Part shown: piece after piece, positions 1 through 64,000 of the stretch
How the letters are laid out: each line of letters starts with the position of its first letter
Position numbering within the stretch: the first letter of the stretch is position 1
Origin: Bradyrhizobium sp. Rc3b
Lineage (GTDB): Bacteria > Pseudomonadota > Alphaproteobacteria > Rhizobiales > Xanthobacteraceae
Assembly: GCF_900114915.1 (NCBI RefSeq)
Contig: NZ_FOUS01000004.1
Span: forward strand, 186,001 to 250,000
Length of the DNA stretch: 64,000 bases
Reading direction: 5' to 3'
The notes under the pieces: generated by a model
The model's input: the letters and a program-made list of their open reading frames with translations, nothing else
Database searches by the model: none
What the model was told of the DNA's origin: nothing
Translations under genes and position numbers: made by a program

Positions 1-932
1 GCAAGATCGCGGCCATGACCGTGAGAGCAGGCGCGCAGAACTTCTACGGAACGCCGGTCGAAGCTGTCGCGATCGGGGAAGAGGTCGTGCGTCTGGCGGA
101 AAGCTCAGGCAATCCCGGCTGGCGTAATCTCGCACAATATGGTCTTGGGCAGGCCTATTTTCTCTGCGGCCGCTATCATAGCGCCGAGAAGATGCTGGCC
201 GCGGCACGTGCCGGTCTCGTGGGCTCGGCATCGAGTGCCCCGATCGGCACGACTCCACGATCCTTGCTCCTCCTCTGCTGCATGATGAACGCCATCACTC
301 ACACCGTCATGGGCGAGCTCGACACCGCCGAGCAGCTTCAGCAACAAGCGGCTGCGATCGCGGAGGAGACCGGACGTCCCTACGACCGCGTCGCCGCCGC
401 CTATAGCGGCGGCTGCCTGATGCTCGGCCGGGGCGACCCGGCGGCGGCCGCCGCCATTCTCGAAGACGGGTTTGTGCTGGCGCAGAAGCACGGCATCCGC
501 CTGTTCGTGCCGGTGCTCGCCTGCCACCTCGGCATGGCCTATCTGGAGCAGGGGCTGTTCGACCGGGCGCGCGGCATGCTGACCGAGGCGCGCGAGGAGG
601 CCAAGGCGGTCGGCTACACCTCGGCGGTGCTGCGCAGCTCGATCTACCTTGCGCTCGCGACCTGCCGCCTCGGCGATGTCAGGGCCGCGCAGAACATGCT
701 GCGCGAGGCGCGCAACACCGCCCGCCAGCAGGGGTTTTCGGGCCTCGAGGCCGAGGCCCTGTTCGGCGAAGCCGTTGTGACGCCCGCCTCGAGTACCGAG
801 AGCAGGGCGGCCATCCTTACCGCGCTGCGCGCCGCCATCGCGATCGCCTCCGAAAGCGGCGCGGGGCCGCTCCAGCGCAAGGCCGAGGCGATGCTGACCG
901 AGGTGCTCGCCCAGGGCAGCGAGCTGATCTGA
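1..932 (+). CDS. C-terminal part of a TPR-like helical-repeat protein (5' end outside window)
   Basis: The frame is open from the window edge and stops at 930-932, so this is the 3' end of a longer gene; the ATG at 15 is probably internal. The visible ~305 residues are an alanine/leucine-rich series of helix pairs with alternating small and aromatic residues, typical of degenerate tetratricopeptide repeats. In this group of bacteria such tails often end class III adenylate/guanylate cyclases or large ATPase-type regulators, but the N-terminal catalytic part is not in the window, so that is only a possibility. No signal peptide or membrane segment is visible. Confidence 0.7.
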   Translation, partial: KIAAMTVRAGAQNFYGTPVEAVAIGEEVVRLAESSGNPGWRNLAQYGLGQAYFLCGRYHSAEKMLAAARAGLVGSASSAPIGTTPRSLLLLCCMMNAITHTVMGELDTAEQLQQQAAAIAEETGRPYDRVAAAYSGGCLMLGRGDPAAAAAILEDGFVLAQKHGIRLFVPVLACHLGMAYLEQGLFDRARGMLTEAREEAKAVGYTSAVLRSSIYLALATCRLGDVRAAQNMLREARNTARQQGFSGLEAEALFGEAVVTPASSTESRAAILTALRAAIAIASESGAGPLQRKAEAMLTEVLAQGSELI

Positions 933-1239
933 CGCCGCGCCCGGCAAGGTCTGCGCCTCACCAAACCGCCGGCCCAAAATGCCGAACGAATCTCGTAGGC
1001 AGTACAAAGGGTTAGCTACTGTGCATGGGGTTGTTTTCGACATAATTGGTTGGGCGCCGCCTCCAGACGGCTGCGAGAGGCAGCCTCGCTCACCGCAGTG
1101 ACGAACCCCTTGCACCGACGCCAAGGTGGGCTACCGTCGGTGACTAGCCGCAGGGCCAGGTGACTTTTGATCTCGATTTTTTAGCATCGCATTTTGCCGG
1201 CGCCGCCATGGCGCGACGCCTACCGGATGAGGCGGGGCC
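933..1239. other. Intergenic stretch without a recognisable gene
   Basis: About 307 bases between the helical-repeat protein and the OpgC-type gene. The open frames here run against the strands of the neighbours and look like compositional shadows. A G-rich ribosome binding site just before 1240 belongs to the next gene. I see no convincing terminator, tRNA or operator. Confidence 0.5.
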
Positions 1240-2454
1240 ATGATCACACGGGACCAGTCAGCTTTGTTGGCGCCGGTCGAGCGCGACCTCAGGCTCGATC
1301 TCTTCCGCGGCATCGGCCTATGGATGATCTTCCTCGACCACATCCCGCACGACGTCGTGGCCTGGATGACGCTACGCAATTACGGCTTCAGCGATGCGGC
1401 CGAATTCTTCGTCTTCATCTCCGGCTATCTGGTCGGCTGGATCTACGGCCCGATCGTCGCCGGCGGCTGGTTTCTCGCCGCGATGAAGCGGCTGTGGCGG
1501 CGTGCGGCCGAGCTGTATGTCGCGCACATCATGCTGTTCCTTCTGTTCACCGCGCAGATCGCCCGCACCGCGCGCCGCTTCGACAATCCGATGTACCAGC
1601 ATGAGTTCAACGTGTTCAACTTCCTGGCGCATCCGGACGAGCTGATCGGGCAGGCGATCGTGCTGAAATACAAGCCGGTCAATCTCGACGTGCTGCCGCT
1701 CTACATCACGCTGGTGCTTGCCTCACCTTTCATCGTCTGGTGCCTGGTGCGCCGGCCGAACCTGACGCTCGCCGCCTCGGTCGTGCTCTACGTGCTGGCG
1801 CGCTGGTTCAACTGGAACATCGCCTCCTACCCGCCCGGCACGACCTGGTACTTCAATCCGTTCTGCTGGCAGTTGATGTTCGTGTTCGCGGCCTGGTGCG
1901 GCGTCGGCCAGATCGACAAGGTCGCCAGATGGGTGTGGTCGAGGGCGGCGATGGGTCTGGCCGCGGCCTGGCTGGTGTTCGCACTGCTGATCGTGATGAC
2001 CTGGCACGTTCCCGCGCTCGAGGCGCTGATCCCGAAATGGATGATCAAGGCGATCTACCCGATCGACAAGACCGACCTCGACATGCTGCGCTTCACGCAT
2101 TTCCTGGCATTGGCAATCTGGGTCACCCACTTCCTCTCGCGCAAATGGCGCGCGCTGCATGGGGTCTGGCTGCGCCCCGTGATCCTCTGCGGCCAGCATT
2201 CGCTGCCGATCTTCTGTCTCGGTGTGTTCCTGTCGTTCTCGGCGCACTGGATCCTGACGCAATACACCAAGGGCGTCTGGGAGCAGTTCGCCGTCTCCAT
2301 CGTCGGCATCGTCATCATGGTCGGCGCGGCCTGGCTGCTCAACCGCGCCGAGCGCGTGCCTAACCTGTTCGTGAAGGTGACGGAGGTCGAGGAGCCGGAG
2401 ATGGTCGAGAGCGCGCAGGCCGCGACCGCCGGCGCGGCTCCCGCGAGCCGCTGA
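1240..2454 (+). CDS. OpgC domain-containing integral membrane protein
   Basis: A 404-residue polytopic membrane protein with about ten hydrophobic segments. The N-terminus (RDLRLDLFRGIGLWMIFLDH, about residues 15-34) is the hallmark of the OpgC family: a charged stretch, LDLFRG, then a first membrane helix ending in DHI. OpgC transfers succinyl groups onto osmoregulated periplasmic glucans at the inner membrane; many alphaproteobacterial relatives are annotated by domain only and their acceptor is unknown. The start has a GAGG-type ribosome binding site. A small secreted DUF2059 protein follows after 29 bases and may be co-transcribed. No opgG/opgH synthesis genes are nearby, so the substrate is not shown. 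Confidence 0.85.
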   Translation: MITRDQSALLAPVERDLRLDLFRGIGLWMIFLDHIPHDVVAWMTLRNYGFSDAAEFFVFISGYLVGWIYGPIVAGGWFLAAMKRLWRRAAELYVAHIMLFLLFTAQIARTARRFDNPMYQHEFNVFNFLAHPDELIGQAIVLKYKPVNLDVLPLYITLVLASPFIVWCLVRRPNLTLAASVVLYVLARWFNWNIASYPPGTTWYFNPFCWQLMFVFAAWCGVGQIDKVARWVWSRAAMGLAAAWLVFALLIVMTWHVPALEALIPKWMIKAIYPIDKTDLDMLRFTHFLALAIWVTHFLSRKWRALHGVWLRPVILCGQHSLPIFCLGVFLSFSAHWILTQYTKGVWEQFAVSIVGIVIMVGAAWLLNRAERVPNLFVKVTEVEEPEMVESAQAATAGAAPASR

Positions 2455-2483
2455 AGCATCGTCCGCATTTCCGGGAGAGCCCA

Positions 2484-2972
2484 ATGTCCAAACGTTTGTT
2501 GACGATCGCCGGCACTCTCCTGTTTCTCGCCTGCGGTGCATCGGCACAGGCGCCGTCGCCGGAGGCGATGAGCGCGGCACGCAAGCTCGTCGTCACCTTG
2601 AAGATCGCCGATCAGTACCGCGCATTGCTGCCGCAGCTCCTGCTCAAGCTTCGGCCCGTGGTCGCGCAGGACAGGCCGGAGATCGAGCGCGACTACGATG
2701 CGGTGACGGCACCCGGCTCAGAGATCTATACTCCGTTCGTAGCGTCCATGATCGAGCAGATCGCGGCGTTCTATGCCCAGAGCTTCACGGTGGACGAGCT
2801 GCGCCAGATCGAGGCGTTCTATGCCCAGCCGGCCGGGAAGAAGTTTTTGGAGAAGTCGGATGCGCTGGCGCAGGCGAGTGCGCAAATCGGCCAGGACGTC
2901 AGCCAGAAGGCCGCCGACGAACTGAAGCAGCGCCTGATCGAGGCGCTGCGCCAGAAGGGGCACAAGCTGTAG
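2484..2972 (+). CDS. DUF2059 domain-containing secreted protein
   Basis: A 162-residue protein with a clear signal peptide (MSKRLLTIAGTLLFLACGASAQA, residues 1-23, probable cleavage after SAQA). The mature part is helical, with the DUF2059 pattern around residues 85-130: a segment beginning FYAQSFTVDEL followed by IEAFYAQPAGKKFLEK, where a helix leads into a phenylalanine/tyrosine pair and a PxGxKF turn. DUF2059 proteins are small periplasmic proteins of unknown function. The gene starts 29 bases after the OpgC-type gene and converges on the ABC-2 permease gene, with only nine bases between their stops. Confidence 0.85.
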   Translation: MSKRLLTIAGTLLFLACGASAQAPSPEAMSAARKLVVTLKIADQYRALLPQLLLKLRPVVAQDRPEIERDYDAVTAPGSEIYTPFVASMIEQIAAFYAQSFTVDELRQIEAFYAQPAGKKFLEKSDALAQASAQIGQDVSQKAADELKQRLIEALRQKGHKL

Positions 2973-2981
2973 AGTCGCGCG

Positions 2982-4094
2982 CTAAGCCAGGAATGCGCGG
3001 AACCGCCGCAGCGCGATCAGGAAGAAGATGCCGCCGATCACGGCGAGCGCGACCAGCTGCGGCCACACCGCCTCCAGGCCCGCGCCGCGGAACAGGATCG
3101 CCTGGGCGAGCATCACGAAATGCGTGTTGGGCGCGGCCAGCATGATGTCCTGGACGAATTGCGGCATGCTCTCCCGCGGCGTCATGCTGCCCGACAGGGT
3201 CTGCAGCGGCAGCAGGATCATGATCAGCAGCAGCCCGAACTGCGGCATCGAGCCGGCGACGGTGGCGAGGAAGATGCCCATGCTGGTGGTGGCAAACAGC
3301 TGCAGCGCGGCGCCGACGAGGAACAGCGCCAGCGAACCGTCGATCGTCACCTCCAGCCATCCCTTGACGACGAATGCGATCGACAGCCCAGAGGCGACCA
3401 GCACCACGGCCCCCATCGACCAGACCTTGCTCACCATGATCTCCAGCGGCGTGACCGGCATCACCAGGAGGTGCTCGATGGTGCCGTGCTCGCGCTCGCG
3501 GATCAGCGCCGCCCCCGTCAGGATGATCGAGAGCATCGTGATCGAGGTGATCACGTGGTCGATGGCGCCGAACCAGGATTTCTTCAGCTCCGGATTGAAC
3601 CGCGCCCGCAGCGCCAGCTCGATCGGCGCGGCCTGGGCATCGCGCGTATGCGCCAAAAACTCTGCGACTTCCGCGCTGACGATCTGCTCGACATAGCCGC
3701 CGCCGTTGAACGCCTGCGAGATGCGTGTCGCATCGACGTTGAGCTGGATCGTGGGCGATTTGCGCGCCAGCAGGTCGCGTTGGAAGTCGGGCGGGATGTC
3801 GAGTGCGAAAGTGTCGAGGCCGGCGTCCATCCTCCGGTCCATCTCATATTGCGAGATCAGGCGCGGCGCGGAGAAATAGGGCGCGGTGAACGCCATCTCG
3901 ATGCGCGTCGAGATCGGCGAATGGTCCTCGTCGACGACCGCGATCGCGGCGCGGTTCAACGTTTCCGGCAGCGCCTTTGCGCCGGCATAAACCGCCAGCG
4001 TGAAGGAATAGACGATGAGCACGAGCAGCGTGGGGTCACGCACCAGGCCGCGCAATTCCTTGATGCCGAGCTGGAATACGTTGTCGAAGCGCAT
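2982..4094 (-). CDS. ABC-2 type permease, YhhJ-like
   Basis: A 370-residue ABC-2 permease: one N-terminal membrane helix (about residues 20-40), a large periplasmic domain of about 140 residues, then five or six C-terminal helices with the EREHGTIEHLLVMPVTPLEI segment typical of this family. It is last in a three-gene operon (HlyD adaptor, RbbA-type protein, this permease). Gene order and protein lengths match the Escherichia coli yhiI-rbbA-yhhJ cluster (355, 911 and 374 residues there). The ATG at 4094 lies two bases from the stop of the RbbA-type gene, so translation is probably coupled. The substrate is not evident. Confidence 0.9.
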   Translation of the reverse strand: MRFDNVFQLGIKELRGLVRDPTLLVLIVYSFTLAVYAGAKALPETLNRAAIAVVDEDHSPISTRIEMAFTAPYFSAPRLISQYEMDRRMDAGLDTFALDIPPDFQRDLLARKSPTIQLNVDATRISQAFNGGGYVEQIVSAEVAEFLAHTRDAQAAPIELALRARFNPELKKSWFGAIDHVITSITMLSIILTGAALIREREHGTIEHLLVMPVTPLEIMVSKVWSMGAVVLVASGLSIAFVVKGWLEVTIDGSLALFLVGAALQLFATTSMGIFLATVAGSMPQFGLLLIMILLPLQTLSGSMTPRESMPQFVQDIMLAAPNTHFVMLAQAILFRGAGLEAVWPQLVALAVIGGIFFLIALRRFRAFLA

Positions 4095-4096
4095 GG

Positions 4097-6868
4097 TCAG
4101 CGGGCCTGTTTCTTCAGCAGCATCGCGCCGGCGATCACCAGGACGGGCACCATGACTGCGAGCGCCAGGAGATCGTTGTGGAGGGTGTCGAACGCCAGGC
4201 CCTTGGAGAAGGTGCCGCGCGAGATCGTGACGAAATAGGTGGCGGGATAGAGCCGTCCAATCAGCGCGCCGGCCCCCTGCAGCGACGACACCGGGTCGAT
4301 CAGCCCGGAATACTGGATGGCCGGAATCAGCGTGATCAGCACCGTGCCGAACAGGGCCGCGATCTGGCTGTTCATGAAGGCCGAGATCACCAGCCCCATG
4401 CCGGTCGTCGCCGTGACGTAAAGCAGCGCGGCGAGCGCGTAGGTCGGAAAGCTCCCAGTGAAGGGCACGCGGAAGACGACGAGGGCAAAGCCGACCAGGA
4501 GGAGGAAGTTTCCGAACGCCAGCACGACATAGGGCAGCTGCGTGCCGAGCAGGAATTCCAGCCGCGTCACCGGCGTCACGTAGAAATTGACGATCGAGCC
4601 GAGCTCCTTCTCGCGCACGACGGCGAGCGCCGCGAGCACCGCCGGGATCATCACCAGCAGCAGCGGAATAATGCCCGGCGCCATGGCGACGACGCTGATG
4701 ACATCGGGATTGTAGCGATAGCGCAGCTGGAGCTGATAGGAGCCGGCGATTGCCGCCTCGCCATAGAGCTCGCGGCCCTTCTGCGCGAGCCAGGTGGCGT
4801 GGATCGCCTGGGCATAGGAGCGCAGCGTTTCGGCCCTGGTCGGATTGGCGCCGTCGACCCAGGCGCCGATCTCGACATGGCGGCCGCGGCTGACGTCGCG
4901 GCCGAAGCCCGCCGGCAGCTCGATGGCGAGCCCGATCTCGCCGGCGCGCATGCGGCGGTCGAGATCGGCGTAATCGGTGATAGGGGATTTTTCGGTAAAA
5001 TAGCGCGAGCCCGCGATCTGGAGGCTGTAGTCGCGGCTGATCGCGCTGTCGTCGCGGTCGAGCACGGCGAAGGTCAGGTTCTCGACGTCCATGCTGATGC
5101 CATAGCCCAGCACGAACAGCAGCAGCACGCTGCCGAGGATTGCGAGCGTGGCGCGGATCGGGTCGCGCCGCAGTTCGAGTGCCTCGCGCCGGGAATAGGC
5201 GAGCATGCGCGTCGGATTGAACGTCGCACCGCGCTTGCGCGGCGGCTCCGCTGTCGCGGCCGGTAGGGGCGATGCGATCGCAGGCTGGCCGGCCGGCTCC
5301 GCCGTATCCGCGATCGCCTCCTCCAGGCAGGCGATGAAGGCCTGCTCCAGCGTCGCGGTGCCGCGCGCGGCCACGATCGCGGCGGGGGTGTCCGACGTCA
5401 GCACCTTGCCCGCATGCATCAGCGAGACCCGGTCGCAGCGCTCGGCCTCGTTCATGAAATGGGTCGAGACGAAGATGGTGACGTTGTCCTTGCGGGAGAG
5501 CTCGGCGAGGATCTGCCAGAAGCGGTCGCGGGCGACCGGGTCCACGCCGGAGGTTGGCTCGTCGAGGATGAGGATGTCGGGCGCATGGATCATGGCCACC
5601 GCCAGCGACAATCGCTGCCGCAGTCCGAGCGGCAACGCATCGGGCAGGGCGTCGGCGACGTCGGCGAGGTCGAACCGGCCGATCATCTCTTTGATGCGCG
5701 CGGCGACGGTGTCCGCCGGCAGCCCGAACAGCCGCGCATGCAGGTCGAGATTTTGCGCGACCGTGAGCTCCGAATAGAGCGAAAAGCCCTGCGACATGTA
5801 GCCGATGCGCCGCCGCACCGACATGTCGCCGGCATCGATGGTCTTGCCGAACAGCCGCGCGGTGCCTTCGCTTACGGGCAGGAGGCCGGTGAGCATCTTC
5901 ATGGTCGTGGTCTTGCCGCACCCGTTCGAGCCGAGGAAGCCGAAGATCTCGCCCTTCCTGATGCGGAAGCTGACGTCGTCGACGGCGACGAAGCCGTTGA
6001 ACCGTCGGGTCAGGTGGTCGGCCTCGATCGCGATCTCGTCCTGGTCCTCGGCGCGCGGCGGGATGACGACATTGGTGTAGTTGCTGCGATCCGCCTCAGG
6101 CAAAAGACGAATGAAGGCGTCATCGAGCGTATCCGCTCCGGTCTGCCGCTTGAGCTCGGCAGGCGTTCCGGTCGCCAGCACGCGGCCGGCATTCATCGCG
6201 ATCAGGACATCGAACTGCGCGGCCTCTTCCATGTAGGCGGTCGATACGATCACGCTCATGCCGGGCCGGCTGTCGCGGATCGAGCTGATTAATTCCCAGA
6301 ACTGGCGGCGCGACAGCGGATCGACGCCGGTGGTCGGCTCGTCCAGGATCAAGAGCTCGGGATCGTGGATCAGCGCGCAGCACAGGCCGACCTTCTGCTT
6401 CATGCCGCCGGAGAGTTTTGCCGCCGGCCGGTCGGCGAAAGCCGTGAGCCCGGTGTCGCGCAGCAGGCCGGCGATCCGCCGGTGCCGCTCGGCCTTGTCA
6501 TGTCCGAACAGGCGGCCGAAGAAGTCGATGTTCTCGAACACCGACAGCGTCGGATACAGATTCTTACCGAGGCCCTGCGGCATGTAGGCGATGTCGGGGC
6601 ACACGTTGCGGCGATGGCGCGAACTCGCCATATCGCCGCCGAGGACGTTGATGCGCCCCTGCTGGATCGCGCGAGCGCTGGCGATCAGCGACAGCAGGCT
6701 CGATTTGCCGACGCCGTCGGGGCCGATCAGTCCGACCATGCAGCCGGACGGCAGGTCGAGCGTGATGGCATCGAGCGCCCGGGCCTTGCCATAGCTCAGG
6801 CCCACGCCTTCGAGATGCACCACGCTGCCGCGCCCGGCAGGCAGCTCGGCTGCGGCCGTCGTGCTCAT
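4097..6868 (-). CDS. rbbA: RbbA-type fusion: two ABC ATPase domains plus ABC-2 permease
   Basis: A 923-residue single chain. The first ATPase has Walker [10 protein letters not shown] (residues 49-57), signature LSGGMKQK and Walker [14 protein letters not shown]. The second (about residues 290-510) has Walker [10 protein letters not shown], a degenerate signature [10 protein letters not shown] and [13 protein letters not shown]. The last ~370 residues are an ABC-2 permease with its own periplasmic domain. This layout and length fit RbbA, described in E. coli as a ribosome-associated ATPase but equally readable as an exporter subunit. Here it is sandwiched between an HlyD adaptor and a second permease, which favours export. 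The start at 6868 overlaps the adaptor stop by four bases (ATGA). Confidence 0.88.
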
Positions 6869-7932
6869 CTCGTCAGCTTGATGTTGAGATTGCCGGGCCA
6901 TTGCGCGGCCGGATCGAGCTGCACATAGGCCATGCCGGGCAGGCCGGTCTTCACATGCTCGATGTGCTGGCGCAGCAGCTCCGGCGCGATATGCGCCTTG
7001 ATGCGGAACATCAGCTTCTGGCGTTCCTCCTCGGTCTCGACGGTCTTGGGCGTGAACTGTGCGACGTCGGCGACGAAGGTGGCCTTGGCGGGGATCACGT
7101 ATTGCGGGATGGCGTCGAGCACGAGGCGAACCTCGGCGCCCATCGCGACGCGCCCGGCATCGGCCGTCGGCAGGAAGAACGTCATGTAGACGTCGCCGAG
7201 ATCGACCATGTTGAGGACGCGGCCGCCGGCGGCGAGCACCTCGCCGGGCTGCGACACGCGATACTGCACGCGGCCGTCGCGCGGCGCCTTCAGCACGCTG
7301 TCGTTGAGGTCGGCATTGATGCTCTCGATCGCGGCCTTCGCGGCGTCGACCGAGGCGCCGGCGTCGATCACCATGGCGCGGGAGGAGCTGATCGCAGCCT
7401 CGGATGCGGCGACCTGAGCGTGGGACGCGGCGAGCGCCGCCTTGGCCGTGGCGTTGGCGGAGCGGTCGTCGTCCAGCACCTGCTGCGATACCGCACTGGT
7501 TCTGATCAGTTGCTCGGAACGATCGAGCTTGCGGCTCGTGGTGTCGAGCTGAGCGATGCGCTGGTCGACCACGGCCTCGGCGGCCTTGCGTTCGGCTTCG
7601 CGCTGGTTCACCAGGCTCTTCGCGGTCTCGACATTGATCGTCGCGCGCTTGAGCTGCGCCTCGGCCTGGCGGCGCTGGGCCTGCAATTGCTCGGTGTCCA
7701 TGCGCGCCAGGACCTGGCCCGCGCGCACGAAGTCGCCTTCGTTGACCAGGATCTCGCGAATCCGGCCCGGCGTCTTGGTCGCGATGTCGATCTCGACCGC
7801 CTCGATGCGGCCGTTGCCGCGGGCGAAGCCTGCCGGCAGTGTGTTGGTATCGCGGTGCTGCCAATAGTAATAGCCGCCGCCAGCAACGAGCACGGCGATC
7901 GCGGCGATGACGCGACCCGGGGTGAAGTTCAT
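6865..7932 (-). CDS. HlyD-family periplasmic adaptor (membrane fusion protein)
   Basis: A 355-residue membrane fusion protein, the length of E. coli YhiI. It has an N-terminal anchor helix (about residues 5-22), then a lipoyl/barrel half ([20 protein letters not shown]), a long coiled-coil hairpin rich in Ala, Glu and Gln (about 80-190), and the returning half ([20 protein letters not shown]). It should bridge the inner-membrane exporter encoded downstream to an outer-membrane channel; no TolC-type gene is in the window. The ATG at 7932 is chosen because upstream in-frame sequence lacks membrane-protein character and would place the anchor internally. First gene of the operon. Confidence 0.9.
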
Positions 7933-8179
7933 CTGTTCAAAACGCCGTGAGGCGGCGCCCACTGTTGAGACACGAACGCCCGGCCGCCGAAGGTGCGGAA
8001 GGGCGAGCCCAACATTGCAGCGAATTTTGCATCGCAACTTGATGCAGATCAGACGGCGGCGCGCTGCACCCGTGCCTCATGTTTGGGCGGCGCGCCATCG
8101 TCGCCGCTCGTCCGCGCAGATTGCTCAGGCGGACGAGCGAGGCTTGCTGAACAGATGACCATCCGCGATCCGGGCCGCT

Positions 8180-9385
8180 TTACTTCACCAGCGGGCAACC
8201 GCCATCCTTCAGGGGCCGAAACGCCTGATCGGCGGGCACCTCGGCGAGCAGCTTGTAGTAATCCCACGGCCCCTTCGATTCCTCCGGCTTCTTCACCTGG
8301 AACAGATACATGCTGTGCACCATGCGGCCGTCCTCGCGCAGCACGCCGTTGTCGGTGAAGGCGTCCTTCACCGGCAGCTCGCGCATCTTCGCCATCACCG
8401 TCTTGGTGTCCCTGGTGCCGGCGGCCTGCACCGCCTTGAGGTAATGCAGCGTCGCGCTGTAGGTCGCCGCCTGGTTCATCGTCGGCATGCGCTTGACGCG
8501 CTCGAGGAAGCGCTTGCCGAAGGCACGGGTCTTGTCGTTGAGATCCCAGTAATAGGCCTCGGTGATGATCAGGCCTTGCGCGAGCTTCAAGCCCAGGCTG
8601 TGCACGTCGGAGATGAACATCACGATCGCGGCCAGGTTCTGGCCGCCGGCGACGATGCCGAACTCGCCGGCCTGCTTGATCGCGTTGATGGTGTCGCCGC
8701 CGCCGTTGGCGAGGCCGATAATCTTGGCCTTGGAAGCCTGGGCCTGGAGCAGGAACGAGGAGAAATCGGCGGTGTTGAGCGGATGCTTGACGCTGCCCAG
8801 CACCTTGCCGCCCGCGGCCTTCACGACATCGCCGGTGTCGCGCTCGACCGAATGGCCGAATACGTAGTCGGCGGTGAGGAAGAACCAGGTGTCGCCGCCG
8901 TTCTTGACGATGGCGCTGCCGACGGTGTGCGCGTTGGCATAGGTGTCGTAGGTCCAGTGCGCGGTGTAGGGCGAGCAGGATTTTCCCGTGATGTCGGAGC
9001 TGGCCGCATCCGTCACGATCATGATCTTCTCGTACTGCTTCGACAGCTCCATCACCGCGAGTGCGGTCGCCGAGGTCGGCAGGTCGATGATCATGTCGAC
9101 GCCTTCGGTCTCCCACCATTTGCGGGCGATGGTGGAGGCGACGTCGGGCTTGTTGAGCACGTCGGCCGAGACCATGTCGATCGGCTTGCCGAACATCTGA
9201 CCGCCGAAATCCTCGATCGCCATTTTGGTGGCCTCGACATTCCCCATGCCGCCGATGTCGGAATAGACGGAGGAGAAGTCGGAGAGCACGCCGATCTTGA
9301 GCGGCGGCTGCTGGGCCGAGGCAGGGGTGATCAGGGCAGCCGACAGTAAGCCGGCCGCAGACACGAGTGCTGCGATGGGTCTCAT
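8180..9385 (-). CDS. ABC transporter periplasmic substrate-binding protein (Peripla_BP_6 type)
   Basis: A 401-residue binding protein with a signal peptide (residues 1-24, ending TPASAQ) and the start PLKIGVLSDFSSVYSDIGG that marks the branched-chain-amino-acid/amide binding family. Bradyrhizobium relatives often bind organic acids, amides or aromatic acids, so 'branched-chain amino acid' should not be taken literally. No permease or ATPase gene is adjacent; it must use components encoded elsewhere. It is divergent from a GntR/FadR-type regulator, and a palindrome at 9422-9434 lies 37 bases before its start codon, so control by that regulator is likely. Confidence 0.9.
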   Translation of the reverse strand: MRPIAALVSAAGLLSAALITPASAQQPPLKIGVLSDFSSVYSDIGGMGNVEATKMAIEDFGGQMFGKPIDMVSADVLNKPDVASTIARKWWETEGVDMIIDLPTSATALAVMELSKQYEKIMIVTDAASSDITGKSCSPYTAHWTYDTYANAHTVGSAIVKNGGDTWFFLTADYVFGHSVERDTGDVVKAAGGKVLGSVKHPLNTADFSSFLLQAQASKAKIIGLANGGGDTINAIKQAGEFGIVAGGQNLAAIVMFISDVHSLGLKLAQGLIITEAYYWDLNDKTRAFGKRFLERVKRMPTMNQAATYSATLHYLKAVQAAGTRDTKTVMAKMRELPVKDAFTDNGVLREDGRMVHSMYLFQVKKPEESKGPWDYYKLLAEVPADQAFRPLKDGGCPLVK

Positions 9386-9421
9386 GGATACGTTTCCTCT
9401 TGAGCGGGACTATTCTGTCCC

Positions 9422-9434
9422 TTTGTCCGACAAA
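9422..9434. promoter_or_regulatory. Palindromic operator, copy 1 (FadR/GntR-type)
   Basis: TTTGTC-C-GACAAA, a perfect 6+6 inverted repeat with one central base, 37 bases before the binding-protein start. A second copy at 9521-9533 sits before the regulator. The GT...AC core spacing fits the FadR subfamily of GntR proteins. Confidence 0.7.
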
Positions 9435-9520
9435 GCTAGAGCCGGGTTCCGGCGGAGTCAATTTCCTCCGCGGATGTTATGAATGATGTAGTTTGACGCA
9501 CCTGACGTCAGTGCCTATAG

Positions 9521-9533
9521 TTTGTCGGACAAT
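9521..9533. promoter_or_regulatory. Palindromic operator, copy 2 (FadR/GntR-type)
   Basis: TTTGTC-G-GACAAT matches the reverse complement of the site at 9422-9434 at 12 of 13 positions. It lies 17 bases before the proposed regulator start, as expected for autoregulation. The two sites are 86 bases apart, close enough for cooperative binding. Confidence 0.7.
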
Positions 9534-9550
9534 CGCCATTGGAGGCCGGT

Positions 9551-10318
9551 TTGCCCATCGCGCCGCTATTTCGACCGATCGATGTCGCGCCGGCCTATCA
9601 GAAGGTCGCCGACGCCATCGAACGCGAGATCGTCAATGGCCGCATCAAGCCCGGCGATCCCATCGGCACCGAGCACGACCTGGTCCGCCAGTTCGGCGTC
9701 AATCGCTCGACCATTCGCGAAGGCATTCGTGTGCTGGAGGAGGGCGGGCTGATCCGGCGCGATTCCTCGCGCCGCCTGCACGCCTGCCTGCCGCGCTACA
9801 GCAAGCTCGCAAGCCGTCTCAGCCGCGCGCTGGTGCTGCATGAGGTCACCTTCCGCGAGCTCTATGAAGCCTCGATGACGCTGGAGGTCGCCAGCATCGA
9901 GGGCGCCGTGGAGCGCGCGACGGACGAGAACCTCGCCGAGCTCGACGCCAATCTGCTGCGCAGCGAGGCCGTGGTCGGCGATCCCGCGATGCTGGCCGAA
10001 TGCGATGCCGAATTCCACGTGCTGGTCGCAAAAGCCTCGCAGAACCGCGTGCTCCAGCTCGCGCGCGAGCCCGCGGCGCAATTGTTCTATCCGACCACCG
10101 AGATGATCGTGACCGGTGTCGCCGAAGGCGGTCCGCGTCTCGTCGCGGCGCACCGCCATCTCATCGACGCGATCCGCGACCGCGACCGCGAGGCCGGCGT
10201 GCTCTGGACGCGCCGGCATTTGCAGGACTGGCGCCGCGGCTTCGAGAAGATTGCTTCGCTCGATCGCTCGGTCGAGCACATGTACATGGAGCACGCGCAA
10301 GCGGCCCGACGAAGATAG
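9551..10318 (+). CDS. GntR/FadR-family transcriptional regulator (FCD domain)
   Basis: A 255-residue regulator with an N-terminal winged helix-turn-helix (about residues 15-75, containing EHDLVRQFGVNRSTIREGIRVLEEGGLIRR) and an all-helical FCD ligand-binding domain (about 95-230) with Asp/His positions that bind metal in this family. The start is set at the TTG at 9551 because GGAGG lies at 9541-9545, five bases upstream; a TTG at 9539 is in frame but has no such site. It is divergent from an ABC binding-protein gene with paired palindromes between them, and an acyl-CoA synthetase gene follows. It probably senses a metabolite of that uptake/activation route. Confidence 0.88.
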   Translation: MPIAPLFRPIDVAPAYQKVADAIEREIVNGRIKPGDPIGTEHDLVRQFGVNRSTIREGIRVLEEGGLIRRDSSRRLHACLPRYSKLASRLSRALVLHEVTFRELYEASMTLEVASIEGAVERATDENLAELDANLLRSEAVVGDPAMLAECDAEFHVLVAKASQNRVLQLAREPAAQLFYPTTEMIVTGVAEGGPRLVAAHRHLIDAIRDRDREAGVLWTRRHLQDWRRGFEKIASLDRSVEHMYMEHAQAARRR

Positions 10319-10322
10319 CGCC

Positions 10323-10367
10323 GCATGATCCGGAAAAGTGTGAAGCGGTTTTCCGGCAAGATCATGC
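10323..10367. repeat. Short intergenic palindromic repeat
   Basis: GCATGATC then CGGAAAA, a loop of about 11 bases, TTTTCCGG, three bases, GATCATGC. The arms pair almost perfectly over 15 bases. The hairpin sits in the 116-base gap between the GntR gene and the acyl-CoA synthetase. This type is, to my knowledge, a common dispersed palindrome in Bradyrhizobium-like genomes; it has no T-tract and is not a typical terminator. Confidence 0.7.
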
Positions 10368-10434
10368 GCAAAAGAGAAGACGCAAGATCTCAAACAAGAA
10401 ATCCAACAAACAAAGACATCACCCGGAGGGACAC

Positions 10435-12045
10435 ATGAGCGAGACCGCAGCCACCATCGCGAAGGCACGCGAACATTCCATCGGCGATCTCCTGCGCCGC
10501 TCGGCAGGTCGCGATCCGAACAAGCTCGCGGTGAGCTGCGGGGATGTGAGCTGGACCTTTGCCGAGATGGACGCGATCTGCAACCGGCTCGGCCGTGGTC
10601 TGCTCGGGCTCGGCGTGAAGAAGGGCGACCGCCTCGCGGTGCTGTCGCGCAATTCGCACGCGTTCGCCGCGCTGCGCTTCGCGGTGGCGCGGATTGGCGC
10701 GGTTCTGGTGCCGATCAACTTCATGCTCAATCCGGACGAGATCAATTTCATCCTGAAGAGCTCCGGGGCCAAATTGCTCGCGACCGGTCCCGATTTCGTC
10801 GAGCCGGCGAAGGCCGCCAGCGCGAAAGACTGTGCGGTCGAAAAAATGATCTGGCTGCCGGCCGAGGATCCCGCGTCGGCGCCGGCGGGCCTCACCACCT
10901 TCAACGATCTGCTAGATGCCGACGGCTCATTCCTGGAAGCCTCGGTCGATAGCCGCGATCTCGCGCAGATCGTCTACACCTCAGGCACCGAATCGCTGCC
11001 CAAGGGCGCGATGCTGACCCATGAAGCCGTGATGTGGCAGTATGTCAGCTGCATCATCGATGGCGGCATGAGCGTGGACGACAAGTTCCTGCACGCGCTG
11101 CCGCTCTATCACTGCGCCCAGTTGGACGTGTTCCTCGGGCCACAAGTCTATCTCGGTGCCTCCGGCGTCATCACGGGCAAGCCGACCGCCGACAACATCC
11201 TGGCGCTGATCCAGGCGCACAAGATCACGTCGTTCTTCGCGCCGCCGACGATCTGGATCGCGATGCTGCGCTCGCCGAATTTCGACAAGTCCGACCTGTC
11301 GTCCCTGCAAAAAGGCTATTACGGCGCCTCGATCATGCCTGTGGAAGTTTTGCTCGAGCTTCAGCGCCGCCTGCCCGCCGTAAAATTCTGGAATTTCTAC
11401 GGCCAGACCGAGATCGCGCCGCTGGCGACCGTGCTGCGGCCGGAGGATCAGCTGCGCAAGGCAGGCTCGGCAGGCAAGCCGGTGCTCAATGTCGAGACGC
11501 GCGTCGTCAACACGTCAATGGAAGACGTTGAGGTCGGCGAGGTCGGCGAGATCGTGCATCGTTCGCCGCATCTGTTGTCCGGCTATTACAACGATCCCGT
11601 GAAGACTGCGGCAGCGTTTGCCGGCGGCTGGTTTCACTCCGGCGATCTCGCCACCGTCGACGAAGAGGGCCACATCACCGTGGTCGACCGGGTCAAGGAT
11701 ATGATCAAGACCGGCGGCGAGAATGTCGCCAGCCGCGAGGTCGAGGAGATGGTGTATCGTATCCCGGCGGTTTCCGAGGTCGCCGTGGTCGGCCTGCCCG
11801 ATCCGCGCTGGATCGAGGCGGTCACCGCCATCGTCGTGGTCAAGAGCGGCGAAAAGCTGGACGAGGACGCCGTCATCAAGCACTGCGCCGGCCAGATGGC
11901 GCATTTCAAGGTGCCCAAGCGCGTCATCTTCGTGGATGCCTTGCCGAAGAATCCGAGCGGCAAGCTGCTCAAGCGCGAGCTGCGCCAGCGCTTCGTCGGC
12001 GGCGAGACGCTCGACAAGGCGATCCAGAAGAATTTTGGCGCGTAA
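10435..12045 (+). CDS. AMP-dependent acyl-CoA synthetase
   Basis: A 536-residue ANL-superfamily ligase that should activate a carboxylic acid to its CoA thioester through an acyl-adenylate. The P-loop is the variant [17 protein letters not shown] (about residue 180), followed by FYGQTEIAP and GDLATVDEEGHITVVDRVKD, with the hinge Asp and a C-terminal catalytic lysine in NPSGKLLKREL. The ATG at 10435 has GGAGGG upstream. It follows the GntR regulator on the same strand and may handle the acid imported by the binding protein across the divergent promoter; chain length or aromatic preference cannot be read from sequence. Confidence 0.9.
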   Translation: MSETAATIAKAREHSIGDLLRRSAGRDPNKLAVSCGDVSWTFAEMDAICNRLGRGLLGLGVKKGDRLAVLSRNSHAFAALRFAVARIGAVLVPINFMLNPDEINFILKSSGAKLLATGPDFVEPAKAASAKDCAVEKMIWLPAEDPASAPAGLTTFNDLLDADGSFLEASVDSRDLAQIVYTSGTESLPKGAMLTHEAVMWQYVSCIIDGGMSVDDKFLHALPLYHCAQLDVFLGPQVYLGASGVITGKPTADNILALIQAHKITSFFAPPTIWIAMLRSPNFDKSDLSSLQKGYYGASIMPVEVLLELQRRLPAVKFWNFYGQTEIAPLATVLRPEDQLRKAGSAGKPVLNVETRVVNTSMEDVEVGEVGEIVHRSPHLLSGYYNDPVKTAAAFAGGWFHSGDLATVDEEGHITVVDRVKDMIKTGGENVASREVEEMVYRIPAVSEVAVVGLPDPRWIEAVTAIVVVKSGEKLDEDAVIKHCAGQMAHFKVPKRVIFVDALPKNPSGKLLKRELRQRFVGGETLDKAIQKNFGA

Positions 12046-12082
12046 GGCCGGGCGGCTACTGGCTGCGTCGTGATCGAGTTCG

Positions 12083-13033
12083 CTAGCCGGCGCCGCCGGC
12101 CAGCTTCCTGACGTCGTCCGGCGTCTGCCCGAACCGGCGGCGAAACGCGCGATGGAAGTAGGAGACGTCGTGGAAACCGGCGAGATGCGCGATCTCGATG
12201 ATCTTGCGTGTGCGCAGGCTCGGATTTCGAAGGAGACGTTCGGCACGCAGCAGGCGCTGCTCCAGCACGAAGCCGCTATAGGTGATGCCGGCCTGCTCGA
12301 ACAGCAGCTGGATCGTGCGCGGGCTGACCCGGTGCGCGGCTGAAAGGACGGTGAGCGACAGCGCGGGGCTGTCAAGCTGCGCCAGGATGTCGGACTTGAG
12401 GGTTTCGAGACGCGCTGCCGCCAGGCCGCGCATTCGAGCCTGCTCGGCGACATCGCCGCGCGCTCCGATCATCAGCACCGAAAGGTCGAACAGGTGCTGC
12501 GAGACCGCGTCAAGTTCCGCCGGGGCGAGTTTGTCGGCATAGGCATGCGCGAGATCGTAATATCGCAGGTACATCGACGTGATCGGATTGGCGCCGGGGA
12601 TCGACCGCGCAATCAGGTCCTCGGCATTCGGGCAAACGCGTAGCAGCGCCTTGCGCGGCAGCAGCGCGGTCCGAAAATTGCCATTCCCGGTCTGAGTGAT
12701 GTAGGCGCCTTTGATCGAGGGATCGCCAATTGTGACGTCCCCCGCCGCGATCTCCAGCGGGCGTTTTCCCATGGTCCCGCTCAATGCCGAATTGGGCGAC
12801 GTCGTAATCACCAATTCGTCGTTCGTCCCCAACGACACGAAAGATATCGGCGAGCCGAACGAGGCCGAGAGCCTGATGCGGGGAAGAATGGCCGGCGCAA
12901 TGGTCCGGTGGACTCGCCCTTCCCCGACCGGCACGAAATCGACGTTGGCCACCTGACGGCAAAACTGCTCGCGCCATCTTTCATAGGCCGGGCCATTCGG
13001 GTCGCCATCAAAGGAGAGTTGAGGCTGGATCAT
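12083..13033 (-). CDS. AraC-family transcriptional regulator
   Basis: A 316-residue protein with an N-terminal AraC-binding-like domain (about residues 20-190) and a C-terminal double helix-turn-helix (about 215-312) carrying RVSPRTIQLLFEQAG and the AraC signature HLAGFHDVSYFHRAFRRRFG followed by TPDDVR. The ATG at 13033 begins the conserved part; a longer frame to 13174 has no recognisable domain. It is divergent from an outer-membrane protein gene with 268 bases between starts. The gene upstream on the opposite strand (acyl-CoA synthetase) ends 37 bases away, tail to tail. The inducer is unknown. Confidence 0.88.
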   Translation of the reverse strand: MIQPQLSFDGDPNGPAYERWREQFCRQVANVDFVPVGEGRVHRTIAPAILPRIRLSASFGSPISFVSLGTNDELVITTSPNSALSGTMGKRPLEIAAGDVTIGDPSIKGAYITQTGNGNFRTALLPRKALLRVCPNAEDLIARSIPGANPITSMYLRYYDLAHAYADKLAPAELDAVSQHLFDLSVLMIGARGDVAEQARMRGLAAARLETLKSDILAQLDSPALSLTVLSAAHRVSPRTIQLLFEQAGITYSGFVLEQRLLRAERLLRNPSLRTRKIIEIAHLAGFHDVSYFHRAFRRRFGQTPDDVRKLAGGAG

Positions 13034-13301
13034 CGATCGGGAAGGGCAGGTCTGTTGGCGATTACGGCAGGTTGTATCCGCAACGGCAAAAGCGGGAAAT
13101 TGCGTGATAAGCCACTTGCGATGACGCGCTGCGACCGCGACCAGGTGCCGCAGTCCGGTGTGCCCGGATCGCAACAGGCGCAGCCGCTGTCGCTGCGTTT
13201 CAGCTCAGTCCATTCGGTGGTTCGCGCCCTGCCACGAACGCGGATCGCTTCCCGCCTATCGTGGCCAGCGAGTGATCGACCGATTGGAAGGGAATGACCG
13301 G

Positions 13302-14153
13302 ATGACACCTCGTGTGCGCGATCTGCTGCCGGCTCTGCTGGTGCTTGGCCTTGGCGCGGCTTGTGCCATTGATGCAACGGCTGCCGACATCGCGCTCAAG
13401 GCTCCGCCTGCGCCTCCGCCGGTCGGCTTCACCTGGACGGGGTTCTATGCGGGTGTTCACGCCGGCTATGGCACCGGCGATGGCAACGCCGCGAGGGTCG
13501 ATCCCGGTGCGCTGCCGGCGCTGTTTCCCGGCGTGAACAATCTCACGTCGACGGCATCGGCGTCGTTCACGCTGGGGGTCGATCAGTCCGGCTGGCTGGG
13601 CGGACTGCAGGCAGGCTACAACTGGCAGAGCGGGCATCTGGTCGCCGGCGTCGAAGCCGATGTGAGCGCTGCCGGGTTCGGCGAGCGGGCATCGGGCTCA
13701 TATGCGTTTCGTCCCGTTTTCCTGGTCGGCGATTTCGACAATTACACCGGCACCGTGAGGGTGACCCAGGACATCGATTATCTCGGTACGCTGCGCGGAC
13801 GTATCGGCTATGCCAGCAACAACTGGCTGCTCTATGCCACGGGCGGTCTCGCCTGGGCCCACGTCAAGGCAAGCCTCGACAGTTCTCATGTCAGATTGAC
13901 CAATAATTTCCCGATTCCCGGTTTTCCCGGCGCACTGGACGGTCATGCCTCCGCAAGCGGCTACAATATCGGCTATGCGGTCGGCGGCGGCGGCGAATGG
14001 GCGTTCGCGCCGCACTGGTCGTTCAAGGCGGAGTATCTGTATCTCAACCTTGGCCGCCAGCTCTCCTTGTCTATCCCTGCGAGCAGCATGCCCGCCGGCG
14101 ACATCGAGCTTCACACCTTCAGGGTCGGCCTGAACCGGCAATTTACGCCGTGA
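13302..14153 (+). CDS. Outer-membrane beta-barrel protein (Omp25/RopB-like)
   Basis: A 283-residue protein with a signal peptide ending at TAADIA (about residue 27), a proline-rich linker (LKAPPAPPPV), and an eight-stranded barrel pattern of alternating hydrophobic and polar residues. FTWTGFYAGVHAGYG near residue 45, AEYLYLNLG near the end and a C-terminal aromatic strand (HTFRVGLNRQFTP) are standard for the porin-family barrels abundant in Rhizobiales. It probably has a structural or permeability role in the outer membrane. It is divergent from an AraC-family regulator and converges on an MFS gene, with 21 bases between their stops. Confidence 0.9.
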   Translation: MTPRVRDLLPALLVLGLGAACAIDATAADIALKAPPAPPPVGFTWTGFYAGVHAGYGTGDGNAARVDPGALPALFPGVNNLTSTASASFTLGVDQSGWLGGLQAGYNWQSGHLVAGVEADVSAAGFGERASGSYAFRPVFLVGDFDNYTGTVRVTQDIDYLGTLRGRIGYASNNWLLYATGGLAWAHVKASLDSSHVRLTNNFPIPGFPGALDGHASASGYNIGYAVGGGGEWAFAPHWSFKAEYLYLNLGRQLSLSIPASSMPAGDIELHTFRVGLNRQFTP

Positions 14154-14174
14154 GGTCGGCCACGGCGATGAAGC

Positions 14175-15377
14175 TCAATACTTCTTTACCGTCGACCCGA
14201 ACGCGAACCACAGCGCCATCGATGCGAGGCCGAAGCCGCCGAGCAGCAGGAAGGTTGGCCCGTAGCCAATCCATTGCGCGATCCAGCCGCCGAGCGCGGG
14301 ACTGAGGCTGGCGCCGATGCCCTGCACCGTAATCACGGCACCCTGGCCGAGATTGATGCGGCCGCTGCCGTTCAGCGCGCGCGCGACCATGCCGGGAACG
14401 GCGACCGTCTGCAGGCCGGTGCCGATACCGTCGAGCACCTGCATCGGTATGACGCCCCACCATCCCGTCACGAAGAAGGCCAGCACGCCGCGGATGGGCA
14501 GGAACATGAAGGACACCAGGATCACCGGCCAGTAGTTGCGCTTGCTCGCGGCCTTCATCGCGATCAGCGAGGTCACGATCATGACGCCTTGCGCGATCAC
14601 CACGGTGGTCGCGACGAAGCTCGGGCCGTTGGCCTGTCCCTCGGCCACGGCCGCCAGCCCGTAGAGCGGTACAATGGCGGCATTGCCGAGGTGGAAGACC
14701 GCGAGCGCGAGTGCCAGCACGAGCAGAGCCTTGTGCTTGAGCAGCATCGTCATCGCATCCGGCGGAGCCTTGGAGTCGTCTTCCTTGCTGCCGCGTGCGG
14801 CACGGTCGTCGATCGCCTTGGCGGGGATCATCATCACACAGGCGATCGCGATGGCGCCGAACACGGCCGCCAGCACGAACACGGCGACATAGCCGAACCT
14901 GTAGCCGAGATAGCCAGACAATGCCGCGCCGACCATGTTGCCGGCGTGGTTGAACGCCTGGTTGCGGCCGTTCAGCGCGTTGAATCCCTTCTGCTTGGCG
15001 ATGCCGAGCGTGATGCCCGTTACCGCCGGTACGATGGCGGCGCTCGCCAGCGATTGTGCCACTTGCGAGAACGTCACCGCCCAGAAGTTCTGCGAGATCA
15101 GGATGATCGCGGAGGCAAGAACGACGCAGATGCCGGGAATGACGACCCATAGCCGTTTGTTGCGGCTGGAATCGATGAAGCCGCCGATCGGAGTCGTGAC
15201 CAGCATGCCCGCGACATTGCCGATCGTCATCGCGGTGCCGATCAACCCGGTCGCCCAGCCGCGCTCCTGGAGGAAGACCCCGACGAACGGCCCAATGCCC
15301 GACTGCATGTCGGCCATGAAGAAGTTGAGCGCGAACAGAGGCCAGATACGGGACGAGGAGGGAGGCCGCGATGTCAT
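14175..15377 (-). CDS. Major facilitator superfamily transporter
   Basis: A 400-residue inner-membrane permease with about twelve hydrophobic segments and a charged central loop (about residues 190-210, KAIDDRAARGSKEDDSK). The N-terminal half has the loop-2 type sequence GGFIDSSRNKRLW, matching the MFS G-x-x-x-D-R/K-x-x-R/K pattern. The ATG at 15377 gives a short N-terminus directly before the first helix; a start at 15422 would add 15 unlikely residues. Substrate unknown. Divergent from the MBL-fold gene. Confidence 0.88.
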   Translation of the reverse strand: MTSRPPSSSRIWPLFALNFFMADMQSGIGPFVGVFLQERGWATGLIGTAMTIGNVAGMLVTTPIGGFIDSSRNKRLWVVIPGICVVLASAIILISQNFWAVTFSQVAQSLASAAIVPAVTGITLGIAKQKGFNALNGRNQAFNHAGNMVGAALSGYLGYRFGYVAVFVLAAVFGAIAIACVMMIPAKAIDDRAARGSKEDDSKAPPDAMTMLLKHKALLVLALALAVFHLGNAAIVPLYGLAAVAEGQANGPSFVATTVVIAQGVMIVTSLIAMKAASKRNYWPVILVSFMFLPIRGVLAFFVTGWWGVIPMQVLDGIGTGLQTVAVPGMVARALNGSGRINLGQGAVITVQGIGASLSPALGGWIAQWIGYGPTFLLLGGFGLASMALWFAFGSTVKKY

Positions 15378-15550
15378 CGATACCCAAACATGCTCTTCGT
15401 GTGTCGCGATCCTCTTGACCAATCCTTCCGGCGTGGACCTGAACGTAACGGGCGCTCGCCGCGTTGGTTCCAGTCTGTCCTTGCGCTCATCGATCTTGCC
15501 GAAAGCGCGGTCGCAATGTCATCCTGCGATCTTCCCACGGAGCTCTGGTC

Positions 15551-16354
15551 ATGCCTCTCTGGACCTGCGAAACCTGCGGTGCGCAATTCCCGAACGGCGG
15601 AAATCCGCCCGCCTCCTGCGTGATCTGCGAGGACGAGCGGCAGTTCGTGAACTGGAAAGGGCAGACCTTTCTCACGCGCGAGGAGCTCGCGCGGGGGCAC
15701 CGACTGGTGGGACGCGACGATCTTGGCCTCACCGGGATCGCCCTGGAGCCGAGCTTCGCCATCGGACAGCGCGCGCTGCTGGTGCCTCAGGGCGACGGCT
15801 GCGTGATGTGGGATTGCATTCCGCTCGCAACCGATGAGGCCATCGAATACGTCGCAGCGCTCGGCGGGCTGAAGGCGATCGCGATCTCGCATCCGCATTA
15901 CTACGGCGCGGTCGCCGACTGGAGCGATACCTTTGGCGGCGTGCCGGTCTATCTGCATGCCGACGATCGCGCTTTCGTCACGCGGCCGCATCCCTCGATC
16001 GTGCACTGGACCGGCGAGAGCCACCGTGTCTCAGACGACGTGCTGCTGCTACACACCGGCGGTCATTTCGCCGGCGCCACCATGCTGCATTGGCAACGCG
16101 GTGCCGATGGCAGGGGCGCGCTGCTCACCGGCGACATCGCCCAGGTGACGATGGACCGCCGCTTCGTCAGCTTCATGTATTCCTACCCCAACTACATGCC
16201 GCTCAACGCCGCCGCGGTGCGGCGGATCGCGGCCGCCGTCGAGCCGCTCGCCTTCGATCGCATCTATGGCGCCTGGTGGGGCCGCAACATCGCTAGCGGC
16301 GCCAAGGCCGCCTTCGCGGCGTCCGTGGAGCGCTACATCGCGGCCATCGGCTGA
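15551..16354 (+). CDS. MBL-fold hydrolase-like protein with N-terminal zinc ribbon
   Basis: A 267-residue protein. Residues 1-30 hold two CxxC pairs (CETC and CVIC), a rubredoxin-like metal knuckle. The rest follows the metallo-beta-lactamase fold, with HTGGHFAGATM and LLTGDIAQ as later motifs. The usual HxHxDH metal motif reads HPHYYG here, so the Asp-His pair for the second metal is missing. It may use a single metal or have lost hydrolase activity. It starts 173 bases from the divergent MFS gene and precedes the operator at 16393-16415. Confidence 0.82.
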   Translation: MPLWTCETCGAQFPNGGNPPASCVICEDERQFVNWKGQTFLTREELARGHRLVGRDDLGLTGIALEPSFAIGQRALLVPQGDGCVMWDCIPLATDEAIEYVAALGGLKAIAISHPHYYGAVADWSDTFGGVPVYLHADDRAFVTRPHPSIVHWTGESHRVSDDVLLLHTGGHFAGATMLHWQRGADGRGALLTGDIAQVTMDRRFVSFMYSYPNYMPLNAAAVRRIAAAVEPLAFDRIYGAWWGRNIASGAKAAFAASVERYIAAIG

Positions 16355-16392
16355 GCCGGCGAGCGGATCTGATTTATCTTGCCGGTCTCGAA

Positions 16393-16415
16393 TAACTGTA
16401 CTATACGTACAGTTA
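16393..16415. promoter_or_regulatory. Perfect palindromic operator before the MetX-like gene
   Basis: TAACTGTAC, five bases (TATAC), GTACAGTTA: a perfect 9+9 inverted repeat in an AT-rich island, 95 bases before the hydrolase start at 16510. The dyad resembles TetR-family operators built on ACTGTAC/GTACAGT half-sites, but no TetR gene is in the window. Confidence 0.7.
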
Positions 16416-16509
16416 TAAATCTGCTGCAATGACGCAGCTGCAGGCCGGGCATGATCGATGCATCGTGGAAGCCGCGGCGCTGTGCAGCCGCGTAAGCGGA
16501 GTTCGGCTC

Positions 16510-17520
16510 ATGACGGCGTACTACGAGATCTTCGAGGCTGGCGACGTTGTCCTCCAGTCCGGGACCGTTTTTCCTTCGCTGAAGCTTGCCTACGAGACCT
16601 ATGGCACGCTGAGCGCTGCAAAGGACAACGTCATCCTCTATCCGACCTCGTTCAGCGCGCAGCATTTTGACACCGAGTGGCTGATCGGGCCCGACGGCGT
16701 GCTCGATCCCACGCGCTACTTCATCATCATCCCGAACCTCCTGGGCAACGGCCTGTCGTCCTCGCCGTCGAATAGCGCAGCGCCGTTCCCCGCGGTGACC
16801 TATCACGATGCGATTGCGGTCCAGCATCGGCTGCTCGCCGAGCGCTTCGGCGTTTCAAAGCTGGCCCTCGTCTATGGGTGGTCGATGGGCGGCATGCAGG
16901 CCTATCACTGGGCGGCGCTGCAGCCTGATATGGTCGAGCGTGCAGCCGTCGTCTGCGGCAGTGCCCGCTGCGCGCCCTATAATTACGTTTTCCTGGAAAG
17001 CGTGAAGGCCGCGCTCACCGCAGATCCTGCCTTCCGTGACGGCCGCTTCGCCGAGAAACCCGTCGCCGGCTATCGCGCCATGGGGCGGGTCTATGCCGGC
17101 TGGGCGATGTCGCACGGCTTCTATCGCGACGAGCTCTGGCGCGAGGCCGGCTTCACCTCGCTGGAAGATTATCTTGTCCGCGTCTGGGACGCGACGTTCG
17201 CCCGGCGCGACGCCAATGATCTCTTGGCGCAGGTCGGCATCTGGCAGCGGGGCGACATCAGCCGCTGTGAGGCATTCGGCGGCGATCTCAATCGCGCTCT
17301 GGCGGCGATCAAGGCGCACATGCTGCTGATGCCGGGCGCGACCGACCGCTATTTCGACGTCCGCGACAACGAGGACGAGCTCGGCCGGCTGGTCAACGCG
17401 AAATCGGCCGTGCTGCATCCGATCCCGTCGCTGCATGGCCATCGCGCCGGCAATCCCGTTGGCAATCCGCGCGACCAGGCTTTTCTCAAGGCCGAGGTCG
17501 CGGCGCTTCTCGGCAAGTAA
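16510..17520 (+). CDS. Alpha/beta-fold hydrolase, homoserine O-acetyltransferase (MetX)-like
   Basis: A 336-residue protein with the MetX-type layout: AYETYGTLS near residue 28, a nucleophile elbow GWSMGG with Ser125, acidic member in LLMPGATDRYFD, and histidine in LHGHRAGNP near the C-terminus, so the Ser-Asp-His triad looks intact. It is shorter than typical MetX and the genomic context is not methionine biosynthesis, so it is probably an acyltransferase or hydrolase of other specificity. The ATG at 16510 is preferred, with GGAG at 16497-16500; an ATG at 16429 lies almost on the upstream operator. The next gene, a broken desaturase, begins 16 bases downstream, suggesting one transcript. Confidence 0.85.
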   Translation: MTAYYEIFEAGDVVLQSGTVFPSLKLAYETYGTLSAAKDNVILYPTSFSAQHFDTEWLIGPDGVLDPTRYFIIIPNLLGNGLSSSPSNSAAPFPAVTYHDAIAVQHRLLAERFGVSKLALVYGWSMGGMQAYHWAALQPDMVERAAVVCGSARCAPYNYVFLESVKAALTADPAFRDGRFAEKPVAGYRAMGRVYAGWAMSHGFYRDELWREAGFTSLEDYLVRVWDATFARRDANDLLAQVGIWQRGDISRCEAFGGDLNRALAAIKAHMLLMPGATDRYFDVRDNEDELGRLVNAKSAVLHPIPSLHGHRAGNPVGNPRDQAFLKAEVAALLGK

Positions 17521-17536
17521 GGCAGGCATTTTGATC

Positions 17537-18470
17537 ATGACCGACGCGACCGTTTCAGAGTCAAGCCATCGCCTGAAGCCGCTGACGCCGGCCATGCTGC
17601 GCGAATTGTCGGTCCGCTCCAATCTCAGAGGCGCGGCGCAGAGCCTTGGCCATTATGGCGTGATCGTGCTGGTGGAAGATCTCGTCGACGTGGCGCGTGC
17701 TCTGGGCGCTGCCGCTGATGGCGGTGCAGGGCTACGTTGTCGCCTTCCTGTTCATGGCGGTGCACGAGACCGCGCACAGGACCGCGTTCAAAAGCCGCAG
17801 CCTCAACCTCGTCGTCGGTTATCTCTCGGCCTTCCTCATCGGATTGCCTTACGAATATTACTGCCTGTTTCACTGGGACCATCACCGCTACACCCAGGAT
17901 CCGGACAAGGATCCCGAGCTGATCGTCGGCGTGAAACCGACATCCGACACGCAGCTCGCGCTCGCCTATAGCGGCCTGCTCCAGGTCGCCGGTCGTCTCC
18001 GGCTGATGCTTTGCCATGCGGTCACCGGAAAGGTCACCGTGCCCTGGATCCCCGAAAACAAACGCGCCGTCATCGTGAGAGAGGCGCGTGCCTATGTCGC
18101 GGTCTATGTCCTGCTGCTCGCGCTCTCGCTGTGGTTCTCGTCAGCGCTGCTGCTCTGGGTCTGGCTCGTCCCGCTCGTCATCGGGCAGTTCTTCCTGCGG
18201 CCCTATCTCTATGCCGAGCATACCGGCTGCGAGCGGACCCGCAGCGCTTTTCAGAACACCCGCACCACCTATACCGCCACGGTGGTCAAATGGTTCGCGT
18301 GGAACATGCCCTACCATGTCGAGCACCACGCCTATCCCTCGATCCCGTTTCACGCGCTGCCGAAGCTGAATGAGATCGTCGACGGTGAGATCGTTCATCG
18401 CGGCCGCGGCTACATCAGAACGACGCGCGAGACCTGGGCCTGGTTTCGCCGGAATCTGAGGAGCCGTTAA
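17537..18470 (+). pseudogene. Fatty acid desaturase, frameshifted near its 5' end
   Basis: The reading frame starts at ATG 17537 (MTDATVSESSHRLKPLTPAM) and encodes a plausible desaturase N-terminus through about 17675 (GHYGVIVLV). The homologous sequence then continues in the next frame (LWALPLMAVQGYVVAFLFMA) to 18470, so one extra base, or two missing, lies near 17672-17700. The downstream part (an open frame from GTG 17697, 257 residues) keeps all three histidine boxes: HETAH, HWDHH and VEHHAYP, plus membrane segments. The membrane-bound di-iron desaturase core is therefore intact and only the first ~45 residues are out of frame. It may be a sequencing error, a recent mutation, or a gene expressed from the internal start. 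Confidence 0.65.
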
Positions 18471-18477
18471 CCAAACG

Positions 18478-18514
18478 CAAAACTCCGGCCGCAGCGCGAC
18501 CGGAGCTTTGTTTG
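18478..18514. terminator. Bidirectional rho-independent terminator
   Basis: CTCCGG at 18483-18488 pairs with CCGGAG at 18500-18505, with further G/C pairing inside the loop. A-rich sequence precedes it and CTTTGTTT follows, so it can serve both the desaturase transcript and the convergent small secreted-protein gene. Confidence 0.7.
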
Positions 18515-18526
18515 GAAGGCGGGATA

Positions 18527-18781
18527 TCAGTAGATCCCGTAGGCACAGACATTCACGACGCGGACGCGCATGCCGTGGCGGGTCTGAACGAGGCGCTCCT
18601 GGTAGCAGTTGCTGACGCCGGTGTTGACGTAGACGCCGCCGAAGCCCCAGCCCGGACCCCAGCCATGACCCCAATGGTGATGGTGGAAACCGCCAGCCGA
18701 GGCGGCGGTGGGCGCGAGAGCGGCAACGCCGAGCGAACCGGCGGCGATCAGACCGAGAGCAAGCTTACGAAACATCTTCAT
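18527..18781 (-). CDS. Small secreted His/Gly-rich protein with two cysteines
   Basis: An 84-residue protein with a signal peptide (residues 1-28, ending ASA) followed by a GGFHHHHWGHGWGPGWGFGG segment, then VNTGVSNCYQERLVQTRHGM and a C-terminal NVCAYGIY. The two cysteines, about 19 residues apart, could form a disulphide in the periplasm, and the His/Trp/Gly stretch could bind metal. Such small proteins are common in Bradyrhizobium and uncharacterised. It stands alone, with a terminator on its 3' side and an ATTCTCC (GGAGAAT) ribosome binding site before the start. Confidence 0.8.
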   Translation of the reverse strand: MKMFRKLALGLIAAGSLGVAALAPTAASAGGFHHHHWGHGWGPGWGFGGVYVNTGVSNCYQERLVQTRHGMRVRVVNVCAYGIY

Positions 18782-18874
18782 TCTCCAGTGTGGCGCTAAG
18801 GCCGTTGTTGTGTCCCTGCATCTCGGTCGGGCCGAGACGCGAATGCGTTCACCCGTGAGGAGGAGAATCGTGTT

Positions 18875-19894
18875 TCAGGAGTGTTTCGTGGGCTGCGGCG
18901 AAATACGCCGGCCTTGTGTTTTCCGCGCCGCGCGATAGCGCGCGGCCATCCCCTGCGTCAACTCCGCCATCTTGTCGCGGAGGTCGGCGGGCTCCAGCAC
19001 CTCGGCCTCGGGGCCGAGCCGCAACAATTCGGCCGCGGCGTGCCAGGACGTCTTGCCGACAGGCACGCGCGCAATGCGCCAGCCGTCTGCATCGCTGGCC
19101 TCTTCAATCTCCGTACGCGCCTTGATGTAGGGCTGGCTCAGCGCATCGAGCAGCTTGACGCCGAACGGCGACAACCGGACGATCGCGACATTGGGATGCA
19201 TCTCCGCCTCGAGACGCAGCGTCGCGGCCTGCCAATAGGCGGCAAGATCGAAATCGGCGGGACGATCGAAGCCGTCGTCGAGCGCCGTGCAGTCGAGCAC
19301 GCGCGCGACGCGATAGGTGCGCACGCTGGCGTCGACCTGGCCGGCGAAATACCAGCTCCCGCCCTTCAGCACGAGACCTAGCGGCGCGAGGCGACGCCGC
19401 TTTTCCGCGCGCCAGCTCTGGTAGCGGATCTTGATCAGTGTCCCGCGCAGCACGGCGCCGGCAATCGTGCGCAGATGCTTCGGCTCTTCGGCCTCGCCGA
19501 ACCAGCCCGGCGCGTCCAGATGAAAGCGTTCCTGCATCCGGCTGGCGTCCCGGCGCAGATGGACGGGCAGCGCCGCCATCAGCTTGTTCTGCGCGGCGAT
19601 CATTGCCGCATCCAGCCCGAGCGCCGCCGCCGGGCCCGGTAAGCCCGCCAGGAACAGCGTCTCGGCCTCGCTCTGCGACAGGCCGTTCAGCCGCACGCGA
19701 TAGCCGTCGAGCAGCCGATAGCCGCCCTCCGCGCCACGGTCGGCGTAAACCGGAACGCCTGATGCCGCGAGCGCGTCGATGTCGCGATAGATCGTGCGGA
19801 CCGAGACCTCGCAGGCCTCCGCGAGCTCGGGCGCGGTGACTTGCCCCCTGGCCTGGAGGGTGGTGAGGATCGACAACATTCGGCTCGCGCGCAT
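18875..19894 (-). CDS. WYL-domain helix-turn-helix regulator (YafY family)
   Basis: A 339-residue regulator. Residues 1-60 are an HTH_11-type winged helix (LTTLQARGQVTAPELAEACE then VSVRTIYRDI). A WYL domain follows at about 145-220 (IKIRYQSWRAEKRRRLAPLG then LVLKGGSWYFAGQ) and a WCX C-terminal extension at about 240-325. WYL domains sense small ligands or nucleic-acid fragments. The gene is divergent from a glutathione transferase, and a perfect 12+12 inverted repeat begins 12 bases before its start, so it probably represses both genes. A second WYL regulator/GST pair occurs at 26.4-28.3 kb. Confidence 0.9.
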   Translation of the reverse strand: MRASRMLSILTTLQARGQVTAPELAEACEVSVRTIYRDIDALAASGVPVYADRGAEGGYRLLDGYRVRLNGLSQSEAETLFLAGLPGPAAALGLDAAMIAAQNKLMAALPVHLRRDASRMQERFHLDAPGWFGEAEEPKHLRTIAGAVLRGTLIKIRYQSWRAEKRRRLAPLGLVLKGGSWYFAGQVDASVRTYRVARVLDCTALDDGFDRPADFDLAAYWQAATLRLEAEMHPNVAIVRLSPFGVKLLDALSQPYIKARTEIEEASDADGWRIARVPVGKTSWHAAAELLRLGPEAEVLEPADLRDKMAELTQGMAARYRAARKTQGRRISPQPTKHS

Positions 19895-19905
19895 GATTGC
19901 TTAAA

Positions 19906-19934
19906 CCATACCTGACACAGGATGTCAGGTATGG
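19906..19934. promoter_or_regulatory. 29-bp palindromic operator between WYL regulator and GST
   Basis: CCATACCTGACA, five bases (CAGGA), TGTCAGGTATGG: a perfect 12+12 inverted repeat. It fills the gap just upstream of the regulator start (19894) and lies 48 bases before the GST start (19982). The core TGACA...GGATGT also appears in the candidate site of the second WYL/GST pair. Confidence 0.75.
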
Positions 19935-19981
19935 CCCGCTACAAGCTGCGCCACCGCCCGCTGGCCCGATGGAGACCTGCC

Positions 19982-20626
19982 ATGACCGATCCGAACCGCA
20001 TCACGCTGTATTACTCGCCGCAAAGCCGTGCCACCGGCACGCGGGTGCTGCTGGAGGAGCTGGGTGCCCCCTACGATCTGCACGTCCTCAACATGAAGGC
20101 CGGCGAGCAGCGTCAACCCGCCTACCTCGCCATCAACCCGCTCGGCAAGGTCCCGGCGATCCGCCACGGCGATGCCCTGGTGACCGAGCAGGTCGCGGTC
20201 ACCATCTATCTCGCCGATCTCTTCCCGCAGGCCGGTTTGACGCCCGCGCTGAACGATCCGCTGCGCGGTCCTTATCTGCGCTGGATCGCCTATTACGGCT
20301 CATCCTTCGAGCCGGCGCTGATTGACAAGTTCATGCAGCGCGAGCCGGCGCCGATCACGCAGTCGCCCTATGCCGACTACGACACCATGTTAGGTGCGCT
20401 CGAAGCGCAACTGTCGAAGGGACCTTATCTGCTCGGCGAGCGGATGACGGCTGCCGACGTGTTGTGGGGCGTGGCGTTCAGCTGGACCATGATGTTCGGC
20501 ATCGTGCCGAAGAAGGACGTCTTCGTTCGCTATGCCGAGCGCATGACCGCGCGGCCTGCGTTCCAGCGCATCAATGCGGCGGACGACGAGATGGCGGCGC
20601 TGCATGCGAAGGCGGCGGGAGTGTAG
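19982..20626 (+). CDS. Glutathione S-transferase
   Basis: A 214-residue GST: N-terminal thioredoxin-like domain (TLYYSPQSRATGTRVLLEEL, residues 8-27, with the NPLGKVPAI cis-proline motif at about 59-67 and a following acidic/Gln stretch for the glutathione gamma-glutamyl group) and a helical C-terminal domain with LLGERMTAADVLWGV (the N-capping box). Cytosolic; conjugates or reduces electrophiles with glutathione. Divergent from a WYL regulator over a palindromic operator, so probably inducible by an electrophile or its product. The ATG at 19982 is chosen over one at 19922, which lies inside the operator. Confidence 0.9.
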   Translation: MTDPNRITLYYSPQSRATGTRVLLEELGAPYDLHVLNMKAGEQRQPAYLAINPLGKVPAIRHGDALVTEQVAVTIYLADLFPQAGLTPALNDPLRGPYLRWIAYYGSSFEPALIDKFMQREPAPITQSPYADYDTMLGALEAQLSKGPYLLGERMTAADVLWGVAFSWTMMFGIVPKKDVFVRYAERMTARPAFQRINAADDEMAALHAKAAGV

Positions 20627-20673
20627 GTCAGCCCCACACTCGGTGTCGTCCCGGGACGACAGCGAGAGAAATT

Positions 20674-21459
20674 TCAAAACCTCGGCGCTCGCTTCTCCGC
20701 GAACGCCTTGATGCCTTCCTTGATCTCGTCGCCGCGCATGCTGTCGCGGTGGCGCTGGTCGGCGGCGCGGTCATCGAGCTCGCCGCGGGCGAATTCGTTG
20801 ATCGCGCGCTTCATGCCGCGCATCGCCTGCGGCGCGTTGCCGGCGAGGGTTCCGGCGAGCTTGTCGACCTCCTCGTCGAGGAATTCCACCGGTACCATCG
20901 CAGTGAGATAGCCGATGCGCAGCATCTCCGGCGCGCTGATCTTCTGCGCCGTCAGGAACAGCTTCTTCGCGTTGTCGACGCCAAGCCGGGTGACGTAGCG
21001 TTTGATGCCGTTCCTGTAATAATGCAGCCCGAGCCGCGCCGCCGGCATGAACATCTCGGCGGTGTCGACGCCGATGCGGAAATCGCAGGCGAGCGCGAGG
21101 TCGGTCGAGCCGCCATAGACGCCGCCGTTGAGCCGGCAGATCGTCGGCACGCCCAGATCCTCCAGCCGGTTGACGACCACCTCAAATGCAGAGCCCGCGC
21201 TCTGCTGCTCGTTGGCGCTGACGGCGCGCTCGGCGACCGAATTGAGGTCATACCCGGCTGAGAAGGCGCGTCCGGTGCCGGTCAGCACCAGCACACGGAT
21301 GGCTGGATCGGCTTCGACCAGATCGAACAGTCTGACGAGCTCGTCGAGGTCCTCGGCCTGGAGCCGGTTGAGATGCTTCGGCCGATTGAGGCGGATGGTG
21401 GCGCGGGCGCCGTCGCGTTCGAGCACGGGGCCGGTGGCTGCGTCGGTGATGTCCGACAT
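20674..21459 (-). CDS. Enoyl-CoA hydratase/isomerase-family protein lacking the usual glutamates
   Basis: A 261-residue crotonase-fold protein. The CoA oxyanion-hole segments are present (FSAGYDLNS near residue 70 and GGVYGGSTDLALACD near 120). At the two catalytic glutamate positions it has STDLA instead of the usual CELA, and MPAARLG instead of QPEI/LG. So it is unlikely to be a standard enoyl-CoA hydratase; isomerase, thioesterase or hydrolase chemistry is possible. It lies just downstream of the potassium-channel gene on the same strand, with 11 bases between them, and may be co-transcribed. Confidence 0.82.
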   Translation of the reverse strand: MSDITDAATGPVLERDGARATIRLNRPKHLNRLQAEDLDELVRLFDLVEADPAIRVLVLTGTGRAFSAGYDLNSVAERAVSANEQQSAGSAFEVVVNRLEDLGVPTICRLNGGVYGGSTDLALACDFRIGVDTAEMFMPAARLGLHYYRNGIKRYVTRLGVDNAKKLFLTAQKISAPEMLRIGYLTAMVPVEFLDEEVDKLAGTLAGNAPQAMRGMKRAINEFARGELDDRAADQRHRDSMRGDEIKEGIKAFAEKRAPRF

Positions 21460-21470
21460 CTTGTCTCCTT

Positions 21471-22577
21471 TTATCTGTTTTCGAGTGCGCGTCGTTTCGC
21501 CTCGGCGTCAATGGTCTCGGCGAGATCTGGATGTCGTGCCATCAACACGCGGAAGTCGACGAGGTCGAGCACCAGAAGCCGCGACACTTTCGTGGTCGAG
21601 ACGTTGGCGCCGCGCATGTTGTTGCCGAGCAGCGCCATCTCGCCGAAGAAGGCGCCTTCGCCGAGCTGCACCTTCTTGCCGGGCAGCTCGACCTCGACCT
21701 CGCCGGCGGCGATGAAATACAGGCAGTCGCCCTGCGCGCCCTTGCGGATGATCATGGTGCGCGCCGGCAGCTCCATGGTCCGCAGCATGTGGGTGACGTC
21801 GGCAATCGCGGCGGGGCCGAGCGCCGCGAAGAACGGTACCTTGCTGACGGATTCCCAGGTCTTGAGGAAATTGTCGCGCCGCGTCTCGGCGGCAAATCCG
21901 GTCGCCAAAATACCGGTCCAGAGGCCGAACACGCCGAGGCCGGAGATCATCACCGCGGCCGCCACGATGCGGCCGAGCGGCGTAACCGGCACGACGTCGC
22001 CGTAGCCGGTGGTCGTGAGTGTGACGACGGCCCACCACAGCGCAGCGGGGACGCTGCCAAAAGTCTGCGGCTGCACGTCCCGCTCCAGGAAATATTCGGC
22101 GACGGAGGCGAGGAAGACCACCATCAGGAAGATCACGAGCACGCTGAGCAGCGGGCCCGATTCCAGCACCAGCACGCGGCGAAGCTGCCGAAGACCGGGG
22201 ATGCCGGGGACCACCTTCAACACCCAGAGCACGCTGAGCAGCCAGGCCGTCTTCGGCTCGGCACCGAGGAGAAGCGCGACCGGCACCGCCAGCGCCCCTA
22301 TCGCGTCGACCAGCCCGGCGGAGGAGGACATGTACAGCGAGAGCCGCCCCTGCTGCGTCATGTGGCGCAGCCGCACCAGCCATTCGAACACGAAATAGGC
22401 GAGGCAGGTCCAGAGCAGGGTGTTGATCCAGCCATGCGCCTCCTGGGCGCGCTTGTCCGACAGCAACACCATGCTGAGCACGCCGACGGTCACAGCCACA
22501 TAGGCCGCCTTGGTCATGTTGCGGCCGGCCGTGGCGGCCGCGAACTGGGCCAGAGCGGAAATCAGCGGCTTGGACAT
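21471..22577 (-). CDS. Cyclic-nucleotide-gated potassium channel, MloK1-like
   Basis: A 368-residue six-helix channel. S1-S4 cover about residues 22-140 with few S4 charges (LRQLRRVLVLE), the pore helix and selectivity filter TTTGYGD are at 188-194, S6 is at about 205-228, and a cyclic-nucleotide-binding domain fills 245-360 with the phosphate cassette GEGAFFGEMALLGNNMRGAN retaining its arginine. Length and domain order match MloK1 (MlotiK1) of Mesorhizobium loti, a cAMP-gated K+ channel. The start at 22577 gives a short cytoplasmic N-terminus as in MloK1; the open frame continues upstream without recognisable sequence. Confidence 0.9.
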   Translation of the reverse strand: MSKPLISALAQFAAATAGRNMTKAAYVAVTVGVLSMVLLSDKRAQEAHGWINTLLWTCLAYFVFEWLVRLRHMTQQGRLSLYMSSSAGLVDAIGALAVPVALLLGAEPKTAWLLSVLWVLKVVPGIPGLRQLRRVLVLESGPLLSVLVIFLMVVFLASVAEYFLERDVQPQTFGSVPAALWWAVVTLTTTGYGDVVPVTPLGRIVAAAVMISGLGVFGLWTGILATGFAAETRRDNFLKTWESVSKVPFFAALGPAAIADVTHMLRTMELPARTMIIRKGAQGDCLYFIAAGEVEVELPGKKVQLGEGAFFGEMALLGNNMRGANVSTTKVSRLLVLDLVDFRVLMARHPDLAETIDAEAKRRALENR

Positions 22578-22737
22578 GCGGGCAGGCGGCTCGGTGTTGA
22601 GACAAGTCTTCGGGTCCCGGCGGGACGCCGGCGCCAAAGTGCCCGCCTGGGCGAGGGCCGTCAACGACAGGCAGGCGGCGTGATCGGCGCTGCTGCGCCG
22701 GGCGGCCGGTCCGTGCCGCCATCGTTGGCGGAATGCC

Positions 22738-22956
22738 TTACCTGAAATGCGGCGGCTCGTCGTAGCCACGGCGGCTGCTGAAGAACAGCAGCACCATCAA
22801 CCCGACGCCGACAATGACGGAAAACCCTGCGCCCAGTGCCAGCGCCACATAGCCTTCCGTCGGGATCGGCTCACCTTCGACCGCCATTGCGGAATAGGCG
22901 AAGTAGCCGGCCGCCGCCAGCATTCCCAGAAGGAGGATGATGAGGAGTGCACGCAT
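22738..22956 (-). CDS. Small two-helix membrane protein
   Basis: A 72-residue protein with two hydrophobic helices (about residues 3-23 and 36-59) separated by a short acidic loop (AVEGEPIPTEG), and a charged C-terminus (SSRRGYDEPPHFR). The ATG at 22956 is preceded on the minus strand by a purine-rich stretch. No family recognised. It lies 160 bases upstream of the channel gene on the same strand and could be co-transcribed with it, but no link to channel function is shown. Confidence 0.65.
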   Translation of the reverse strand: MRALLIILLLGMLAAAGYFAYSAMAVEGEPIPTEGYVALALGAGFSVIVGVGLMVLLFFSSRRGYDEPPHFR

Positions 22957-23201
22957 GCTGCGGTCTCCGGTTGTAGTCGCGAACCAACGGTTGCAGGTGG
23001 GCTGGGTTCCAGACGGCCGGCCGTCACGATCTCCCTCTTGTGCCCCGGACGCAGCGCAGCACCGAGTGATGCGCTGCAGAGCCTGGGCCCATCCAGCAGC
23101 GCAAACTGCGGTTCCTGGGTCCCGGCTCGGCGCCGCAAACGCCTTCGGCATTGCGGCTTGTCCGGGACAAGAGATTGATGGGCGGCCCAATCGGGCGGCC
23201 G

Positions 23202-24647
23202 TCAGGCACTCTGGGCGGTCTTCACCACCACGACATTGCTGTCGTCGTGCTGGGCAGGGCCGCCGTCCTGCACCGTCTTCTCGGTTTCGCCGGCATGGCG
23301 TTTCAGATAGTCGCGACGCATGCCGATCTCGTCGCGGACGAATTCGTAGCCGAGCTTGAAGGTGTCGAGGCCGTCGGTGCTGATCGTGCCGTCTCTGAGC
23401 CCGATGACCGCCCCGCGTAAAATGCCCTCCAGTTCGTCCTGGAGACATTCGAGCTGATCCAGAGAGTGGGCGTGCTCGATCCGCTCGCCGATGTCGAGGA
23501 TGGCGGTGGAGAGCTCGCTGGCCTTCTCCGGCGCGATCCGGGTGATCTTGGCGTAGATCGCCGCGAAGATCGAGCCGATGACGCTGAGCGCGGCGGCGCC
23601 CAGATACATCAAGTCGCTGTACTTATCCATGAACGACTTGGTGTCGTCATTGATGTAATCGGCCGCCCCCTGGTGCGCCATCACAAAGGCGTCCTTCTCG
23701 ACGGAGGCCGGCTCGATCCTGCTGGCAAAGCCGTTGTCGAGGCCGAGCGCGGATTTGTTCTCGTAGATGGTGCGCGCCAGCTCGCCCGCCGTGGATGGCG
23801 ACATCCTGGATTGCGCGACCAGCAGCCATTCGAGCCCGATCGTGTCGAGATCGTCATCGGGGATTTGCGGCGACGTCGACAGCGTGCCCGCCGTCAGCGT
23901 CTCGCTGGAAATGCCCGGGAGCTTGCGCGCCAGCGCCTTGGCCTCGTCGATCGTGTTGAGCGTGAAGCCGCCACGCTTGGCGACCTGCTCATAGGCTTTG
24001 TCGCGCACTGCCCTGGAGGCATGAACGATGGCGATCACCGCGCCAAAGCCGTTTGACGGCGCGAACAGCTTGTCGAGCGTCGTGCCCTGCGGCGCCATCT
24101 GGATCTTGGCCGCGTCCGGACCGTCGGGGATATCGAGGATGCTGCGGACGAAGGCGAGGGAGGATTCGTTCTCGGCGAGAACGGCGACCTTCTTTTTCTT
24201 CAGCTCGGCGATCGACTTGATCTTCTTGTTGCCGGGACCGAGCAGAAGCACGAGATCGTGCTCGAGGATCGCGAGCGTGCGCGCCCGCAGTGGCACCTTG
24301 GCGTCGGTGCGCAGCACGGCCAGATCGGCCTGCTTGCGGTCGAACTGGGCGAGCGCCTTGGCATTGTCTGCGTTGTTGACGATCTTGATCCGGAAGCGCG
24401 AGGCGTTGGTCTTAAGCACGGCAGCAAGCTTGGCCGCGAACAGCGCCTCGTCGCTGTTGGGAGCGCCGACGGCAAAGGTCAGCGTCTCCGAATTGTGCAG
24501 CATGGCACGGCCGCCCCAGACGGTGGCGAGCGACAGCAGCAGGGTCAGCACGACGTAGAGGAAGACCTGCTGCTGATTGGTCTTGATCACCTTCGGGCGC
24601 CGCGGCGGCGGCTCGATCGGGGATGTGGTGGGGCCTTCAGTACTCAT
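23202..24647 (-). CDS. TAXI-family TRAP-type solute-binding protein, membrane-anchored
   Basis: A 481-residue protein. A cytoplasmic proline-rich tail (residues 1-28) and a membrane helix (about 29-48, VFLYVVLTLLLSLATVWGG) are followed by a TAXI/NMT1-like periplasmic binding domain (about 55-335: LTFAVGAPNSDEALFAAKLA, LAENESSLAFVRSILD), a second membrane helix (about 350-372) and a helical C-terminal tail of about 105 residues. TAXI proteins normally deliver substrate to a fused TRAP permease; none is in the window. The two membrane anchors and cytoplasmic tail suggest a sensor-like or tethered protein rather than a free binding protein. Confidence 0.85.
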   Translation of the reverse strand: MSTEGPTTSPIEPPPRRPKVIKTNQQQVFLYVVLTLLLSLATVWGGRAMLHNSETLTFAVGAPNSDEALFAAKLAAVLKTNASRFRIKIVNNADNAKALAQFDRKQADLAVLRTDAKVPLRARTLAILEHDLVLLLGPGNKKIKSIAELKKKKVAVLAENESSLAFVRSILDIPDGPDAAKIQMAPQGTTLDKLFAPSNGFGAVIAIVHASRAVRDKAYEQVAKRGGFTLNTIDEAKALARKLPGISSETLTAGTLSTSPQIPDDDLDTIGLEWLLVAQSRMSPSTAGELARTIYENKSALGLDNGFASRIEPASVEKDAFVMAHQGAADYINDDTKSFMDKYSDLMYLGAAALSVIGSIFAAIYAKITRIAPEKASELSTAILDIGERIEHAHSLDQLECLQDELEGILRGAVIGLRDGTISTDGLDTFKLGYEFVRDEIGMRRDYLKRHAGETEKTVQDGGPAQHDDSNVVVVKTAQSA

Positions 24648-25012
24648 GGCAGCACTCTGGCCTTATTCCCGGGTCACGGGCGGCTCGCGGACGTGATCGC
24701 GGCGGGCGCCCTGCAATTCCTAAACATCTGAAAAAAGAACGATATTCTGAACGGGCAATGATAACGCGCTGGGACCGGAAAGCAAATTTCGATCCGAGGG
24801 TAACCTTACTCGACGTGGCCGCGGCGAAAGGTCATCCTATCACCAGTTAGCCACACTTGGCGATTTTCCGGTTCCCCCCGGCTGCATTCCGCCGCGGGAG
24901 ATGTCATAAATCGAAGGTCCCGGCGATTTGACCGGTCCAAGAAGAAGTTGCGCTGAACGCTCCAATTTTTCTTGTCACCTCAATGAGGGCGTCGGCTTTG
25001 TCGTTTCCACCC
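24648..25012. other. Intergenic stretch without a recognisable gene
   Basis: About 365 bases between the divergent TAXI gene and the DUF3307 gene, and less GC-rich than its surroundings near 24725-24800. It presumably holds both promoters. I see no hairpin, tRNA or supported small gene; an open frame at 24623-24850 overlaps the TAXI start and looks random. Confidence 0.5.
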
Positions 25013-25399
25013 ATGTCATCGGCGGTTCCGGTCGAAGCGCTCATTGGCTGGATGCTGCTGCTCACCTTCAAGCACATCATCGCCGATTTCGTTCTTCAGA
25101 CCGCCTGGATGGCGCACGGCAAGGACCAGAAGCACGGCTGGGCCCTGCCGCTGCTGGTGCATTGCCTGATTCACCTTGCGGTTGCGCTACCGTTGATAAT
25201 GATCGTCGCGCCGAAATTCTGGTTCGTCGCCTTCATCGACTTCGTGATCCACATCACCATCGACCGCGCCAAGGGGTTCGTCTCGGCCAATTTCGGCGTC
25301 GACCTTGCACATCCCTGGTTCTGGACCCTGATCGGCGTCGACCAGGCGCTGCACCATCTCACCGGCTTCGGTCTGTCCATCTTCATGGCGGCGAACTGA
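25013..25399 (+). CDS. DUF3307 domain-containing membrane protein
   Basis: A 128-residue membrane protein with about four hydrophobic segments. The N-terminal motif LLLTFKHIIADFVLQTAWMA (about residues 13-32), with a conserved His and Asp in the first helix, together with HITIDRAKG in the middle and a C-terminal DQALHHLTGF, fits the DUF3307 family, whose function is unknown. The ATG at 25013 is used; an ATG at 24983 would add ten residues with no conserved features. Confidence 0.8.
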   Translation: MSSAVPVEALIGWMLLLTFKHIIADFVLQTAWMAHGKDQKHGWALPLLVHCLIHLAVALPLIMIVAPKFWFVAFIDFVIHITIDRAKGFVSANFGVDLAHPWFWTLIGVDQALHHLTGFGLSIFMAAN

Positions 25400-25444
25400 G
25401 GGCTGACGGCCCTCTGAGTGGGCAAGCCTTCATCGGCACTAAAG

Positions 25445-25532
25445 GTCGTCATGCCCGGGCTTGTCCCGGGCATCCACGTTCTTCCTGCGTCTTGGCCGTT
25501 CGTGGATGGCCGGGACAAGCCCGGCCATGACG
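25445..25532. repeat. Intergenic inverted-repeat element
   Basis: An 88-base element whose ends pair: GTCGTCATGCCCGGGCTTGT at the left matches the reverse complement of the right end (ACAAGCCCGGCCATGACG) with few mismatches, and there is an internal pair around CATCCACG/CGTGGATG. It is a long hairpin after the DUF3307 gene, of a style seen several times in this window. Confidence 0.7.
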
Positions 25533-25701
25533 CCGTGGAGGCGCTGCCGCCCGTTCTCCAGCCAGCGCGGTAATTCCCGGTCCCACCGCCACCTTCCGAT
25601 TCGCCGCGAGCGCGCAAGCACCCCGGGTGACTACCGGGCAGCGTGGTTAACCTTTCATTAGAGAATTGCGCTGCATCTTCCGCACACGAGGGAGAACTGC
25701 A

Positions 25702-26100
25702 ATGTTTTCAAGCCGCGATACTTTTGAAAGCGATTTCTGCCCGGTTCGCGACGAGCTCCTTGGCGAGATGTATCGCGCCAGCGAGAGTGGCCTGCCGCGG
25801 CTGGTTGAGAGTGTTTCCCCTGACGCGCGCGCCAGGCTGGCGCTGTTCTGCTATCGCCGCAGCCATCTGCACTCGCTGGCGGTCGCGATCGCAGCGAGCT
25901 GTAACGAGCGCGACCTGATCGAAAACGGCGGCCGCGTGGGCTCGACGCTCTATGCGCTGTCGCGCGAAGGCACGGCGAAATCCTCGCCGTCGCTGTCGGG
26001 CGGGCGCAAGCCGATCACGCTGTCGACCAAGCCGCTCTCGGTGCTCGCACCGCTGGACGACGAGATCGACGACGAAATCGGCGAAGCCGTTCCGGCCTAA
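25702..26100 (+). CDS. Conserved-looking hypothetical protein
   Basis: A 132-residue soluble protein with GGGAGAA just before the ATG at 25702. The first two thirds look helical and globular (FESDFCPVRDELLGEMYRAS, ARLALFCYRRSHLHSLAVAI); the last third is Ser/Pro-rich and ends in an acidic tail (LDDEIDDEIGEAVPA). I do not recognise the family. Codon use matches the neighbours. Its stop overlaps the convergent cysteine-cluster gene by four bases, which supports both being real. Confidence 0.65.
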   Translation: MFSSRDTFESDFCPVRDELLGEMYRASESGLPRLVESVSPDARARLALFCYRRSHLHSLAVAIAASCNERDLIENGGRVGSTLYALSREGTAKSSPSLSGGRKPITLSTKPLSVLAPLDDEIDDEIGEAVPA

Positions 26101-26420
26101 CTAGCTTCGATAGCCGGAAGCCCGAACTTCCGCCGCGCCATCGCGCATTCGGCGTCGCCCGGCATGCAGGTGCGACACACCTCCGGCCGTACCGCATAGA
26201 TGCCGCACGCGGTCGCTCTTCCAATATCCCCCTGCAAGGCTGAGCAGCGGTCGCCCTCGCAACGCATGCCGGATTGGCGGTCGTTGACCAGCGCCTCCGG
26301 AATGGCGGCAAGCTCTTCGTCGCTCTCGACCGAGAAGCGCGGCCAGTTGGCCGAATAGCCGCAGCAGGCGCCGCAACTCTGGCAACAGCTCGACAGATCG
26401 ACGGGGGAGCTCTCTTCCAT
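26097..26420 (-). CDS. YkgJ-family cysteine cluster protein
   Basis: A 107-residue protein with the YkgJ/CxxCxxCC pattern: CCQSCGACCGY near residue 14, C-x5-C in MRCEGDRC, and CGIYAVRPEVCRTC near 70-85, plus a final Cys in GDAEC. The eight or more cysteines suggest a bound Zn or Fe-S cluster. Function unknown. The ATG at 26420 is chosen; a TTG at 26429 would add MRT. It is followed on its 5' side by a WYL regulator only 18 bases away on the same strand, so it may be the downstream partner of that regulator. Confidence 0.85.
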   Translation of the reverse strand: MEESSPVDLSSCCQSCGACCGYSANWPRFSVESDEELAAIPEALVNDRQSGMRCEGDRCSALQGDIGRATACGIYAVRPEVCRTCMPGDAECAMARRKFGLPAIEAS

Positions 26421-26438
26421 CGTCCTCAAATGTCCTTG

Positions 26439-27137
26439 TCAGGTGTCTTTGGGCGGGCCCCAGACCAGGCTCTGCCGCCATCTCGCGCGCAGCACGTCGC
26501 GCCGCTCAGGATATCTCTCGTCGAGATAGTTGGCATCGACCACGCGGTCGGTGCGGAAGCTGCGGAAGTCGCCGCGTAGCTCGCACCAGGCTGCCAGCAG
26601 GCGCACGGCTTCGAGATAGCCGACCGAGATCGGCCAGATCATGCGCTCGCTGGCGCGGCCCTGCTCGTCGCGATAGCGCAGCATGATCTTCTTGCCTTCA
26701 TGGATCTGGGTGCGCGTGCGCACCATGTCCAGGCGGTCCGGCTCCCTGTTCCAGCTCGGCCGTGCCCGGCTCGCGGGCTCCAGCACGAACGGACGCAGCC
26801 GCTCGGGCACGGTGTCCGCGATCTTGGCCATCAGATCCTCGGCCGCGCGCGCCAGTGCCGAATCGGCATGGCCGGCGACCCACTGTGCGCCCAGCACCGC
26901 CGCCTCGATCTCGTCGGGCGTCAGCATCAGCGGCGGAAGATCAAATCCCTTTTCCAGGATGTAGCCCATGCCGGCTTCACCGCGGATCGGCACGCGCTGG
27001 CCGATCAGCGTTGCGATGTCGCGATAGATCGTGCGCTTCGAGGTCTCGAGCTCGGCCGCGATGGCGTCCGCCGTCAGCGGCTTACGCGTGCGCCTCAGCA
27101 CCTGGATGATTTGAAACAGCCGGTCGGCGCGTCTCAT
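26439..27137 (-). CDS. WYL-domain helix-turn-helix regulator (YafY family), second copy
   Basis: A 232-residue regulator: HTH_11 winged helix (residues 1-60, LFQIIQVLRRTRKPLTADAI and SKRTIYRDIATL) and a WYL domain (about 135-200, HEGKKIMLRYRDEQGRASER, MIWPISVGYLEAVRLLAAWC). It is shorter than the WYL regulator at 18.9 kb because it lacks the C-terminal WCX extension. A dyad at 27180-27203 lies 43 bases before its start, and a longer palindrome at 27474-27501 shares its half-site; a glutathione transferase follows at 27549. Probably a local repressor of that GST. Confidence 0.9.
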   Translation of the reverse strand: MRRADRLFQIIQVLRRTRKPLTADAIAAELETSKRTIYRDIATLIGQRVPIRGEAGMGYILEKGFDLPPLMLTPDEIEAAVLGAQWVAGHADSALARAAEDLMAKIADTVPERLRPFVLEPASRARPSWNREPDRLDMVRTRTQIHEGKKIMLRYRDEQGRASERMIWPISVGYLEAVRLLAAWCELRGDFRSFRTDRVVDANYLDERYPERRDVLRARWRQSLVWGPPKDT

Positions 27138-27179
27138 GACGGGTCTCTTGTTGTGGTCTTTTCAGAAAGCGGCGCGCGG

Positions 27180-27203
27180 CTGCTGACAGGATGTTGGCAG
27201 CAG
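27180..27203. promoter_or_regulatory. Imperfect palindromic operator before the second WYL regulator
   Basis: CTGCTGACA-N5-TTGGCAGCAG, counted from 27180; the outer six bases pair perfectly and the inner part less well. It shares TGACA...GGATGT with the operator of the first WYL/GST pair (19906-19934), and the half-site TGGCAGCAG with the palindrome at 27474-27501. Confidence 0.6.
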
Positions 27204-27249
27204 GGGGGTTCTATACCGGGACAACACATCGACTGAAGAGGATTTGTCC

Positions 27250-27510
27250 ATGATCATTCCGACCCATTTCGGCCCGGCTATTCCGATGTTGCGGGCGCAG
27301 GCGTGGTCCGCGTCGGCGTTCGGCCGCCTCGTTTCGCTCGATCTCATGGCCGTCGACCTCCGGTTTGCCCTCGCAAGCGTGGTGGCACGCCCGCTGATCC
27401 AGGCCGCGGACGCGCTGGTCCGCCATGTGATGGGCCGTGCCTGGCGGGGGGCCCGTTTCGCAGAAGATATCACGGCTGCTGCCACCATGGTGGCAGCAGC
27501 CCGGCACTAG
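27250..27510 (+). CDS. Small hypothetical protein upstream of the GST gene
   Basis: An 86-residue frame from ATG 27250 (a TTG at 27244 is also in frame). It encodes MIIPTHFGPAIPMLRAQAWS followed by an Ala/Val-rich amphipathic region and a C-terminal TAAATMVAAARH. No family recognised. It is divergent from the WYL regulator and ends 38 bases before the GST gene, so it could be the first gene of the regulated transcript. Its last codons coincide with a perfect 28-bp palindrome, which may mean the frame there is incidental. Confidence 0.45.
   Translation: MIIPTHFGPAIPMLRAQAWSASAFGRLVSLDLMAVDLRFALASVVARPLIQAADALVRHVMGRAWRGARFAEDITAAATMVAAARH
27474..27501. promoter_or_regulatory. Perfect 28-bp palindrome upstream of the GST gene
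   Basis: GGCTGCTGCCACCA followed directly by its reverse complement, 48 bases before the GST start. It shares the half-site TGGCAGCAG with the dyad at 27180-27203 near the WYL regulator start, so it may be a second binding site of that regulator. A hairpin in the mRNA is an alternative. Confidence 0.6.
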
Positions 27511-27548
27511 GTTCCGTCAACTTTTTCGGTGGTTCAGGAGAAGCTTTC

Positions 27549-28277
27549 ATGATCACGCTCTACGGATTTGGCACCGGCTTCGGCCTGCCGGAAATCAGCC
27601 CCTTCGTCACCAAGACGGAAGTGCAGCTCAAGATGGCGGGACTGCCCTACCGGAAGGAGCGGGCAATGCCGCCGGCCTCGCCCAAGGGCCAGCTGCCCTT
27701 CATTGACGATGGCGGCGAGGCGGTGGCCGATTCCACCTTCATTCGCGCCCATATCGAGCGCCGATACGGCTTTGATTTCGATGCCGGGCTGTCGCTGACC
27801 GACCGCGCGCAGGCCTGGGCGTTCGAACGGATGATCGAGCACCACATCTACTGGGGGCTGGTTGGCGCGCGCTGGGTCGATCCCGTCAATTTCGCCAAGG
27901 GGCCTGCGCATTTCTTCGACGGCGCGCCGGAGCACAACCGCGAGAAGCTGCGCGAGGACGCGCAATTCCGCGTCGCCGAGAACTATCTGCTCTCGGGCCT
28001 CGGCCGCCATGGTCCCGATGACGATGTCGAGCTCGCCGTGCGCTCGCTGTTCGCGCTCTCGGTGCAGCTCGGCGACAAGTCCTATCTGATGGGCAAAAAG
28101 CCCTGCGGCGTCGATGCCACCGCCTTCGGGATGCTCGCCGGCATTCTCTCGCCGTTCTTCGAATCGGCCCTGCGCGAGCGCGCCGAGGGCTTTCCGAACC
28201 TCACCGCCTATGTCGATCGCATGATGGACAATTACTATCCGGAGTTCGCCTGGACCCCGCTGCGGCAGGCGGCTTAG
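27549..28277 (+). CDS. Glutathione S-transferase family protein (metaxin/Fax-like N-terminus)
   Basis: A 242-residue protein. The N-terminus (ITLYGFGTGFGLPEISPFVT, then KTEVQLKMAGLPYRKE) is the thioredoxin-like domain variant of metaxin/Fax-type GSTs, with SPFV in place of a SPxC motif, followed by SPKGQLPFI (cis-Pro). The C-terminal helical domain contains YLMGKKPCGVDATAFGMLAG, the N-capping Ser/Asp equivalent, and ends with DRMMDNYYPEFAW. Cytosolic; substrate unknown. The start has AGGAG about eight bases upstream. Probably controlled by the WYL regulator at 26.4-27.1 kb through the palindromes between them. Confidence 0.88.
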   Translation: MITLYGFGTGFGLPEISPFVTKTEVQLKMAGLPYRKERAMPPASPKGQLPFIDDGGEAVADSTFIRAHIERRYGFDFDAGLSLTDRAQAWAFERMIEHHIYWGLVGARWVDPVNFAKGPAHFFDGAPEHNREKLREDAQFRVAENYLLSGLGRHGPDDDVELAVRSLFALSVQLGDKSYLMGKKPCGVDATAFGMLAGILSPFFESALRERAEGFPNLTAYVDRMMDNYYPEFAWTPLRQAA

Positions 28278-28320
28278 GGCCTGATGTGATGAATTTCCTC
28301 TCGTGCTCCGAAGGAGGTGC

Positions 28321-28472
28321 GTTCCCTCCCCCCTTGTGGGGGAGGGTTAGGGAGAGGGGTAGCCCAGCAAAAGGTGCTGCTTGGTGATGGTGCATGGAGG
28401 CCGGCGCACGACGGAAGGAATCCCCGTGTGGCACCCCCCTCCCTGCCCCTCCCCCACAAGGGGGGAGGGAAC
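28321..28472. repeat. Inverted-repeat element with perfect 26-base arms
   Basis: The arm at 28321-28346 (starts GTTCCCTCCC) is the exact reverse complement of 28447-28472, with about 100 bases between. Each arm can itself fold (CCCCTTGTGGGG). A related element with the same left arm sequence is at 58133-58242. No open frame or target duplication is evident. Confidence 0.8.
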
Positions 28473-28545
28473 GGTGAGAGCGGTGTTGTTGGCCTGCGTA
28501 CGATTTGATCTCCCGCTCGCGGCACTCGATCTCAAACGCCCAAAC

Positions 28546-28578
28546 AAAAAGAGCCGGCCCATTGGGCCGGCTCTCGTC
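28546..28578 (-). terminator. Rho-independent terminator of the binding-protein transcript
   Basis: GAGCCGGCCC at 28551-28560 and GGGCCGGCTC at 28564-28573 form a perfect 10-bp stem with an ATT loop. On the minus strand the stem is followed by TTTTTGTTTG. It lies 27 bases past the stop of the ABC binding-protein gene. Confidence 0.85.
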
Positions 28579-28599
28579 GTCTCTCAACTTTCGCCGCGC

Positions 28600-29751
28600 C
28601 TATTTCACCAGCGAGTACTTGCCGTTCTTCACCGTCAGCAGGATGCGCGAGCGGTCGTCGAGGCCGTAACGGTCCTTTTCGGTGAAGTTGTAGACGCCCT
28701 GGCTTGCCGCCAGTTCCTTCTCCGTCAGCAAGGCCTGGCGGATCGCTTCGCGGAATTCCGGCGTACCGGGTTTTGCGGTCTTCAGCGCGGTCGGGATGAT
28801 GCGCTTGAGGATCTCAAAGGCGTCGTAGGAATGGCCAGCGAACTGGCTGCGGCTGTTCGGGCCGTACTTTGCCTCATACGCGGCGTTGAGCGCGAGACCC
28901 GGCTTCTTGGTGGCGGCTTCGTCCGGCTGGTCCTCGGGGTCCATCACCGGACCCGACGCCATCAGCACGCCCTCGGCCGCTTTGCCGGCGATGCGGATGA
29001 AGTCCATGCTGGCTGCGCCATGGGTCTGGTAGATCAGGCCCTGATAGCCGCGCTCGCGCAGCTCGGTCTGCGGCAGCGCGGCTGCGGTGCCGGACGCGCC
29101 GACCAGGACCGCGTCGGGATTGGCGGCAACGAGCTTCAGGACCTGTCCGGTCACCGACGTATCGGGACGGGCGAAGCGCTCCTCGTCGACGATGGTCATG
29201 CCCATCGGCACGGCCTGGGCTTTCAAATCGTTGAACCAGAGGTCGCCATAGGAGTCGGAATAGCCGATATAGCCGAGCGTCTTCACGCCCTTGCTCTTCA
29301 TGTGCTCGTACAGCACCTTGCCCACGATCGGGATCGGCTGCGGCATCGCCACCGACCACTTCATGCGCTCGGGCGTGATCGGGAACGGTGCTAGGCCGAA
29401 ATGCGGAATGCCGGCTTCATTGGCGACGTTGGAGACCGCGATCGTCGGCGGCGTCAGCGCCGAGCCCATGATGATGTCGGCCTTGGATTCGGTCACGAAG
29501 CGGCGGGCGTTGGTGGTTGCGGTGGTGGGATCGCCGCCGTCGTCGAGCACGATCACCTTCAGCGGCACGCCGCCGATTTCCTTCGGCACGAATTCCAGCG
29601 CGTTGCGCTCGGGAATGCCGAGCGCGGCGCCGGGGCCGGTCGTGGTGGTGGTGATGCCGATGGTGATTTCGCTGGTCTGGGCCAGCGCGGGCAGCGCCGG
29701 CAGGGCAAGCGTCGCCGCGGTGATGGCGGCGGTCAAGTAAAAGCGTTTCAT
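28600..29751 (-). CDS. ABC transporter periplasmic substrate-binding protein
   Basis: A 383-residue binding protein with signal peptide (residues 1-24, ending LPALAQ) and the Peripla_BP_6 start EITIGITTTTTGPGAALGIP. It is the last gene of the minus-strand aromatic-acid unit (crotonase, ligase, SDR, thioesterase, binding protein), with 89 bases after the thioesterase gene, then a terminator. Family relatives in R. palustris bind hydroxybenzoates or hydroxycinnamates, so an aromatic acid ligand is likely. Its permease/ATPase partners are not adjacent; the Liv-type system at 41.5-45.1 kb, which lacks a binding protein, is a candidate. Confidence 0.88.
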   Translation of the reverse strand: MKRFYLTAAITAATLALPALPALAQTSEITIGITTTTTGPGAALGIPERNALEFVPKEIGGVPLKVIVLDDGGDPTTATTNARRFVTESKADIIMGSALTPPTIAVSNVANEAGIPHFGLAPFPITPERMKWSVAMPQPIPIVGKVLYEHMKSKGVKTLGYIGYSDSYGDLWFNDLKAQAVPMGMTIVDEERFARPDTSVTGQVLKLVAANPDAVLVGASGTAAALPQTELRERGYQGLIYQTHGAASMDFIRIAGKAAEGVLMASGPVMDPEDQPDEAATKKPGLALNAAYEAKYGPNSRSQFAGHSYDAFEILKRIIPTALKTAKPGTPEFREAIRQALLTEKELAASQGVYNFTEKDRYGLDDRSRILLTVKNGKYSLVK

Positions 29752-29840
29752 CTATTCCTCCCTTTACGTGTTTCTTTGAAAGCAGAAATCGGGGGGTAAT
29801 TCAGCCCCCTCTTTTGGCGATGCGGCGATTAGCTCCGGAC

Positions 29841-30260
29841 TTAACTCCCCGTGAATTTGGCTACCATTTCCGCCGGGAACGGTGCCGATTTCAGCTTGTC
29901 GGGGTTAACGGGATCGCGACCGACGAGGACGCGGGTCTCAAAACCCTCGATCGCCAGCGCGTCACCCTTGTAGACGTTGTGCTTCACCTCGAAGCTCGAG
30001 CGCCTGATGCTCTCGATCTTCGTCTCGATGGTGATCCAGTCGCCATAGGTCGAGGGGATGTAGAACTTGGATCGCGTGTCGACCATGGGGATTCCCACCA
30101 GGCCGTATTTGCGGACCAGGTCCTGCTTGGAGAATCCGGCGACCTCGAACAGGGTCGAGGTCGAATCGTCGAACATCGCGAAATAGCGCGGGTAGTAGAC
30201 GATGTTGGCGGGGTCGCAATCACCCCACTGGATCTGTACGTCGCGCCGGTTCACGAACAT
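29841..30260 (-). CDS. Hotdog-fold acyl-CoA thioesterase, 4-hydroxybenzoyl-CoA thioesterase-like
   Basis: A 139-residue hotdog protein. The motif VQIQWGDCDPANIVYYPRYF (residues 8-27), with the catalytic Asp in WGDCDPANIVYYPRY, is that of the Pseudomonas-type 4-hydroxybenzoyl-CoA thioesterase/YbgC group. It should hydrolyse an aromatic or short acyl-CoA to free acid. It is 12 bases downstream of the SDR gene in the aromatic-acid unit. Together with pobA nearby this suggests release of 4-hydroxybenzoate from its CoA ester, but substrate assignment is inference. Confidence 0.88.
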   Translation of the reverse strand: MFVNRRDVQIQWGDCDPANIVYYPRYFAMFDDSTSTLFEVAGFSKQDLVRKYGLVGIPMVDTRSKFYIPSTYGDWITIETKIESIRRSSFEVKHNVYKGDALAIEGFETRVLVGRDPVNPDKLKSAPFPAEMVAKFTGS

Positions 30261-30272
30261 GTGTCGCGCGCC

Positions 30273-31034
30273 TTATTTCGGTGCCATGCGCAGCGAGCCG
30301 TCGAGGCGCACCACTTCGCCGTTCAGGTAGGAGTTCTCGACCATGTGCAGCGCGAGCGCGGCGAACTCGTCGGCGTGGCCGAGCCGGCGCGGGAAGGGGA
30401 TGGCGGCGGCGAGCGAGTCCTGGGCTTCCTGCGGCAGGTTCGCGAGCAGCGGGGTCAGGAACAGGCCCGGCGCGATGGTCAGCACGCGGATGCCGAACTG
30501 CGCCAGTTCGCGCGCGATCGGCAGCGTCATGCCGACGATGCCGCCCTTGGAAGCCGAATAGGCTGATTGCCCGATCTGGCCATCATAAGCGGCAACGGAG
30601 GCCGTGTTGATGATGACGCCGCGCTCGCCGGTCGCCTGCGGCTCCAGCTTGGACATCTCGGTCGCGGCCAGGCGCAGCATGTTGAAGGTGCCGATCAGAT
30701 TGACCTTGATCACCTTGTCGAAATCGGCGAGCGCCATCGGGCCGTCGCGGCCGACGACGCGCTTGGCCACGCCGATGCCGGCGCAATTGACCAGCACGCG
30801 CGGCGCGCCAAGAGCCTTGGTCGCCTGCGCGATCGCAGCTTCAGCGGAAGCGGCATCGGAGACGTCGCAGGTGATTGCCACGCCCTTGATCTCGGCGGCG
30901 ACAGTCTCCGCGAGCTTGGCGTTGAGATCGCACACCGCGACCTTGGCGCCCTGCGCCGCCAGTTTTCGCGCGGTTGCAGCGCCCAGTCCCGATGCGCCGC
31001 CGGTGACGATGGCTGCCTGATCTTTCAACAACAT
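30273..31034 (-). CDS. SDR-family 3-hydroxyacyl-CoA dehydrogenase-like protein
   Basis: A 253-residue short-chain dehydrogenase: cofactor motif TGGASGLG (residues 11-18), Asp36 region CDLN (NAD preference), NCAGIG near 84, and catalytic Ser/Tyr/Lys in [23 protein letters not shown]. The sequence resembles type II 3-hydroxyacyl-CoA dehydrogenase (17-beta-HSD10-like), which oxidises 3-hydroxyacyl-CoA. Located between the ligase and thioesterase genes (27 and 12 bases), it would act after the crotonase in a beta-oxidation-type shortening of an aromatic side chain. Confidence 0.88.
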
Positions 31035-31061
31035 GGCGTTCTCCTGTAGCTTATGTCCGGG

Positions 31062-32945
31062 TTAGCCGACCGATATCACACGGTCCGACGGATTGGCAGC
31101 GTAGAGCTCCTCGATCAATTCGGTGCGGTGCTCGAGCACGGCGCGCTGGTTGATCGAGCCCTTGTCGGTGACTTCGCCCTTGTCGATCGAGAGCGGCGCG
31201 TCCATCAGGATCGCGCGCGTGATCCGGGTCGAGGAACCCGTGGCTTGGCTGAGGAAACCGGCCAGGCGCTCGCGAAACGCCTCGCGCACCAGCCGGTCGC
31301 GTGTCGCGACGACGAGATCGTCGGTCGGCAGCGTCGGATTGATCAGCCGGCAACCGTCGAGGTCGAGCACAACCAGCGCCGAGACCTCGTCGCGATTGAT
31401 GCCGGCAATAACGACGTCGCGCACCAGCGGGGCGCAGGCCGCCGTGAGGCGCGCGCGCAGCGGGCCGACGCTGACCCAGGTACCGCTGGCGAGCTTGAAG
31501 TCTTCACCGACACGGCCGTCGAAATCGAAGCCTGCGTTGAGATCATCGGGATCGGCGGGCTTGAGCGCATCCCCCATCTTGTAAAATCCCTCCTCGTCGA
31601 AGGATTTCGCGCTGATGTCGGGTTGGCGCCAGTAGCCGGGCATCACGTTCGGCCCCTTGGCGCGCACTTCCAGCTTGCCGTTGTTCGGCACCAGCTTGGC
31701 GTCGTTGCCTGACACGGGCAGACCGACATGGCCGGAGCGGCTGGTGCGCGGATTGACCGACATGAAGAACGGCGCGGTCTCGGTCGCACCGAGCCCGGTC
31801 AGCATCGGCACGCGGTAGCCCTTTTCCTTCACCGCGAGCTCGTCGAGGCTGTCCCAGATGAAGGGCGAGAGTGCCGCGCCGGAGAAGAACATCGCATGCA
31901 GCCGGTCGAAGAACTTTGCGCGCAGGCCCTGATCGTCACGCAAATAGGGCAGCAGCGATTCATAGCCCTTCGGCACGTTGAAATAGACCGTCGGAGAGAT
32001 CTCCTGGAGATTGCGCACGGTCTCCTCGATGCCGCCGGGCATCGGCTTGCCGGCGTCCAGATACATCGAGCCGCCATTGTACAGCGTCAGGCCGATATTG
32101 TGGTTGCCGCCAAAGGTGTGATTCCAGGGCAGCCAGTCGATGATGACCGGCGGCTCGTCTTTCAGAAAGGCGAGCGTCTCGCGCAACATCACCTGGTTGG
32201 CGCAGATCATGCGCTGGGTGTTGATGACGGCCTTGGGATTGCCGGTCGAGCCCGACGTCAGCAGGAATTTCGCGATCGTGTCGGGGCCGATCTTGCCGTG
32301 GACCTCGTCGAGATCGCTGCGGATCGGCGTCGCCATGAGGTCGGCGAGCGTGGTGACGTCGCGGCCCGGCACCTGGCCGTAGGACGCGGCGATCTCGGTG
32401 CCGAGCGAGACGTTGGCGGCAAGCGCATCGGCGAACTTGTCGGCGTCCTCGGCGAAGACGAGGCCGGGCGTCAGCAGCTTCATCAGATAGGACAGCTTGC
32501 CGTAATCTTTCGACACCAGCGAATAGGCCGGCGACACCGGGCAGAACGGAATGCCGGCATAGAACGCGCCGAACGCGAGCAAGGCGTGGTCGATCGAATT
32601 GCCGGAGAGGATGACGACCGGCCGCTCCGCCGACAGGCCGCGCGCAATCAGGCCGGACGCAATGTGACGGCTGGCGACGAGCAACTCGGCGTAAGTGATC
32701 TTGCGCCAGCCGCGGCCGCCTTCGCGCTCGGCCATGAAGACGCGGTCCGGCGTCGTCGCCGCCCAATGATGCAGGCGATCGGTGATGCGGACCGGATAGT
32801 CGCCGAGCGGCTGCTTCGGCCTGAGGTAGATCGTGCCGTCGTCGCGGCGTTCGATGTCGACGACGGGATCGCCGAACGAAATGGGCCGCAGCGGGAAAGT
32901 GCTCGCGCCGCGCTCCATGCTGGAAGAGGACGGCTGCGCGCTCAT
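31062..32945 (-). CDS. Feruloyl-CoA synthase-type AMP-dependent CoA ligase
   Basis: A 627-residue ANL ligase, longer than typical acyl-CoA synthetases and with the feruloyl-CoA synthase character: P-loop FLLTSGSTGNPKAVINTQRM, WLPWNHTFGGNHN, GLGATETAP, PGYWRQPD, and a C-terminal region with ILMDAPLSIDKGEVTDKGSI rather than the usual PRTxxGK lysine motif. It probably activates ferulate, p-coumarate or a related phenylpropenoid with ATP and CoA. The start at 32945 overlaps the stop of the crotonase gene by four bases (ATGA), so the two are translationally coupled, as expected for consecutive steps. Confidence 0.88.
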   Translation of the reverse strand: MSAQPSSSSMERGASTFPLRPISFGDPVVDIERRDDGTIYLRPKQPLGDYPVRITDRLHHWAATTPDRVFMAEREGGRGWRKITYAELLVASRHIASGLIARGLSAERPVVILSGNSIDHALLAFGAFYAGIPFCPVSPAYSLVSKDYGKLSYLMKLLTPGLVFAEDADKFADALAANVSLGTEIAASYGQVPGRDVTTLADLMATPIRSDLDEVHGKIGPDTIAKFLLTSGSTGNPKAVINTQRMICANQVMLRETLAFLKDEPPVIIDWLPWNHTFGGNHNIGLTLYNGGSMYLDAGKPMPGGIEETVRNLQEISPTVYFNVPKGYESLLPYLRDDQGLRAKFFDRLHAMFFSGAALSPFIWDSLDELAVKEKGYRVPMLTGLGATETAPFFMSVNPRTSRSGHVGLPVSGNDAKLVPNNGKLEVRAKGPNVMPGYWRQPDISAKSFDEEGFYKMGDALKPADPDDLNAGFDFDGRVGEDFKLASGTWVSVGPLRARLTAACAPLVRDVVIAGINRDEVSALVVLDLDGCRLINPTLPTDDLVVATRDRLVREAFRERLAGFLSQATGSSTRITRAILMDAPLSIDKGEVTDKGSINQRAVLEHRTELIEELYAANPSDRVISVG

Positions 32946-33751
32946 GACTTGGGCTTTACCTTTGCGGTCTTGTGTTCGAGGAATTCGCGGATCCGGCGTT
33001 TTGCCTCTTTGTCGCTCTGCGCGACGGTCGCCATCAGCGATTCCATCAGCAGGCCGGTCTGCGGATTGGCCTCCGCGATCATCGGCAGCGCCTGGAGCAC
33101 GGCGAAGTTCGTCAGCGGCGCGTTGGAGGCCACCTTGGTCGCGAGCTCCATCGCCTTGCCGAGCCCGTTGCCGGCCTCCGTGACATATTGCGCGAAGCCG
33201 TAGGAGGCGCCTTCGGTCGCGCTGTAGACGCGGCCCGTCAGCATCATGTCCATCATCCGGGCGACGCCGATCAACCGCGGCAGCCGGACCGAGCCGCCGC
33301 CGCCGACGAAGATGCCGCGCTGGCCCTCCGGAAGCGCGAAATAGGTCGAGGGCTCGGCGACGCGGATATGCGCCGAGCAGGCAAGCTCCAGCCCGCCGCC
33401 GATCACGGCGCCCTTCAGCGCCGCGATCACGGGGACGCGGCTGTATTGGATGCGGTCGAACACCCGGTGCCACATCTGGGAATGGAGCAGGCCGCCGGTC
33501 GCGTCATGCTCGGTCAGCTCGGAGAGGTCGAGGCCGCTGGAGAAATGATCGCCAATGCCGTGAATGACGACCGCGCCGATATCCGAGGGCAGGGACGCAA
33601 AACACTCGCCGATTTCCAGGATGATGCCATCGTTGAGCGCGTTGCGCTTGGCCGGCCGGTTCAGACCCACGGTCAGAACCCGGTCCGCCCTCTCGATCCG
33701 GAGTAGCCCGGAGGCACCCGCGTCAGCGGTCTCGGCGTTTCCCTGTGTCAT
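32942..33751 (-). CDS. Crotonase-family enoyl-CoA hydratase
   Basis: A 269-residue crotonase. Oxyanion-hole segments FSSGLDLSEL and GAVIGGGLELAC are present, and both catalytic glutamates are kept (GGLELA and LPEGQRGIF). It would hydrate the side-chain double bond of the aromatic enoyl-CoA made by the coupled ligase. Whether it also performs the retro-aldol cleavage of feruloyl-CoA hydratase-lyase cannot be read here; no vanillin-type aldehyde dehydrogenase gene accompanies it, and an SDR dehydrogenase does, which favours plain hydration. First gene of its unit, with a palindrome 20 bases before its start. Confidence 0.87.
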   Translation of the reverse strand: MTQGNAETADAGASGLLRIERADRVLTVGLNRPAKRNALNDGIILEIGECFASLPSDIGAVVIHGIGDHFSSGLDLSELTEHDATGGLLHSQMWHRVFDRIQYSRVPVIAALKGAVIGGGLELACSAHIRVAEPSTYFALPEGQRGIFVGGGGSVRLPRLIGVARMMDMMLTGRVYSATEGASYGFAQYVTEAGNGLGKAMELATKVASNAPLTNFAVLQALPMIAEANPQTGLLMESLMATVAQSDKEAKRRIREFLEHKTAKVKPKS

Positions 33752-33770
33752 TTGCGTCCTTGTCAGAATA

Positions 33771-33785
33771 GTTATGTTGTATAAC
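33771..33785. promoter_or_regulatory. Candidate operator before the crotonase-ligase unit
   Basis: GTTAT-GTTGT-ATAAC, a perfect 5+5 dyad in an AT-rich stretch upstream of the crotonase start. A site at 37710-37724 near pobA matches it at 11 of 15 positions, so both may bind one MarR-type or similar regulator. Confidence 0.6.
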
Positions 33786-33860
33786 GAATTTTGGGGGAGT
33801 CAAGCTTGGGCTGACGCGTGGAGTTAACCGGTTAGGGGCAAAATCCTTCCCCAAATTCGA

Positions 33861-33990
33861 TGTCGTCCCTGCGAACGCAGGGACCCATAACCCCAGGGAG
33901 GAGTTTGGCGAAGACTTGCCGTTCGGTACTCCCACCGCCCGCAATCGATAGATTCCGCGGTATGGGTCCCTGCGTTCGCAGGGACGACAG
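33861..33990. repeat. Intergenic inverted-repeat element
   Basis: A 130-base element between the DUF3237 gene and the crotonase unit. The ends TGTCGTCCCTGCGAACGCAG and the reverse complement at 33970-33990 pair closely, and each end is itself a small hairpin (CCCTGCGaacGCAGGG). It may isolate the TRAP/DUF3237 transcript from the downstream unit. Confidence 0.75.
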
Positions 33991-34002
33991 CAGAGCGTAT
34001 GG

Positions 34003-34464
34003 TCACATCACCTGATGCACGTCGATCACGACGCGGTCGGCGTGCCGCGCCGCTGAGCCGACGAAAATGTGCTCCATCAGCCAGCGATACTTGTCGTGCC
34101 CGGTCTCGAACCGCGGCACGGTGCGGAAATAGATCAGCTTGGGATCGACCGGTTCGCCGCGCTTGAGCTTCTGCAGCAGCTCGACCGGTCCGAAACGCAT
34201 GCCCTTGTTCTCGACATAGACAATGGCGCCGTCGTCGGTCTCGAAGGCGTATTTCGCCTCCAGGTCGATCAGCTCGTTGGGTCGGATGGTCTGGAAGTCG
34301 GCGCCGAACGGCAGCACCTTGCCTGATATCGCACCCGTGACCTCACCGCCGATGATCGGGATGATGCGGCGGACACCGATGCCGGTCTCGCCGGCGGTGA
34401 CGACGTCGCCGATGCGCGCGGTGATGGTGAAGACGTATTTCGTCTCGAGCGTCGGTGTCGTCAT
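34003..34464 (-). CDS. DUF3237 domain-containing protein
   Basis: A 153-residue cytoplasmic protein of the DUF3237 family: ITARIGDVVTAGETGIGVRR near the start, IPIIGGEVTGAISGKVLPFG, and YFRTVPRFETGHDKYRWLME near the end, consistent with a small beta-barrel fold. The biochemical function of the family is unknown to me. It sits 11 bases downstream of the TRAP permease, so it is probably co-transcribed with the transporter. Position in an aromatic-acid locus suggests a role in handling the imported compound; this is inference. Confidence 0.85.
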   Translation of the reverse strand: MTTPTLETKYVFTITARIGDVVTAGETGIGVRRIIPIIGGEVTGAISGKVLPFGADFQTIRPNELIDLEAKYAFETDDGAIVYVENKGMRFGPVELLQKLKRGEPVDPKLIYFRTVPRFETGHDKYRWLMEHIFVGSAARHADRVVIDVHQVM

Positions 34465-34475
34465 GCTTCACCCTG

Positions 34476-35795
34476 TCAATGCGCCATCATCCGCGTCGGC
34501 AGCCAGGTCGCGAGCAGCGGGAAGGCGATCAGGATCACGAGGCGGATCAGGTCGGTGACCACGAACGGAATCACGCCCTTGAAGATCGTGGAGAAGGAGA
34601 CGTCCTTCACCACGCTCTTGATGACGAAGACGTTCATCCCGACCGGCGGGTGAATCAGGCCGAGCTCGACGGTCATGACAATGATGACGCCGAACCAGAT
34701 CGGGTCGAAGCCGAGATGCGTGATCACGGGGAAGATGATCGGCACGGTGAGGATAATCATCGCCATGGCGTCCATCAGGCAGCCGAGCACGAGATACATC
34801 ACCATGATCAGCGCCAGCACGCCATAGCTGCCGAGACCGAGGCCGGTGAGGAATTCGGTCACTTTCTGCGGCGTCTGCGTCACCGTGAGGAAATAGCCGA
34901 AGATCAGCGCGCCGATCAGCACCGTGAACACCGCCGCGGCGGTGCGCGTCGCCTGCAGCAGCGAGGCCAGCATCTTCTCGCGGTCGAGCCGGCCCGTCAG
35001 CACGCCGATGATGAACGCGCCGGCGGCGCCGACGCCGCCGGCTTCCGTCGGCGTGAAGCGCGGCAAATAGGGCAGGCCATAGAGGCCGCCGATCACGAAC
35101 ACGAACAGCAGCACCGGCGCCCAGATCTCCTTCAGGCCCGCAAAGCGCTCGCGCCACGGCGTCACCTTGCCCTTGGGCAGGAAGTCGGGGCGGAAATAAC
35201 CGATCAGGAAGATCGTGATCATGTACATGCTCATCGCCAGCAGGCCCGGGATGATGCCGGCGATGAAGAGCTTTCCGATGTCCTGCTCGGTGATGATGCC
35301 GTAGACCGCGAGCACCGTGGAGGGCGGCAGCATCGCGCCCAGCGTGCCGCCGGCGGCGATCACGCCGGTGGCGAACGATTGCGGATAGCCGAAGCGGCGC
35401 ATCTCCGGGTAAGCGACGGCGGAGAACGTCGCGGCGGTCGCGACAGAGGAGCCGCAGATCGCGGCAAAGCCGCCGCAGGCCCCGACGGTGGCGATGCCGA
35501 GGCCGCCGCGCAAATGTCCGACGAACCCGTTGGCGGCGCGGAACAGCTCGCGGCTCATGCCGGAATTGGACACGAACGAGCCCATCAGCAGGAACATCGG
35601 GATGACGCCGAAGGTGTAGTCGGTCACCGTGCGCATCGAGGTCTGGCCGACCAGCTTCAGGGCCGCCGTCCCGTTGACGAGATAGGCGAAGCCGGAGACG
35701 CCGACGAGGCCCATGGCCATGCCGACGGGCACGCGCAGCAGCATCAGGACAAACAGGGAGACGAAGCCGATTACGGCGACGGCATCGGTGCTCAT
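34476..35795 (-). CDS. TRAP transporter large permease (DctM type)
   Basis: A 439-residue inner-membrane protein with about twelve hydrophobic segments, the length and profile of DctM. Typical elements are VPVGMAMGLVGVSG near residue 22, CGGFAAICGSSVATAATFS near 115 and HPPVGMNVFVIKS near the C-terminus. It forms the ion-coupled channel of a TRAP importer together with the small permease encoded two bases upstream. Gene order on the minus strand is binding protein, small permease, large permease, DUF3237. Confidence 0.93.
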   Translation of the reverse strand: MSTDAVAVIGFVSLFVLMLLRVPVGMAMGLVGVSGFAYLVNGTAALKLVGQTSMRTVTDYTFGVIPMFLLMGSFVSNSGMSRELFRAANGFVGHLRGGLGIATVGACGGFAAICGSSVATAATFSAVAYPEMRRFGYPQSFATGVIAAGGTLGAMLPPSTVLAVYGIITEQDIGKLFIAGIIPGLLAMSMYMITIFLIGYFRPDFLPKGKVTPWRERFAGLKEIWAPVLLFVFVIGGLYGLPYLPRFTPTEAGGVGAAGAFIIGVLTGRLDREKMLASLLQATRTAAAVFTVLIGALIFGYFLTVTQTPQKVTEFLTGLGLGSYGVLALIMVMYLVLGCLMDAMAMIILTVPIIFPVITHLGFDPIWFGVIIVMTVELGLIHPPVGMNVFVIKSVVKDVSFSTIFKGVIPFVVTDLIRLVILIAFPLLATWLPTRMMAH

Positions 35796-35797
35796 GA

Positions 35798-36307
35798 TTA
35801 CTCCGTCGCCTTCAATTTGGGATCGTGCATGTCTTCGGGGTGGAAGATCAGGCGGTAGGTGCGGATCGCGATCAGCAGCACGGCGCAGACGTCACCGACC
35901 CAGGCGATCGCGAAGAACGGCCATGTCGGCATGTGCATGTCGAAGGTCAGGACATTGTCGTTGTAGGTGCCGCGTACCTTGTCGAACAGCGTCCAGGTCT
36001 GCACCGTCACGACGAACAGCAGCACCAGGGTTGCGAACACGTCGATCCAGCGCTGATGGCGCGGTCCGACATTGCCCCAGACGAGGTCCACGGTGATATG
36101 GGTGCCGCGATAGGAGGTCGCGGCGATGCCCCAGAAGATGAGGATGCCGAGCAACATGCGGCCGATGTCGAACGAATCGGGGATCGAATAATTCAGCGTG
36201 TTGCGCAGCAGCACCGACAGGAAGATGTCGAGCGCGACGATGCCGACGAAGCCGGCCGCGATCCATTCGATCGTGTCGATGATGCGGTCCATCCAGGAGC
36301 GCTTCAT
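35798..36307 (-). CDS. TRAP transporter small permease (DctQ type)
   Basis: A 169-residue protein with four membrane helices (about residues 12-35, 48-68, 88-108 and 128-150) and the loop DSFDIGRMLLGILIFWGIAA with YRGTHITVDL typical of DctQ. The ATG at 36307 is chosen; a start at 36340 would add eleven residues. It stabilises the large permease and takes part in substrate transfer. A 204-base gap with an inverted-repeat element separates it from the binding-protein gene upstream. Confidence 0.9.
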   Translation of the reverse strand: MKRSWMDRIIDTIEWIAAGFVGIVALDIFLSVLLRNTLNYSIPDSFDIGRMLLGILIFWGIAATSYRGTHITVDLVWGNVGPRHQRWIDVFATLVLLFVVTVQTWTLFDKVRGTYNDNVLTFDMHMPTWPFFAIAWVGDVCAVLLIAIRTYRLIFHPEDMHDPKLKATE

Positions 36308-36350
36308 GGGGTGGTCCTGTTCAAGATGAGTGCGTTGCATCCACGACGGT

Positions 36351-36500
36351 GCTGGGCTCCCTCTCCCGCTTGCGGGGGAGGGGTGGGGGTGCCTCCACAG
36401 AGAGACTCCTCAAGGGGAGAGAGCCCTCACCTGGCGCGCGGGACGATGCTTCGCATCGCCCGGACGCGCCGACCTCTCCCGCAAGCGGGAGAGGCGGAGC
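36351..36500. repeat. Inverted-repeat element inside the TRAP operon
   Basis: CTCTCCCGCTTGCGGG at the left and a perfect small hairpin CTCTCCCGCaaGCGGGAGAG at the right end can pair with each other. The element lies between the TRAP binding-protein stop (36512) and the small-permease start (36307), where it could lower expression of the permease genes relative to the binding protein. Confidence 0.7.
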
Positions 36501-36511
36501 GAGTGTGGGCC

Positions 36512-37528
36512 TCACTCCGCTAGCGCGTTGTACTTCTTCAGCGAGGCCTTGAGATCCGCGAGAGCGGCGTCCGGATCGGCTCCGGCCTTCTTGGCGCCCT
36601 CGGACCAGGTCTTCACCAGCGGCTCGGCGGCCTTCTTCCAGGCAGCGGTCTGCTCGGATGTCAGCTTGTAGACCTCGTGACCGGATTCCGCCTTCACCTT
36701 GTCGATGCCGGCATCCTCGAACTTGCCCCAGTGCTCGCCGACCATGCCCGCCATTTCGACCGAGCAGTTCTTGTCGATCGCGGCCTTCTGCTTGTCGGAC
36801 ATCGCGTTGTACTTGTCCTTGTTGATCACGAACACGAAGGTCGTGGTGTAGAGCGGCGCCTCCATGTCGTACTTGGTCACCTTGTCGATGCCGAACAGCA
36901 CCAGCGACCCCCAGGGAAAGGTGACGCCGTCGGCGACGCCGCGCTCGATGATATCGCGGACCTCAGGCGCCGAGGACTGCACATTGGTGCCGCCGAGCGA
37001 CGTCACGAAGTTCGCCATGGTGGCGTGCGCCGGGCGGATCTTCATGCCCTTCACATCTTCGGGCAGCACGATCTTCTTGGTCTTGGAATGGAAGGAGGAG
37101 GGTGAGTGGACGAAGGCGAGGCAGTATTTGACGTCCTTCATCTCCTTCTCGGCATATTTGCGATACCAGGCGTCCAGCCCCATCGAGCCGCCCTTGGCGT
37201 CCGAGATCAGGAACGGCAGTTCGCCGGCGCCGACGATCGGGAAGCGGCCGGGCTGGTAGCCGGGATTGACGTAGGTGACGTCGGCGATGCCGTCGCGCGC
37301 CATGTCGTAATGGTCGAACGCCTTGCCGAGTTGCTGGGCCGGAAACACTTTGCCTTTGATGGTGCCGCCGGAATCCTTCTCGACCGCGGCAGCCCAGTCT
37401 TCCAGCGACTTCTGCAGCGGATGCGAAGCCGGCACCCAGTGCGAGATCTTCAAATCGAAGGTCTTGTCCTGCGCGAAGGCAGGCGTCACGCTTGCGGCCA
37501 GCAGCAACGCCAGACAGGCTTTCCTCAT
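36512..37528 (-). CDS. TRAP transporter substrate-binding protein (DctP type)
   Basis: A 338-residue periplasmic protein with a signal peptide (residues 1-20, ending PAFAQ) and the DctP fold: LKISHWVPASHPLQKSLEDW at the start, GIADVTYVNPGYQPGRFPIV, and GMKIRPAHATMANFVTSLGG carrying the conserved arginine that binds a carboxylate. The ligand is therefore an organic acid, probably aromatic given the locus. It is the first gene of the TRAP transcript and is divergent from pobA; two AT-rich palindromes lie in the shared promoter region. Confidence 0.92.
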   Translation of the reverse strand: MRKACLALLLAASVTPAFAQDKTFDLKISHWVPASHPLQKSLEDWAAAVEKDSGGTIKGKVFPAQQLGKAFDHYDMARDGIADVTYVNPGYQPGRFPIVGAGELPFLISDAKGGSMGLDAWYRKYAEKEMKDVKYCLAFVHSPSSFHSKTKKIVLPEDVKGMKIRPAHATMANFVTSLGGTNVQSSAPEVRDIIERGVADGVTFPWGSLVLFGIDKVTKYDMEAPLYTTTFVFVINKDKYNAMSDKQKAAIDKNCSVEMAGMVGEHWGKFEDAGIDKVKAESGHEVYKLTSEQTAAWKKAAEPLVKTWSEGAKKAGADPDAALADLKASLKKYNALAE

Positions 37529-37576
37529 CACACGTCTCTCCCTGTTTTCGACGGCGGGCTTCGATGGCCCGGTCTC

Positions 37577-38961
<1,385 letters not shown>

Positions 38962-38970
38962 GACGGTGCC

Positions 38971-39062
38971 GTAGTGCGGGCAAAGGCGCTCTTGCGCCGT
39001 GCCCGCCACCTTCGCATAATTGCGAAAGCGCGTGGGCACGCTTCGCTTTGCCCACCCTACGG
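38971..39062. repeat. Cluster of three stacked hairpins after pobA
   Basis: Three dyads in a row: GCGGGCA/TGCCCGC (38976-39006, with an inner GGCGC/GCGCC), TTCGCA/TGCGAA (39011-39026), and GTGGGCA/TGCCCAC (39032-39055). This composite palindrome resembles dispersed repeats familiar from Bradyrhizobium-type genomes. It may also help end the pobA transcript. Confidence 0.65.
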
Positions 39063-39186
39063 CTCGGTCATTGTGGCGCCACCCGTGTTTCAAACACGCG
39101 AGCAAATCCCGTTTAAAACTTTGTAATTGATGCAACCGTCATCGCCATCGCGTTCAATGCTGACGACACGGCAACGCGAGACAACC

Positions 39187-39606
39187 ATGACCGCCACCGA
39201 CATTCCCGCCGGCTTCGAGCCGCTCTTTCGCAAGAGCCCTCTCACCGAACCCTGGGAGCCGCTTTACTCCAAGAACACCGACAAGGCCGTCATCATCGGC
39301 CTCCGGCTGGCCAGACCCCACACCAACGGCCGCGGGCTGATCCATGGCGGCCTCATCGCGGCGCTCGCCGACAATGCCATGGGCTATAGTTGTGCGCTGG
39401 TGACCAACTGGACCACGTCGTTCGTGACGGTCTCGCTTTCGGTCGATTTTGCCGGCTCCGCCGAGATCGGCCAGTGGTGTTCGATCGAGAGCGACGTGAT
39501 CAAGACCGGCAAGACGATCTGCTTTGCGCAGTGCCTTGTGAAGGCCGACGATGCCGTGATCGCGCGGGCGAGCGGCACGTTTCGGGTGGTGCCGAAGAAG
39601 GGGTGA
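39187..39606 (+). CDS. PaaI-family hotdog thioesterase
   Basis: A 139-residue hotdog protein: ARPHTNGRGLIHGGLIAALA (about residues 42-61, the NxxGxxHGG motif with catalytic Asn/Asp region and His-Gly-Gly) followed by ADNAMGYS and a C-terminal GTFRVVPKK strand. PaaI-type enzymes hydrolyse aromatic or other acyl-CoAs that accumulate in catabolism. It follows pobA by 225 bases, separated by hairpins, so it likely has its own promoter. This is the second thioesterase in the aromatic-acid locus. Confidence 0.88.
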   Translation: MTATDIPAGFEPLFRKSPLTEPWEPLYSKNTDKAVIIGLRLARPHTNGRGLIHGGLIAALADNAMGYSCALVTNWTTSFVTVSLSVDFAGSAEIGQWCSIESDVIKTGKTICFAQCLVKADDAVIARASGTFRVVPKKG

Positions 39607-39613
39607 TCTCTCC

Positions 39614-39730
39614 GTGTCCCGGACGCGCTGCAGCGTGCAACGCTGCTGCGCAGAGCCGGGACCCATGTCTCGACATGGCACCCTGCCGCGTCCCGGCTCT
39701 GCGCCCGCTCCGCGGCGCGTCCGGGACACG
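39614..39730. repeat. Inverted-repeat element with 14-base perfect ends
   Basis: GTGTCCCGGACGCG (39614-39627) is the reverse complement of 39716-39729; an internal pair surrounds AGCCGGGAC/GTCCCGGCT, and the middle folds around CATGTCtcGACATG. The element fills the gap between the thioesterase gene and the convergent LysR gene. Confidence 0.75.
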
Positions 39731-39733
39731 TAT

Positions 39734-40618
39734 CTACCCAAACCTCCACTCCGCAGTCTCCACCACGAGATCGACGAACGCGCGCACCTTGGCCGAGAGC
39801 AGTCGCGAGGTCGGGTAAATGACGTGGATCGGCAGCGCCGGCTGCTCGTACTTCGCCAGCACGATTTTCAGCCGTCCGCGTTTCAGCCCCTCGGCGGCCT
39901 GATAGGCCAGCACGCGCGTCACCCCGCCGCTGGCTTCCGCGTATTGCAGGGCGGCGTCGGCGCTGTTGCTGATGAAGCGGGGCGATGGCGTGACCTCGAT
40001 GTCGCGGCCATCCTGCACGAAGTGCCAGCTGGCGGAGGGGCCGAACTGAATGGTCTGGTGTTCGAGCAACGCGTCCGGCGTCTTCGGCTCGCCGTGACGC
40101 TTCAGATAGCCCGGCGTCGCCACCACGATCCGCCGCATCTCGCCGACCTGGCGCGCCACCAGCGAGGAGTCGGAGAGATGACCGATCCGCACCGCGACAT
40201 CGACGGCGTCCTCCACGAGATTGACGAGATGGTCGGACAAGCGCAATTCCCCGCCGACCTCGGGATAGCGCTTGAGATAGTCGGTCATCACCGGCCCGAC
40301 ATGCAGCCGGCCGAAGCCGACCGGCGCCGATACCACCAACCGTCCGCTCGGCCGGTTGCGCTCCTCCCGCGCGGAGCCGTCGGCCTCCTCGACATCGGCG
40401 AGGATGCGCCGCGCGCGCTCCAGATAGCGCGTGCCGACGTCGGTCAATCTCACCTGCCGGGTGGTCCGCTGCAACAGCCGGGCGCCGAGGTGCTGCTCCA
40501 GCGCCGCGATCAGCCGCGTTACCGCCGAGGGCGACAGGTGCAGCTTGCGCGCCGCCGGCGCGAAGCCGCTGAGATCGGCGACGGTGACGAAGGCGTGCAT
40601 GGCTTCGAGGCGGTCCAT
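39734..40618 (-). CDS. LysR-family transcriptional regulator
   Basis: A 294-residue LysR protein with the N-terminal winged helix (residues 1-60: MDRLEAMHAFVTVADLSGFA, then ARKLHLSPSAVTRLIAALEQ HLGARLLQRTTR) and a two-lobed effector domain. The ATG at 40618 begins the canonical LysR start; the upstream in-frame extension has no homology character. It is divergent from an FMN-binding pyridoxamine-oxidase-like gene and a dyad lies seven bases before its start, the usual arrangement in which LysR controls the neighbour. Confidence 0.92.
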   Translation of the reverse strand: MDRLEAMHAFVTVADLSGFAPAARKLHLSPSAVTRLIAALEQHLGARLLQRTTRQVRLTDVGTRYLERARRILADVEEADGSAREERNRPSGRLVVSAPVGFGRLHVGPVMTDYLKRYPEVGGELRLSDHLVNLVEDAVDVAVRIGHLSDSSLVARQVGEMRRIVVATPGYLKRHGEPKTPDALLEHQTIQFGPSASWHFVQDGRDIEVTPSPRFISNSADAALQYAEASGGVTRVLAYQAAEGLKRGRLKIVLAKYEQPALPIHVIYPTSRLLSAKVRAFVDLVVETAEWRFG

Positions 40619-40624
40619 GTCATT

Positions 40625-40641
40625 ATTGCATATATCGCAAT
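40625..40641. promoter_or_regulatory. LysR-type binding dyad
   Basis: ATTGC-N7-GCAAT, a perfect 5+5 dyad that fits the LysR T-N11-A pattern. It lies between the LysR start (40618) and the divergent gene start (40741). Confidence 0.65.
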
Positions 40642-40740
40642 GATGAAGTGTCAAGCGCGTAGATTGTTTTAGCTGCCGTGAGGTCCACTTTAGTCGTCGA
40701 AAGACGCAGCAATGCGCGGGAATCTTCAGGAGATGTTCCG

Positions 40741-41358
40741 ATGATTGCAGTTCACACCTATGCCAGCGATGTCGCGTTCTCGCCGGCGGTGAAGACGATC
40801 CAGGCCCGCAAGGGCTCGCGCGAGGGTTATGCCCACGCCGAGCAGCGTGGATGGCGCACTGAGGTCGACGAGAACCTCGCCGCATTCCTGGCTGACGCCA
40901 CCAGCTTCTATTTTGCGACCGCCTCGGCCGATGGCCAGCCTTACATCCAACACCGCGGCGGCCCGAAGGGCTTCTTGAAGGTGCTGGACAAGCAGACGCT
41001 GGCTTTCACCGATTATGCCGGCAACCGGCAGTACATCACCCAGGGTAACCTGTCGGAGAATCCCAAGGCCTACATTTTCGTGATGGACTACGCCCATCGC
41101 CGCCGCGTGAAGATCTGGGGCGAGGCGCGCGTGGTCGAGGACGACGAGGCGTTGACGACGTCGCTGATGCCGAAGGGCTACCGCGCCCGGCCGGAGCAGG
41201 TGATCCTGTTCAAGATCGCAGCCTGGGACACCAACTGCCCACAGCACATTCCGCAGAAATTCGATGCGGGTGATGTAGCGGCCGCGCTGGCGGCGAGGGA
41301 TGCGAGGATCGCGGAGCTGGAGGCGGAGGTCGCGATGCTGAAGGAGAAGGCGGGGTAG
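40741..41358 (+). CDS. Pyridoxamine 5'-phosphate oxidase-family FMN-binding protein
   Basis: A 205-residue split-barrel protein. SFYFATASADGQPYIQHRGG (about residues 58-77) is the typical FMN-binding strand, followed by LAFTDYAGNRQYITQGNLSE and KIWGEARVVED. The C-terminus (about 180-205) is a short coiled coil (ARIAELEAEVAMLKEKAG) that may mediate dimer contacts. Such proteins reduce flavin or bind FMN in stress responses; the exact substrate is unknown. Divergent from LysR, with AGGAG before the ATG at 40741. Confidence 0.87.
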   Translation: MIAVHTYASDVAFSPAVKTIQARKGSREGYAHAEQRGWRTEVDENLAAFLADATSFYFATASADGQPYIQHRGGPKGFLKVLDKQTLAFTDYAGNRQYITQGNLSENPKAYIFVMDYAHRRRVKIWGEARVVEDDEALTTSLMPKGYRARPEQVILFKIAAWDTNCPQHIPQKFDAGDVAAALAARDARIAELEAEVAMLKEKAG

Positions 41359-41380
41359 CTTCGTAAACGCGGCGCTTGCT

Positions 41381-41540
41381 TACCCTCCCCTGGAGGGGGA
41401 GGGTCGATCGCGTGGAGCGCGAGCGGGGTGGGGTGATCTCTCAACACGGGCAGTGTTCTACGCGGAGGGACCGTCATCCCACCCGCTTCGCACATCGCTA
41501 CGCTCGTGGCGAAGCGACCCTCCCCCTCCAGGGGAGGGTA
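41381..41540. repeat. Inverted-repeat element with perfect 26-base arms
   Basis: The arm at 41381-41406 (starts TACCCTCCCC) is the exact reverse complement of 41515-41540, with 108 bases between. It resembles the 28321-28472 element in design (26-base arms, GC-rich, each arm self-complementary) but not in sequence. It sits between two convergent genes. Confidence 0.8.
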
Positions 41541-41547
41541 AGAGAAA

Positions 41548-42279
41548 TCAGATCGCGCTCTCGCCTTCATGCTGGAAGCCAAGATAGCTCGCCGCAACCC
41601 GCTCGTTCGCGGCGATGTCGCTGGCCTTGCCGGAGAGCACGAACTCGCCGAGCTCCATCACATAGGCCTGGTCCGCGATCTTCAGCGCGGCCTGGGCGTT
41701 CTGCTCGACCAGCAGCACGGAGACGCCGCTGGCGCGGAGTTCGGTGACGATGCGGAAGATGTCGGCGACGATGATCGGCGCGAGGCCGAGGCTCGGCTCG
41801 TCCAGCATGAGGAGCTTCGGCTCGCCCATCAGCGCGCGGCCCATCGCGAGCATCTGCTGCTCGCCGCCGGAGAGCGTGCCGGCGAACTGCTTGCGCCGCT
41901 CCTTCAGCCGCGGGAACAGCGTGTAGACGCGCTCCATCGAGGCCTTCGCCTTGCTCCGCTCAATGCGGAACGCACCCAATTCGAGATTGTCCTCGACATT
42001 CATGGTCACGAACAATTCGCGGTGCTCCGGGACGAGGCCAAGCCCCATCGCGACACGGTCCTCGATGTCGAGCCGGGCGAGATCCTGGCCGGCAAAGGTG
42101 ACGCGGCCTTTCAGCGGCAGGATGCCCATGATGGCGGACAGCAGCGTGGTCTTGCCGGCGCCGTTGGCGCCGACGATGGTGACGATCTCATTCGCGCCGA
42201 CCTCGAGCGAGACCGAGCGCACCGCCTCGACCTTGCCATAGGCGACATGGGCGTCGGTGACGGACAACAGCGCGCTCAT
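41548..42279 (-). CDS. Liv-type ABC transporter ATP-binding protein (LivF-like)
   Basis: A 243-residue ATPase: Walker A GANGAGKTT (about residues 37-45), signature LSGGEQQML, Walker B LLMLDEPSLGLAP, H-loop region LLVEQNAQAAL. LivF type by the YGKVEAVRSVSLEV start. It overlaps the fused permease-ATPase gene by four bases. It powers uptake through the permeases encoded upstream. No binding protein is in this operon, and its substrate is unknown, but the operon is divergent from a MarR regulator and near the aromatic-acid locus. Confidence 0.9.
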   Translation of the reverse strand: MSALLSVTDAHVAYGKVEAVRSVSLEVGANEIVTIVGANGAGKTTLLSAIMGILPLKGRVTFAGQDLARLDIEDRVAMGLGLVPEHRELFVTMNVEDNLELGAFRIERSKAKASMERVYTLFPRLKERRKQFAGTLSGGEQQMLAMGRALMGEPKLLMLDEPSLGLAPIIVADIFRIVTELRASGVSVLLVEQNAQAALKIADQAYVMELGEFVLSGKASDIAANERVAASYLGFQHEGESAI

Positions 42280-44045
42280 GCCGCCACTCCGAGATAGGCC
42301 TTGATCACTTCGGGATTGGTCTTGATCGTGGCGGGGGTGCCTTCGGCAATCTTGGTGCCGAAATCGAGCACCACGATGCGGTCGGCGAGGTTCATGACGA
42401 AGCCCATGTCGTGCTCGACCAGGAGGACGCTCATGCCGCCATCGCGCAAGTCACGCAGCAGCTTGGCGAGCTGCTGCTTCTCCATGTGGCGCAGGCCGGC
42501 GGCCGGTTCGTCGAGCAGCAGCAGCATCGGGTCGACGCAGAGCGCGCGGGCGATCTCGACGATGCGCTGCTGGCCGAGCGAAAGGCTGCCTGCGAGCTGA
42601 TGCATCTGGTCGGCAAGGCCGACACGCTCGATCTGGCGGGCGGCCTCGGCGAGCAATTTGGCCTCGTCGGCGCGGTCGAGCCGCAGCATCGAGGCGATCG
42701 GGCCGGAATGGCCGCGCAGATGCGCGCCGATCGCGACGTTCTCCAGCACGGTCATGTCAGGGACCAGCTTCACATGCTGAAAGGTCCTGCTGATGCCGAG
42801 CTTGACGATCTCCTGCGGCGGCGCCTTGTCGACCTTCTTGCCGAGCACCGAGACCGAGCCTGACGTGGCCGACAGCACGCCGGTGATCAGGTTGAAGGTC
42901 GTGCTCTTGCCGGCGCCGTTCGGGCCGATCAGCGCGACGATCTCGCGAGCCTGGACGTCGAAGGAGACGTTGTTGACGGCGACCACGCCGCCGAACTGCT
43001 TTCGTGCCTTGTCGACCTGGAGCAGGATGCTGGAGTGGCCGGGCGCGCGGGGACGCTGTTCCAGCTTCAGCGAGGTGTCGGGCTTCTTGCCACCGGAGCG
43101 CTCGGGCAGGAAGGACATCAGCCAGGGCCAGAGGCCGCCGGGCGCGAGTTGCAGCAGCGCCACCAGCATGATGCCGAACACGATGGTCTCGACCTGTCCG
43201 GAGCCGGGCAGGATCAGCGGCAGATAGCTCTGCAGCACCTCTTTCAGCACCACGACGATCGCCGCGCCGAGCACGCCGCCCCAGACATAGCCGGCGCCGC
43301 CGACCACCGCGATGAAGAGATATTCGATGCCGGCCTGTGCGCCGAACGGCGTCGGGTTCACCGCGCGCTGGAGATGGGCGTAGAGCCAGCCCGAGAGGCC
43401 CGCGAGCACGGCGGCATGGATGAACACCAGCAGCTTGGCGCGCGGCGTGTGCACGCCGAACGCCTCGGCGGCGACATGGCCGCGCCGCAGCGCGCGGATG
43501 GCGCGGCCGGTGCGGGAATCCAGGAGGTTCATCGTGAGCAGGGCCGAGAGGATCACGGCGACCCAGATCGCGTAATAGATCGAGCCGGGCGAGAGCATCT
43601 TGAACGTGCCGATCGACAGCGGCGGGATCGCCGAGATGCCGTCGTTACGGCCGAGGAACTCCAGCTTGCTGAAGAGATAGAACAGCCCGAGCCCCCAGGC
43701 GAGCGTGCCCAGCGGCAGATAATGGCCGGAGAGGCGGACGGTGATCAGCCCGAGCAGCACTGCCAGCGATCCGCTGACCAATAGCGACAGCGGCAGCGTC
43801 AGCCAGGGCGACAGGCCGTAGGCCGTCGACAGCACCGCGGTGGTATAGGCGCCGAAGCCGACGAAGGCTGCCTGTCCGAACGAGGTCAGGCCGCCGACGC
43901 CGGTCAGCAGCACGAGGCCCATCGCGACGAGGGCGGCCAGGCCGATATTGTCGAGCAGCACGATCCAGAACGGAGGCATGCCGGGGACGAACGGGATCAC
44001 GGCCATGACGGCTGCGAAGACGATGATGGGAAGGCGGCTCTGCAT
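42276..44045 (-). CDS. Fused Liv-type ABC permease and ATP-binding protein (LivM-LivG)
   Basis: A 589-residue fusion. Residues 1-315 are a LivM-type permease with about nine hydrophobic segments and the [20 protein letters not shown] motif; after a basic linker (about 316-340) comes a LivG-type ATPase with Walker [10 protein letters not shown] (374-382), signature LSLGQQR, and Walker [12 protein letters not shown]. This fusion is known in Rhizobiales Liv-type systems. The gene overlaps livF-like by four bases and is seven bases after the LivH-like gene. Confidence 0.9.
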
Positions 44046-44052
44046 CTTAGCC

Positions 44053-45093
44053 TCAGTCCTTCTCTTCTTCGACGGCGGGCGCGGCGAGCGAGCGCAGCAG
44101 CAACACGGGGATCAGCAGCATGAAAACGATCACCTCCTTGTAGTTGGAGGCATAGAAGGACGAGAACGCCTCGACGAGGCCGACGACCAGCGCCGCGGCG
44201 GCGGTGAGGGGGTAGCTGACGAGGCCGCCGATGATCGCGGCGACGAAGCCCTTCAGGCCGATCAGGAAGCCGCTGTCATAGTAGAGCGTCGTGATCGGCA
44301 CGATCATGATGCCCGACAGCGCGCCGATGACGGATGCCAGCAGGAAGGCGATCTGCCCCGACAGCGTGGTGCGGATGCCGACGAGCCGCGCCCCCAGCCG
44401 GTTCACGGCGGTCGCGCGCAGCGCCTTGCCGTAGAGGGTCAGGCCGAAGAACAGCCAGAGGGCGACGATGAAGGCGATGGTGATGCCGTAGACGGTGAGG
44501 CTCTGGCCGGTGAAGCGCAGCGAGCCCGCGGTGAACGCGCCGGACAGCACAGCAGGTCCGCGCTGGCCTTCGGCGCCGAAGAACAGCAGGCCGAGGCCCT
44601 GCAGTGCCAGATGGACGCCCACGGATGCGATCAGCAGCACCAGCACGGAGGTGTGTGCCAGCGGCTGGAATGCGACGCGGTAGAGATAGAGGCCGATCAT
44701 CGCCACGATTACCAGCGACAGAGCGATCGAGACCGCGACCGGCGGCTTCTGCGCGGCGAAGTACACCGTCAGCGCCAGCACGATGGCCGGCAGCACGATA
44801 TTGGTGAGGGCGCTGCGCACGATCAGGCGGCCGTGCAGCGCCTTGCGCGCGACGAACAGGTCGAAGGCGAAGGCGCCAATGCCGAGCGCCAGCGCGAGCT
44901 TGGCCGTGCCCGGCATCTGGCCCGCGGCCAGCGAGGCATAGGTCAACGCGCCGTAGGTGACGAATTCGCCCTGGGGAATGAGAATGACGCGGGTGACGGC
45001 GAACACCAGCACCAGCGCCAGGCCGAGCAGCGCATAGATCGCGCCATTGGTGATGCCGTCCTGCACCAGGAACAGCATGATGGTGGTATTCAA
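44053..45093 (-). CDS. Liv-type ABC permease (LivH-like)
   Basis: A 346-residue permease with about eight or nine membrane segments and the LivH start FLVQDGITNGAIYALLGLAL, LVFAVTRVILIPQGEFVTYG. It is somewhat longer than typical LivH (about 300). It pairs with the fused permease-ATPase to form the membrane channel. First gene of the three-gene operon and divergent from a MarR-family regulator; a 10+10 dyad lies in between. Confidence 0.9.
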   Translation of the reverse strand: MNTTIMLFLVQDGITNGAIYALLGLALVLVFAVTRVILIPQGEFVTYGALTYASLAAGQMPGTAKLALALGIGAFAFDLFVARKALHGRLIVRSALTNIVLPAIVLALTVYFAAQKPPVAVSIALSLVIVAMIGLYLYRVAFQPLAHTSVLVLLIASVGVHLALQGLGLLFFGAEGQRGPAVLSGAFTAGSLRFTGQSLTVYGITIAFIVALWLFFGLTLYGKALRATAVNRLGARLVGIRTTLSGQIAFLLASVIGALSGIMIVPITTLYYDSGFLIGLKGFVAAIIGGLVSYPLTAAAALVVGLVEAFSSFYASNYKEVIVFMLLIPVLLLRSLAAPAVEEEKD

Positions 45094-45178
45094 GACCGGA
45101 CGCTCCCCCTTAAGATTACGGACCGGTCCCCTCGATCTCGGTGGACGGTCCGCTCACAGCCATTGAAAAACGCATGCG

Positions 45179-45212
45179 ATATTTGATATGGTCCATAACA
45201 ATTATCAAATAT
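45179..45212. promoter_or_regulatory. Long-armed dyad between MarR gene and ABC operon
   Basis: ATATTTGATA-N14-TATCAAATAT, a perfect 10+10 inverted repeat in an AT-rich gap. It is 86 bases before the LivH-like start and 58 bases before the MarR start. Candidate binding site for that MarR protein, controlling both directions. Confidence 0.7.
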
Positions 45213-45269
45213 AACATCAAGGGCGGGAACGATCCCTCCCGAATTTAGCGGGATTACGAGCACGAGGCG

Positions 45270-45803
45270 ATGACCGTTTCCAAAGCCGCTGAAAAGTCCG
45301 CCGAAAAGCCTGCCGACACGGCCAAGGGCCGCAAGGACGCGGCCGAGGTGCAAGGTCAGGGGGCTGGCGAAGCGCTCCAGCTCGGCGAGCTCTCGGAACA
45401 GCTCGGCTATGTGCTGAAGCGGGCGCAGCTCAAGGTGTTCGAGAACTTCCTGCGCTGCATGGCCTCGCTCCAGCTCACGCCGGCGCAGTTCTCCGTGCTG
45501 CTGCTGGTCGAGAAGAATCCGGGCCGTAACCAGACCGAGATCGCCTCCACCCTCGGCATCCTCAGGCCGAACTTCGTGGCCATGCTCGACAATCTCGAGA
45601 GCCGCGACCTTTGTGCGCGGATTCGCTCCACCAACGACCGCCGCTCGCACATCCTGGTGCTGACCGACAAGGGCAAGGCGGTGCTGGCCCGCGCCAAGAA
45701 GCTGGTCGCCACCAAGCACGAGGCCCGGCTGAACGAGCTGCTCGGGCAGGCCAATCGCGAAGCCCTGATCGCGATGCTCGCGAAGGTCGCGAGCGAGTTC
45801 TGA
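45270..45803 (+). CDS. MarR-family transcriptional regulator
   Basis: A 177-residue MarR protein with a lysine/alanine-rich N-terminal tail (residues 1-40) and the winged helix-turn-helix at about 65-140 (LTPAQFSVLLLVEKNPGRNQ, TEIASTLGILRPNFVAMLDN, and the wing RIRSTNDRRSHILVLTDKG). MarR regulators commonly respond to aromatic acids or their CoA esters. It is divergent from the Liv-type ABC operon, with a perfect dyad between them, so it probably controls that importer. Whether it also acts on the aromatic-acid locus is open: the dyads there differ. Confidence 0.9.
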   Translation: MTVSKAAEKSAEKPADTAKGRKDAAEVQGQGAGEALQLGELSEQLGYVLKRAQLKVFENFLRCMASLQLTPAQFSVLLLVEKNPGRNQTEIASTLGILRPNFVAMLDNLESRDLCARIRSTNDRRSHILVLTDKGKAVLARAKKLVATKHEARLNELLGQANREALIAMLAKVASEF

Positions 45804-45810
45804 ACTCGGC

Positions 45811-45914
45811 TGTCATCGCCCGGCTTGACCGGGCGATCCAGTATTCCAGAGACGGCACGGCTGGAATCGAGAAGCCGCGGCGTACTGGATTCCCCGCTAT
45901 CGCGGGGAATGACA
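45811..45914. repeat. 104-bp dispersed repeat, copy 1
   Basis: Begins TGTCATCGCCCGGCTTGACC and ends with a CCCCGC/GCGGGG hairpin and GAATGACA. It is nearly identical, in opposite orientation, to 63699-63802; a diverged relative lies at 62393-62491. Each end forms a hairpin. It begins seven bases after the MarR stop. Confidence 0.85.
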
Positions 45915-45935
45915 CCGTTGCTGGGGGCAGGCGCC

Positions 45936-47219
45936 TCAATCCACCAAAATCACCCTGATGTCGTTCACGTTGGTCAGCGTCGGGCCCGGTAGCAGCAGGT
46001 CGCCGGTCGCCTCGAAGAACGTCGTGGCGTCGTTGTTGTCCAGGTACGCTTGCGGCTGAAGCCCCTGCGCCTTCATCTTTGCGAACGTCGTCGCGTCGAT
46101 CAGCGCGCCGGCGGGGTCGGTGGGGTTGCCGGCGCCGCCGTCGGCGCCGTCGGTGTCGCCGGCCAGCGCCGAGATGTCAGGCGTGTCCTTGAGCAGGGCG
46201 GCAAGCGCCAGCGCGTATTCCTGGTTCGGCCCGCCGCGCCCATTGCCGCGCACGGTCACCGTGAGCTCGCCGCCGGAGAGAATCGCGAGGCGCTTGCCTT
46301 GCGCGCGCGCTTGCAGCGCCAGCCTGGCGTGAGCGGCCGCGACCTCGCGTGCCTCGCCTTCGAGATCGGCGCCGAGGTCGATGGTCTCGTAACCGGATTC
46401 GCGCGCGAGCTTCACCGCGGCGTCGAGCGACTGCTTGGGCCGCGCGATCAATTCGAAATGCGCGCGCGCGAAGGCGGCATCGCCGGGCTTGCAGCTTTCG
46501 TTGGCGGGATCGTCGAGCGCGCGGCGCACGGCATCGTCGATGTTGAGCTTGTATTTCGCGACGATGGCGCGCGCATCGGCCAGCGTGGTCGGATCAGGCA
46601 CGGTCGGACCGGAGGCGATCGCGGAAGGATCGTCATGCGGTACGTCCGAGATCGCGAGCGTCACGATCTTGGCGGCATTCTTGCCGGCGCGTGCGAGACG
46701 GCCGCCCTTGATCCGCGACAGGTGTTTGCGCACGACGTTCATCTCGCCGATCGGCGCGCCCGAGCGCAGCAGCGCCTTGTTGACCGCCTGCTTCTGCGCA
46801 AAGCTGATACCGTTGCTGGGCGCGATCCAGTTCGCCGAGCCGCCGCCGGTGAGCAGCACCAGCAGCAGATCGTCCGGCCCGGCCTCGCCTGCGAGCGCGA
46901 GCGTGTCGGCCGCGCCCTTGAGGCCAGCCTCATCCGGCACGGGATGCCCGGCCTCGACCACGCGGATGCGGCGCGTCGGCACGCCGTAGCCGTGGCGCGT
47001 GGTGGCGATGCCGACGAGCCGCTCCGGCGCCAGCTTGAGCGTGTCGAGATAATGCCGTTCGGCCGCTGCGGCCATGGCGCCGGCGCCCTTGCCGGCGGCG
47101 AGGCAGATCACGCGTCCTTTCGGCGCGGGCCCCAGGTGCGGCGCCAGCATCACATTGGGATGGGCGGCGGCAACGGCGGCGTCGTAGAGCGCGCGGAGCA
47201 GGGGACGGCGGTCGGTCAT
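45936..47219 (-). CDS. Glycerate kinase, MOFRL family (glycerate 2-kinase/TtuD type)
   Basis: A 427-residue protein with the DUF4147 N-terminal domain (CLAAGKGAGAMAAAAERHYL, LTGGGSANW, NVVRKHLSRIKGGRLA) and the C-terminal MOFRL domain (SGGELTVTVRGNGRGGPNQE, DTDGADGGAGNPTDPAGA). The family phosphorylates glycerate with ATP, feeding glyoxylate/glycine or tartrate carbon into glycolysis; it was earlier called hydroxypyruvate reductase TtuD. The start at 47219 (MTDRRPLL) fits the family; 47246 is an alternative. Standalone gene. Confidence 0.9.
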   Translation of the reverse strand: MTDRRPLLRALYDAAVAAAHPNVMLAPHLGPAPKGRVICLAAGKGAGAMAAAAERHYLDTLKLAPERLVGIATTRHGYGVPTRRIRVVEAGHPVPDEAGLKGAADTLALAGEAGPDDLLLVLLTGGGSANWIAPSNGISFAQKQAVNKALLRSGAPIGEMNVVRKHLSRIKGGRLARAGKNAAKIVTLAISDVPHDDPSAIASGPTVPDPTTLADARAIVAKYKLNIDDAVRRALDDPANESCKPGDAAFARAHFELIARPKQSLDAAVKLARESGYETIDLGADLEGEAREVAAAHARLALQARAQGKRLAILSGGELTVTVRGNGRGGPNQEYALALAALLKDTPDISALAGDTDGADGGAGNPTDPAGALIDATTFAKMKAQGLQPQAYLDNNDATTFFEATGDLLLPGPTLTNVNDIRVILVD

Positions 47220-47357
47220 GACGATGGCCTTCGGCAGACGGAACAAACTGGCGACACACGCCGCGGTTCCCCCTGCCTAGCGCATCGGCGGCCAAAGCGT
47301 AAGCCGGCTGTGTCATCATTCGAATATGCAATCGCGTGATCATAATCGCCGCGTAGC

Positions 47358-47394
47358 AAAAAGCCCTCCGCGATGATTTCGCGGAGGGCCCTTT
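47358..47394 (-). terminator. Rho-independent terminator after the first tandem binding protein
   Basis: GCCCTCCGCG (47363-47372) and CGCGGAGGGC (47380-47389) form a perfect 10-bp stem with a seven-base loop. On the minus strand a T-run follows. It lies 30 bases past the stop of the binding-protein gene at 47419. Confidence 0.85.
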
Positions 47395-47418
47395 TGAACA
47401 TTGCGATCCGGCTGGAGG

Positions 47419-48648
47419 CTAGCCGCCGGCGTCAGCGCTGATGACGTCGCCGAACAGATCCCACTTCTCGCCCTTGAACTTCATGAGCTGAAGCGAGCTG
47501 ATCGGTGCGAAGTCGTTCGCGCCGGTGTTGATCTTGATGCCGGGCAGCAGCACCTCGGTGCGGAAGTCCTTCAGGCTCGCCGCCTGCTTCATGACGTTCT
47601 CGCGCGTGAGATTGTCGCCGCACTTCTTCAGCGCTTCCACCAGCGTCTGCGCCACGCCGTAACCGACGATGGTGCCGCCGTCGAGCTTGTCACCTTCAGG
47701 GAAGTATTTCGTCATGAACTCCAGGAAAGCCTTCATGCCGGCGTCGTCCTTCCACTGAGGATCCGACACGTCCTTCAGGTAGGCGGCCGAAATGATGTCC
47801 TGCGAATTCTCGAAGCCGGCGGGCTTGATCACGCTGCCGACCGAGGCCGAGACGTTGTTGAGGAAGTGGGTCGGCTTCCAGCCGATTTCGGAGATCTTCT
47901 TGATCGCCTGTGCCGCGAACTTCGGTGTGGTGATGTTGATGAAGACGTCGGCGCCGGTCGCTTTCATCTTCACGATGTGATTGTCGATCGTCGGCTCGGA
48001 GGTCTCGTAGCTTTCCTCCAGCACGATCATGCTCGCGGCCTTGGCGCCGAGCCCGTCTTTCAGGCCCTTCAGGTAGTCCTTGCCGTAATCGTCGTTCTGG
48101 TAGAGCACGCCGATCTTGGCATTCGGCATCTCCTTCAGGATGTATTTCGCGTAGATCTGCGTCTCGCTCTGGTAATTTGGCTGCCAGCCCATGGTCCAGG
48201 GGAAGTTCTGCGGATCGTTCCATTTGGTGGCGCCGGTCGCGACGAACAGCTGGGGCACCTTCTTCGAGTTCATGTATTTCTGAATGGCCGAGTTCGGCGG
48301 CGTGCCGAGTGAATTGAAGATCAGCAGAACCTCGTCGCTCTCGACCAGCTTGCGTGCCTGCTCCACCGTCTTCGGCGGCGAATAGGCGTCGTCGTAGGAG
48401 ACGAAATTGATCTTGCGGCCGTTGATGCCGCCCTCTTCGTTGATCTTCTTGAAATAGGCGGCTTCGGTCCGCCCGATGATACCGTAGGCGGAGGCCGGTC
48501 CGCTGTAGGGCATGATGTTGCCGATCTTGATCTCGGTGTCGGTCGCGCCGGTATCGTATTTCTTCTGGGCCGATGCAGTGGAGGCCGAGGCCGCAATGAG
48601 CGCAAGCGCCAGTGATGCGGCTGCAAGCTTGCCGGTGACAGCGGGCAT
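47419..48648 (-). CDS. ABC transporter substrate-binding protein, tandem copy 1
   Basis: A 409-residue periplasmic protein with signal peptide (residues 1-27, ending STASAQ) and the mature start KKYDTGATDTEIKIGNIMPY SGPASAYG that all three neighbours share. Family Peripla_BP_6. Relatives beside the R. palustris pim genes are thought to bind dicarboxylates or fatty acids, which fits the beta-oxidation operon next door. It is the farthest from the Liv genes and has its own terminator; a 239-base gap separates it from copy 2, so it may have its own promoter. Confidence 0.9.
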   Translation of the reverse strand: MPAVTGKLAAASLALALIAASASTASAQKKYDTGATDTEIKIGNIMPYSGPASAYGIIGRTEAAYFKKINEEGGINGRKINFVSYDDAYSPPKTVEQARKLVESDEVLLIFNSLGTPPNSAIQKYMNSKKVPQLFVATGATKWNDPQNFPWTMGWQPNYQSETQIYAKYILKEMPNAKIGVLYQNDDYGKDYLKGLKDGLGAKAASMIVLEESYETSEPTIDNHIVKMKATGADVFINITTPKFAAQAIKKISEIGWKPTHFLNNVSASVGSVIKPAGFENSQDIISAAYLKDVSDPQWKDDAGMKAFLEFMTKYFPEGDKLDGGTIVGYGVAQTLVEALKKCGDNLTRENVMKQAASLKDFRTEVLLPGIKINTGANDFAPISSLQLMKFKGEKWDLFGDVISADAGG

Positions 48649-48754
48649 TCCTATCTCCCTATTTTCTTGATGTGTGTGCGCCCCTTTTCTTGTCTCGATT
48701 TTTTTGGCGACGCTGCCGCAATTCAATACGATTTGGCTGGTGCCTTCAACAGAA

Positions 48755-48781
48755 AGCCCCAGCGACGGCGTCGCAGGGGCT
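48755..48781 (-). terminator. Hairpin after tandem binding protein copy 2
   Basis: AGCCCC-A-GCGA pairs with TCGC-A-GGGGCT around a five-base loop. It lies 107 bases past the stop at 48888. The flanking words GCC(T/G)TCAACA(G/A)AAAGCCCC recur at the terminator of copy 3 (50176-50206), a trace of the gene duplication. Confidence 0.6.
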
Positions 48782-48887
48782 GCGTCTTTAGTAGTCAGGG
48801 GCCGCCGGCGCCCGTGTGCGACTGCGAGAAGGTCCGGCTGTCTTGGGTTGTTTAACCAATCAGGGAACGATTTTGGGTTGCGCCGCT

Positions 48888-50114
48888 TCAGTGGCCCATC
48901 TCGCTGGAGATGATGTCGCCGAACAGCTCCCATTTCCGGCCCTTGAAGCGCATCATCTGCAGCTGCTCGATCGGCGCGAAATTGTCCGGCGCGGTGTTGA
49001 TCCTGATGCCGGGCAGCAGCGTGTCGGGCTCGAAATCCTTCAAGGAGGCTGCCTGCCTCATCACGTTCTCGCGGGTGAGGTCGTCGCCGCACATCTGCAG
49101 CACCTTCACCATGGTCTGCGCGGCGGCATAGCCGAACACGACGCCGGCATCGAGCTTGTTGGCCTTGGGATCATATTGCGCGAGGAAGTTATAGAATTTC
49201 TTCATGCCGTCGTCGGCATTCCACTGCGGATCGGAGCCGTCCTTGGTGTAGCTCGCCGACAGGACGCCCTGCGAGACCTCGAGCCCTGCGGGCTCGATCA
49301 CGCCGCCGACCGAAGCCGAGACGTTGGAGATGATGTGGACCGGATGCCAGTTGATCTCCGCCGCCTTCTTGATCGCCTGCGCGGCGAATTTCGGCGTGGT
49401 GATGCTGATGAACACGTCGGCGCCCGAGGCCTTCAGCTTCACGACGTGCTCGTCGATCGCGGGCTCCGACGTGTCGTAGGCCTCTTCCAGCACGATCATC
49501 GAGGCCTTGGGCCCGAGGCCATCTTTTAACCCCTTCAGATAGTCCTTGCCGAAATCGTCGTTCTGGTAGAGCACGCCGATCTTTCCGTCCGGCTTCTCTT
49601 TCATGATGTATTTGGCGTAGATGCGCGCCTCGCTCGCGTAGCTCGGCTGCCAGCCCATGGTCCAGGGATACTGCCTGGGATCGTTCCACTTCGAGGCGCC
49701 GCTCGCCACGAACAATTGCGGCACCTTCTTCTCGTTCATGTATTTGCGGATGGCGCCGTTGGTGGACGTGCCGAGCGATCCGAAGATCAGCAGCACCCCG
49801 TCGCTCTCGACCAGCTTGCGCGCCTGCTCCACCGTCTTCGGCGGTGAATAGGCGTCATCATAGGAGATGAACTTGATCTTGCGCCCGTTGATGCCGCCCT
49901 CGGCATTGACCTTGCGGAAATAGGCTTCTTCGGCCTTGCCGATCGCGGCGTAGGCCGAGGCCGGGCCGCTATAGGGCATGATGTTGCCTATTCTGATCTC
50001 GGTATCGGATGCGCCGCTGTCGTACTTCTTCTGCGCCAGTGCCGGGCTGCTCATCGCAGTGCACAAAGCGAGCGCGGTCCAGAGGGCCGCAACCTGAAAA
50101 CGAACGGCGGACAT
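48888..50114 (-). CDS. ABC transporter substrate-binding protein, tandem copy 2
   Basis: A 408-residue paralogue with signal peptide (residues 1-27, ending SPALAQ) and shared mature start KKYDSGASDTEIRIGNIMPY. It keeps the spacing of copies 1 and 3 throughout (YSPPKTVEQARKLVES, YQNDDFGKDYLKG, TPKFAAQAIKK) but differs at pocket-type positions such as GSLGTSTNGAI in place of NSLGTPPNSAI. The ATG at 50114 is used; upstream in-frame sequence to 50177 lacks signal-peptide character. Probably gives the shared transporter another ligand range. Confidence 0.9.
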   Translation of the reverse strand: MSAVRFQVAALWTALALCTAMSSPALAQKKYDSGASDTEIRIGNIMPYSGPASAYAAIGKAEEAYFRKVNAEGGINGRKIKFISYDDAYSPPKTVEQARKLVESDGVLLIFGSLGTSTNGAIRKYMNEKKVPQLFVASGASKWNDPRQYPWTMGWQPSYASEARIYAKYIMKEKPDGKIGVLYQNDDFGKDYLKGLKDGLGPKASMIVLEEAYDTSEPAIDEHVVKLKASGADVFISITTPKFAAQAIKKAAEINWHPVHIISNVSASVGGVIEPAGLEVSQGVLSASYTKDGSDPQWNADDGMKKFYNFLAQYDPKANKLDAGVVFGYAAAQTMVKVLQMCGDDLTRENVMRQAASLKDFEPDTLLPGIRINTAPDNFAPIEQLQMMRFKGRKWELFGDIISSEMGH

Positions 50115-50175
50115 TGTTCTCCTGCCCCGAGTTGGATCGGCGCCGCATTGAACAAGATTGGCGCCTGCCGTCAAC

Positions 50176-50206
50176 AAAAAGCCCCCCGCGATCGCTCGCG
50201 GGGGCT
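50176..50206 (-). terminator. Rho-independent terminator after tandem binding protein copy 3
   Basis: CCCCCGCG (50183-50190) and CGCGGGGG (50197-50204) form the stem with a six-base loop; on the minus strand TTTTTGTTG follows. It lies about 31 bases past the stop at 50237, so copy 2 downstream needs its own promoter or read-through. Confidence 0.8.
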
Positions 50207-50236
50207 TCTCGAGGGTCGGACTATTGCGTCAGCGTG

Positions 50237-51472
50237 TCACTCGGAGGCGACGTCGCCGCTGATGATCTCGCCGAACAGTTCCCACTTCTCACCCTTGAAG
50301 CGCTGCATCTGCAGCTGCGCAATGGGGGCGAAGTCGGTAGCGCTGGTGTTGATCTTGACGCCGGGCAGGAGCGTATCCGGCGCAAAATCCTTCAGCGAAG
50401 CCGCCTGCTTCATGAGATTGGCGCGGGTGAGATCGTCACCGCACATCTCCAGGACCTTGGCCAGGGTCGAGGCAGCGCCGTAGCCATAGACCATGCTGGT
50501 GTCGGACTTGTCGGCACCCGGCATGTACTTGTCGACGAACTCGTTCCACTTCTTCATGCCGGGGTCGTTGGCCCACTGCGGATCGGTGGAGTCCTTGGCA
50601 TAGGCCGCCGACAGCACGCCCTGTGCATTCTCGAAGCCGGCGGGCTTCATCACGCTACCGACCGAGATCGAGACGTTGGTGAGGATCTGGAGCGGCTTCC
50701 AGCTGAGCTCGGCCGTCTTCTTGATGGTCTGGGCCGCGAATTTGGGCGTCGCATAAATCAGCAGCACGTCGGGATTGGCGGCCTTGATCTTGACGATATG
50801 GCCGTCGATCGACGGCTCGGACACCTCATAGCTCTCTTCCATGATGATCATGGACGCGCCCTTGGCGCCGAGACCGTCCTTGGTGCCCTTGAGGTAGTCT
50901 TTGCCGAAATCGTCGTTCTGATAGAGGATCGCGACCTTGGCGTCGGGCTTCTCCTTCATCAGCCATTTCGCGTAGATCTGGGCTTCGCTCTGGTAGGACG
51001 GCTGCCAACCGATGGTCCAGGGGAAGTTCTTGGGATCGTTCCACTTGGTGGCGCCGGTGGCGACGAACAGCTGCGGGATCTTCTTGGCGTTGAGGTACTT
51101 CTGGATCGCGCTGTTCGAGGGCGTACCGAGCGGATTGAACACGGCCAGCACCTCGTCGCTCTCGACCAGCTTGCGGACCTGCTCGACCGCCTTCGGCGGT
51201 GAATAGCCGTCGTCATAGGTGACGAAGTTGATCTTGCGGCCGTTGATGCCGCCCTTGTCGTTGATCATCTTGAAATAGGCTTCTTCGGTCTTGCCGATGA
51301 TGCCATAGGCCGACGCCGGACCGCTGTACGGCATGATGTTGCCGATCTTGATCTCGGTATCGGACGCGCCGGTGTCGTATTTCTTTTGGGCCAGTGCGGC
51401 GCCGGAGGTGAGGGCAATGGCCGCCGTTGCCGTGACCAGCGCGGCGGCTCGCAGTGTTCTTCCAAAATACAA
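50237..51472 (-). CDS. ABC transporter substrate-binding protein, tandem copy 3 (TTG start)
   Basis: A 411-residue paralogue with signal peptide (ending GAALAQ, about residue 29) and the shared mature start KKYDTGASDTEIKIGNIMPY. No ATG is placed to give a complete signal peptide; the TTG at 51472 has AAGGAG seven bases upstream and gives a short, positively charged N-terminus (LYFGRTLR). It follows the LivM-like gene by 29 bases, so this copy is the one transcribed directly with the permease and ATPase genes, and is probably the primary binding protein. Confidence 0.88.
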   Translation of the reverse strand: MYFGRTLRAAALVTATAAIALTSGAALAQKKYDTGASDTEIKIGNIMPYSGPASAYGIIGKTEEAYFKMINDKGGINGRKINFVTYDDGYSPPKAVEQVRKLVESDEVLAVFNPLGTPSNSAIQKYLNAKKIPQLFVATGATKWNDPKNFPWTIGWQPSYQSEAQIYAKWLMKEKPDAKVAILYQNDDFGKDYLKGTKDGLGAKGASMIIMEESYEVSEPSIDGHIVKIKAANPDVLLIYATPKFAAQTIKKTAELSWKPLQILTNVSISVGSVMKPAGFENAQGVLSAAYAKDSTDPQWANDPGMKKWNEFVDKYMPGADKSDTSMVYGYGAASTLAKVLEMCGDDLTRANLMKQAASLKDFAPDTLLPGVKINTSATDFAPIAQLQMQRFKGEKWELFGEIISGDVASE

Positions 51473-51501
51473 TTCGATCTCCTTCTTTAGTCCAACAGTC
51501 T

Positions 51502-52521
51502 TCAGTTCTTCTTGAGTTTGCCGGCGAATTGCTGGCCCAGGATCGCGATCTGCCTGGCGCCGTGCGGCACGAGGTAGATGACGAGGAACAGCAGCACGCC
51601 GAACACGGCGCCGGAGAGGCCTTTTGAGATGCTCTCCGCCATGTTCGGCACGAAGATGATGAAGGCCGCGCCGACGAACGAGCCGGGCAGCCAGCCGACG
51701 CCGCCGACGACCATGCCGAGGAACAGCGAGATCGCGAGCGTGATGGTGTAGCTGTCGGGTGCGACGAACTGCACCGCGATGGCGCCGAGCGAGCCGGCAA
51801 CGCCGGTGATGCCGGCGGACACGCCGAACGCCAGCGTCTTGTACAGTGCGACGTTGACACCCATCGAGGACGCCGCGATCTCGTTGTCGCGGATCGCCAT
51901 GAAGGCGCGGCCGGAGCGGGAGCGCAACAGGTTCACCGAGAAGATGTAGATCGCGATAGTGACGATGAGCGTGAAGTAGTACAGCCACGTGTCCTGCGAC
52001 ATCGGCAGGCCGAACGGCGCGTCCGGCTTGGTGACGACGAGGCCCTGCACACCGCCGGTCCAGTGTTCCAGGAAGTTCAGCTTCAGCAGCTGTGGCATCG
52101 CGGTCGCGAGTGCGAAGGTCGCGAGCGCGAGATAGACGCCCGAGAGCCGCAGCGCCGGTTTGCCGAACAAGTACCCGAAGCCGAAGCAGACCACGGCGGA
52201 GATCGGAATGGTCAATGCGTAGTTGATGTTGGCGTGCTCCATCAGCACCGCCGACGTATAGGCGCCGACGGCGTAGAAGGCGCTCTGGCCGAGCGAGAAC
52301 TGGCCGGAGCCGCCGGTCAGGATGTTCAGCGCCAGCACGGCGAGCCCGTAGATCAGGAGCATCGTCATCTGGAAGATGACGAAGTTCTTGACGAACATCG
52401 GCACGATCAAAAGCGCCGCGAGCACCACCAGCGAGGTGCCGGTGCCCAAGGTCATGGCCCGCTTCGGAACCGCCTCGACCGCCTGGTGGCCTTCTGCAAC
52501 GACTTCTTCTGCAGCGCTCAT
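51502..52521 (-). CDS. Liv-type ABC permease (LivM-like)
   Basis: A 339-residue permease with about nine membrane segments and the LivM motif GSGQFSLGQSAFYAVGAYTS near residue 70, then MGVNVALYKTLAFGVSAGIT. The N-terminal 25 residues are cytoplasmic and acidic. The ATG at 52521 lies two bases after the LivH-like stop. It forms the transport channel with LivH; downstream is binding-protein copy 3. Confidence 0.92.
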   Translation of the reverse strand: MSAAEEVVAEGHQAVEAVPKRAMTLGTGTSLVVLAALLIVPMFVKNFVIFQMTMLLIYGLAVLALNILTGGSGQFSLGQSAFYAVGAYTSAVLMEHANINYALTIPISAVVCFGFGYLFGKPALRLSGVYLALATFALATAMPQLLKLNFLEHWTGGVQGLVVTKPDAPFGLPMSQDTWLYYFTLIVTIAIYIFSVNLLRSRSGRAFMAIRDNEIAASSMGVNVALYKTLAFGVSAGITGVAGSLGAIAVQFVAPDSYTITLAISLFLGMVVGGVGWLPGSFVGAAFIIFVPNMAESISKGLSGAVFGVLLFLVIYLVPHGARQIAILGQQFAGKLKKN

Positions 52522-52523
52522 GA

Positions 52524-53402
52524 TCAAACTCGCTTGACGATGTGCCGGCCGAACAGGCCAGCGGGTTTGACGACCAGGACGGAGATGATCAGCGCAAGCG
52601 CGATCGGGAGTTTCAGCTCGTTGCCGACGCCGGGGATGTAGGTGCCGGCGAGGTTCTCGAAGACGCCGACCAGGAAGCCGCCGACCACGGCGCCGAACGG
52701 GCTGGAGAGGCCGCCGAGCACCGCCGCGGCAAAGCCGTAGATCAGCACGCCGCCCATCATGTTCGGCTCGAGGAACACGACCGGTGCGATCAGCATGCCG
52801 GCGATCGAGCCGATCGCGGTCGCCATGCCCCAGCCGAGCGCAATCATCCAGCTGGTGTTGATGCCGACGAGGCGGGCCGATTCAGGCACGGAGGCGGCCG
52901 CGCGCATGGCAAGACCGATCCGCGTGTACTGGAAGAAGAAATAGAGGCCGAGCAGCAGCAGCACCGTGACGCCGATCATGCCGGCCTGGTGGGTCGAGAT
53001 CAGCTGGCTGCCGAGGAACGGCGCGGAGCCGAACGGGGTCGGGTATTGCTTGATGGTGAAGTCCCAGATCAGGCCCGCCGAGGAGTTGATGATCGCGAAC
53101 AGCGCGATGAAGCCTGCGACGTTGGTCAGAACCGGTGCCTTTGTCAGCGGCTTGAACAGGATCCGCTCGATCGCGATGCCGGCGACGAAGGAGAAGGCCA
53201 GCGTGATCACGAAGGCGGCCCAATAAGGCACGCCCCACTGCATCAGCTGCCACGAGATGAAGGTCGAGAACATCGCCATCTCGCCCTGCGCGAAGTTGAG
53301 ATGGTCGATGGCCTGGTAGATCATGACCACGGCGAGCGCCATGCAGGCGTAAATCGCGCCCGTGGCAATGCCGGCCAGGACCTGGTTGGTGAACAGCTCC
53401 AT
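52524..53402 (-). CDS. Liv-type ABC permease (LivH-like)
   Basis: A 292-residue permease, standard LivH length, with about eight membrane segments. NQVLAGIATGAIYACMALAV at the start and IDHLNFAQGEMAMFSTFISW are typical LivH sequence, as is the C-terminal AAVLGGLSSPFGAVVGGFLV. Thirteen bases follow the LivF-like gene. Pairs with the LivM-like protein. Confidence 0.92.
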   Translation of the reverse strand: MELFTNQVLAGIATGAIYACMALAVVMIYQAIDHLNFAQGEMAMFSTFISWQLMQWGVPYWAAFVITLAFSFVAGIAIERILFKPLTKAPVLTNVAGFIALFAIINSSAGLIWDFTIKQYPTPFGSAPFLGSQLISTHQAGMIGVTVLLLLGLYFFFQYTRIGLAMRAAASVPESARLVGINTSWMIALGWGMATAIGSIAGMLIAPVVFLEPNMMGGVLIYGFAAAVLGGLSSPFGAVVGGFLVGVFENLAGTYIPGVGNELKLPIALALIISVLVVKPAGLFGRHIVKRV

Positions 53403-53415
53403 TGTCCCGGCTCCC

Positions 53416-54129
53416 TCAGTAACCCAGATAGGATTTGCGGATTTCTTCGTTGTTCGCGATGTCCTTGGCGTTGCCCGACATCACGATGCGGCCGGTCTCG
53501 ATCACATAGGCCTGGTCGGCGAGCTCCAGCGCGAGCTGGGCGTTCTGCTCGACCACCAGGATCGACACCTTGTCCTCGCGGTTGATCTTGCCAAGGATGC
53601 CGAACAGGTCGCGGACCACCAGCGGCGCGAGGCCGAAGGAGGGCTCGTCCAGCAGCATCAGCCGCGGTCGCAGCATCAGGGCGCGGGCGACCGCGAGCAT
53701 CTGCTGCTCGCCGCCGGAGAGTGTGCCGGCCTGCTGGGTGTGGCGCTGTTTCAGCACCGGGAAATGCGCATACATTCGCTCGATGTCGGAGACGATGCCG
53801 GCGCTGTCCTTGCGGGTGATGGCCCCGAGCTGGAGATTCTCCTCCACCGTCATGGTGGTGAAGGTGCCGCGGCCCTGCGGCACATGGGCGATGCCGAACC
53901 GCACGATGCTCTCGGTGGAGCGGTTGTTCAACGGCTTGCCGTCGAACTCGATGCCGCCGGTGGAGCGCACCATGTTGCAGATGGCGCGCAGCGTGGTGGT
54001 CTTGCCGGCGCCGTTGGCCCCGAGCAGCGTCACCAGCGAGCCCTCGTTGAGCGAGAAGGACAGGCCATGGAGCGCCTGGACCTGGCCGTAATAGGCGCGC
54101 AGGTCCTTGACGTTGAGCAATGTCGTCAT
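53416..54129 (-). CDS. Liv-type ABC transporter ATP-binding protein (LivF-like)
   Basis: A 237-residue ATPase: YYGQVQALHGLSFSLNEG, Walker A GANGAGKTT (38-46), HVPQGRGTFTTMTVEENL, signature LSGGEQQML, Walker B LMLLDEPSFGLAP, VVEQNAQLAL. The start at 54129 overlaps the LivG-like stop by four bases (ATGA). With LivG it drives import by the LivH/LivM channel. Confidence 0.92.
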   Translation of the reverse strand: MTTLLNVKDLRAYYGQVQALHGLSFSLNEGSLVTLLGANGAGKTTTLRAICNMVRSTGGIEFDGKPLNNRSTESIVRFGIAHVPQGRGTFTTMTVEENLQLGAITRKDSAGIVSDIERMYAHFPVLKQRHTQQAGTLSGGEQQMLAVARALMLRPRLMLLDEPSFGLAPLVVRDLFGILGKINREDKVSILVVEQNAQLALELADQAYVIETGRIVMSGNAKDIANNEEIRKSYLGY

Positions 54130-54923
54130 TGGTCCTTGCTCCCGAGATAGGCCTTGATGACGTCGGGGTCCGCCTGCACCTGGGCCGGCGTGCCTTCCGC
54201 GAGCTTCTTGCCGAAATTCAGCGCGACGACGTGGTCGGCGATCGACATCACGAGTCCCATGTGATGCTCGACCAGCAGCACGGTCATGTGGCGCTCGTCG
54301 CGGATCTTGCGGATGAGATCGCCGAGCACGTAGACCTCTTCGTGGTTGAGGCCACCGGCGGGCTCGTCGAGCAGCAGGATCTTGGGATCGGCAGCCAGTG
54401 CCCGGGCCAGCTCGACACGCTTCTGCGTGCCGAAGGGCAGGCCGGAGACCACGGTGTGGGCGACGTCCTCGAGGTCGAGATAGGCGAGGATCTCGTGCAC
54501 CTTCTTGTTGACGCTGGTCTCGCTGCGGCGAACCCATGCAAGCTTCAGCGAGTCGCTGATGATGTCGCTGGACGTCCTCGAATGCGCGCCGACGCGGACG
54601 TTGTCCATCACCGAGAGGTTCGGAAACAGCGCCACGTTCTGGAAGGTGCGGCCAATGCCGATCTCGGCGATCCGGTGCGGCGGCCGCGTCAGGATGCTCG
54701 CACCCTCCATCAGGATGTCGCCGGATGACGGCTGGTAGAGCCGGGACAGGCAGTTGAAGAGCGTGGTCTTGCCGGCACCGTTGGGGCCGATCAAGCCGAG
54801 GATCTGGCCCTTGTGCATGTCGAAGGACACGCCGTTGAGCGCGATGATGCCGCCGAACACGACGCTGACGTCGCGAACCGCGAGCAGGGGCGATGTCCCC
54901 TGCGCGAGCTGTGCCTGCGTCAT
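54126..54923 (-). CDS. Liv-type ABC transporter ATP-binding protein (LivG-like)
   Basis: A 265-residue ATPase: VVFGGIIALNGVSFDMHKGQ, Walker A GPNGAGKTT, IGRTFQNVALFPNLSVMDNV, signature-region LPFGTQKRVELARAL, Walker B ILLLDEPAGGL, VEHHMGLVM. LivG type by the insertion after Walker A. The ATG at 54923 is preferred to one at 54986, which adds 21 unconserved residues. First transporter gene of the operon, 66 bases after the IclR stop. Confidence 0.92.
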   Translation of the reverse strand: MTQAQLAQGTSPLLAVRDVSVVFGGIIALNGVSFDMHKGQILGLIGPNGAGKTTLFNCLSRLYQPSSGDILMEGASILTRPPHRIAEIGIGRTFQNVALFPNLSVMDNVRVGAHSRTSSDIISDSLKLAWVRRSETSVNKKVHEILAYLDLEDVAHTVVSGLPFGTQKRVELARALAADPKILLLDEPAGGLNHEEVYVLGDLIRKIRDERHMTVLLVEHHMGLVMSIADHVVALNFGKKLAEGTPAQVQADPDVIKAYLGSKDQ

Positions 54924-54989
54924 CTCGTCTCGCTCACGGCATTCAGTGAGCGAAGGAGCGATGTGAACCGCTCCCGATGATGACAAAGG

Positions 54990-55856
54990 CTATCTGAATC
55001 CCTCGGCCACACGCGCAACTTTTCCTCCTGATTTCAGCTTTTTGCTGACGTCTTTTTTGGAATGCGGCATTAGACCCCCGAGCGCCGCTTCGATGTTCCT
55101 TACCATCGCTAAGAGACGCGGTCCAATGTCGTTGATCAAACGCTCTTCCGTGAAGCGGAATGCGGGCGCGCCGCAATTGAATGCGTAGGGACCGGTTCCG
55201 TCGTTGAGCCTGAGTGCGACGCCGGCGGCGCCGATGTCGTCGTGCCAGTCGCCGACGGAGATCGCAAAACCATATTTCGCGACGGTTTCGCCGGAACGTT
55301 CCAGCCCGTCGCGCATCTTGGGCCAGCGGCTGCCGTAATGTTCGCGCAAGAGGCGGGACAGGTCTGCGCGGTCCGCGTCGTCGAGCGCCCAGAAATAGGC
55401 GCGGCCCATCGCGCTGGTTGCAATCGGCACGCGAGAGCCGACGTCAAGTTGAACCCCGACAGTCTCGCTGCCGCGACTTTGCCCGAAATAGATCATGCTG
55501 TGACGGTCGCGTCCGCCGACGGCGACGGCACCGCCCGTCGCGCGCATCACTTCCTCGCGGAACGGCTCGGACAAATGCCGAACGCCGAGATTGGCGAGCG
55601 CGGCGTAGCCGAGCGACATCGCCGCGGGTGTGAGCTGATACTTCTCGAAGCGGGGAACCGGCGCAAGATAGCCCAGCTTGGTCAAGGTGTAGGTCAGCCG
55701 AGACACGGTCGGCTTCGGCAGGTTGGTGCGAGCCGCAATCTCCTGATTGCCGAGAAGGCCGTCATTGGGGTGGAATGCGCGCAATACGTCCAGTCCGCGG
55801 GAAAGCGCGACGACGAAATTCCGATCGGTCGCAGTCTTCTTTCCTGTACGCTTCAT
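54990..55856 (-). CDS. IclR-family transcriptional regulator
   Basis: A 288-residue IclR protein: winged helix at about residues 15-75 (LSRGLDVLRAFHPNDGLLGN, then TNLPKPTVSRLTYTLTKLGY) and effector domain at about 90-265 with SMIYFGQSRGS, DVGSRVPIATSAMGRAYFWA and ISVGDWHDDIGAAGVALRLN. The ATG at 55856 begins a basic N-terminal tail; the frame upstream to 55958 runs through the operator and is unlikely. It sits between the ABC transporter genes (same strand) and the pim operon (divergent), with a perfect palindrome in the divergent promoter, so it is the obvious regulator of the locus. Confidence 0.9.
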   Translation of the reverse strand: MKRTGKKTATDRNFVVALSRGLDVLRAFHPNDGLLGNQEIAARTNLPKPTVSRLTYTLTKLGYLAPVPRFEKYQLTPAAMSLGYAALANLGVRHLSEPFREEVMRATGGAVAVGGRDRHSMIYFGQSRGSETVGVQLDVGSRVPIATSAMGRAYFWALDDADRADLSRLLREHYGSRWPKMRDGLERSGETVAKYGFAISVGDWHDDIGAAGVALRLNDGTGPYAFNCGAPAFRFTEERLINDIGPRLLAMVRNIEAALGGLMPHSKKDVSKKLKSGGKVARVAEGFR

Positions 55857-55923
55857 CCCTGATCTGCTTCTTGCGCGGAGTCGTTGACAAGCCACGTGCT
55901 TCAAAATAACCCTGCCGTCAAGA

Positions 55924-55942
55924 TGCGGAATTAAATTCCGCA
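55924..55942. promoter_or_regulatory. Perfect 19-bp IclR-type operator
   Basis: TGCGGAATT-A-AATTCCGCA, a perfect 9+9 palindrome with one central base. The GGAAT...ATTCC core resembles known IclR-family sites. It lies 45 bases before the pimF start and 67 before the IclR start, and could control both. Confidence 0.8.
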
Positions 55943-55987
55943 CCGCGAAATCGAACAAAAGTAAATCCCCACCAAGGAGGGAACACC

Positions 55988-58084
<2,097 letters not shown>

Positions 58085-58132
58085 TCGGATTGGGTGCTGC
58101 TGCGATGTCGCGCTCCGGGCAAAGCTCTCTCC

Positions 58133-58242
58133 GTTCCCTCCCCCCTTGTGGGGGAGGGGCAGGGAGGGGGGTGGCCCCGGGCGAGATCGGAATTTGTGGC
58201 TATCCCCTTCCCCAACCCTTCCCCACAAGGGGGAAGGGAGCC
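58133..58242. repeat. Inverted-repeat element between pimF and pimA
   Basis: The left arm (58133-58158) has the same sequence as the left arm of the 28321 element; the right arm (58217-58242) is an imperfect complement. It fills most of the 220-base gap before pimA, so pimA may depend on read-through of this hairpin. Confidence 0.75.
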
Positions 58243-58304
58243 CGTCCGCCGGTGCCCACCTCACACGACCCGGCGACTACCGTTTTGCAGAGTATCGATC
58301 GCCA

Positions 58305-59987
58305 ATGACCCATCCCGGCGAACAGTTCTATCCCGAGGGCGTGCGGTGGGACGACACAATCGTCCAGGGCACGCTGCCTGACCTGCTGTCGAAAGCTGCC
58401 GCCGATTACGGCCCGCGGCCCGCTCTGGAATTTCGAGATCGCCCGATCACATACACGGAGCTCGCAGCTCAGGCCGAGCGCGCGGCGGCGGCGTTTCTGC
58501 GCGCCGGCTGCGGCAAGGGAACGTCCATCGCGCTGTTTCTGGGCAACTCGCCGGACCATCCCGTCAACTTCTTCGGCGCGCTGAAGGCAGGCGCCCGCCT
58601 CGCGCATCTGTCGCCGCTCGACGGCGAGATCGCGCTGACGCACAAGATCTCGGACTCCGGCTCGCGCCTGCTGGTCACCTCGAACCTTGCGGCGCTGCTG
58701 CCGACCGCGCTGAAGTTTTTGGAGAAGGGGCTGATCGACCGTCTCGTCGTCTGCGAGGACGATCATTGGGGCAAGGTCGGCACGCCGCAGGCGGCGATCC
58801 CGGATGATCCCCGCATCGTCACCTTCAAGGCCTTCACCGAGGGCGCGACCGCGCCGGCGGCGTGGCCTGTCGTAACGGCCGACGACGTCGCGCTGCTGCA
58901 ATATACCGGCGGCACCACCGGTCTGCCCAAGGGTGCGATGCTCACCCACGGCAATCTAACCTCGGCAGTGTCGATCTACGACGTCTGGGGCAAGCCGGCG
59001 CGCGCCGCGCGCGGCGAGACGATCGAGCGCGTCATCTGCGTGCTGCCGCTGTTCCACATCTACGCGCTGACCGTGGTGCTGCTGTCCTCGCTCAGCCGCG
59101 GCAATCTGGTCTCGCTGCATCAGCGCTTCGACGTCGAAGCCGTGATGCGCGACATCGAGGTCAAGCGCGCGACGTATTTTCCGGGCGTACCGACGATGTG
59201 GATCGCGATCGCCGCGCTGCCTGATCTGGACAAGCGCGACTTCTCCTCGCTCGCGACTATCGGCTCCGGCGGCGCGCCGCTGCCGGTGGAGGTCGCGAAC
59301 TTCTTCGAGCGCAAGGTCGGCAAGAAGCTGCGCAGCGGCTGGGGCATGACCGAGACCTGTTCGCCCGGCACCGGCCATCCGCCGACGGGGCCGGACAAGC
59401 CCGGCTCGATCGGCCTGATGCTGCCCGGCATCGAGCTCGACGTCGTCGCGCTCGATGATCCCAAGCGCGTGCTTGCGCCGGGCGAAGTCGGGGAAATCCG
59501 CATCAAGGGCCCGAACGTCACCAGGGGCTACTGGAACAAGCCGGAGGGATCCACGGACGCCTTCGTCGACGGCCGCTTCCTCACCGGCGACATCGGCTAT
59601 GTCGACACCGACGGCTATTTCTTCCTGGTCGATCGCAAGAAGGACATGATCATCTCCGGCGGCTTCAACGTTTATCCGCAGATGATCGAGCAGGCGATCT
59701 ACACCATTGCTGGCGTGCACGAGGTGATCGTGCTCGGCATCCCAGACCAGTATCGCGGCGAGGCCGCCAAAGCTTTCATCAAGCTGAAGCCGGACACAAA
59801 GCCGTTCACGCTCGACGAGCTGCGCGCGCAGCTCGCCGGCAAGCTCGGCAAGCACGAATTGCCGGCCGAGGTCGAGTTTGTCGACGATCTGCCGCGTACG
59901 CCGGTCGGAAAATTGTCGCGCCACGAATTGCGCCAGCAGCAGAAACCGTCACAATCCACTAAAACCGCATCAGGAGCTCGTTCTTGA
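58305..59987 (+). CDS. pimA: Pimeloyl-CoA ligase-like AMP-dependent synthetase
   Basis: A 560-residue ANL ligase: P-loop [19 protein letters not shown] (about residue 205), [36 protein letters not shown], and the C-terminal catalytic Lys in [13 protein letters not shown]. In the pim operon of R. palustris PimA activates pimelate and other straight-chain dicarboxylic or fatty acids; the neighbours here are the same. The ATG at 58305 is used because the frame upstream is the repeat element. It overlaps pimB by four bases. Confidence 0.88.
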
Positions 59988-61171
59988 CCGACGCCGTCAT
60001 CGTTTCCACCGCCCGCACCCCGATCGGCAAGGCCTATCGCGGCGCGCTCAATGCCACCGAGGGCGCAACCCTGCTCGGCCACGCCATCGGCGAAGCCGTC
60101 GCGCGTGCCAAGGTCGATCCGAAGGAGATCGAGGACGTCGTGATGGGCGCGGCGCTGCAGCAGGGCGCGACCGGCGGCAACATCGCGCGCAAGGCGCTGC
60201 TGCGCGCCGGCCTTCCCGTCACCGTCGCCGGCACCACCATCGACCGGCAATGCGCCTCGGGTCTGCAGGCGATCGCGCTCGCCGCGCGCTCGGTGATCTT
60301 CGACGGCGTCGAGATCGCGGTCGGCGGCGGCGGCGAGTCCATCTCGCTCGTGCAGAACGACAAGATGAACGGCTTCCACGCCCAGGACCCGGCGCTGCTC
60401 AAGATCAAGGGCGAGGTCTACATGCCCATGATCGACACCGCGGAGATCGTCGCCAAGCGCTACGGCATCTCGCGCGAGAAGCAGGACGAGTATTCGCTGG
60501 AGAGCCAGCGCCGCACTGCGGCAGCCCAGCAGGGCGGCAAGTTCAAGGAGGAGATCGCGCCGATCACGACGCAGATGGCAGTCACCGATAAGGCGACCGG
60601 CGCCGTGTCGATGAAGGACGTCACGCTGTCGCAGGACGAAGGTCCGCGCCCCGAGACCACGATCGAAGGCCTCGCCGGCCTCAAGCCCGTGCGCGGTGAG
60701 GGCTTCTCGATCACCGCCGGCAATGCCAGTCAGCTCTCCGACGGCGCCAGCGCCTCCGTCATCATGAGCGACAAGGAAGCCTCGAAGCGCGGCCTCAAGC
60801 CGCTCGGCATCTTCCGCGGCTTCGTCTCCGCCGGCTGCGAGCCGGACGAGATGGGCATCGGCCCGGTCTTCGCCGTGCCGCGCCTGCTCAAGCGCCACGG
60901 CCTCACCGTCGACGACATCGGCCTGTGGGAGCTGAACGAAGCCTTCGCGGTGCAGGTGCTGTATTGCCGCGACAAGCTCGGCATCGACCCCGACAAGATC
61001 AACGTCGACGGCGGCGCGATCGCGGTCGGCCATCCCTACGGCATGTCCGGCGCGCGCCTCACCGGCCACGCTTTGATCGAAGGCCGCCGCCGCAAGGCGA
61101 AATATGCGGTGGTCACCATGTGCGTCGGCGGCGGCATGGGCGCGGCCGGCTTGTTCGAGATTTTGCAGTAA
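59984..61171 (+). CDS. pimB: Acetyl-CoA acyltransferase (thiolase)
   Basis: A 395-residue thiolase with nucleophile Cys90 in [15 protein letters not shown] with His350, and the second active-site Cys380 in [13 protein letters not shown]. It cleaves 3-oxoacyl-CoA to acetyl-CoA and a shortened acyl-CoA. The start is TTG at 59984, overlapping the pimA stop (TTGA), with AGGAG seven bases upstream, so translation is coupled. Confidence 0.9.
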
Positions 61172-61187
61172 TTCACAGGAGGATCCG

Positions 61188-62378
61188 ATGGATCTCGCAT
61201 TCACGAAAGAAGAACAGGCGTTTCGCGAGGAAGTGCGGCAGTTCTTCCGCGACAACGTGCCGCCGGATACGCGGCGCAAGATGGTCGAGGGGCGTCACCT
61301 CAGCAAGGACGAGATGGTGACGTGGTGGCGCATCCTCAACAAGAAGGGCTGGGGCGTCAGCCATTGGCCCAAGCAATATGGCGGCACCGGCTGGACCAGC
61401 GTGCAGCACTACATCTTCAACGAGGAGCTGCAGTCCTATCCGGCGCCGCAGCCGCTCGCCTTCGGCGTCAGCATGGTCGGCCCCGTCATCTACACCTTCG
61501 GCAACGAGGAGCAGAAGAAGCAATATCTGCCGCGCATCGCCAATGTCGATGATTGGTGGTGCCAGGGCTTCTCCGAGCCCGGCTCCGGCTCCGACCTTGC
61601 CTCGCTCAAGACCAAGGCTGAGCGCAAGGGCGACAAATGGATCATCAACGGCCAGAAGACCTGGACTACGCTCGCCCAGCACGCCGACATGATCTTCTGC
61701 CTGTGCCGCACCGATCCCGGCGCCAAGAAGCAGATGGGTATCTCCTTCATCGTGTTCTCGATGAAGTCGAAAGGCGTCACGGTGCGCCCGATCCAGACCA
61801 TCGACGGCGGCGTCGAGGTCAACGAGGTGTTCTTCGACGACGTCGAAGTTCCCTACGAGAATTTGATCGGCGAGGAGAACAAGGGCTGGGACTACGCCAA
61901 ATTCCTGCTCGGCAATGAGCGCACCGGCATCGCCCGCGTCGGCGTCTCCAAGGAGCGGCTGCGCCGCATCCGCGATCTCGCCGGCAAGGTGGAATCCGGC
62001 GGCAAGCCGATCATCCAGGACGCTGCGTTCCGCGAGAAGCTCGCCGCGTGCGAGATCGAGCTGAAGGCGCTCGAGCTGACTCAATTGCGCGTCGTCGCCG
62101 ACGAAGGCAAGCACGGCAAGGGCAAGCCCAATCCGGCCTCCTCGGTGCTGAAGATCAAGGGCTCCGAGATCCAGCAGACCACTACCGAGCTGCTGATGGA
62201 AGTGATCGGCCCGTTCGCCGCGCCCTACGACGTGCATGGCGACGATGGCTCTAACGAAGCCATGGACTGGACCGCCCAGATCGCGCCGAGCTACTTCAAC
62301 AACCGCAAGGTCTCGATCTACGGCGGCTCCAACGAGATCCAGCGCAACATCATCGCCAAGGCGGTGCTGGGGCTGTGA
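61188..62378 (+). CDS. pimC: Acyl-CoA dehydrogenase, pimeloyl-CoA dehydrogenase large-subunit-like
   Basis: A 396-residue acyl-CoA dehydrogenase: FAD-binding WWCQGFSEPGSGSDLASLKT (about residues 123-142), GQKTWTT, and C-terminal YGGSNEIQRNIIAKAVLGL. The usual catalytic glutamate position before GT/S-x-Q/EIQ (as in IYEGT) is Gly here, so activity must use another residue or depend on the partner. In the pim operon PimC and PimD are regarded as the two subunits of one dehydrogenase. AGGAGG precedes the ATG at 61188, 17 bases after pimB. Confidence 0.9.
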   Translation: MDLAFTKEEQAFREEVRQFFRDNVPPDTRRKMVEGRHLSKDEMVTWWRILNKKGWGVSHWPKQYGGTGWTSVQHYIFNEELQSYPAPQPLAFGVSMVGPVIYTFGNEEQKKQYLPRIANVDDWWCQGFSEPGSGSDLASLKTKAERKGDKWIINGQKTWTTLAQHADMIFCLCRTDPGAKKQMGISFIVFSMKSKGVTVRPIQTIDGGVEVNEVFFDDVEVPYENLIGEENKGWDYAKFLLGNERTGIARVGVSKERLRRIRDLAGKVESGGKPIIQDAAFREKLAACEIELKALELTQLRVVADEGKHGKGKPNPASSVLKIKGSEIQQTTTELLMEVIGPFAAPYDVHGDDGSNEAMDWTAQIAPSYFNNRKVSIYGGSNEIQRNIIAKAVLGL

Positions 62379-62392
62379 GTCAACAATGACGG

Positions 62393-62491
62393 TGTCGTCC
62401 TCCGCGAAGGCGGGGGACCCAGTACGCCGCGGCGGTCGTGAGTACGGCAGGCGGCTGCGTTTACTGGATCCCCGCCTTCGCGGGGATGACG
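62393..62491. repeat. 104-bp dispersed repeat family, diverged copy between pimC and pimD
   Basis: Starts TGTCGTCCTCCGCGAAGGCG and ends with CCCCGCCTTCGCGGGGATGAC. It shares the ends and the segment CCAGTACGCCGCGGC with the copies at 45811-45914 and 63699-63802, but the middle differs. The hairpin ends could affect the pimC-pimD ratio. Confidence 0.75.
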
Positions 62492-62541
62492 TCTGAGGGT
62501 GAGGCGACGGCAGGGCAATTCCCGCCGATTTGGAGAGAAAC

Positions 62542-63684
62542 ATGGATTTTGATCTGAACGAGGAGCAGCGGCTTCTCAAGGAAAGCATCGACGGCCTGCT
62601 GACCGATTCCTACGATTTCGAGCAGCGCAAGAAGTACATGAAGGAGAAGGGCGGCTGGAGCAAAACCGTCTGGCTCAAGCTTGCCGAGCAGGGCCTGCTC
62701 GGCCTGCCCTTCAGCGAGGCCGATGGCGGCTTCGGCGGCGGCGGCGTCGAGACCATGATCGTGATGGAGGCGCTCGGCAAGGCGCTGGTGCTCGAGCCGT
62801 ATCTGGCAACGGTCGTGATCGGCGGCGGCTTCCTGCGCCATGCCGGCACCGACGCGCAGAAGGCCGCGCACGTGCCCGGCATCATCGACGGCAGCAAGAC
62901 GCTGGCGTTCGCCCAGCTCGAGAAGAACTCGCGCTACGATCTCTTCGACGTCTCGACCACGGCGAAGAAGAAGGGCGACGGCTGGGTCATCGACGGCGAA
63001 AAATTCGTCGTGCTCAACGGCGAGAATGCCGACACCTTGATCGTCACCGCGCGCACCAAGGGCGAGCGCCGCGACAGAAACGGCATCGGCGTGTTCCTGG
63101 TGCCGGCGAATGCCAAGGGCGTGACCAAGAAGTCCTACCCGACCCAGGACGGCCTGCACGCCGCCGACATCACGCTCACCGGTGTCGAGATCGGCCCCGA
63201 TGCCGTGCTCGGCAATCCCGAGGATTCGCTGGCGCTGATCGAGCGTGTCGTCGATGAAGCCCGCGTCGCGCTCTGCGCCGAGGCGGTCGGCCTGATGGAC
63301 GAATCGCTCAAGACCACGGTCGAGTACATCAAGACGCGCAAGCAGTTCGGCGTCGCGATCGGCTCGTTCCAGTCGCTGCAGCACCGGGCGTCCGACATGT
63401 TCGTGGCGGCCGAGCAGGCCCGCTCGATGTCGATGTTCGCGACCATGGCGAACGATTTCGAGAACGCCAAGGAGCGCTCCAACGCCATCGCCGCGGCCAA
63501 GGTGCAGATCGGCAAGTCGCTGAAATTCGTCGGACAGCAGGCCATCCAGCTGCACGGCGGCATCGGCATGACCATGGAGGCGAAGATCGGCCACTACTTC
63601 AAGCGCCTCACCATGATCGAGAACTCGTTCGGCGACACCGATTACCACCAGCGCCGCGTCGCCGATGGTGGCGGGTTGATCTGA
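62542..63684 (+). CDS. pimD: Acyl-CoA dehydrogenase, pimeloyl-CoA dehydrogenase small-subunit-like
   Basis: A 380-residue acyl-CoA dehydrogenase with LPFSEADGGFGGGGVETMIV near the start, FAQLEKNSRYDLFDVSTTAK in the FAD-region (lacking the TEPxxGSD motif of ordinary members), FGVAIGSFQSLQHRASDMFV, and QLHGGIGMTMEAKIGHYFKR at the C-terminus. The altered FAD motif and pairing with pimC fit a heteromeric dehydrogenase. GGAGAG precedes the ATG at 62542. A 163-base gap with a repeat element separates it from pimC. Confidence 0.88.
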   Translation: MDFDLNEEQRLLKESIDGLLTDSYDFEQRKKYMKEKGGWSKTVWLKLAEQGLLGLPFSEADGGFGGGGVETMIVMEALGKALVLEPYLATVVIGGGFLRHAGTDAQKAAHVPGIIDGSKTLAFAQLEKNSRYDLFDVSTTAKKKGDGWVIDGEKFVVLNGENADTLIVTARTKGERRDRNGIGVFLVPANAKGVTKKSYPTQDGLHAADITLTGVEIGPDAVLGNPEDSLALIERVVDEARVALCAEAVGLMDESLKTTVEYIKTRKQFGVAIGSFQSLQHRASDMFVAAEQARSMSMFATMANDFENAKERSNAIAAAKVQIGKSLKFVGQQAIQLHGGIGMTMEAKIGHYFKRLTMIENSFGDTDYHQRRVADGGGLI

Positions 63685-63698
63685 GGCCAAGCAACGAC

Positions 63699-63802
63699 TG
63701 TCATCCCCCGCGAAAGCGGGGGATCCAGTACGCCGCGGCTTCTCGATTCAAGCCGCGCCGCCTCTGGAATACTGGATCGCCCGGCCAAGCCGGACGATGA
63801 CA
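63699..63802. repeat. 104-bp dispersed repeat, copy 3
   Basis: Begins TGTCATCCCCCGCGAAAGCG and ends CGGACGATGACA; nearly identical to the reverse complement of 45811-45914, including the segment CCAGTACGCCGCGGCTTCTC. It starts 14 bases after the pimD stop. Confidence 0.85.
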
Positions 63803-63834
63803 CCGAGCAAGTTCAATCAACGGAGGCAACAACA

Positions 63835-64000
63835 ATGAAAAACACCCCGTTCGATCTCACCGGCAAGGTCGCCGTGGTCACCGGCTCCAGCCGCGGCATC
63901 GGCCGCTCTTCCGCCGAACTGCTGGCGAAACTCGGCGCCAAGGTCGTGGTCTCCTCGCGCAAGGCTGACGCCTGCAAGGAAGTCGTCGACGGCATCATTG
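63835..64000 (+). CDS. SDR-family oxidoreductase (3' end outside window)
   Basis: The first 55 residues of a short-chain dehydrogenase: [20 protein letters not shown] with the cofactor motif TGSSRGIG (16-23) and [15 protein letters not shown], where SSRK at the end of the second strand suggests NADP preference. GGAGG precedes the ATG at 63835. It continues the pim transcript direction, 150 bases after pimD with a repeat element between. In R. palustris a further gene (pimE) ends the operon; this start does not look like a crotonase, so it may be a different addition. Confidence 0.85.

Follow-up and report, generated by a model that had tools for sequence, protein, structure and literature searches.

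Two WYL regulators facing glutathione transferase genes in Bradyrhizobium sp. Rc3b and their putative operators

Two genes for WYL-family regulators, WYL1 and WYL2, face glutathione transferase (GST) genes within the window analysed here, a stretch of 64,000 nucleotides of the Bradyrhizobium sp. Rc3b genome. The dyads between these genes are conserved, co-occur with their regulators and lie in register with putative promoter -10 elements. We propose, with a probability of about 70%, that WYL1 and WYL2 are activators of glutathione-linked detoxification, and that either protein uses the dyad beside its own gene as operator.

The two WYL–GST loci

On the basis of its Pfam domains, WYL1 (18875..19894, minus strand) is an HTH_11-WYL-WCX regulator of 339 amino acids; the scores for HTH_11 (57.3 bits) and WYL (53.7 bits) exceed the curated cut-offs, and that for WCX is 53 bits. 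Its recognition helix is EVSVRTIYRD. The WYL domain retains R-x-Y-R-x-x-R, and R-x-[YF]-R-x-x-R is found in all 80 WYL1 orthologues, aligned with PafC. Structure matches of its WYL-WCX part include the C-terminal chains 7tzv and 7u02, at a weak E of 0.005 and not over the full length; we take 7u02 to be DriD, like 7tzv. The latter chain is documented as such (PMC12340889).

The putative operator op1 (19906..19934), recognised as a conserved dyad, reads CCATACCTGACA-N5-TGTCAGGTATGG; that is, it spans 29 bp, with perfect 12-bp arms and 5 nt in between. Its core, TGACA-N5-TGTCA, is kept in 79 of 80 orthologous loci. It is followed by a putative -10 element, GCTACAAG (19938..19945, plus strand), assigned from the promoter register described below, with TA at 19940-19941, i.e., 13-14 bases past the near half-site. 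GST1 (19982..20626, plus strand), which has an alternative in-frame start at 19922, is by its Pfam domains a canonical GST_N/GST_C glutathione transferase.

WYL2 (26439..27137, minus strand) is a 232-residue HTH_11-WYL regulator by the same analysis, with HTH_11 at 59.2 and WYL at 35.1 bits, again above the curated cut-offs, and with the recognition helix ETSKRTIYRD. A domain scan gave no WCX match in WYL2, and many of the surveyed HTH_11-type WYL members are as short, in a comparison of lengths rather than of WCX scans. The R-x-[YF]-R-x-x-R motif is present in 28/28 WYL2 orthologues, in two of them through a shifted match (RDFRSFR, RDFRTFR); WYL2 gave no match to the DriD chains at E<=0.01.

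The putative operator op2a (27180..27203), likewise a conserved dyad, reads CTGCTGACA-N6-TGGCAGCAG and spans 24 bp, with 9-bp arms that carry one mismatch and 6 nt in between. Its pattern is exact in 24 of 30 orthologous loci, and present in 27 if one mismatch is allowed. The putative -10 element after it, TCTATACC (27210..27217, plus strand), also assigned by register, places TA at 27212-27213, again 13-14 bases past the near half-site; the A at base 14 is invariant in 79/79 op1 and 27/27 op2 orthologues. An open reading frame of 86 codons (27250..27510, plus strand) follows, with no match in Pfam or NCBIfam; in several relatives its place is taken by frames that are 65-92 aa long and contain a DLRWA-like stretch. 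A second WYL2-type site, op2b (27476..27499), which the preliminary description had missed, was found by pattern match at the 3' end of this frame, 49 bp before GST2; it lies in a perfect 28-bp palindrome (27474-27501), with TA in register at 27508-27509. GST2 (27549..28277, plus strand) is of the GST_N_4/GST_C_6 type according to Pfam, and its sole NCBIfam match is an isoprene-epoxide GST model, at 159 bits, under the 300-bit cut-off.

Both pairs and both dyads are thus where the preliminary description had located them, and chance dyads are rejected on the basis of conservation and shuffled controls. At up to three mismatches, no op1 match was found in the 8.4-Mb genome besides op1 itself, so a regulon common to WYL1 and WYL2 is rejected in this genome. 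Because spacers (5 versus 6 bp) and outer arms differ, we would not expect either protein to bind the other's sites.

WYL2-type sites elsewhere in the genome and in relatives

WYL2-type sites occur in all 60 sampled genomes of the genus, and the reversed pattern in none. Among 149 genomes of the family, the site is present in 25 of the 28 that encode WYL2 at >=58% identity and in 1 of the 121 others; it is found in none of the 90 without a WYL2 match. In this genome such sites precede a GFA gene, glutathione-dependent formaldehyde-activating-like by its sequence, and, with one mismatch, a 4HBT thioesterase-like gene. Sites before EamA and glyoxalase-like genes occur in some relatives, and in 15 genomes examined closely the genes preceded by such sites encode GFA, a thioesterase, EamA, glyoxalase-like proteins and UvrB. 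Matches with three mismatches were left unused, the reversed control having given 35 against 27. We also rejected a one-mismatch match at C22:603540: its letters are similar to those before EamA in relatives, but it is out of register on both sides.

At distant targets in the genus, the register is present before 4HBT (11/11), GFA (9/9), EamA (3/3), VOC (2/3) and SDR (1/1) genes, and absent at uvrB (11/11), TauE-like (1/1) and one of three glyoxalase-like sites. With the register absent, uvrB is only a possible ordinary target of WYL2. This absence also favours the idea that some WYL2-type dyads, and most of all those at uvrB, are not WYL2 sites but RNA hairpins or elements of another kind. 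Indeed, CCTGCTGTCAGCAGG, present in some uvrB sites, can by eye fold on itself. Against this stand the retention of the full op2 pattern at uvrB in 11 relatives, once with changed letters (L355), in a set that was itself selected by pattern, and the lack of the pattern in the family genomes without a WYL2 match. We consider this account possible, though not the one we favour.

A half-site and a promoter register across HTH_11-type WYL regulators

We surveyed upstream regions of WYL genes at the level of the class and of the phylum, taking in part of the WYL profile matches, and counted motifs, sites and registers uncorrected for relatedness. From the 60 loci of the class set (L115-L174) we dropped seven, and from the 88 of the phylum set (L204-L291) 23, for lack of a profile hit, an HTH unaligned at the start of the model or a short upstream region. 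The motif lies upstream of 28 of 53 WYL genes in the class, compared with a mean of 0.1 in 200 shuffles (maximum 2), and only with spacers of 5 or 6 among those of 0-12 tried. In the phylum, 15 of 65 WYL genes have it, and there is also a single occurrence of its letters at spacer 10 and another at spacer 12. Taking both surveys together, TGMCA-N5/6-TGKCA precedes 43 of 87 HTH_11-type WYL genes whose recognition helix reads R[TS]xxRD, the other 44 showing no motif in the interval scanned, and none of the 31 surveyed WYL genes with another helix (Fisher p 5e-8). We conclude from these sequence comparisons that the TGACA/TGTCA half-site is evidently a family trait of HTH_11-type WYL regulators with this helix.

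The preliminary description had tied its reading to a recurrence of WYL–GST pairing in related genomes, and the pairing does recur: GST1 adjoins WYL1 in 80/80 loci, GST2 is present in 23/30 WYL2 loci, and of the 40 genes found divergent from a WYL gene with the motif, 15 carry GST domains. The last scan covered the partners at motif-bearing loci, 3 of the 43 giving no divergent frame; because length and GC3 guided the choice of these frames, some may be wrong.

Among the 43 diverse operators, 23 have TA, read as the -10 box, exactly 13-14 bases past the near half-site, against a background of 1.7% (binomial p 1e-29), and 20 do not; operators with an N5 spacer have it in just 4 of 15 cases. Nor is the register confined to the partner side, since TA is also found at this distance on the WYL side of 9/43. 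This exact distance puts the spacer in place of a -35 box, and the mean agreement of N6 spacers with TTGACA is 0.46 of 6 positions, where 1.5 would be expected from uniform letters. The WYL1 and WYL2 sites, that at uvrB excepted, stand in place of a -35 box at a fixed distance from the -10. Based on the near half-site, the spacer at the -35 place and the fixed -10, we read WYL1 and WYL2 as activators of the DriD/PafBC kind.

Such an arrangement is not in itself proof of activation, because the inverted repeats bound by BrxR, a WYL repressor, are likewise 5 bp apart (PMC9122601). WYL1 and WYL2 might likewise be repressors, the operator over the -35 position blocking RNA polymerase at GST1 or GST2 and at the regulator's own start until an electrophile or nucleotide ligand releases it. 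In 27 of the 43 surveyed loci only 10-26 bp separate the operator from the start codon of the WYL gene, as would suit autorepression. However, given how poorly the N6 spacers match TTGACA, these promoters would be weak unaided, and a constant -10 distance across unlike targets is a need of activators, not of repressors; we therefore regard repression as unlikely. BrxR proteins resemble WYL1 in their HTH-WYL-WCX architecture (PMC9122601, PMC9122589), but their recognition helix is SRQQ, outside the motif-bearing helix class, and they repress phage-defence genes.

As activators, WYL1 and WYL2 would each bind as a homodimer to two inverted TGTCA half-sites, contacting them through the conserved R-[TS]-x-x-R-D helix, with specificity set by the spacer length of 5 or 6 bp and by the outer arms. 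Towards the target gene, the nearer of the two half-sites would lie at about -29 to -25, the spacer at the place of the -35 box and the -10 at its fixed distance, so that the bound protein would hold RNA polymerase on promoters without a -35 box; autoregulation is also plausible. WYL1 would be a switch with one target, GST1. WYL2 would turn on the small gene and GST2 via two sites, as well as the scattered genes, i.e., GFA and 4HBT here, and EamA and glyoxalase-like genes in some relatives. What the WYL domain senses may be a nucleic acid or damage by electrophiles.

The operators are related and the pairs are not a simple duplication, as first described, but the common TGACA...GGATGT core proposed for them holds only for its TGACA/TGTCA half-sites. 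The TGT of GGATGT starts the right half-site in op1, whereas the whole of GGATGT is spacer in op2a and is kept in 4/27 op2a orthologues; being out of register and not conserved, it is rejected as coincidental. Besides WYL1 and WYL2, the genome has one further PF13280 match, three in all; it falls within a frame of 472 aa that does not, by eye, begin like HTH_11 and is absent from the WYL profile matches; hence both HTH_11-type WYL genes found here face GSTs. Although these two genes are 7 kb apart, and 5-10 kb apart in 5 of 6 same-genus relatives, local copying of one regulator and operator with capture of another GST is very improbable, given 29% identity between WYL1 and WYL2, WCX in only one, differing spacers and arms, GSTs without meaningful alignment (E 0.037) and hence indeed of different types, and a half-site so common in the family that it needs no reuse of a module between the loci.

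Comparison with known WYL systems

The Caulobacter homodimeric activator DriD shares the wHTH-WYL architecture, and its consensus, ATACGAC-N7-GTCGTAT, has GAC-N7-GTC in the register of op1; its sites overlap -35 boxes of poor quality, on which they are centred, and their distance from the -10 is fixed (PMC12340889). It differs in that its outer arms, ATAC/GTAT, directly adjoin GAC/GTC, and in that its known targets are DNA-damage genes. The mycobacterial heterodimer PafBC recognises tTGTCRgtg-8nt-TannnT, in which TannnT again stands a set distance away from a half-site, TGTCRg (PMC5656591); sigma adaptation substitutes for the -35 (PMC5656591, PMC11804915). PafC matches WYL1 and WYL2 weakly in sequence, and they keep its WYL-domain arginines, of which the pair R201/R204 binds ssDNA (PMC11804915). 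PafBC differs in its heterodimeric, non-palindromic site (PMC6789036) and in its TA, which is one base nearer (12-13). SiwR, a mycobacterial activator of DinB/YfiT-like genes, is also encoded beside genes whose superfamily has thiol S-transferases among its members, acts at an imperfect palindrome across -10 to -35 and requires HTH arginines R38/R42 (PMC10693628); its 19-bp palindrome, compared by description and not by letters, its targets and its phylum are different.

A more far-reaching and rather doubtful proposal is that WYL2 directs an SOS-independent response to genotoxic electrophiles, in which ssDNA or a damage product, on binding to its WYL domain, would induce glutathione-linked detoxification (GST2, GFA, the thioesterase, the glyoxalase-like gene) along with nucleotide excision repair (uvrB), and that HTH_11-type WYL proteins of the Pseudomonadota share one operator-promoter code (TGMCA-N5/6-TGKCA, 12 nt, TA), helix residues determining whether the half-site has A/T or C/G (LG..RTLYRD with TGCCA/TGGCA).

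Among the matches listed from the open-licence literature, we recognised no description of this WYL operator or regulon. WYL proteins number over 15,000 (PMC12340889), and few activators among them, namely PafBC, SiwR and DriD, are described (PMC11804915). A site type common to many related regulators and locked to promoter distance aids prediction of the genes that they switch on. If the code holds, one could read from sequence which genes many WYL proteins control and whether they probably activate or repress them, and the family would be tied to glutathione-linked detoxification, besides DNA damage and phage defence.

The WYL-GST loci and their dyads

The preliminary description placed two pairs of divergent WYL and GST genes in the window, namely WYL1 (18875-19894, reverse strand) with GST1 (19982-20626, forward strand), and WYL2 (26439-27137, reverse strand) with GST2 (27549-28277, forward strand). 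Its positions for genes and dyads were confirmed, and its claim that the GSTs differ in type was borne out; GST1 and GST2 are of unrelated types. The two regulators are 29% identical. A PF13280 search of the 8.4-Mb genome (G000; the window is on contig C33) returned three matches: WYL1, WYL2, and locus L003 (C29:45422-45622), inside a 472-aa frame. By eye, this frame has no HTH_11-like start and resembles a nucleotidyltransferase-type toxin protein; we presume it to be AbiEii-like.

The conservation of WYL1, whose nearest named loci are from Bradyrhizobium, was assessed by a single scan, from whose 124 relatives the best 80 loci were taken. GST1 is found in all 80, with 82-97% identity; 79 have the core TGACA-N5-TGTCA of op1, the 29-bp dyad at 19906-19934, no more than 60 bp from WYL1; and the longer form ATACC-core-GGTAT is present in 76.

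WYL2 has matches at E<=0.001 in 59 of 149 family genomes, distant ones among these. Among the 30 best WYL2 loci, 24 have an exact copy of the pattern TGCTGMCA-N6-TGKCAGCA and three more a copy with one mismatch; it is absent from the other three. GST2 is present in 23 of the 30; in five of the seven loci without it, the divergent frame is, by eye from peptide starts, GFA-like (L107-L109) or glyoxalase-like (L110, L111). Op2a (27180-27203) stands as previously placed, but a second site was overlooked. This site, op2b, matches the pattern at 27477-27498, just 5′ of GST2, within a perfect 28-bp palindrome (27474-27501), the most symmetrical of the WYL2-type sites found in the window. Thirteen of the 30 best loci have two WYL2-type sites; in one of these loci a site carries a mismatch. 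Op2b lies at the 3′ end of a small frame (27250-27510, between op2a and GST2) that has no family match; across the genus, the site is conserved and the surrounding frame divergent. In several relatives, the same position is taken by a frame of 65-92 aa that includes a DLRWA-like stretch, and DUF1127 small proteins are the partners of two distant WYL genes (L121, L161). GC-rich inverted intergenic repeats at 28310-28480 and 25446-25530 (CTCCCCCTTGTGGGGGAGGG-like; GCCCGGGCTTGTCCCGGGC-like) have, by eye, the appearance of dispersed palindromic elements.

Operator letters among WYL regulators

WYL upstream regions were surveyed in a class draw of 142 genomes and a phylum draw of 150. In the class set, TGMCA-N5/6-TGKCA occurs within 130 bp upstream of 28 of 53 WYL genes, against a mean of 0.1 (maximum 2) in 200 dinucleotide shuffles and 5 of 1421 windows elsewhere in the same loci; it was absent there at spacers 0-4 and 7-12. 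In the phylum set (150 bp upstream), 15 of 65 genes have the motif, and its letters also matched once each at spacers 10 and 12. Over both sets, 43 of the 87 WYL genes that encode an R[TS]xxRD helix have the motif, against none of the 31 that lack this helix. When helices and half-sites are compared, with family loci L175-L203 included, all 8 motif-bearing proteins with an LG..RTL helix have at least one TGCCA/TGGCA half-site; 16 of the 28 others (I at that place, no such G) have TGACA-N6-TGTCA. This apparent correspondence is a lead, not a test. The divergent partners of 40 motif-bearing WYL genes comprise 15 GSTs (12 of them GST_N_4), 3 glyoxalases, 3 LysE proteins, 9 from other families and 10 without a match. 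We consider it highly probable (about 0.9) that each WYL protein binds its own dyad.

WYL2-type sites beyond the locus

The exact op2 pattern has four matches in the genome, against none for the reversed pattern: op2a, op2b, one before a GFA gene (PF04828; C22, L294) and one before uvrB (C38:67815-67838; L295:3016-3039). The latter lies 60 bp 5′ of the uvrB start, shortly past where an open run of 92 aa stops, and its core letters are identical in 10 of 11 listed relatives. Allowing one mismatch adds two matches: C22:603540 and a site that precedes a thioesterase-like gene (C39, L381).

All 60 sampled genus genomes, ours included, have 1-7 WYL2-type sites each, and none has a match to the reversed pattern. 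Among the matches listed, 40 regions were fetched: the non-WYL2 sites of 15 genomes and, from one further genome, the paired site. Tblastn identified the uvrB and GFA genes; for other targets one representative per type was scanned in Pfam and the rest named by eye from peptide starts. The genes following these sites are uvrB (11), 4HBT thioesterase (11), GFA (9), glyoxalase-like (3), EamA (3), SDR (1), TauE-like (1) and WYL2-GST2 itself (1). By eye, the glyoxalase-like genes (L342, L352, L363) resemble those facing WYL2 orthologues of other genera (L110 and L111); a cis partner in one genus is an apparent trans target in another.

Site and regulator co-occur across family genomes. Where WYL2 is at least 58% identical, 25 of 28 genomes have a WYL2-type site, counting G045, whose exact site is away from WYL2 and whose WYL2 has its own site with one mismatch. 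Of the remaining 121 genomes, G021 alone carries such a site, which precedes a partial WYL2-like gene of its own by ~30 bp; no site occurs in the 90 that lack a WYL2 match altogether. Shared ancestry contributes to these counts.

Promoter register and mode of action

Of 43 diverse operators, read outward towards the partner gene, 23 have TA at positions 13-14 (N6, 19 of 28; N5, 4 of 15), versus 1.7% at positions beyond; on the WYL side the count is 9 of 43. All 79 op1 and all 27 op2 orthologues have A14. If TA is assumed to be -12/-11, the near half-site would span -29 to -25, and the N6 spacer exactly -35 to -30; these spacers bear hardly any likeness to TTGACA (mean 0.46 of 6 matches).

In our genome op1, op2a, op2b and the GFA and thioesterase sites are in register; C22:603540 and the uvrB site are not. 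Distant genus sites are in register at 4HBT (11/11), GFA (9/9), EamA (3/3), VOC (2/3) and SDR (1/1), and out of it at uvrB (0/11) and TauE (0/1). The uvrB site is a loose end. It is conserved and fits the WYL2 pattern but lacks the register, so that a different mode of binding, or a different kind of element, may be involved.

Known WYL proteins offer comparisons. DriD sites (consensus ATACGAC(N7)GTCGTAT) are centred on poor -35 boxes at a constant distance to the -10 (PMC12340889). The PafBC consensus is tTGTCRgtg-8nt-TannnT (PMC5656591), and the PafBC ligand is ssDNA (PMC11804915, which also describes the arginine pairs). SiwR and its targets (PMC10693628), the BrxR repeats (PMC9122601, PMC9122589) and PMC6789036 were further sources. 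In sequence, PafC matches WYL1 (E 0.0016) and WYL2 (E 8e-5), and DriD (7tzv) matches WYL1 (E 0.005) within WYL-WCX only. The conserved arginines permit an ssDNA signal, without demonstrating one. On sequence grounds, WYL1 and WYL2 probably act by activation rather than repression.
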